Shown: positions 1-20,514 of the stretch, one piece after another
How the letters are laid out: every line of letters begins with the position of its first letter
Numbering within the stretch: position 1 is the first letter of the stretch
Source of the DNA: a virus
Virus record (IMG/VR): IMGVR_UViG_3300034115_000025
Location: 1 to 20,514 of that record
Strand: one strand, 5' to 3'
DNA length: 20,514 nucleotides
Notes under the pieces: model-generated
Told to the model about the DNA's origin: nothing
Databases searched by the model: none
The model's input: the letters and a program-made list of their open reading frames with translations, nothing else
Made by a program: the position numbers and the translations under genes

Positions 1-1123
1 ACAGGGCTTGCGACGCGGCCGTGTAGTCGGCGCGCAGGGCGAGTTTCGCGAACTCGTCGTAGCCCTTGAGGCAGTTATTGACGATGCCCCAAAAGAGCCA
101 ATGAAGCTGATGCCAGTGTCCGCAGATCACGGTGTCTACCTTCTGCCCGACCTTGGCATAGGACTTGATGATCTTCATGAACCCGCGGATGATTGGCCCA
201 AGCGCGCCAATGTGTCCGTCGCCGCCCTTGACGCCCATGCTGTCGCCGTGCGTGAGCAAGTACCAGTGCCCTAGCACGCAGAAGCGAACGTCGGTTCCGG
301 TCGCCACGGTGAACGTGAAGCGGTTGTCTCCAATATCTTTGAAGTATTGTTCAAGCTGGCAATACAGGTTCCACTCATACGACGTGGTGACGCGCGACTT
401 CATGCGCGGCTTCATCGTCGTGCGCCCGTGGTTGCCTACGACACACGGCACATAGATGCTGGCACCAGGGAACGCGTCCGCTATCTGCACCAGGGCCGCT
501 ATGATCAATCCGCGCAGATTGCTGATGCACTCCAGTGGCCGCATCGGCGATGTGTCGGCCAACTCTGGATGGATATCGCCCGTGATCATGTCGCCGCCGA
601 GGCATACGACAATGCCGAACGGTTTCACTACTTGCTTGCGGATCAGCTTGATCGTGGTCGTCACAAGATGCTGAATACGGCGTTCCGCAATAGCGGGGTT
701 GAACTCGTTGAGCCCATCGGTCTCGGACTTCTTTACGATTTCGCCATAGTGCCAATCGCTCCAGATCGTCATCGGGACGCCCGGCGTATTGTCGATGGTG
801 CCCTTCGTGGTCAACCACTTTGGCGGATCGGATGGCTCACGGGCGAGGCCGAAAATCTCCTCGCGAATGTCACTTGCTTCGAGACTTGTGGCGTCCGCGT
901 CTTTCAACTTTCGGACGAGCACTTTGTTTTCGACTTGGAGCTTTTGCAGTGGGTCCACGATCTTTGTGTTCACCGTCAGCCCGCGTTGCTTTGCGGCTTC
1001 GACGTGCTCGCGTATTGTCGAGCGGTTGATCCCCAGCGCCGGGATTGCTTTCCTTACGGACCCGGCCTCTCTTAGCACTTGCAGGATGTGAACCAATTCC
1101 GCATCCGTCTTCCGGTCGCCCAT
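1..1123 (-). CDS. HTH-metallophosphoesterase, 3' end cut by window edge
   Basis: Calcineurin-like metallophosphoesterase, 374 residues visible with no stop before the window edge. Residues about 9-48 look like a helix-turn-helix (alanine/glycine-rich helix, then NRSTIREHVEAA). A short charged, possibly coiled stretch follows at 58-78. The phosphoesterase motifs come in the family order: SDWHYGE (D123, H125), GGDMITGD (D178), GNHGR (N231, H232), THGD (H292, D294) and CGHWH (H336, H338), a complete metal-binding set. Start ATG at 1123 is chosen because GAGGAG lies 8 nt upstream on the minus strand. HTH plus phosphoesterase occurs in other phage replication modules; the substrate is unknown (cyclic nucleotide, DNA end or phosphoprotein are all possible). 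It overlaps the RuvC-like gene by 254 bp in another frame. The family call is firm, the function is not. Confidence 0.88.
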   Translation of the reverse strand, partial: MGDRKTDAELVHILQVLREAGSVRKAIPALGINRSTIREHVEAAKQRGLTVNTKIVDPLQKLQVENKVLVRKLKDADATSLEASDIREEIFGLAREPSDPPKWLTTKGTIDNTPGVPMTIWSDWHYGEIVKKSETDGLNEFNPAIAERRIQHLVTTTIKLIRKQVVKPFGIVVCLGGDMITGDIHPELADTSPMRPLECISNLRGLIIAALVQIADAFPGASIYVPCVVGNHGRTTMKPRMKSRVTTSYEWNLYCQLEQYFKDIGDNRFTFTVATGTDVRFCVLGHWYLLTHGDSMGVKGGDGHIGALGPIIRGFMKIIKSYAKVGQKVDTVICGHWHQLHWLFWGIVNNCLKGYDEFAKLALRADYTAASQAL

Positions 1124-1598
1124 CGTTTGAACTCCTCGCGTTTGATATGGTGTAGAATAAACCGCAGATCGCGTCAGCCTCGTGCTCATTAGGCTCCGTG
1201 TCGGCGAATGCCAATAGGTCGGCCTCGCAAAGCAACCGCTTCGCTGCCACAATAATCTCAGGCTTCTTCGCGGCGCCACTGCCGGTCGCCCACTTCTTGA
1301 TGGTCTGTGGGTCCATGTCCACAACAGGGAAGCCGTGAAGCTGTGCATTCTTCTCCACGAACGCAGCTTGACCCCACAGTGAACGCGTGGCGGCTTGACC
1401 GCGGGCGAAGGGGCGCTCGAAGCCCACAACATCGACCATCAGTCCGCGCAACTGTGCATCAAGAACAATGTCTGTACGCAGCAAGCGCGCCGGCCTATTA
1501 GCCTCCGTCGTGAAGTCGAAGTGTCCGAACTCGATTGAGCCGTTCGCATTGTGCGCCCACCCCATTGTGCTGCCAATGTCATACCAGATGACTTTCAT
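870..1598 (-). CDS. RuvC-like Holliday junction resolvase with basic C-terminal tail
   Basis: 242-aa RNase H-fold endonuclease of the RuvC type, expected to cut four-way or branched DNA during phage recombination and before packaging. Acidic residues sit where the family needs them: D7 in the first strand (WYDIGS), E61 (GFERPF) and the late helix NEHEADAICG (E138, H139, D142). The domain should finish near residue 155, giving a typical phage RuvC length. The frame nevertheless stays open for 84 more residues (159-242), very rich in Arg, Lys and Ser, entirely inside the phosphoesterase gene. Start ATG at 1598 overlaps the stop of the 38-aa gene (TGATG), with AAGGTG a few bases upstream. The tail may be real or may mark a lost stop codon or a sequence error. 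RuvC-fold call good, tail uncertain. Confidence 0.8.
   Translation of the reverse strand: MKVIWYDIGSTMGWAHNANGSIEFGHFDFTTEANRPARLLRTDIVLDAQLRGLMVDVVGFERPFARGQAATRSLWGQAAFVEKNAQLHGFPVVDMDPQTIKKWATGSGAAKKPEIIVAAKRLLCEADLLAFADTEPNEHEADAICGLFYTISNARSSNDGRPEDGCGIGSHPASAKRGRVRKESNPGAGDQPLDNTRARRSRKATRADGEHKDRGPTAKAPSRKQSARPKVERRGRHKSRSK
1132..1137 (-). promoter_or_regulatory. Shine-Dalgarno fixing the phosphoesterase start
   Basis: GAGGAG on the minus strand, 8 nt before the ATG at 1123. It lies inside the RuvC-like coding frame. It supports initiation of the phosphoesterase here rather than at a later ATG, and so makes the long overlap with the RuvC-like frame real at the sequence level. Confidence 0.7.
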
Positions 1599-1714
1599 CA
1601 CAGCACCTTGTCGATTGCATTCATCACTTCCCGCACTATCCACCACATGACGCCTGCGGTCACAATCGCCATGAATACAACGATGGCAATTAGTACAATG
1701 ATGAATATAATCAT
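1598..1714 (-). CDS. 38-aa single-span membrane protein
   Basis: Small gene between the DNA polymerase and RuvC-like genes, 38 aa. Residues 2-26 are almost purely hydrophobic (MIIFIIVLIAIVVFMAIV, then TAGVMWWIV), a clear transmembrane helix, followed by a short charged tail ending NAIDKVL. It starts 9 nt after the polymerase stop, and a GAGGG Shine-Dalgarno lies at the end of the polymerase gene about 7 nt upstream. Its TGA overlaps the ATG of the next gene. This tight fit supports a real gene despite its size. Function unknown. It is not placed like a holin (no endolysin nearby); phage membrane micro-proteins often alter host envelope or membrane proteins, but nothing here shows that. Confidence 0.72.
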   Translation of the reverse strand: MIIFIIVLIAIVVFMAIVTAGVMWWIVREVMNAIDKVL

Positions 1715-1723
1715 GGGTGGCCC

Positions 1724-3844
1724 TCATTTCCTGTAACGCCCGCCTGACCAACAATCTGCATCCACCGGGACATTGCGCTCGACCGCCCATGCAGGGCGAT
1801 CTCTCATAATCTGCTTGAGCCTATCTGCGCTTGAGTGCGCTGTCAAGGGCTCCGCAACAATCTCGTCATGCACCGTCAGCACCACGGGCAACTGCTCTTT
1901 CTCGCACTTGAACATCGCGTGAACGAGAAGATCGCGGGCCGATGCCGATGCTAAGTTCTCCGTCAGCAATCCGCCGTACGCGTTGACACGCTTCCAGCGC
2001 CCCGACTTCTGCGCCTCGAATGTCCACGCCGGACGCACGTCGTCTTTGTCCCACGGCATAGCCATGCGCTCGGCGCGCGGGTTTGCATAGTACAGCTTAC
2101 GGCCGGATGGCAGACGCGCGGTCAACCAAATGTCTTCGATAGCGTAGCGCACTCCGTATGCCTCGTGCGGCGTCCGTTCCCACACCGTATCGCAGGCCGC
2201 CTCCTCCAGTCCCTTCCACAGCTTTGGAACCTCGGGTGCCCACTCCTTGCGGTATGTGTCGATCACTGTCTTGCAAAACTCCAGGCTCTCTTTCGGAGCG
2301 TATTGCTTCTGGAACTTCTTGTGGCCCATGCCGAAGCCGGCGCCGAGCACGGTCTGTTTCCCAACGGTGCGCTTCTCCGGGTCTTTCTTCTTGTCAACCT
2401 CCTGCTTGTAGATCGTCTTGGCCATATCAATGTACACGTCCAACTTCGGGTCTTCTAGGAGCTTTACCTTGTCGTGTTGGCCGGCGAACGCGAGCACAAG
2501 GCAAGCCTCGATGCGGGCGAAGTCGCCGACGTTCAGATCGCGGCCCTCGCTCGCGATGATGCAGTGACGGAGGCCACTGATCACGACTTCAATCGGGTCT
2601 CCGTACATCATGGCGATGTGGCCGGCATCGCGCGTCATAATGGCGTCGTAGACCACTTCCCACTCGACGTTCACGCGCTCGAACTGTTGCGTCTTCTCAT
2701 TCCAAGTCTCGTGTTTCAGTGTAGGGCGCGGGAAGTTGTGGGGCTGAAAGAGACGCCCGGCCCACCGACCAGTAGTTGCTGCGTTATACTGCACAGCCCC
2801 ACGCACTCTGCCGTCAGAGCCGATACAGGCCCGGATTGACTTGAGCTTTTTGATTGAAGAAGACCCTGCGATGCGACGGATTTCGAGCGCACGTCGTACG
2901 TGGTTAGGCAACTGAAACAGTGAACTCTCGCTATATGCGTCTTCACTACCTTCTTCGGCGAGAGAGAAATCGTCTTCGTCGTCTTCATTGGATGCTCCAT
3001 CATGGATCGGGTTCGCGCCCAATAGTGAAATGATCGTCTCCTTACGGAGGTTCGGCTTCCATACCTTATCGCCTTCGACAAAATCGAATGAACCGATGTT
3101 GACGCCTTCGCCCTGGACCCACTTCAGCACCTTGTCGCGCTGCCCGACATTGAACCCTGTCAACGTCTTGAACTCGGCGAGCAACGGGTTCATCGCCTGT
3201 TCAATAATGTCTTCGCACGCTGAAACGAATGTAGGGTCGATGCGAACACCGCGTTCGTTGATGCGTTGGTCCAAGAGCCATACGTTTCGTTCACCCATTT
3301 GAAAAGGACCAACGCGGTGGAACAGTTCAACTTCTGTGCGAACGTCTTGGGCACAGTAGGAGTAAACCTTGGCCATAGTCTCCGGGGTTCGGTCATGGTA
3401 GCCCTTCTTTGGTTTCGAGAGTGATATGGTCAGTTTCGAACCGACGTTATCTTTCTGTTCGCTTAAGCGCAAAACGATTGCGGCCTTGTCGAGCTTGAGC
3501 GGCAAAGACTTCATCGCGCACACCGCTTGCGTGCAGTGCCAGCGTGAGTTCGGTATATCTGGCCACCCAAACGACTTCATCATGATATTGCGCCAGATCG
3601 CTTTCTCAAAGCCGGCCGCCTGCGCGACGAATAGCGCTGTGGTCTGGTTGATAAGGATCGTGAGCGGATGATCGGGGCGATACAGCACGTCTTCGCCGGG
3701 GATGTTAAGCGGAGAATTTCCGTCAACGCTGTAGTCTAAGCAGAGAATTTCCGTTGTTGGGTCTTCCGAATAGACCCATGCGCCGGCCTTCTTCAGGTCG
3801 CAGGCGCTCGCGGTCTCAAAGTCCATGACGACATAGTTGCTCAC
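1724..3844 (-). CDS. Family A (Pol I-type) replicative DNA polymerase
   Basis: 706-aa DNA polymerase with a 3'-5' proofreading domain and no 5'-3' exonuclease domain, the usual phage arrangement. Exonuclease: DFET (D8, E10) near the start, AGFEKAIW in the middle, YCAQDV as the third site. Polymerase: TTGRWAG, motif A GDFARIEACL (D441, E446), motif B RTVGKQTVLGAGFG (R492, K496) and motif C VHDE (H659, D660, E661). In motif B the residue matching E. coli Phe762 is Leu500, and Phe504 replaces Tyr766. The start is a GTG; upstream only a weak GGATAAG is seen, so the ATG at codon 7 is possible but would sacrifice most of the first exonuclease strand. It lies after the deoxyribosyltransferase-like gene and a 158-bp gap. 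Very confident. Confidence 0.95.
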   Translation of the reverse strand: MSNYVVMDFETASACDLKKAGAWVYSEDPTTEILCLDYSVDGNSPLNIPGEDVLYRPDHPLTILINQTTALFVAQAAGFEKAIWRNIMMKSFGWPDIPNSRWHCTQAVCAMKSLPLKLDKAAIVLRLSEQKDNVGSKLTISLSKPKKGYHDRTPETMAKVYSYCAQDVRTEVELFHRVGPFQMGERNVWLLDQRINERGVRIDPTFVSACEDIIEQAMNPLLAEFKTLTGFNVGQRDKVLKWVQGEGVNIGSFDFVEGDKVWKPNLRKETIISLLGANPIHDGASNEDDEDDFSLAEEGSEDAYSESSLFQLPNHVRRALEIRRIAGSSSIKKLKSIRACIGSDGRVRGAVQYNAATTGRWAGRLFQPHNFPRPTLKHETWNEKTQQFERVNVEWEVVYDAIMTRDAGHIAMMYGDPIEVVISGLRHCIIASEGRDLNVGDFARIEACLVLAFAGQHDKVKLLEDPKLDVYIDMAKTIYKQEVDKKKDPEKRTVGKQTVLGAGFGMGHKKFQKQYAPKESLEFCKTVIDTYRKEWAPEVPKLWKGLEEAACDTVWERTPHEAYGVRYAIEDIWLTARLPSGRKLYYANPRAERMAMPWDKDDVRPAWTFEAQKSGRWKRVNAYGGLLTENLASASARDLLVHAMFKCEKEQLPVVLTVHDEIVAEPLTAHSSADRLKQIMRDRPAWAVERNVPVDADCWSGGRYRK

Positions 3845-4002
3845 ATGCTTATCCGGTTATCGCCTATGACTGCTAGCCGTGGGGTATTCCCAGTCTCCGT
3901 CGTAAAGCTCCCGGTAAGTCGGGCTTTCCGTTTCGCCACCGATCCCAAGCAGGGAGCGGAAGGAGGCAGCGACTTAGGGAATGGCAGATCAGCATGAAGG
4001 GT
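3845..4002. other. Gap between polymerase and deoxyribosyltransferase genes
   Basis: 158 bp with no convincing gene. On the minus strand a 40-codon reading frame (3873-3995) has an ATG but no Shine-Dalgarno and an unremarkable composition. Short inverted repeats are present (GACTG at 3868-3872 with CAGTC at 3891-3895; CCCG/CGGG around 3911-3924), so the leader of the polymerase message may be folded. Confidence 0.4.
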
Positions 4003-4365
4003 TCATTGGGATACCGCACGGGCAGCGGCCTCAAGAGATTGGCATACAACCGTTGCCATCTGCCGATGCATTCCGAAATACCCAGACCGCCAATCGCCCA
4101 AAATTTCATCGCAAAAGACGATGCGCTTTCCCAGGGCGTATGCGTATCCAAGCTCAATAGAGAGGCCGAAACCGCTAGGATTGGAAGAACTCATATGAAC
4201 CAAGAGACAATCGCATTTTCGCACGGCTTCCAAATCCCGCGCCGTGTAGATCACAGGATCAGGAGTGCTCCAAGAACGTGGGTCAAGAATTTCGTGCCCG
4301 TCCAGAAATGGCACAACTTTGTCTTGCCATCCGTCTTTCATGCCGCCAGCGAGGTAGATAATCAT
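4003..4365 (-). CDS. Nucleoside 2-deoxyribosyltransferase-like protein
   Basis: 120-aa protein of the nucleoside 2-deoxyribosyltransferase/DUF4406-like fold, which moves or hydrolyses the N-glycosidic bond of (deoxy)nucleosides. Seen: N-terminal strand and loop IIYLAGGM (residues 2-9), a DPRSW segment, TARDLEAVRKCDCLLVHM with D44 in the usual substrate-contact position, and SIELGYAYALGK with E71 at the expected catalytic glutamate, followed by RIVFCDE. Length fits the short phage members. ATG at 4365 has AAGGAG at good spacing. In a replication operon it most likely serves nucleotide salvage or supply of a modified base precursor; the second is speculation, as no partner base-modifying enzyme is in view. 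Confidence 0.8.
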   Translation of the reverse strand: MIIYLAGGMKDGWQDKVVPFLDGHEILDPRSWSTPDPVIYTARDLEAVRKCDCLLVHMSSSNPSGFGLSIELGYAYALGKRIVFCDEILGDWRSGYFGMHRQMATVVCQSLEAAARAVSQ

Positions 4366-4488
4366 GGTCGAAACTCCTTATTGCCCAACAAATCTTAAGA
4401 GAAGTGGGAACCGCCCGGCCGTTTATCTCGCAGGGACGGTGCGCGAGCGGTTCCCTTACCGTCTGACTTTCATCCGTACCCGGACTAC
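4366..4488. other. Gap with 9-bp inverted repeat
   Basis: 123-bp gap in the leftward operon. A perfect inverted repeat GGGAACCGC (4406-4414) and GCGGTTCCC (4447-4455) encloses 32 nt with further short self-complementarity. The transcript could form a long-range stem 40 nt before the Shine-Dalgarno of the deoxyribosyltransferase-like gene. There is no U-tract on the minus side, so it is not a canonical intrinsic terminator. No gene found. Confidence 0.5.
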
Positions 4489-5151
4489 TTAGGACAGTAT
4501 CTCGTCGTCAATCGCACTACCCGTGGGGTCTTCGGTCGAGACCGATCCTTGGTAGTGCTTGAACGCTTCAGACGCGGACGGCGCACCAATGCGCTGCCCG
4601 TCTTTGATCCACATCACCTGATCGAGATAGGCCGTGACGCCAGCCTTCGCTTCTCCATCATCCGAAACCGGATCGTATGCGACGAAATTCCACTGCGGCA
4701 GAACGAATGCACCGCTGTAGAACTTGTTCCACGCTGTCGCCAGCGTGGGACCATCGAGTTCCTGCGGAGCCTTGTTCGGTCCCTGATAGATGCTCAGGCG
4801 CGGTTGATACTTCGAGCGAGCCGTGACGACAAGCGTGCTGGCGTCTCCGTAGAAGGAGCCATCTTTGCCGTTCGTCTTGGACTTCGCCGCTTCCTTGGCG
4901 CCGTCGCTGAAGGGGAACTTCAGGGTCTTCAGGTTAACACCCGGCCACTTGGCGCGGGCAACTTCCACAGCCTTCTTCTTGATCGCTGCGATATCCTCGG
5001 GGTTCGTAACGAGAATGCGGGCACCGAACTTCGGCTCACCCCGCGGCTTACCGTTCTTCATGACAGCTTTCGCTTCCTTGAGGTTCGGAAACACCATCTT
5101 CGCTTCCTTGTTGGGCGAGAAACGCCCGTCAACTTTTGTTCCTTCGGTCAT
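4489..5151 (-). CDS. DUF2815 / Enc34-like single-stranded DNA-binding protein
   Basis: 220-aa protein recognised as the DUF2815 family, whose characterised member (phage Enc34) is an OB-fold ssDNA-binding protein. Marks: the early segment with FPNLKEAKAV and KFGARILV, the conserved lysine-rich region before KFPFSDG, the block DGSFYGD then LVVTARSKYQP, YSGAFVLPQWNFVAYD, and an acidic C-terminus (DPTGSAIDDEILS) such as SSBs use to dock partners. Start ATG at 5151 has TTGGAG 7 nt upstream; a longer open frame to 5328 only shadows the next gene. It lies 16 nt after the DUF2800 nuclease gene, the standard pairing in phage replication modules. Likely coats exposed strands for the polymerase and nuclease. 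Confidence 0.88.
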   Translation of the reverse strand: MTEGTKVDGRFSPNKEAKMVFPNLKEAKAVMKNGKPRGEPKFGARILVTNPEDIAAIKKKAVEVARAKWPGVNLKTLKFPFSDGAKEAAKSKTNGKDGSFYGDASTLVVTARSKYQPRLSIYQGPNKAPQELDGPTLATAWNKFYSGAFVLPQWNFVAYDPVSDDGEAKAGVTAYLDQVMWIKDGQRIGAPSASEAFKHYQGSVSTEDPTGSAIDDEILS

Positions 5152-5167
5152 TTGTAGTCTCCAATCG

Positions 5168-6388
5168 CTAGGACGCATCCGACGTGGCGTCCGGTCGGTA
5201 ATGAGCGAACGCGTCGGCCGCTCGCAACACCTTTGCCTCAACACGCTTGTCGCCGGCAGAAGCGACCGTGTAGCCCGTGTCGGGCGAATATGCATATTCC
5301 TTTGTGAACTTCTTTCCTTCGGGGCCAATCTTGTCGATCTCGGCCGGCGACTTCAATTCCTTAGGATTATACGCGTCGTCACCAAACTTGACAACCGCTT
5401 TCTCCTGTCCCTCGGCCGTCAATACGCGGATCGACCTCTTTGGCACCAGCTTGGCACCGGGGATTGTGTTGCCGCGGTTGAGCCGGCGAAACACTTCCTC
5501 CTCATACGCTTTCTTGCCCATCATGGCGGGGCCAACAAGTTCGTAGTTCATGCCAAGCTGTTCGTCCGTCATGTTGGCCAATATCGTGGGGTTCGCCTCA
5601 CTCAGGGCCTTGTAGAGAGACTGGATCATTGGGCACGCAACGATGGCCGGGCAGAAGCGGCACCATTCACCCGGCGTTAGGGTCGCGTCGATCTCGGCCG
5701 CCTCCATTGCCGGCTTCAGTACCTTGTCGCGCCACGCTAGAAGATCGCTTGCGTCCATCTCAAACACACGCACAGGCCCATCGGGGTGGAAGGCACGCGG
5801 CTGCACGATCCTCATGCGAACGCGGCGGGCGCCGAGTACCTTCGCCAGGACGCCGACTGCATAGTATTTCAACTGCGGGTTCTCAATGGCGTCAACCGCG
5901 ATGCCGACCCCGTACTTGATGTCGGTCACGTCTAGGATTGTGACGCCGTTGATCACGTCGTCGGCGGTGCCGAAGAAGCTGGGATGGATTGTCTTGTCGC
6001 TGACGTGCTCCTCGATCAAGTGCGAGACGTTGCTAGGCCCCATGCCGTTCTTTGCGGCAGCGTCGTGGTGCTCGGCGACGAGACCGCGGATCACAGTGAG
6101 GTAGGTCTGCACCGCATCGGCCATCTCCTGATCCACAACTACACCATAGAACTGCATACCAACGCATTCCCAAGTGTCAATGTCGGTCTTGAGGCAATGC
6201 GCCGCAAGCTCGTGTGCCGCAGTTCCGGCCTTTGCAAACTCGCTGTCTTCGCGCTCAGGCAATGCGCCCAGTGACGCGAGCAACTTCAGAAGCACATTGC
6301 TGCCGGGGCAATTCATCCACCGCTCTGCGCCGGATGCGCCGAGGGGCGAATGTTCCGGTTGATCTGCCATGCGTGCAATAGCGCTCAT
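5168..6388 (-). CDS. DUF2800 RecB/Cas4-like PD-(D/E)XK nuclease
   Basis: 406-aa nuclease of the DUF2800 family. The RecB/Cas4-like motifs are all visible: GTAAHEL with H59, GTADDVI with D143/D144, VTDIKYG with D156 and K158, and PQLKYYA with Q172 and Y175. One cysteine near the N-terminus (NCPGS, C27) and three late ones (WCRFCPAIVACP; C243, C246, C252) match the Fe-S arrangement of AddB and Cas4. It would process DNA ends for recombination together with the following ssDNA-binding protein. ATG at 6388 is chosen because AAGGAGGG lies just upstream; the open frame extends 25 codons further without a site. A 100-nt leader with an 11-bp inverted repeat precedes it. Strong call. Confidence 0.88.
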   Translation of the reverse strand: MSAIARMADQPEHSPLGASGAERWMNCPGSNVLLKLLASLGALPEREDSEFAKAGTAAHELAAHCLKTDIDTWECVGMQFYGVVVDQEMADAVQTYLTVIRGLVAEHHDAAAKNGMGPSNVSHLIEEHVSDKTIHPSFFGTADDVINGVTILDVTDIKYGVGIAVDAIENPQLKYYAVGVLAKVLGARRVRMRIVQPRAFHPDGPVRVFEMDASDLLAWRDKVLKPAMEAAEIDATLTPGEWCRFCPAIVACPMIQSLYKALSEANPTILANMTDEQLGMNYELVGPAMMGKKAYEEEVFRRLNRGNTIPGAKLVPKRSIRVLTAEGQEKAVVKFGDDAYNPKELKSPAEIDKIGPEGKKFTKEYAYSPDTGYTVASAGDKRVEAKVLRAADAFAHYRPDATSDAS

Positions 6389-6487
6389 GTTTCCCTCCTT
6401 CGCCGCAGCCCGCCCGATTGCTGGCCACCTTGCGCAATTCGGCCTCGCTGGTACACAGAGCAATCGGGCAGGACGGACCTCGTTCGC
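6389..6487. other. Gap with 11-bp inverted repeat
   Basis: 99-nt gap between the 216-aa gene and the nuclease gene. It holds a perfect inverted repeat, GCCCGATTGCT at 6412-6422 and AGCAATCGGGC at 6459-6469, with 36 nt between that contain TTGCGCAA and two GGCC sites. In the leftward transcript this closes into a long stem ending about 23 nt before the nuclease start, just ahead of its Shine-Dalgarno. No U-tract, so a processing or translational-control hairpin is more likely than a terminator. No gene seen. Confidence 0.55.
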
Positions 6488-7138
6488 CTACTTCAGCGCG
6501 GCGATTTCTGCAACAACCTTCGCCCGATGTTCTTGTGGGACATTGGCCCACGTCGGCGCCTTGCCGGCTGGGATGTACTTCACTGCAACCGCGCGAATTT
6601 TTGCGCCGTCTTTCAGTTCCTTGAATTTCGCCTGCGCGGCAGCGTTCAACTCCTCATCACTGATAGGCGTCAACGCTGTCTCAAGCCCGAAGTCATCGCC
6701 GAGGCCGTTATCGTCGCCACTGTCACCGGCAATATCCGCAGCCGATCCAGCAGCCGTAGCGGGCGGCGCAGCGGCAGTCGTAGGGTTCCTCGGTTTGCGC
6801 GGCTTCGTCTCCTTCACAGGGGTATTGGCCTCGACAACTTGCGCCGCCAGCCGCTCCTTGTCGTTGGCGGGCGCGGACGGAGCCGTCACAGGAGCAGGAG
6901 AGGGGGTAGCCTGCGTCGCCGGACTTGCTCCGTCCACACCAACTATGTCGGCCTTCGCGAGGCCGATCAATTTGAGCACGAATGTCTTCGCTTCGTTGGC
7001 CGCCTTCTTCGCGGTGGCCTCGTAGCTGTCGCCCTCGGCAACGCCGAAGTCGAACGTCACCTCGGCCTTCGGAGACCCGAATACGCCCGGCTCCTTCTGC
7101 TGCGAGTAGACGATTTTGCCGCCAGTGATTTGTGTCAT
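6488..7138 (-). CDS. Unknown 216-aa protein, two folded ends and a Pro/Ala/Thr linker
   Basis: Not recognised. The N-terminal ~67 residues look folded (KAEVTFDFGV, then a long helix EATAKKAANEAKTFVLKLIG). Residues about 72-140 are low-complexity, rich in Pro, Ala, Thr and Lys, followed by an acidic patch (SGDDNGLGDDFGLE). The last ~58 residues again look folded (EELNAAAQAKFKELKDGAKI and a C-terminal helix). The ATG at 7138 overlaps the stop of the 51-aa gene (AAATGA), with GGAGG upstream. It sits directly before the DUF2800 nuclease and DUF2815 genes, so a role as an accessory to that recombination pair is a reasonable guess; the tethered-domain layout would suit a protein that bridges partners. 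Confidence 0.8.
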   Translation of the reverse strand: MTQITGGKIVYSQQKEPGVFGSPKAEVTFDFGVAEGDSYEATAKKAANEAKTFVLKLIGLAKADIVGVDGASPATQATPSPAPVTAPSAPANDKERLAAQVVEANTPVKETKPRKPRNPTTAAAPPATAAGSAADIAGDSGDDNGLGDDFGLETALTPISDEELNAAAQAKFKELKDGAKIRAVAVKYIPAGKAPTWANVPQEHRAKVVAEIAALK

Positions 7139-7290
7139 TTCTCAATCCTCCGAGGTGGTCTAGGTTTATGCAGGGTCCAGTCTGCGCTGTCAAGCTCAAT
7201 CACGCGTTCCGCCAACTCAAGCCGGCGCTGCCAATCGCGAACATATTCTCGGTAGGCGGCCGCTCGATTGAACTTCAGGAACATTGTCAT
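7135..7290 (-). CDS. 51-aa charged hypothetical protein
   Basis: Small gene of 51 aa filling the space between the HNH-like gene and the 216-aa gene. Mostly helical and charged: YREYVRDWQRRLELAERVIE, then a basic Pro-Arg tail. Its stop overlaps the next ATG by four bases (ATGA), the same coupling seen elsewhere in this genome. ATG at 7290 or the ATG two codons on (7284); only a weak AGGG lies upstream, so it may depend on re-initiation after the HNH stop 12 nt before. Function unknown. The overlap and codon-like composition make it likely real. Confidence 0.62.
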   Translation of the reverse strand: MTMFLKFNRAAAYREYVRDWQRRLELAERVIELDSADWTLHKPRPPRRIEK

Positions 7291-7302
7291 AGCGAAACGA
7301 CC

Positions 7303-7716
7303 CTAAAGCGCCCAGCCTTTCTTGTCAAGTACCGTTTCCAAATCATCTGCCACCGCCCTAAGTTCGGCGGGCGTAGCGTTAGATTTTATCGTATTTGCAC
7401 GATGCGAAATTATCCTAACATTGGCCAACACATAGCCTCTCTCGGGGCGAATGCGGTCAAGAGAAGGGCTGCTGTCGCAGACAGGTCCGTGCCCAACGCC
7501 GTAGCGAAGTTTGAGGCCAAGAACTGGGCAAAATTCTGGAGCGGCAATTTTACGATCATCCAAATCAAACAGAAGACCGAACTCTTTGGCCACAATCTTT
7601 GCCCGCTTCACTGCATAGTACAGCGGGCGGCTGTTACGCCACTCAATCTCTCGCGCCCTAATAGCAGCATTGTTCTTGCGCCGAAATTCTCTATTGTACA
7701 AAGTTCTCTTGCTCAT
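7303..7716 (-). CDS. HNH-like endonuclease, possibly homing type
   Basis: 137-aa protein. The core runs from FCPVLGLKL (residues 62-70) through SPSLDRIRPERGYVLANV (83-100) to IISHRANTIKSNATPAEL, a pattern known from small free-standing phage HNH/endonuclease VII-like proteins; the second zinc-type cysteine pair is not obvious. The N-terminal 60 residues are basic and helical and probably bind DNA. Start ATG at 7716 overlaps the helicase stop (ATGA), with AAAGGATGGAG upstream; an ATG three codons earlier is also in frame. Its last nine residues, VLDKKGWAL, nearly repeat the last nine of the helicase before it, VLDRKGWSL. That suggests a mobile gene inserted at the helicase 3' end. It could also be a resident nuclease. 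Confidence 0.7.
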   Translation of the reverse strand: MSKRTLYNREFRRKNNAAIRAREIEWRNSRPLYYAVKRAKIVAKEFGLLFDLDDRKIAAPEFCPVLGLKLRYGVGHGPVCDSSPSLDRIRPERGYVLANVRIISHRANTIKSNATPAELRAVADDLETVLDKKGWAL

Positions 7717-9422
7717 AAGCTCCATCCTTTTCGATCCAAGACCTTATCGGTCTCTCTGAGCTTGCGCAAAGAAGAAGTAAGAATTGCATCATCTATGGAG
7801 CCGGGCGCCACCAAGAAGTCGGCTTGGACTGTGCGGGTCTGCCCGCCGCGGTCTAGGCGGTCTACGGCCTGAATGTTTTCGCCCGGAACCCATGAGCACT
7901 CGGCAAAGATCGCGTGCCACGCCACGTACTGGAGGCCGTCTGTACCTGTGCCGGCAGACTGCATGTTGCCGAGGAGTATCTGCCGCTTTGGGTCCGATTG
8001 GAACAGCTTCACCAAATCGCGCTTGCGGGGCGCACTCACACTGCCATCGATGCGGATGGGCTTATGCTTCTCCAACATGCGCTGGAGGATGTTCATCACC
8101 TCAATATGCCAGCCGAACACAACGAGCTTCTCTTCGCCACCGTCGATCAGCATGTTGATGTAGTCGGCTACGAGCGGGGCCTTGGCGATCCCCATTAGGC
8201 GCCGTGCCGCCGCGTTCTGCCCCATTGTGTTGAAGTCTTGCGTGAATAGCCGAAAATTATCGGGGTCAATGTCCAACATGCTTTCGGCGTTAAGTGCCTG
8301 CCGGATCGCGGCGTCCGGTTCGATCTTAATCACATCGTAGATCGGCATCTTGAGTTGAGGGAGCACATCGCGCTTCATGTGGCGCACCATGAAGTTTGCG
8401 CGCAGTCGTGCTTGCAGTTCGCCGTGGCGTCCTGCCTTCTCGACTGTGCGCTTCACCTCGCGGACTATGCGGCCCTCTGCGTCGCGTATTTCCTTCGTGA
8501 TCACCGCACTTGGATTGAAGCGGTCTTTGAACGATTGCTCGGACATCCAGTCAATGCTCTCAAAGCATAGACCACGCGCCAATGTGTAAGCCTCTCGCGG
8601 ACGGTTAGGAAGCGGAGTTCCCGTGAGAGCCATGATTGAGCCGCACCGCTTGGATAGCGCCTCAAATAAAACCTCGTAGCCTTGAATGAGCCCTTCTTCA
8701 TCGCGGATCGGACGGCGCATGTAGCCGGTGTGGTCGCCGAAGATCGCGTGCGTGCGGCCACTCTCAATGTTTTTGACATAGTGCGCCTCGTCAATGATGA
8801 TCAGGTCGTACGTTCCCCGCGCTAGTGCGGCACCGACCGCAGCATCTCGGCACAGGTCGTACGAGACAATCGTCCAGTGCGCCGTCGGGCTAACACCACG
8901 CTTTCCGGTGATGACGGGGTACACTTCGTATGGCCATCGCATGGTTGACCACTCACGGATGCGCTCGGCCCATTGATACCGGATGTTGGCGGGGCAAATG
9001 ACGAGGACGCGCTTCGCTCTGATCTCGTTAGCGTAGCAGATAGCAACAGGCGTCTTCCCAAGCCCAGGCTGATCTCCAACCAATGTATTGCGCCGCCCGA
9101 GTGCGTATGTAACGTCAACACGCTGAAAATCCCAAAGCTCTTTATCCGCAGGGCATCGTATGATCGCATTGCTTTCCTTCCTTTCTGACAACTCAATCTG
9201 ATCCGTCAGTGGACGGAGCATCTCTTTAGCACCCGGCGTCGCCACGTCCACAAACGGACACGCGGCGTAATGCTCGCGCGTGAACAGCATCGCGTGTGCC
9301 GGCGTCGAAGCCGACGACGAGAAGTCAAGCCCGTACTCGTGCATCAGCACTTTGGGATCAGCTTCGCCGCGAGCGACACGCAGAACAAACGCTCGGGTGC
9401 TCGGCACGTAGTCGAGTTGCAT
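7713..9422 (-). CDS. SNF2-family DNA helicase / translocase
   Basis: 569-aa SNF2-type ATPase close to the SMARCAL1-like phage helicases that remodel forks and branched DNA. Motifs in order: LWDFQR (Q-like), Walker A GDQPGLGKT (116-124), VICPANIRYQW (Ia), IIIDEAH (DEAH 211-214), ALTGTPLPNRP (III), MVRHMKRDVLPQL between the two lobes, VVFGWHIEVMN, SAGTGTDGLQ (V) and AVDRLDRGGQTR (VI, from 519). All ATPase residues are present. The ATG at 9422 has AGGAG 4 nt upstream and follows the peptidase stop by 6 nt. Phage members usually sit in this kind of replication operon and are thought to anneal or unwind forks and D-loops. Confident. Confidence 0.93.
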   Translation of the reverse strand: MQLDYVPSTRAFVLRVARGEADPKVLMHEYGLDFSSSASTPAHAMLFTREHYAACPFVDVATPGAKEMLRPLTDQIELSERKESNAIIRCPADKELWDFQRVDVTYALGRRNTLVGDQPGLGKTPVAICYANEIRAKRVLVICPANIRYQWAERIREWSTMRWPYEVYPVITGKRGVSPTAHWTIVSYDLCRDAAVGAALARGTYDLIIIDEAHYVKNIESGRTHAIFGDHTGYMRRPIRDEEGLIQGYEVLFEALSKRCGSIMALTGTPLPNRPREAYTLARGLCFESIDWMSEQSFKDRFNPSAVITKEIRDAEGRIVREVKRTVEKAGRHGELQARLRANFMVRHMKRDVLPQLKMPIYDVIKIEPDAAIRQALNAESMLDIDPDNFRLFTQDFNTMGQNAAARRLMGIAKAPLVADYINMLIDGGEEKLVVFGWHIEVMNILQRMLEKHKPIRIDGSVSAPRKRDLVKLFQSDPKRQILLGNMQSAGTGTDGLQYVAWHAIFAECSWVPGENIQAVDRLDRGGQTRTVQADFLVAPGSIDDAILTSSLRKLRETDKVLDRKGWSL

Positions 9423-9428
9423 CCGCTC

Positions 9429-9842
9429 CTACTTATGCTGTCTCCAGTTTCGGCCGAACGCATAGCGCAAAACTTCGTCGTCGTCAACATAGTCGCCCTT
9501 CTTATTTGCTTCGGCGATTAGCCCGCGAACGATCTTTTGCCCGTGCTTGTGACGGGGGCGCGGCACCGCGTAACCCTCGGCGCGCATTGCTTTGATCGCG
9601 TACTGATCAGCCTCGTATTCCTCGCGCCAGTCTGGTATTTGGCCATCGTGCGATATATGCCGGCAATGGACGTGCCCGCACTCGTGCAGGAACGTGAACA
9701 GCGCTTCCCGGCTGACAAGAGGTTCTGTCGTGATCCCACGGGCAAACACTGTGATCCCGTAATGCGTGGGCATCACGCGTTCCGTAAGGGTGTAGCCGGC
9801 CGGGCGATGGCGCTTCACGATATCTTCGTACTCCGGCTTCAT
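9429..9842 (-). CDS. HExxH zinc metallopeptidase-like protein
   Basis: 137-aa protein with a zincin active site: FTFLHECGHVHCRH contains HECGH (residues 53-57, an HExxH), and EEYEADQYAIKAM supplies the downstream acidic third ligand (E77 region), the layout of ImmA/IrrE-type peptidases. Short C-terminal helix follows. ATG at 9842 has AAGGGG upstream. It is the first gene of the leftward replication operon, directly beside the divergent promoter region. ImmA-type enzymes cut repressors in some mobile elements, so cleavage of a regulator is possible, but no repressor is in view and the target is unknown. Domain call good, role open. Confidence 0.75.
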   Translation of the reverse strand: MKPEYEDIVKRHRPAGYTLTERVMPTHYGITVFARGITTEPLVSREALFTFLHECGHVHCRHISHDGQIPDWREEYEADQYAIKAMRAEGYAVPRPRHKHGQKIVRGLIAEANKKGDYVDDDEVLRYAFGRNWRQHK

Positions 9843-9852
9843 TGTGTGCCCC

Positions 9853-9882
9853 TTGACATTCGATCCGCCTACAGCCTATCGT
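9853..9882 (+). promoter_or_regulatory. Candidate rightward promoter for the PrimPol-helicase
   Basis: TTGACA (9853-9858), 18 nt, then TATCGT (9877-9882), 4 of 6 matches at the -10. It would start near 9889, about 32 nt before the GTG start. Its -10 overlaps the -10 of the leftward promoter, and the two -35 boxes form an inverted repeat. Confidence 0.5.
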
Positions 9883-9901
9883 GGCCACACTGCCATGTCA
9901 A
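9873..9901 (-). promoter_or_regulatory. Candidate leftward promoter for the replication operon
   Basis: On the minus strand TTGACA (9896-9901), 17 nt, then TAGGCT (9873-9878). The -35 is perfect, the -10 only fair (3 of 6). It would start transcription near 9866, about 25 nt before the metallopeptidase ATG. Confidence 0.5.
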
Positions 9902-9920
9902 CAAAAGAGGCCGCTGCCAA

Positions 9921-11846
9921 GTGCCTTCTCCGCTGCATATAGCCGCCCGTCAATGGGTCGAGGCTGGGTTTTGGGTCTTCCCATGCGTTCCCAAACGCAA
10001 GGAACCCGCGACCAAGAACGGCGTCAATGATGCCTCTAACGATATTGCCCAAATCGACGCGTGGTGGACAGAGAACGATCAATACAACGTCGGTGTTAGT
10101 CCCGGCCGCTGTGGCAGCACGGTCGTGGACACCGATCCGCCCCTCGGCACTGCATCCCTAGATGCAATCTCGGCCATCGAAGGTCCGCTCCCGCGGACAT
10201 TGACGATCAAGACGCCGAGGGGCGGATTGCATTATTGGTTCAATGGCGAAACTCGTTCGAGCACCGGCACCATTGCGCCCAACATCGACACGCGCGGCGT
10301 CGGGGGCTACGTGCTCGTCCCTCCGTCTGTTATTGGCCCCGGTGAATACAAGAAGAACCCCGAGGGCGGCGCCTACACTTATCAGTGTGCGGACGATATT
10401 GCCGATCTGCCGGCATGGGTCGCTAAACGTCTGGTCGTGAAGACCACGCACGAAACCGTGAGCGGCGCCGATTGGGATTTGCCGCACAACTTCGAGCGCG
10501 CCGTCCGCGAGATCAAGTCGTGGGGGCCAATACGTGAGGGCGGCAAAGCCGATATTACGACACTGCAAGCGTTTCTTGAATTTCGAGATCAGAAGATTTC
10601 GCCCGAGATGGCGATGACATGGATGGAGGAGCATTATGACATACAGCCGAAAGACGAAAGGTTCACGGAGTTCCTCGAACGCAAATGCTACAACGCGTAC
10701 GAGCGCAAAGCGGCCGGCCGCAACGAGGAGCCCGGCGCCAAAGCCGTTGCGCCCGCTTCCGAAGCATTTGCTCACTTCATTGCAGGGGGACCAGAAATTG
10801 CTGAAAGCAGTGACGGTAGGCCGACTGATGGCGGTGATCGAAGTAAACCCTCTCGATTTCGTCCTCTCAGACTTAGAGAAGCGCGCGAGGCAAAGGAACC
10901 GTCGTGGCTGATCCCCAGCCTCGTGCAGGCTAACTCGCTGTGTGTGATTTACGGCAAACTGAAATCGTTCAAGACGTTCCTCGCGCTCGACATATGCCTC
11001 GGCATCGCGACCGAGACCGAGACGTTCGGGTATAAGCCCAAGCGCGGTGCCGTGGTCTACACAGTCGGCGAAGGGCAATGGAACATCGCGCACTCTCATG
11101 CACCATCGTGGATGCTCGCGCGTCAGGTGCCGGACGCCGAAGACTTCTGGATTGTGCCGTGCGTCCCAAAGGCGATCTTCGATGGCGACGCGGCCGAGCT
11201 TGTGGCGCAGATCAAGGCACGCGGGATACGCCCCAAGGCAGTCGTCATCGACACTGCCGCCCGCGCGCTCGGGGGTCTCGACGAAAACAACGCCCGCGAC
11301 GTGGGGCTCTTTGTGACCGCGTGCGATCATATCCGCGAGCACTTGGACTGCACCGTGATTGTGGTCCACCATGCCGGCAAAGATGCAGCGAAAGGATCGC
11401 GTGGGTCCAGCGCGCTTGACGCTGCCGCGGACACGGTGTTGGAAGTGATCCGGCATGAGAAAACCCTATTCTGTCTGCTGCGCGTCAAGGAGCAACGCAA
11501 TGCGCCCGAGCGCGAGGAGCCCTACTATTTTGAGGGCCGCATGTTTGGCCCCAGCCTAGCGTTTTTCCCGGTTGACGCTGCCGCCTATATAGCAGCTACG
11601 GCAGGCGACAGCGCTACCAGCAAGAAGAACGTGGCTGCGGCACTCGTGCGCCTAGGCGCTAGGGGCCAAGATAATGCGATTGAGACTGCGGTGCTGGCCT
11701 CGAACCTCGCCACACACCACAACACGGACGCCGGCATCATAGAGAAAGTGCTGAAAAAGGGAGACCGCACCCCTCATTTGAAAGCATACTGCTATCAGCA
11801 CGAGAAGCGCGGTCTCTTGTGGTTCATTGTTGATGCGACCGGATAG
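9921..11846 (+). CDS. PrimPol - RepA-like helicase fusion (primase/polymerase-helicase)
   Basis: 641-aa replication protein. The N-terminal bifunctional primase-polymerase domain shows VVDTDPP (D70, D72), TPRGGLHYWF (H104) and NIDTRGVGGYVLVPPS (D123, R125), the three active-site motifs of this family. The C-terminal RecA-fold domain resembles RepA/AAA_25 helicases: IYGKLKSFKTFLAL (Walker A at 345-352, with Phe350 where Gly is usual), VVIDTAARAL (Walker B D444), and IVVHHAGKDAAKGSRGSSAL. A GTG at 9921 is chosen: it is the first start beyond the divergent promoters and has AGAGG 10 nt upstream. The open frame runs further left only over the peptidase gene. It would synthesise primers and unwind DNA for the polymerase encoded leftward. 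It is alone on this strand and converges with the next cluster. Strong call, start less certain. Confidence 0.9.
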   Translation: MPSPLHIAARQWVEAGFWVFPCVPKRKEPATKNGVNDASNDIAQIDAWWTENDQYNVGVSPGRCGSTVVDTDPPLGTASLDAISAIEGPLPRTLTIKTPRGGLHYWFNGETRSSTGTIAPNIDTRGVGGYVLVPPSVIGPGEYKKNPEGGAYTYQCADDIADLPAWVAKRLVVKTTHETVSGADWDLPHNFERAVREIKSWGPIREGGKADITTLQAFLEFRDQKISPEMAMTWMEEHYDIQPKDERFTEFLERKCYNAYERKAAGRNEEPGAKAVAPASEAFAHFIAGGPEIAESSDGRPTDGGDRSKPSRFRPLRLREAREAKEPSWLIPSLVQANSLCVIYGKLKSFKTFLALDICLGIATETETFGYKPKRGAVVYTVGEGQWNIAHSHAPSWMLARQVPDAEDFWIVPCVPKAIFDGDAAELVAQIKARGIRPKAVVIDTAARALGGLDENNARDVGLFVTACDHIREHLDCTVIVVHHAGKDAAKGSRGSSALDAAADTVLEVIRHEKTLFCLLRVKEQRNAPEREEPYYFEGRMFGPSLAFFPVDAAAYIAATAGDSATSKKNVAAALVRLGARGQDNAIETAVLASNLATHHNTDAGIIEKVLKKGDRTPHLKAYCYQHEKRGLLWFIVDATG

Positions 11847-12067
11847 GCTTCGATCAACGCGTCGCGAATTGCCTTCGCGTCAGCCGGCACCAAACACAAA
11901 CTGACGCTGTGACCTTGTGAAGCATCTTTGGCCAAAACGACGTTCATGAACTTGTCAACGTTGCCCGAGTGAAGTTCAAAAACGCCCTTGTTGTTCTGAC
12001 AGTTCAGCTCTCCCGGTGTCTGTTTGATGATGTAGGTAAAATTAGAATACGATTTCTCATTTGACAT
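11795..12067 (-). CDS. Unknown 90-aa protein, last gene of the small-gene cluster
   Basis: Not recognised. 90 aa, predicted mixed fold: FTYIIKQTPGELNCQ, KGVFELHSGNVDKFMNVVL, then SVSLCLVPADAKAIRDALIEAY, which looks like strand, strand and helix. ATG at 12067 has TGGAG 8 nt upstream and lies inside the end of the previous gene (11-nt overlap). Its last 17 codons overlap tail-to-tail with the end of the PrimPol-helicase gene. The real stop is at 11795; no terminator is seen between the converging genes. Confidence 0.75.
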   Translation of the reverse strand: MSNEKSYSNFTYIIKQTPGELNCQNNKGVFELHSGNVDKFMNVVLAKDASQGHSVSLCLVPADAKAIRDALIEAYPVASTMNHKRPRFSC

Positions 12068-12365
12068 TGCTGTTCTCCATCTGTTGTTCGACGCGTTGTC
12101 CGCGCCACTGCCATCGCTGCATTTTCCTGCCGTGAGCGAAGAACACGGCGCCGTCGTGCGTTGCAAGAACGCCCATCCAAGGTGCCAGCTTTAGCAGCAC
12201 CTTCGAAAGCTCTTTGTCGGATTGCGGGTCGAGTGCAAGCGCAAGCTCTCGCGTGCTTAGAGCCGGAAGCGATGCCGCCCGGGCGTTTAGAAAAACGCGC
12301 AGCGCGGCCTCGACCGCGGCGTTGCGATCCTTCCACTTCAAACGCTTGGTTTCAGCCCATTTCAT
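12057..12365 (-). CDS. Unknown 102-aa basic protein, possible winged helix
   Basis: 102 aa. Start at ATG 12365 is set by a near-perfect AAAGGAGG 6 nt upstream. The middle, ALSTRELALALDPQ followed by KELSKVLLKLAPWM and GVLATHDGAVFF, has the helix-turn-helix then wing look of small DNA-binding proteins, and the C-terminus is basic and tryptophan-rich (RKMQRWQWRGQRVEQQ). It is therefore a candidate regulator or nucleoid-type protein, but no named family is recognised. Neighbours are the 51-aa gene just upstream and the 90-aa gene overlapping its end by 11 nt. One copy of the 13-bp CCGGGCGGCATCG repeat lies in its coding sequence. Confidence 0.75.
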   Translation of the reverse strand: MKWAETKRLKWKDRNAAVEAALRVFLNARAASLPALSTRELALALDPQSDKELSKVLLKLAPWMGVLATHDGAVFFAHGRKMQRWQWRGQRVEQQMENSNVK

Positions 12366-12476
12366 GGCGGCCTCCTTTAACACGCGATGCCGCCCGGCGC
12401 AAGCCAGCAGATTTCTTCAATGCCGCCCGGCGGCGACATGGGCCTAAACTGCACAAGATCGTCCGATGCCGCCCGG
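12271..12476. repeat. Four direct copies of GATGCCGCCCGG
   Basis: Copies at 12271-12282, 12386-12397, 12419-12430 (first base A instead of G) and 12465-12476, all in the same orientation. Three share a 13-bp core CGATGCCGCCCGG. Spacings are 115, 33 and 46 bp. They fall in two genes and different reading frames. Confidence 0.7.
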
Positions 12477-12532
12477 TCGCGTTCTAGTATGGCAAGCAAG
12501 CGTCGGATTTTGTCTTTTCGCCATTGTTTCAT
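12377..12532 (-). CDS. 51-aa hypothetical protein carrying three repeat copies
   Basis: 51 aa: a basic helix at the front (MKQWRKDKIRRLLAILERDR) and a Gly/Pro-rich tail with PPGGIEEI and APGGIAC. ATG at 12532 overlaps the stop of the glycosylase-like gene (ATGA) and has GGAG 8 nt upstream; the TAA lies just before the Shine-Dalgarno of the next gene. Three of the four CCGGGCGGCAT repeats are within this gene, read in two different frames (RAAS and PGGI), so the repeat is not imposed by the protein. Function unknown. The coupling supports a real gene. Confidence 0.62.
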   Translation of the reverse strand: MKQWRKDKIRRLLAILERDRAASDDLVQFRPMSPPGGIEEICWLAPGGIAC

Positions 12533-13110
12533 CTGATTATCTCCAAATGTAGCGCGCTGATCTCGTCGCCAGTGATGCCATAAGCCGGCGCCCGCTCATT
12601 GCACCATGTGTCCCAGAAGCTTTCAGCGCGACCGTGGGTGGCCGCTAGGCTGAAGTATAGGTCAATCTGTCGCGACGTGAAACCCCCGGTGTGTGAACGT
12701 CCGGTCCGACAATGGTTTGCAAACGTCCGAAGCGATAAACCGAGCTTGTTCAGGTTGTGAGTGTCAAGACAAGCGATATCATGGCCAAGAAACTGAAGCA
12801 CGAATGCGGCTTTGACAATGCCGAGTGATGGCACCGCGAGCAAGCGCACAAGAGCGTCGCGAGTGTCGAGCGCGCAAACGTCGCGCCAAGTCGCGGTCGC
12901 GTGGTCTTGCATGTACTGCCAACCGTCAAACTTCATTGCTGGGTTAAGCGCGGTTGAGTTTTCCCCGTTCTTGTCCAGGTCGCGCAACATTTTAGGGATG
13001 CGCGTTATCGGCTGTCTAATGCTCAAGATTGAGAACATGACGCCGCGCGCGAATACCTCCGGGCAATCTCGCATCCCGGCATTGATCTGCGGAATATGCT
13101 CGGCATACAT
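12529..13110 (-). CDS. HhH-GPD DNA glycosylase-like protein
   Basis: 193 aa. The helix-hairpin-helix and catalytic loop of the endonuclease III/HhH-GPD fold are visible: LLAVPSLGIVKAAFVLQFLG (90-109) matches the LPGVGRKTA region, and IACLDTHNL supplies the GPD aspartate D116 in the same DTH setting. The lyase lysine of endonuclease III falls on Val99 (Lys100 is next), and there is no four-cysteine Fe-S cluster, so it may be monofunctional or non-catalytic. N-terminal region: SILSIRQPITRIPKMLRD and NPAMKFDGW. ATG at 13110 has GAGG 10 nt upstream; a GTG 8 codons earlier is possible. It could excise damaged or modified bases, from host or rival DNA or from the phage. Fold call moderate. Confidence 0.65.
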   Translation of the reverse strand: MYAEHIPQINAGMRDCPEVFARGVMFSILSIRQPITRIPKMLRDLDKNGENSTALNPAMKFDGWQYMQDHATATWRDVCALDTRDALVRLLAVPSLGIVKAAFVLQFLGHDIACLDTHNLNKLGLSLRTFANHCRTGRSHTGGFTSRQIDLYFSLAATHGRAESFWDTWCNERAPAYGITGDEISALHLEIIR

Positions 13111-13235
13111 CAGATTATCGCCTCGATTTCCCACATCTCACAAAATGCGCCCTGCACCAGTCGCGCAGATAAAGGTCTGCATGGCACGCTCTCCAGTTGA
13201 TTGTATCAGCCGGCTTGCTAGACCGGCTGAAGCCT
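13111..13235. other. Gap with 8-bp stem-loop
   Basis: 125-nt gap. TCAGCCGG (13206-13213) and CCGGCTGA (13223-13230) form a stem with a 9-nt loop, five bases after the stop of the 136-aa gene. No U-tract follows on the minus strand. Micro-frames on the minus strand (a 14-codon frame at 13138-13182 and an 8-codon frame ending on the next start) are too short to call. Confidence 0.5.
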
Positions 13236-13646
13236 TCAACCGTTCCGGCGATATCCGGCTTGGGGCGTTGTCAGTTCAGCCCGCTCGACGGCCACAACGG
13301 ACCATAGGACGCTTTCCTGCCCAAACTCCATTGCCGCATTCTCGGCAATGTTTTGTGCCGTTTCGTAGATTGCGTCGCGCTCGGCCGGCATCAACACAAA
13401 ATCAATTCCAGGCACCGTATTCGGCCGCGCAAGATGCGCCGGAGCGTCCCACGGTAGAAAGACTGTCACCGTGATCTGTTGCTCCAATTGGCTGCGCCAA
13501 ACACCATAGCCGGGCGTCACTGTGTAACCATCCGGCAAGAAACGGTCGGCGAAACGCTGAATTGCGCTGATAGCGATGCTCCCGCCAATGAAGATATCAA
13601 CTCGGCCGATCCTTTGGCCGACGATTGAGAAAGGGTTTGATTTCAT
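13236..13646 (-). CDS. Unknown 136-aa protein
   Basis: Not recognised. 136 aa with alternating strand- and helix-like segments: VDIFIGGSIAISAIQRFADR, DGYTVTPGYGVWRS, QITVTVFLPWD, then a helix AERDAIYETAQNIAENAAME and a final strand. The pattern FLPDGYTVTPGYGVWR / QITVTVFLP is a plausible small alpha/beta sensor or enzyme fold but no catalytic motif stands out. ATG at 13646 overlaps the stop of the 58-aa gene (CCATGA) and has GGGAG 9 nt upstream. A stem-loop follows its stop. Confidence 0.75.
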   Translation of the reverse strand: MKSNPFSIVGQRIGRVDIFIGGSIAISAIQRFADRFLPDGYTVTPGYGVWRSQLEQQITVTVFLPWDAPAHLARPNTVPGIDFVLMPAERDAIYETAQNIAENAAMEFGQESVLWSVVAVERAELTTPQAGYRRNG

Positions 13647-13819
13647 GGTAGTTTGCTCCCGTGTTGAATGAGCGCCAATAGGTGACGCGCCCTCGACGCT
13701 TCATTGTTCAGAGTGTGGAACGATGCAGTCCCGGCGCCGGCCTTGCGTGCATCATTTTCGATAGTCCGCGCGTAAAGTGAAAGTGCAGCCGCCAGTGTCG
13801 CGATTGTTGTGGCGTTCAT
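13643..13819 (-). CDS. 58-aa helical hypothetical protein
   Basis: 58 aa, alanine-rich helix at the start (TIATLAAALSLYARTIENDA), then a second helix (HTLNNEASRARHLLALIQ). The two heptad-like helices suggest a small helical hairpin or dimer. Start ATG at 13819 overlaps the stop of the 42-aa membrane gene (CAATGA) and has a perfect AGGAGGT 5 nt upstream. Its own stop overlaps the next ATG. Function unknown, but initiation and coupling signals are among the best in the cluster. Confidence 0.72.
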   Translation of the reverse strand: MNATTIATLAAALSLYARTIENDARKAGAGTASFHTLNNEASRARHLLALIQHGSKLP

Positions 13820-13944
13820 TGTGTACCTCCTATGACCACAATGCCGATACTGACTATTATGAAAATTGCCAGCATAAGCATTCCCAAGCCATCACTGTGT
13901 GTGGAGGCTATGCGGCGAAGTCTCCTGCGTTGTGATGGTTTCAT
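13816..13944 (-). CDS. 42-aa single-span membrane peptide
   Basis: 42 aa. A very basic N-terminus (MKPSQRRRLRR) is followed by a hydrophobic helix from about residue 20 to 40 (LGMLMLAIFIIVSIGIVVIG), predicting one transmembrane segment with the N-terminus inside. ATG at 13944 overlaps the stop of the pentapeptide gene (ATGA), with AGAGGAG upstream; its stop overlaps the next start. It is placed between two soluble-looking genes in an accessory cluster, so superinfection exclusion or membrane-protein modulation are possibilities, none demonstrated. Confidence 0.72.
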   Translation of the reverse strand: MKPSQRRRLRRIASTHSDGLGMLMLAIFIIVSIGIVVIGGTQ

Positions 13945-14495
13945 TGCTTTCTCCTCTTTTGAATTTTTCCCCAACCCACAGCAGTTGCGAGAAACAATCT
14001 GCGCTCGGCCGTGTTTGCCAGTTTTCTAGCGTCTGTTAAGGTACACCATCTACAGCCTGCCTTCAACATTATGCCGTAGGGTGCTTTTGGAAAACCGGAG
14101 ACAACAAAAAGTTCATAACCGTCATTTGTTGGACCAATTCTCAGGATATTTTTGGCACCGCGCAGATTGGCACCGTGCAGATCGGCATCGCGCAGATTGG
14201 CACCGTGCAGATCGGCACCTAATAGATCGGCACCGCGCAGATCGGCACCTAATAGATTGGCACCGCGCAGATCGGCACCGTGCAGATTGGCACCGCGCAG
14301 ATCGGCACCGTGCAGATTGGCACCGTGCAGATCGGCGCCGCTCAGATCGGCACCGCGCAGATTGGCACCGTGCAGATCGGCACCGCGCAGATTGGCACCG
14401 TGCAGATCGGCGCCGTGCAGATTGGCACCGTGCAGATTGGCGCCGTGCAGATTGGCAATTTCCCGAGTTGTGCCATTTTTGAAAAGAATTTTCAT
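13941..14495 (-). CDS. Pentapeptide-repeat protein with C-terminal globular domain
   Basis: 184 aa. After a 13-residue lead (MKILFKNGTTREI) come 20 tandem pentapeptides of the A(D/N)LxG type at residues 14-113, nearly all HG or RG at the last two places (exceptions LSG, LLG and NLRD). This predicts a right-handed quadrilateral beta-helix of five coils, the shape of Qnr/MfpA DNA mimics. Residues 114-184 form a separate domain with GPTNDGYELFVV, APYGIMLKAGCRWCTL and a basic C-terminus. Start ATG at 14495 has AAGGAG at good spacing and overlaps the 61-aa stop. Mimicking DNA to block a host nuclease or gyrase is an attractive idea, not shown here. Confidence 0.88.
   Translation of the reverse strand: MKILFKNGTTREIANLHGANLHGANLHGADLHGANLRGADLHGANLRGADLSGADLHGANLHGADLRGANLHGADLRGANLLGADLRGADLLGADLHGANLRDADLHGANLRGAKNILRIGPTNDGYELFVVSGFPKAPYGIMLKAGCRWCTLTDARKLANTAERRLFLATAVGWGKIQKRRKQ
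14157..14456. repeat. Twenty 15-bp tandem repeats within the pentapeptide gene
   Basis: The 300 bp that encode the pentapeptides are built of 15-bp units such as GGCACCGTGCAGATC on the plus strand. Units are alike at the nucleotide level, silent positions included, with two main switches (CGT/CGC and ATT/ATC). This suggests recent unit gain, loss or homogenisation, not only selection on protein shape. Confidence 0.85.
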
Positions 14496-14677
14496 GGCCG
14501 TTCTCCTTTCGAGTGCGGTTTATCGTTCACGCGCGCAATGTGCCGAGTGACTGAATGACGCCACACATGATACGCTTCGCTGTACTTGACCGGGCGCTTG
14601 CCATGTTTTTGATATGGCGATACGCCCGATCTCCGCTCGCGACGCTTGCGGCTTTGATAACTACTGCGCTTGGCCAT
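14492..14677 (-). CDS. 61-aa highly basic hypothetical protein
   Basis: 61 aa with more than a third Arg, Lys and His: MAKRSSYQSRKRRERRSG, then PYQKHGKRPVKYSE and WRHSVTRHIARVND. Such a composition fits a nucleic-acid-binding peptide. ATG at 14677 has GAGG 7 nt upstream and lies 17 nt inside the end of the 120-aa gene; its stop overlaps the ATG of the pentapeptide gene. A longer frame (to 14707) lacks a site and overlaps more of the neighbour. Being next to a predicted acidic DNA-mimic-like protein is suggestive but unproven. Confidence 0.7.
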   Translation of the reverse strand: MAKRSSYQSRKRRERRSGVSPYQKHGKRPVKYSEAYHVWRHSVTRHIARVNDKPHSKGERP

Positions 14678-15023
14678 CGGCGCCCTCATATTCGACCGCA
14701 AGAGCAATCAATGCGGCGGCAACCGTTTTGCTACGCTCGAAGCCTTCCGGAATTTCGTATAACGCTTCGTCGTTGCCTGCGATGTCGGCAAGACGGACGA
14801 AGATAACAAGTGCTTCATGAGGGGTTATGCCAAGTTGTTCCGCCGCAGTGCGCGGTAGGACGCTTGCATAACCGCCCAAATCATACCGAAACTCAAGTTT
14901 GTCTTCCAGAATGCCGGCTTGAACCGCCCGGCCAAGCGCACAGGCCTTGAATGAGCCCATTTCCTCATTCGTAATGCCGTTACAAAGTTCTGCGATCAAT
15001 CGCAGTTTTTTCGTATCAGCCAT
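14661..15023 (-). CDS. Unknown 120-aa acidic protein
   Basis: Not recognised. 120 aa, largely helical: KKLRLIAELCNGITNEEMG, ACALGRAVQAGILEDKL, PRTAAEQLGITPHEALVIFV and an acidic C-terminus (VEYEGADGQAQ). ATG at 15023 has TGGAG about 8 nt upstream, in a leader that carries one copy (A) of the 57-bp hairpin element. It follows the 131-aa gene, from which the element separates it. Function unknown. Confidence 0.75.
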   Translation of the reverse strand: MADTKKLRLIAELCNGITNEEMGSFKACALGRAVQAGILEDKLEFRYDLGGYASVLPRTAAEQLGITPHEALVIFVRLADIAGNDEALYEIPEGFERSKTVAAALIALAVEYEGADGQAQ

Positions 15024-15039
15024 TTTCTGTCTCCAGTTT

Positions 15040-15096
15040 GCAGCAGGATTGCTGCGGTGGGGACACTAGCACCGCTAATGTCCCCTCCGCAACAAT
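15040..15096 (-). repeat. Copy A of duplicated hairpin leader element
   Basis: 57 bp matching copy B at 15511-15567 at 50 positions. In the leftward transcript GCGGAGGGGACA pairs with UGUCCCCACCGC (15054-15090; one A-A mismatch, 13-nt loop), and a second small stem (GCAGC/GCUGC) follows before the Shine-Dalgarno of the 120-aa gene. It begins directly after the stop of the 131-aa gene. Confidence 0.8.
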
Positions 15097-15492
15097 CTAA
15101 CGACGGCCCCGGTGAGCATTCAACATTGCGTTCAATTCCTTTTTTATGCGCCTCGCTGCGTCACCTTTCCAGCTTGTCGCATTTGAAAGGAAATACGCGA
15201 CCACAGAGGCTGCATTGTCTTCGCCGTATCTGCCGCCGAGAGTATCAAGACTTTTCATTGCGCCAAGATATGGCCGCGCTGCGTAATTCACTGCCGACAT
15301 TACGCGTCTATGGTCGTACCATGCTTCCTCAATCTCGCGGGCGATAATGTGTATCGGCCGTCCATTGGGATAATCTGCATTTGTGTAGGCCGACGCAAGC
15401 GCGGGAACTGTGCGACCGCGTTTCTCTTGCTCGGCTGTGAACGGCGTTTTCGGCCCAGTGGCTTTGGGATTGTAAGATACGTGCGATGTCAT
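15097..15492 (-). CDS. Unknown 131-aa basic protein
   Basis: Not recognised. 131 aa: a disordered-looking start (SYNPKATGPKTPFTAEQEKR), then HIIAREIEEAWYDHRRVMSA, YAARPYLGAMKSLDTLGG and a helical basic C-terminus (RRIKKELNAMLNAHRGRR). The pattern YLGAMKSLDTLGGRYGEDNAA... SNATSWKGDAARRIKKEL is that of a phage protein family seen in several proteobacterial phages, in my impression, with no known role. ATG at 15492 has TGGAG 9 nt upstream, in the leader holding copy B of the hairpin element. Copy A follows its stop. Confidence 0.76.
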   Translation of the reverse strand: MTSHVSYNPKATGPKTPFTAEQEKRGRTVPALASAYTNADYPNGRPIHIIAREIEEAWYDHRRVMSAVNYAARPYLGAMKSLDTLGGRYGEDNAASVVAYFLSNATSWKGDAARRIKKELNAMLNAHRGRR

Positions 15493-15510
15493 GTCTGTTT
15501 CTCCAGGATA

Positions 15511-15567
15511 GCAGCAACATTACTGCGGTGGGGACACTAGCACTGCCAATATCCCCTCCGCAAGAAT
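15511..15567 (-). repeat. Copy B of duplicated hairpin leader element
   Basis: Second copy of the 57-bp element. The main stem is 15525-15561. Relative to copy A, one base of the 5' arm is changed from C to U, keeping a U-G pair, and the small second stem also keeps a U-G pair. It lies between the stop of the 63-aa gene and the start of the 131-aa gene. Confidence 0.8.
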
Positions 15568-15569
15568 GC

Positions 15570-15761
15570 CTATCGCCGGGCCGGGCCGCTCTTACAGGCG
15601 GCAATAAACTTGTGTTTGTTGAAACGCGCATTTGTTCCCGCGGCGACTACTGCCATGCCGTTCACGTCTTCTTGCCACTGAGCGCAAGCAGCCGTATCAT
15701 CCATTGGCGGACGCGACCACGCGAGCGCTCGCGCGAGCAATTCAAAATGTTTTCTTGTCAT
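15570..15761 (-). CDS. 63-aa phage protein of a common unknown family
   Basis: 63 aa: MTRKHFELLARALAWSRP, then QWQEDVNGMAVVAAGTNARF and NKHKFIAACKSG. The MTRKHFE...L..A start with a late NPRFD/NxRFxxxxFIAAC segment is familiar from small phage and plasmid proteins of unknown role; I believe this belongs to that family. ATG at 15761 overlaps the stop of the 55-aa gene (ATGA), with CTGGAG 8 nt upstream. A longer frame (26 codons more) only shadows the gene before it. Confidence 0.75.
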   Translation of the reverse strand: MTRKHFELLARALAWSRPPMDDTAACAQWQEDVNGMAVVAAGTNARFNKHKFIAACKSGPARR

Positions 15762-15925
15762 GTTCTTTCTCCAGGTGATACGCTTGTCATGGGCGCCATA
15801 TAGTCTGGCCGGGCGGGGCCCTCCCAAATCGGGGACCACGCCACATACAACCCATTTTCATGCTCCACTACTCGCGGCTGAATATCGCCACAATCGAGCC
15901 GGCTAAGATGTTCCCGCAGTGTCAC
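15758..15925 (-). CDS. 55-aa hypothetical protein, first gene of the leftward cluster
   Basis: 55 aa from a GTG start at 15925, chosen because a strong GTTGGAGG lies 3-5 nt upstream. The sequence begins (M)TLREHLSRLDCGDIQPRV and continues through NGLYVAWSPIWEGPAR to PMTSVSPGERT; it looks like a small beta-containing protein. Its TGA overlaps the ATG of the 63-aa gene. The alternative-start GTG and short length make it easy to overlook. Unknown function. As the promoter-proximal gene of the cluster it would be made first. Confidence 0.66.
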   Translation of the reverse strand: MTLREHLSRLDCGDIQPRVVEHENGLYVAWSPIWEGPARPDYMAPMTSVSPGERT

Positions 15926-16142
15926 GGTCCTCCAACTCCCTCTTATTTTGGCCTATGGCTATTAGCGCATGGACGTTTGCGATCTCCCCTACGCCCTTAG
16001 GCTACGGGGAACGCCAAAAGCGTCCTACGCTTAGCATAGGAACGGACGAAAGTAAAGAGCAAAGCGATCACGAAAGCGTGAGGTAATAATGTTGCGTGCT
16101 GCCCTCGCCCCTCCTCTCGATTTGGGGCCAAATCACGAAATG

Positions 16143-16172
16143 TTACAGTATATTTCAATGTTGACACTGTAA
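16143..16172. promoter_or_regulatory. Candidate operator: 7-bp inverted repeat
   Basis: TTACAGT (16143-16149) and ACTGTAA (16166-16172) form perfect arms around 16 nt. A TTGACA (16161-16166, plus) and a TATACT (16147-16152, minus) lie inside, so a protein bound here would cover promoter-like elements on both strands. Confidence 0.45.
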
Positions 16173-16185
16173 ACACATGCAGCTT

Positions 16186-16240
16186 GTGTTGAAATAATAT
16201 ATTCCACCACATCTAGTGTTGAAATAATCTATCAACAGTG
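16186..16240. repeat. Two 30-bp-spaced GTGTTGAAATAAT repeats with a dyad
   Basis: GTGTTGAAATAAT occurs at 16186-16198 and again at 16216-16228, exactly 30 bp apart (about three DNA turns). The second copy is half of a dyad, TGTTGA (16217-16222) and TCAACA (16232-16237). The first copy also supplies a possible -35 TTGAAA (16189-16194) with TCTAGT 17 nt on (16212-16217), a weak rightward promoter candidate. Confidence 0.45.
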
Positions 16241-16449
16241 ATCGTTGTGTACAACCGAGTAATACTCACTTCGAGCATAAGGGGGTGGGGTGGCGGGTGG
16301 AGCCGCCGTCGCGGTCGCCGGCGGGAGGTTCGGCCCAGCAGACTTTTTCGCGCAGCCTCTCAAAGCGGGCTGTTAACCATGAAAGCGCGGATTGACTTCA
16401 GAGAGCCTACAGTGTATTCCATACTGGCAAGCATGTGGAGCGACAGAAA

Positions 16450-17067
16450 ATGGCAGTGCGCAGGGGAAACCCCGAGAATTTGCCCGCAATCTTCGTGGAC
16501 GCCACAACTTTAGGGCCAGCAATGCTGGAACTCACTGAAAAGCAACAGAAATTCGTTGTTGCGCTTCTGGAGACAGGGGGCGACAACGAGAGCCGAGCCG
16601 CGATGATGGCAGGATATGGGACCGGCTACGAGACACGATCTTACGAACTCGCCCGCAACCCGAAGGTGTTGGCCGCGATCCGTGAGGAAGCAGACAAGCG
16701 TTTGCGGTCGGGCGCACTGCTGGCGTCGAGCAAGCTGATCGAGATCGCGAAGAAGGACACGCACAAGGATCAGCTAAAGGCAATTATAGAACTCTTGAAC
16801 CGCGGCGGCCTCATCGTGCAGACGCAGCACAAGGTTATTGTAGAAGACAACCGCAACGACAACGAGATCATTGCGCGTGTCGCGGCATTCGCGCGAGAGC
16901 TTGATATTGATCCTGTGAAACTTCTCTCGAAGGTCGGCGTCGATTACGTTGACGGCCAATTCACTGAAGTGACGCAGAACGTGTTATCCGCCCCGATTGA
17001 GATTGATCCGTTCGCCGATATGATGACGCCGGCCGCGACACAGGAGGATGACGATGACGACGCTTGA
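16450..17067 (+). CDS. terS: Terminase small subunit
   Basis: 205-aa DNA-recognition subunit of the packaging motor. The N-terminal HTH region carries the family pattern ELTEKQQKFVVALLETGG, then ESRAAMMAGYGTG and ELARNPKVLAAIREEADKRL (30-84), the usual A..AGY...LL.NP.V arrangement. A central helical stretch (SSKLIEIAKK, QLKAIIELLNRGG) would oligomerise, and the acidic tail (ATQEDDDDDA) probably contacts the large subunit. ATG at 16450 is preferred because GGAG lies 9 nt upstream; a GTG at 16435 is also in frame but overlaps that site. Its end overlaps the large-subunit start. First gene of the rightward module. Confident from motif and neighbour. Confidence 0.86.
   Translation: MAVRRGNPENLPAIFVDATTLGPAMLELTEKQQKFVVALLETGGDNESRAAMMAGYGTGYETRSYELARNPKVLAAIREEADKRLRSGALLASSKLIEIAKKDTHKDQLKAIIELLNRGGLIVQTQHKVIVEDNRNDNEIIARVAAFARELDIDPVKLLSKVGVDYVDGQFTEVTQNVLSAPIEIDPFADMMTPAATQEDDDDDA
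17042..17047 (+). promoter_or_regulatory. Shine-Dalgarno that decides the large terminase start
   Basis: AGGAGG abuts an ATG at 17048 with no spacer and lies 6 nt before a second ATG at 17054. Only the second has workable spacing, so translation should begin at 17054. Confidence 0.7.
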
Positions 17068-18535
17068 TCCGCGGCAACAGAAAATGTTGCGGCAGATGGA
17101 GCACGATCTTTCCGTGCTTACAGAGAAGAAGCTGTTCAACGCAATGAAACTATACAAGCCATATCCGAAGCAAGAGGAGTTTCATCGTGCCGGAATACAA
17201 TTCACGGAGCGGTTGCTTCGCGCGGCCAATCAGGTTGGTAAGACCTACTGCGGCGCAATGGAGATTACCTATCACTTGACCGGATTGTATCCGGTGTGGT
17301 GGAAGGGCCGACGCTGGAACCGCGCAACAAAATGGTGGGCCTCCTCGAAGACCGGCCTGGTGACGCGCGACAACGTGCAAAAATATCTGGTAGGCGAACC
17401 GGGCGTCGTCGCCAAGGTCGGCACCGGGGCAATTCCGAAACGCTGCATCCTAGATATATCGAATGCGCGCGGCGTCGATGCGCTGATCGACACGGTTCAG
17501 GTGCAGCACTTCAGCCCCGAGGGTGTCAAGGATGGCATCAGCATCGTGCGCTTCAAGTCATATGACCAGGGCCGCGAGAAGTGGCAGGGCGAAACTCTCG
17601 ACGGAGTTTGGTTTGACGAGGAGCCTGAAGAGGACATTTACGGCGAAGGCACTACGCGCGTATCCGCGACAGGCGGCATGGTGTACCTGACATTCACCCC
17701 GCTCAAGGGCGTCTCGAACGTCGTCAAGCGGTACATGGAGAACAAAGACGGCGGCACACACACGACACTGATGACGATGGACGACGCCGCGCACTTCACG
17801 CCCGACAAGAAGGCGGCGGCCCTCGCACGCATGTTGCCTCACGAGCGCGAGGCCCGCAGCAAGGGCGTCCCTATCATGGGCGAAGGCCGCATCTTTCTGT
17901 GTACGGAGGAAAGCATAACCTGTCAGGGGATTGCTCCGCTGCCGCGGCACTGGCGCTACATTTGGGGAATAGACTTTGGCGGCGTCTCCGACAAGTCGCA
18001 TCCGTTCGCGGCCACGTTATTGGGCATCGATGTGGACGCGGACATAATTCATGTCGTAGCGTGTGTGCGGATGAAGCCAGAGTTCGGCGTTACGTTCCGC
18101 CCACTGGAGCACGTTCAGCCCATGCTCGTGTTAGGCCGTATACCCGTAGCATGGCCCCAGGACGGTACAGCGCACGAGAGTTCGGGCGAAACTCTGGCGG
18201 CCGCCTACAAGAAGCACGGGCTCATGATGCTGGACGAACACGCCACTTTCAAGGATGGCGGCCTCTCGACGGAGGCCGGAGTTTCAGAGATGGACGAGCG
18301 CATGGTGCAGGGGCGCTGGAAGGTGTTCTCCCATCTGTCTCAGTGGTTTGAGGAGTACCGGAGCTACCACCGCGAGGATGGCAAAATCGTCAAGGTAGAC
18401 GATGACTTGCTTTCGGCCAGCCGTGTGGGTATGATGATGCGACGCTTTGCCCGGCTTCTGCCCGAGTACGATCCTCGGGTGAAGACGCCTCGGGTGCAAA
18501 TGGCTTCGGACGTAGACTTCGATGTGCTAGGGTGA
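17054..18535 (+). CDS. terL: Terminase large subunit (packaging ATPase-nuclease)
   Basis: 493-aa motor that pumps DNA into the head and cuts the concatemer. ATPase: RAANQVGKT (56-64, Walker A variant) and GVWFDEEPEED (Walker B D188, catalytic E189/E190), with TFTPLKG as the coupling motif. Nuclease: WGIDFGG (D307), PQDGTAHE (D370) and a late DDDLLSASR aspartate set, the three acidic sites of the RNase H-like fold. The architecture fits the terminase families of T7/P22-type podoviruses. Starts inside the end of terS (14-nt overlap) and ends one base before the next start region. Very confident. Confidence 0.94.
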   Translation: MTTLDPRQQKMLRQMEHDLSVLTEKKLFNAMKLYKPYPKQEEFHRAGIQFTERLLRAANQVGKTYCGAMEITYHLTGLYPVWWKGRRWNRATKWWASSKTGLVTRDNVQKYLVGEPGVVAKVGTGAIPKRCILDISNARGVDALIDTVQVQHFSPEGVKDGISIVRFKSYDQGREKWQGETLDGVWFDEEPEEDIYGEGTTRVSATGGMVYLTFTPLKGVSNVVKRYMENKDGGTHTTLMTMDDAAHFTPDKKAAALARMLPHEREARSKGVPIMGEGRIFLCTEESITCQGIAPLPRHWRYIWGIDFGGVSDKSHPFAATLLGIDVDADIIHVVACVRMKPEFGVTFRPLEHVQPMLVLGRIPVAWPQDGTAHESSGETLAAAYKKHGLMMLDEHATFKDGGLSTEAGVSEMDERMVQGRWKVFSHLSQWFEEYRSYHREDGKIVKVDDDLLSASRVGMMMRRFARLLPEYDPRVKTPRVQMASDVDFDVLG

Positions 18536-18540
18536 ATAAT

Positions 18541-18795
18541 ATGGCTGCGGGATTTCTCAGCAACATGCTTGAACTGGTGAAAGGCAAAGTTGCCAAGAAA
18601 CGCGCCGACGCGCTAGCAGCGTCCGGTGCCGATCCGTCGAAGCCTGTGCCGGTCGAGCAGCAGCCTTTGCCGGAACTCATGACCGCGGCCACTACGCTGG
18701 CGCCTCCTGTCGATCCCATGAAGAAGCGCCGCAATGGCAGCATGGCTGCGCTTACGTTGCAAGGCCGTCAACCGCTTTCGGGAGGGTTACTCTAA
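18541..18795 (+). CDS. Unknown 84-aa protein between terminase and portal
   Basis: 84 aa. N-terminal helix AGFLSNMLELVKGKVAKKRADAL, then a Pro/Ala/Thr linker (SKPVPVEQQPLPELM... LAPPVDP) and a basic glycine-rich end (MKKRRNGSMAALTLQG). ATG at 18541 has AGGG 8 nt upstream; a GTG at 18532 overlapping the terL stop is possible. Its stop overlaps the next ATG (TAATG). Position between terL and portal is typical for small accessory head or packaging proteins of podoviruses, but no family is recognised. Confidence 0.75.
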   Translation: MAAGFLSNMLELVKGKVAKKRADALAASGADPSKPVPVEQQPLPELMTAATTLAPPVDPMKKRRNGSMAALTLQGRQPLSGGLL

Positions 18796-18998
18796 TGGCA
18801 ATGCTTGATGCAATCAGTGCCCTAATGAAGGGCAAACTCTCGGCCTCCGACAAAAAGAAATTGGACGACCGCGCCAAGAAGCAAAGCGCCGAGGCCGCTG
18901 CGAAAGCGAAGCCCGGCGACTTGGAGAAGAATGTGACCGGCACCGCGTCGCCATTCTCGTATCTCCTGAACATGGCGAAGAAAAAGAAAGCTCCGTAA
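18795..18998 (+). CDS. Unknown 67-aa lysine-rich protein next to the portal
   Basis: 67 aa, helical and charged: DAISALMKGKLSASDKKKLD, then an Ala/Lys helix (DRAKKQSAEAAAKAKPGD) and a Lys-rich end (NMAKKKKAP). Start at 18795 follows GGAGGG by 8 nt and overlaps the previous stop by one base. It resembles its 84-aa neighbour in having a short hydrophobic-basic first helix (FLSNMLELVKGKV against DAISALMKGKL), so the two may be distantly related. Function unknown; perhaps an internal head or scaffold-like peptide. Confidence 0.75.
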   Translation: MAMLDAISALMKGKLSASDKKKLDDRAKKQSAEAAAKAKPGDLEKNVTGTASPFSYLLNMAKKKKAP

Positions 18999-18999
18999 C

Positions 19000-20514
19000 A
19001 TGGTGCAGACCTACGACGAGATGATCGGCTATGAGATTTGCCGCGACGGTGAACAGATGATCACCGAGCGCAGCACGTACTCGAACCATTGCGAGGAAGT
19101 GGCTCGCTTCGTGATCCCGACGTACAAGAATACTTTCTTCCCCGGCAGCTACAATGTGATGGGCCAAAAGAACACGCAAGAGCAGATCGACAGCACGGCT
19201 GCGCTTGCGCTCACTCGCTTCGCTGCGATCCTTGATAGCTTGCTAACGCCGCGCAATGCGCAGTGGCACACACTCGAAGCGTCGAACCCCGATCTCCAGA
19301 AGATCAGGGCGGTGCGCCTTTGGTTTGAAGACACCACGCGCCGGCTGTTCAAGCTGCGCTATGCTCCGACCGCGAACTTCTCCTCACAGAACCAGAACGT
19401 GTTTCAGTCGCTCGGTGCCTTCGGCAATGGGCCGATGTTCATCGACCGGCTCTCGGGAACCAAGGGCTTCCGCTACAAAGCGATCCCGATGGGTGAAATC
19501 TACTTCAAGGAAAACCACCAGGGCATCATCGACACAGCGTTGCGCTACTTCCGCATGACGGCGAAGCAAGCGGTCGATCAGTTCGGCCCCGCGAAGTTGC
19601 CCGAGGCGATCATCAAGAAGAATATCCCCGGCAGCGACCAGACGATGTTCTGGTTCTATCACATGATCCGGCCGCGCGGCTTCGACTATGATCCGCGCCG
19701 GCTTGACGCGAAGGGCAAAAAGTTCGCCAGCTTCTATGTGGCCGTCGAAGGTAAGAAGCTCGTCAGCGAGGGCGGCTACAATACATTCCCGATGCCGACC
19801 TCTCGGTACATGGAGGCACCCGGCGAAGTCTACGCGCGCGGTCCCGCTATGCTGGTGCTGCCGGCGATCAAGACCCTTCAGGTGGAAAAAAAGATTGTGT
19901 TGACGCAGGGCCACCGCACGGTGTCCCCGGTGTTGCTCTCGCACGATGATGGTATCACAGGCTTCTCGATGAAGCCGGGTGCCCTGAACCCTGGCGGCGT
20001 CAACAAGGATGGGCGCGCTCTGGTGCAGCCTCTCCCGGTCGGCAACGTCATGGTTGGAAAAGACATGATGGATGACGAGCGCGCCGTGATCAACGATGCG
20101 TTCCTCGTGAACCTGTTCCAAGTCCTGCTCAACGATCCGAAGGTGATGACGGCGACGCAAGTCATCGAGATGGCGAACCAGAAGGGCATCCTCTTGGCGC
20201 CTACGATTGGTAAGCAGCAGTCTGACTATCTTGGACCCATGATCGAGCGCGAACTTTCGCTGGGCTTGGACATGGACCTTTTTCTGCCGATGCCTCCCGA
20301 ACTGATAGAGGCGCAGGGTGAATATGAAGTCATCTACACTTCGCCCATGTCGCGTCTCGCGCGTGCTGAAGAGAACAGCGGCTTCCTTCGCAGTGTTGAA
20401 GCTGCGCTGGAGATCGTCAACATCACACAAGACCTGAGCCATTTGGACCCATACGATTTCGAAACGGCCATACCGGAAATGTCTATTAACAATGGCACCC
20501 CTGAGCGGGGGATG
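19000..20514 (+). CDS. Head-to-tail connector (portal), T7 gp8-like, 3' end cut
   Basis: 505 residues visible and no stop; T7 gp8 is about 536 aa, so little is missing. The T7-type portal forms the dodecameric ring through which DNA enters and to which the tail binds. Seen: an N-terminal block with EEVARFVIPTYKNTFFPGS, STAALALTRFAAILDSLLTP (a family hallmark), QWHTLEASN, the QNVFQSLGAFGNGPMFID segment, ARGPAMLVLPAIKTLQVEKK, and TATQVIEMANQKGILLAPTIG with LGPMIERELSLGLD near the end. ATG at 19000 follows the 67-aa stop by one base and lacks a strong Shine-Dalgarno (only purine-rich GAAG), so it may rely on coupling. This is the best evidence for a podovirus. Confidence 0.93.
   Translation, partial: MVQTYDEMIGYEICRDGEQMITERSTYSNHCEEVARFVIPTYKNTFFPGSYNVMGQKNTQEQIDSTAALALTRFAAILDSLLTPRNAQWHTLEASNPDLQKIRAVRLWFEDTTRRLFKLRYAPTANFSSQNQNVFQSLGAFGNGPMFIDRLSGTKGFRYKAIPMGEIYFKENHQGIIDTALRYFRMTAKQAVDQFGPAKLPEAIIKKNIPGSDQTMFWFYHMIRPRGFDYDPRRLDAKGKKFASFYVAVEGKKLVSEGGYNTFPMPTSRYMEAPGEVYARGPAMLVLPAIKTLQVEKKIVLTQGHRTVSPVLLSHDDGITGFSMKPGALNPGGVNKDGRALVQPLPVGNVMVGKDMMDDERAVINDAFLVNLFQVLLNDPKVMTATQVIEMANQKGILLAPTIGKQQSDYLGPMIERELSLGLDMDLFLPMPPELIEAQGEYEVIYTSPMSRLARAEENSGFLRSVEAALEIVNITQDLSHLDPYDFETAIPEMSINNGTPERGM

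Follow-up and report, generated by a model that had tools for sequence, protein, structure and literature searches.

A long overlap between RuvC-like resolvase and phosphoesterase genes in two phages, with codon choice that favours a basic RuvC tail

The RuvC-like gene of the 20,514-base virus record considered here (the window), which also carries tailed-phage packaging genes (terminase, head-tail connector), continues out of frame over the beginning of the gene that follows it. This raises the question of how a frame encoding a resolvase came to be extended in this manner, and of whether the extension is anything more than an accident. A prior sequence-only reading had described an out-of-frame overlap of 254 bp, and the ORF coordinates bear this out, the two frames being different: positions 3, 1 and 2 of the downstream phosphoesterase/exonuclease (PE) codons make up the RuvC codons in the overlap (phase 1). 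On the minus strand, a gene encoding a microprotein is followed by the RuvC gene and then by PE (Table 1). The assigned RuvC start is supported by the stop codon of the microprotein sharing 1 nt with the RuvC ATG, and by a similar small frame preceding RuvC in L002, an IMG/VR contig that represents the one close relative found (PE 81% identical; RuvC domain 71% identical). In the window, as in L002, the microprotein sits between the DNA polymerase and RuvC. The PE C-terminus is lost at the contig end in the window; the L002 version of the protein comprises 412 residues. Elsewhere in the window, positions 13941-14495 (minus strand) encode a pentapeptide-repeat-like protein that derives from 15-bp units repeated in tandem at 14152-14457.

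Table 1. Features of the RuvC/PE region of the window.
Feature	Coordinates	Strand	Basis
RuvC-like Holliday-junction resolvase gene (predicted)	870..1598	-	ORF, 242 aa plus stop TGA (870-872); PHROG 159; AlphaFold2 and PDB matches
RuvC catalytic domain, residues 1-156	1131..1598	-	AlphaFold2 secondary structure and pLDDT
Basic, predicted disordered RuvC tail, residues 157-242	873..1130	-	AlphaFold2 and Arg/Lys counts
Putative dual-coding overlap, 254 bp	870..1123	-	ORF coordinates; equal length in L002 (3986-4239)
PE (phosphoesterase/exonuclease gene)	2..1123	-	374 residues in window; PHROG 284; 81% identical to L002
HTH-like three-helix N-terminal domain of PE, within overlap	986..1105	-	AlphaFold2 helices
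Shine-Dalgarno-like GAGGAG	1132..1137	-	Read from sequence; within RuvC reading frame; PE ATG 8 nt on
Hydrophobic microprotein, 38 aa, membrane-spanning by eye	1598..1714	-	Directly upstream of RuvC; counterpart in L002

In a profile search, the RuvC product matched the PHROG 159 RuvC-like resolvase family (E 5e-16); the Pfam RuvC model returned 14.0 bits, under its curated cut-off of 22.2, a profile threshold by which the enzyme itself is not defined. The fold predicted by AlphaFold2 is complete by residue 156, the end of its last helix (residues 138-156), with ten-residue pLDDT means of 86-98 as far as residue 150, in agreement with the earlier expectation that the RuvC-like domain would end near residue 155. 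The remaining residues show no secondary structure, with pLDDT values of 43-64 in ten-residue blocks from residue 161 on. When the model was compared with the PDB using Foldseek, the top matches were the RuvC proteins of D. radiodurans (E 1.3e-9; TM score by target length of 0.78), E. coli and T. thermophilus. Residues D7, E61, E138, H139, E140 and D142, which we take to be the RuvC catalytic residues, are invariant among 22 aligned RuvC sequences. As modeled, the window protein has the RNase H-like RuvC fold and is RuvC-like, a predicted Holliday-junction resolvase that shares fold and acidic/histidine set with the RuvC proteins of Lactococcus phage bIL67 and the three bacteria listed above. 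Those 83 tail residues that lie inside PE include 25 Arg or Lys (R/K) and carry a net charge of +16, while that of the whole 86-residue tail is about +15. As such, the tail is indeed Arg/Lys-rich, and the proposal of an overprinted basic tail beyond a complete RuvC fold gains support from both the model and the residue counts.

The PE product matched the PHROG 284 exonuclease family in a profile search (E 6e-39). No match for the window PE (P0002) was obtained with the phosphoesterase Pfam model, Metallophos having matched only L038 (E 0.031), or with HTH Pfam models, which matched only in L038 and in the gene following RuvC in L045. In the AlphaFold2 model, three helices of the HTH kind (residues 7-20, 23-30 and 34-46; ten-residue pLDDT means of 70-89) are followed by a long helix and then by a core of lower confidence; it is the HTH-like region and the long helix that the RuvC tail overprints. 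Structure matches of PE were weak, with none in the PDB at E <= 0.001, and include LysR-type DNA-binding domains, SbcD/Mre11 and Pol epsilon B. The earlier claim that PE has an HTH and a Shine-Dalgarno sequence of its own agrees with the modeled three-helix N-terminus and with the GAGGAG motif ahead of the PE ATG. In the IMG/VR loci compared, PE varies much more in its N-terminal domain than in its core, and some relatives (L005, L007, L014 and L016) have a short N-terminal domain or none. That the overlap is what drives this rapid divergence was considered and rejected, as non-overlapping pairs behave alike (L044/L054: core 0.83, N-terminus 0.55).

The second-best PE relative after L002 was only 53% identical among 119 records, with L032, L060 and L061 being refetches of L002. 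In L002, RuvC also comprises 242 residues, the overlap is also 254 bp long, and 25 of the 83 overlapping tail residues are R/K. At the same time, the two phages share only 29 of the 84 codons of the overlap, 65% having changed. This bears directly on the suggestion that the RuvC stop is missing through a base-call error. The window is a virus contig for which one close relative was found, which leaves a sequencing or assembly error a vanishingly small probability; it is contradicted by L002, a separate contig in which the frames are related in the same way, the overlap is equally long and the tail is similar, with most overlap codons changed.

To place the tail in a broader context, 24 well-scoring, distinct RuvC frames, the window included, were compared, these having been counted from 27 ORFs after the low-scoring L059 (score 34, tail 36), L029 (score 25, tail 30) and L057 (score 82, tail 16) were dropped. 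In 17 of the 24, RuvC stops 14-22 residues past the EHEADA motif, corresponding to about residue 157-165 in window numbering. The other seven carry longer tails, every one of which enters the next gene (99 residues past EHEADA in the window and in L002, 67 in L045, 57 in L046, 55 in L052, 51 in L004 and 40 in L038). At 7 of the 11 short-tail junctions read, the genes overlap by 4 nt (ATGA or GTGA). The gene entered is PE in five of the seven long-tailed cases, a PHROG 704 exonuclease in L045 (3001-3621) and a PHROG 1745 'DNA transfer protein' in L046 (3001-3639); because these last two tails enter different downstream genes, RuvC read-through is not tied to PE.

In a RuvC tree whose deep branches are weak, the long-tail state needs four changes, with the well-supported branches forcing at least two; long tails are somewhat clustered (19 of 500 shuffles gave as low a value). 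Taken together, it is probable that a short RuvC tail is ancestral and that stop loss is recurrent. It had been reasoned that relatives with a stop near residue 155 would refute the initial reading. Such stops occur in most distant relatives and not in L002, the only close one, a pattern that points to a derived state and not to an error; loss of the RuvC stop by mutation is what best explains the tail, given where most of the surveyed frames stop. Searches of bacterial genomes yielded no close relative when PE was used and two distant loci when RuvC was used, neither among the 24, namely, L111, with a tail of 14 residues, and L112, a partial match reaching 32 residues past the motif. Among annotated phages, one weak RuvC match was found with the window protein and 20 records were found with the RuvC of a relative. 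In the 6 of those 20 records that were examined, the overlap of RuvC with the annotated gene after it never exceeded 4 nt, and measured exactly 4 nt in three (AcaML1, Sleepyhead and Sansa). MW202713, which offers the best annotated PE match, has no RuvC annotation ahead of PE, and a search with the window RuvC found no RuvC in it.

The length of the tail had been considered unusual. Across 14 window genes, PE included, 10.6% of 3652 positions are followed by 84 or more open codons in the equivalent offset frame. When PE codons were shuffled such that the protein was preserved, an equally open frame was seen in 2-14% of the shuffles for the window and 1-17% for L002, and in 70% for L002 when only local codons were used. 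Openness hence has a P of 0.01-0.17 under most nulls, and is not significant under several (0.10-0.17, and 0.70 under one). By itself, the length of the open frame is only mildly surprising, since in genes of this kind the offset frame readily remains open; that part of the claim is weakened, while the R/K content, given the PE sequence, lies beyond chance.

The composition of the tail was assessed by holding the PE amino acids fixed, shuffling synonymous codons and counting the R/K residues that the overlap encodes in the RuvC frame. About 15 R/K were expected and 25 were observed in each phage (z of 3.5 for the window and 3.9 for L002), such that the two rank second and first, respectively, of 30 PE genes. 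These genes were retained on the basis of a score >= 150, an N-terminal profile match that starts at position <= 12, a length >= 300 codons and a distinct core; five overlap RuvC and 25 served as controls, being classed as non-overlapping when a long RuvC frame was not evident, with several lacking a RuvC in the fetched stretch. The controls gave a mean z of 0.22 (sd 1.09; maximum 2.1). Given PE, the excess has a P of about 0.001 or less in the window and of 0.0008-0.008 in L002. As the window was chosen for its basic-looking tail, its own P value is biased and L002 offers the cleaner test. Across 89 windows drawn from the other genes of the window and the rest of PE, z reached at most 2.8; in 33 windows of the L002 contig, taken from four genes verified through their resemblance to window genes, it reached at most 2.1, with averages of about 0.5 for such stretches of the two contigs.

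The excess did not depend on a gene-wide codon pool. When shuffling was confined to the overlap, keeping the local codon mix, P was 0.001 for the window and 0.007 for L002, with two controls reaching z of 2.4 and 2.1. With codons identical in both phages frozen, P was 0.0004 (window) and 0.0002 (L002) using the gene-wide pool. Shuffling only those 44 of the 84 codons with a differing third base gave 0.0014 and 0.0008, respectively, with the gene-wide pool, and 0.029 for the window and 0 of 5000 shuffles for L002 with the local pool. That the excess persists at diverged codons indicates that the composition stayed basic even as the majority of codons changed. Accordingly, codon usage of PE in the overlap departs from what PE alone would lead one to expect, in favour of the RuvC frame. 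In the other overlapping lineages, selection for R/K was not significant in L004, L046, L052 and L038 and was borderline in L045 (P 0.04-0.07).

Conservation of the tail and dN/dS across relatives had been put forward as a check, one that reveals no site-wise constraint. In the tail, 27 of 83 residues are identical in the window and L002 (z of 2.5 relative to shuffles), within the z of 1.7-5.1 obtained for the same offset frame elsewhere in PE, so that the tail is no more conserved than such frames are. Naive dN/dS was 1.1-1.5 for the tail and 0.16 for the RuvC domain, and is given little weight here because such estimates are described as being of doubtful use in overlapping genes (PMC2601044). 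Nor was PE synonymous divergence lowered in the overlap, with 18 of 46 versus 78 of 240 same-residue codons differing (p 0.40). The evidence from these two phages suggests selection on composition rather than on sequence.

A further signal was sought in adenine at PE third codon positions (A3), which amounts to 27% in the overlap of the window and 29% in that of L002, dropping to 10% and 4%, respectively, after the overlap; T at third positions is low. The A3 changepoint falls at PE codon 83 in the window (range 74-105) and at codon 85 in L002 (range 82-99), with RuvC ending at codon 84/85. The drop in L002 is the strongest among the 30 PE genes. That of the window is not exceptional in strength, with the likelihood ratio being exceeded in 4 of the 25 controls and the A3 log odds in control L039 being higher. 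Changepoints with a permutation p <= 0.05 were detected in 12 of the 25 controls, many of them lying within the initial 20-46 codons or close to the gene end; for the window, only the position of the drop speaks for dual coding. At third bases that differ between the two phages, A3 was raised in the L002 overlap (14 of 44 versus 6 of 96, p 0.00015) and not in that of the window (12 of 44 versus 24 of 96, p 0.84). In L004, A3 drops at codon 28 (range 20-34), with RuvC ending at about codon 32, a coincidence weakened by the A-rich gene starts seen in controls. The PE of L013 shows a drop near codon 96 (range 89-115, permutation p 0.05) with no known RuvC overlap.

We incline, with modest confidence, to the explanation that the RuvC stop was lost and that this was followed by translation of a charge-bearing tail, with codons having been shaped for Lys/Arg. 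Against this stands neutral read-through, in which the stop was lost, the next stop lay 84 codons on by chance and the translated tail does nothing. Such a course of events, albeit distinctly less probable, would account for a good deal: HTH-coding DNA is fairly basic by default when read out of frame (the 25 controls hold 9-22 R/K per 83 codons in the RuvC-offset frame), frames of this length arise readily, the five long-tailed lineages other than the window and L002 show no clear codon signature, tail residues are not conserved, and A3 drops occur in many controls. What it does not account for is an R/K excess greater in both phages than in all 25 controls and evident at diverged codons too, together with the fall of A3 at the RuvC stop in both.

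If, instead, the shift in codon use belonged to PE itself, reflecting an N-terminal domain acquired by exchange with another phage or a ramp of slow codons where the gene begins, the RuvC frame would be open by accident. The rapid divergence of PE N-termini where there is no overlap, the A3-rich starts of 20-46 codons in several controls and the L013 changepoint all lend this some credence. Yet A3 climbs as codon 84 is approached, instead of declining from the first codons on (4, 6, 6 and 7 per successive 21 codons, then 2 and 0, in the window; 2, 7, 8 and 8, then 1 and 0, in L002), third-position T is low, unlike what an AT-rich donor would bring, and the R/K excess survives shuffling confined to the overlap, rendering this account improbable. 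Less probable still is that the overlap serves to regulate translation, with ribosomes on RuvC crossing the PE start and adjusting PE output, and the tail being incidental. Loss of the 4-nt junction would remove ordinary termination-reinitiation, and PE has its own Shine-Dalgarno sequence; however, Lys/Arg enrichment in the RuvC frame is not something that regulation predicts.

In the favored explanation of stop loss followed by codon shaping, a common ancestor of the window phage and L002 would have lost the RuvC stop beside the PE start, converting the common ATGA phase to phase 1, such that RuvC translation would run on over the first 84 PE codons to the next in-frame TGA. PE would still be started from its own Shine-Dalgarno sequence within the RuvC frame, and synonymous codons of the PE HTH region would later have been shaped so as to keep the RuvC frame rich in Lys/Arg. 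Translation of the tail, and selection on its composition, are both probable. Most likely, the disordered, positively charged tail would let the small phage RuvC hold branched or replicating DNA more firmly through non-specific electrostatic contacts. That the tail adds non-specific DNA affinity is plausible, because the RuvC of phage bIL67 is reported to use added positive charge, with extra positive surface charge aiding fork binding and partly explaining its wide substrate range, according to the portion of PMC3864405 consulted. A broader version, possible although on balance somewhat doubtful, is that of an overprinted 'charge tail' selected for net positive charge only, the sequence being free and the codons of the HTH gene tuned, with the junction of RuvC and the next gene acting as a hot spot for stop loss. 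Such a junction would supply a ready-made basic tail, because HTH-coding DNA is already Lys/Arg-rich out of frame.

The window RuvC differs from the phage and bacterial RuvC proteins named above in that its charge would reside in a separate, 86-residue disordered tail. In the literature consulted, the sole RuvC tail described is that of D. radiodurans, spanning residues 163-179 (excerpt of PMC9228767). Same-strand overlaps arising through stop-codon loss have been described in prokaryotes (excerpts of PMC3887535 and PMC2542354); the window overlap is likewise phase-1 and long, with the upstream gene extended. According to those same excerpts, 59% of prokaryotic overlaps are of the short phase-2 kind, with 4 nt being commonest, and selection is inferred against overlaps of more than 60 bp. 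At 254 bp, the window overlap is long for the stop-loss class, and the codons of the downstream gene appear tuned to the extension. The Arg-rich VP2/nucleocapsid overlap of chicken anaemia virus (excerpt of PMC6195259) offers another parallel, the window tail likewise being a disorder-promoting, Arg-rich product of a second frame. Unlike that case, the window tail would lengthen an enzyme at its C-terminus, the virus is a double-stranded DNA phage, and Lys is frequent as well; moreover, A is raised at PE third positions, whereas pooled virus overlaps are depleted in A in the same excerpt. Bacterial protein C-termini generally favour Lys/Arg (excerpt of PMC7246954), a preference that could explain the last few residues of the tail, yet hardly 80. 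Stop-loss overlaps and basic, disordered overprinted segments are hence known kinds; among the best-ranked papers of the literature search, none was found to describe a RuvC overlap or a long, dual-coded basic tail on a RuvC.

Should the favored explanation be true, the overlap would offer a traceable functional extension born from the loss of a single stop codon, with selection acting on bulk charge and not on sequence. Tails of this sort would be missed by ordinary conservation and dN/dS tests and deleted by gene callers that trim overlaps. They would also represent a simple route by which phage nucleases gain DNA affinity.

Follow-up and report, generated by a model that had tools for sequence, protein, structure and literature searches.

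A structured intercistronic RNA leader with a fixed base and a freely varying inner stem in three groups of phages

A 57-nucleotide element that occurs twice on the minus strand of a viral genome record belongs to a polycistronic phage mRNA, in which it forms a cis-acting RNA structure between the stop codon of one gene and the ribosome-binding site of the next. Comparison of ten copies, of which eight were retrieved from six other viral contigs, shows that selection acts on the hairpin as RNA, in the sense of the coding strand, and that its inner stem need only pair. We are nearly certain that this is a selected intercistronic RNA element. The leader recurs in two otherwise unrelated phage groups, where its central part has a new sequence and yet folds. 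It therefore seems to be a gene-control element, not described before, that acts as RNA, and we class it as a new family among the phage intercistronic RNA leaders, a kind already known. As a whole, the best explanation is a selected RNA that may also serve as a ribosome-responsive switch, and this combined reading seems to us about as probable as its negation.

Two copies of a long hairpin at gene junctions

The window, i.e., the whole stretch of DNA analysed here, is a virus record of 20,514 bases, whose large terminase subunit (17048-18535) is similar to those of Rhizobium phages and of P22-like phages. A sequence-only reading of this stretch had reported two segments, copies A and B, that are identical at 50 of 57 positions and each of which fills the gap between a stop codon and the Shine-Dalgarno (SD) sequence of the next gene on the minus strand; both statements are borne out (88% identity over 57 nucleotides; Table 1). 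The similarity continues past this segment and through the SD (∼81% over ∼85 bp), so that the repeated unit comprises the hairpin and a ribosome-binding leader. The leaders read ACTGGAGACAGAAAATG and CCTGGAGAAACAGACATG, and the tail after the stem is CCTGCTGC. When the gene led by copy A was used as bait in the viral contigs, it returned zero relatives. The same gene cluster also encodes a pentapeptide-repeat protein (Pfam PF00805; 13941-14495, minus strand), the DNA of which is a long run of similar repeats.

Both copies are predicted to fold into a 49-nucleotide hairpin, H1, in which an outer stem of 10 bp is followed by an A.A mismatch, an inner stem of 12 bp, and a triloop. The main stem proposed in the sequence-only reading does exist, but its 13-nucleotide loop is itself paired (UAGC/GCUA plus one U-G), showing that the structure was under-drawn, and five further pairs extend it outward to the full hairpin. 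Differences between the copies had been placed mainly in loops; not all of them are silent, as outer pair 4 is G-C in copy A and C.U in copy B. Folded with their flanks, copies A and B reach -45.9 kcal/mol (z -8.1) and -35.6 kcal/mol (z -4.2), and 0 of 200 and 1 of 200 shuffles, respectively, fold as well as the real hairpin. A hairpin scan of the window ranks the two H1 structures first, far above the third. The plus strand gives a poorer fold because G-U pairs turn into A-C.

Table 1. Positions of the element and of neighbouring features in the window
Feature	Position	Strand	Remarks
Copy A, element	15040-15096	-	
Copy A, H1 (49 nt)	15048-15096	-	fold -37.1 kcal/mol, z -6.4; top-ranked hairpin of window; covariation
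Copy A, H1 outer arms	15087-15096 / 15048-15057	-	A.A mismatch 15086/15058
Copy A, H1 inner arms	15074-15085 / 15059-15070	-	loop GGU 15071-15073
Copy A, H2	15040-15055	-	GCAGCA (15050-15055)-AUCC-UGCUGC (15040-15045); constrained folds; same H2 in G010, L058, L065_2
Stop codon upstream of copy A	15097-15099	-	TAG
SD of gene after copy A	15031-15034	-	GGAG; ATG at 15023
120-aa gene led by copy A	14661-15023	-	no family found
131-aa gene between copies A and B	15097-15492	-	PHROG 13953, function unknown; homologues in L003 and G010; stop codon TAG abuts copy A (0 nt)
Copy B, element	15511-15567	-	
Copy B, H1	15519-15567	-	predicted fold, window hairpin scan, inner-stem pairing
Copy B, H1 outer arms	15558-15567 / 15519-15528	-	
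Copy B, H1 inner arms	15545-15556 / 15530-15541	-	loop AGU 15542-15544
Copy B, H2	15511-15526	-	GCAGUA-AUGU-UGCUGC; pairing kept by U-G
Stop codon upstream of copy B	15570-15572	-	TAG
SD of gene after copy B	15501-15504	-	GGAG; ATG at 15492
63-aa gene preceding copy B	15570-15761	-	stop codon 2 nt before element

Further copies and covariation in other phages

L003, a viral contig of 5.9 kb, shares 98% identity with the window over 4.5 kb, beyond which the two sequences part. Its two copies of the element lie on either side of its homologue of the 131-aa gene. The region of 98% identity (window 15947-20514) extends from where the leftward early region starts across the packaging genes and ends abruptly where the early genes begin, marking a mosaic boundary. 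A covariance model, R1, built from the four copies of the window and L003 retrieved a fifth one (E value of 1.7e-16) from G010, a 44.8-kb phage with ∼70% identity in shared regions, where the element lies between different neighbour genes. The hairpins of L003_A and G010 fold with z-scores of -9.1 and -9.2.

More distant copies came from pattern searches. The pattern that retrieved L058 and L065 had just two fixed parts, a left-hand GCGG and a right-hand CGCAGYAATnnTGCTGC, leaving the inner pairing and the left-arm ATTNTT unselected; both contigs nevertheless show this ATTNTT, their inner stems, although new in sequence, are completely paired (GAGGGCCC/GGGCCCTC in L058 and GGGCGGCACC/GGTGCCGCTC in L065), and in both the element directly follows a stop codon. 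L065 carries two copies 333 nucleotides apart that differ in their inner stems, and a second pattern added L075 and L085, both relatives of L065. The record of L058, representing group 2, encodes a DNA polymerase that shares 40% identity with its counterpart in Caulobacter phage Kuura, while group 3 phages possess a tail sheath. No protein common to the three phage groups was found at an E value of ≤1e-6 among open reading frames (ORFs) of at least 80 amino acids from these partial contigs; with ORFs of at least 30 amino acids, a single 68-amino-acid stretch joins groups 1 and 2. The full set of ten copies is small, and several are related to one another.

Other searches yielded no further members. 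An exact two-arm pattern with fixed inner bases had no match in the viral contigs, and the ten matches of a relaxed pattern in genome contigs, none of them convincing, are about the number expected by our estimate. Two matches in 398 Pseudomonadota genomes were not counted as members: one has a different inner segment, and the other is the same sequence as in six viral contigs (L077, L078, L081, L086, L088, and L089), which were set aside; they carry ATTGTTGCGG...CCGCAGCAAT, fold less strongly in the inner part, and have no leader that could be recognised. These six and one bacterial genome (L106) share a conserved 13-bp inverted repeat, GGATTGTTGCGGG...CCCGCAGCAATCC, probably unrelated to the leader. 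No copy is present in Caulobacter phage Kuura or Rhizobium phage RHph_N3_2, which are related to two of the groups. The one weak match in RHph_N3_2 (L110:33838-33896; E value of 0.016) lies between convergent genes and was judged terminator-like. It is a strong hairpin (TGCGGAGGATG...CATCCTCCGCAGCA) located 2 nucleotides past a stop codon and perhaps acts as a bidirectional terminator.

Pairing within the inner stem is kept by compensating changes. In the ungapped alignment with G010, three inner pairs are changed on both sides (G-C to A-U, A-U to G-C, and C-G to G-C), as many as only 4 of 500 shuffles attain. The inner stems of the ten copies form 105 of 106 pairs, while arms exchanged between copies pair at 54 to 63%. 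Given that the inner arms were taken from folds, the fair control is shuffling, and between 0 and 2 of 2000 shuffles per segment fold as well. The two other phage groups have inner stems of altogether different sequence that nonetheless pair along their full length. The covariance search of related phages that had been proposed as a check thus uncovered paired substitutions, and the earlier suggestion of a selected RNA structure gains support both from G010 and from these unrelated groups.

The outer stem, ATTNTTGCGG...CCGCAGYAAT, is nearly fixed across groups. Pairs 1 to 3 and 5 to 9 are invariant in all ten copies, pair 4 is broken in three copies, and pair 10 is G-C or G-U. Pair 5 is U-G in every copy and never A-C when read in the mRNA sense, which is the orientation of all ten copies. 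Over the whole element we count ∼7 independent G-U wobbles against one A-C in this sense, as expected of an RNA and not of a DNA palindrome. Seven of the ten copies begin between -1 and +7 nucleotides from the upstream stop codon (0 in A, 2 in B, 3 in L003_A, 6 in G010, 0 in L058, 7 in L065_2, and -1 in L065_1). The exceptions are L003_B, where, unlike in other copies, an upstream 39-codon frame (L003:5341-5460) stops inside the upper stem of the hairpin; L085, where the upstream gene is 44 nucleotides away; and L075, which has no clear upstream gene. The proposal that the element was copied on its own largely holds: different gene pairs flank it in different phages, and protein similarity among the three groups is almost nil. 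In the window, though, the SD leader is part of what was duplicated.

Competing helices and possible modes of action

The second, smaller stem of the sequence-only reading (GCAGCA/UGCUGC, with a G-U in copy B) is present, but it competes with the outer stem. In this alternative hairpin, H2, GCAGCA of the 3' outer arm pairs with the UGCUGC of the tail, and since the same arm forms the outer stem of H1, the two structures are mutually exclusive. H2 can form in eight of nine complete copies, the exception being L085. In L065_1 and L075 the tail is shorter by 2 nucleotides, yet five H2 pairs and a 4-nucleotide loop are kept, and the G of the invariant U-G pair 5 makes a G-C pair in H2. Because the tail had been written into the pattern by which L058 and L065 were retrieved, it counts as independent evidence only in G010, L065_1, and L075. 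Constrained folds of 55- to 59-nucleotide pieces favour H1 in A, G010, L065_1, and L085, with a lead of ∼5 to 6 kcal/mol over the H2 fold in the first three; H2-containing folds win in L003_B, L058, L065_2, and L075; and the two are equal in the 59-nucleotide piece of copy B, whose minimum free energy fold includes H2 (-29.1 versus -29.0 kcal/mol for H1). As predicted by these folds, the helix conflict is real and its balance varies among copies. The arrangement is as expected of a translational switch with mutually exclusive hairpins, with two alternative helices that share one strand and are kept in homologues, while the SD stays exposed in the predicted folds.

On this basis, a ribosome-driven switch is a possible mode of action, to which we lend somewhat less than even credence. 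The 3' outer arm (GCAGCAAU) would choose one of two partners. In the free RNA, the long hairpin H1 would close, with the inner stem acting as a clamp that keeps the two outer arms together. A ribosome terminating on the upstream gene would cover the 5' outer arm, whereupon the 3' arm could pair with the UGCUGC tail just upstream of the next SD. A ribosome at a stop codon shields ∼10 nucleotides downstream, as known from toeprints, and in copy A and L058 these ∼10 nucleotides are exactly the 5' outer arm, so that upstream termination would favour H2. Downstream initiation, or processing between the genes, would then be tied to translation of the upstream gene. This putative mechanism has to contend with the dominance of H1 in A, G010, and L065_1, with L085, which lacks H2, and with the stop-codon exceptions L003_B, L075, and L085.

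A serious rival, though a less probable account that we regard as doubtful, is a processing or stabilising hairpin of the RNase III type, in which a host enzyme would cut or protect the two-turn duplex, leaving the upstream mRNA with a protected 3' end and the downstream mRNA with a 5' end near the SD. The near-continuous duplex of 22 to 24 pairs (about two helical turns), its intercistronic place directly after the stop codon, and an inner stem that is free in sequence but always paired all agree with this account, and the lack of a shared recognised phage protein among the three groups makes a host factor plausible. RNase III, however, needs neither an invariant 10-bp outer stem nor a fixed U-G or a conserved TGCUGC tail. 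In another rival account, a sequence-specific RNA-binding protein, coded by host or phage, would recognise the invariant base ATTNTTGCGG/CCGCAGYAAT on its sequence-free clamp and control early-gene translation or antitermination. The outermost A-U, U-A, and U-A pairs are absent from H2 but constant in all copies. Pairing by itself does not account for this constancy, which hints at a bound factor or added recognition. Repeated copies per genome and a position like that of the SAS/ESAS leaders (PMC3203893) fit as well. There are at most two copies per genome, though, and the protein comparison across groups gave no shared protein apart from the 68-amino-acid stretch of groups 1 and 2. Like the RNase III account, binding by a protein is a serious rival, and about as unlikely.

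Far less probable is an element acting at the DNA level, be it a miniature inverted-repeat transposable element or a DNA-binding site made of two 10-bp half-sites. This would suit the terminal inverted repeats (ATTGTTGCGG/CCGCAGCAAT), the presence of several copies, their differing neighbours, and the scatter over unrelated phages. We rejected both forms, as the flanks of the ten copies show no target-site duplication, the centres are wholly different but always self-complementary, the orientation relative to genes is single with G-U wobbles on the mRNA strand, and the tail and SD belong to the repeated unit. An intrinsic terminator or attenuator, suggested by a strong GC-rich hairpin directly after a stop codon, was likewise rejected as highly improbable, as no copy has a U-run after the stem and a terminator scan found none on the minus strand at the element. 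A CRISPR-repeat mimic was discarded because the inner part is not conserved.

Relation to known leaders

No Rfam 15 family matches at its gathering score (only chance microRNA matches far under threshold appeared), and BLAST of the region and three copies against annotated phages and plasmids gave no real match. Intercistronic hairpins of T7 early mRNA, irregular and ∼20 bp long, are RNase III sites present in several copies between stop codon and SD. Our element resembles them in place and size, but differs in that its 10-bp base and downstream tail are conserved in sequence across unrelated phages. The put antitermination RNAs of HK022 are two neighbouring, structurally constrained hairpins in two copies in early transcripts, a likeness that extends to the present pair of hairpins and copies; unlike put, these copies lie inside operons at gene junctions and not at the operon start, and lack an Rfam match. 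In ermC-type leaders, mutually exclusive hairpins form near the SD, and a ribosome on the upstream frame could shift their balance. The predicted folds place similar exclusive hairpins near the SD here, but do not hide it, and no inducer is known. Translational coupling has been reviewed (PMC12548453).

A close parallel in layout is given by the extended start-associated sequences (ESAS/SAS) of cluster K mycobacteriophages, in which imperfect inverted repeats recur shortly before the ribosome-binding site, at a subset of nonstructural genes of different families and in one orientation (PMC3203893). ESAS occurs in many copies with a fixed 13-bp SAS (GGGATAGGAGCCC) in one phage cluster only, and its authors found little support for mRNA pairing (PMC3203893). 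Here, by contrast, pairing is kept by compensating changes, there are one to two copies per genome, and three unrelated phage groups are involved. The description of ESAS as inverted repeats lacking support for RNA pairing therefore does not fit, and the 13-bp SAS, located 3 to 7 bp before the start codon, is not found in the leaders ACTGGAGACAGAAAATG and CCTGGAGAAACAGACATG.

Another repeated leader is present in the group 3 phages L095 (minus strand, 154-6020), L100 (99), and L101 (164-3862). It consists of a small hairpin with a conserved loop, CUUGCAA, and a variable stem, followed by AAATGGAGTCA ahead of the ATG, and stands at 13 gene starts, all on one strand. Its stem, read by eye, is apparently compensated, and it looks like an RNA-level analogue of SAS/ESAS.

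In its most far-reaching form, our reading would make the element a horizontally shared, bistable intercistronic RNA switch, a cassette of fixed base, free clamp, and tail that reads the terminating upstream ribosome and controls how the following gene is initiated or processed, and that has passed between unrelated phages, probably of alphaproteobacterial hosts, with no cognate phage protein accompanying it; that all of this holds jointly is a tentative and rather unlikely proposition. To our knowledge, structured RNAs that move between unrelated phages independently of coding genes have rarely been documented, and we know of no established role for repeated leaders such as ESAS. The present element is a compact case (∼57 nucleotides) with clear covariation and with one fixed and one free part, a design that would allow recognition by a protein, by RNase III, or by the ribosome to be distinguished.
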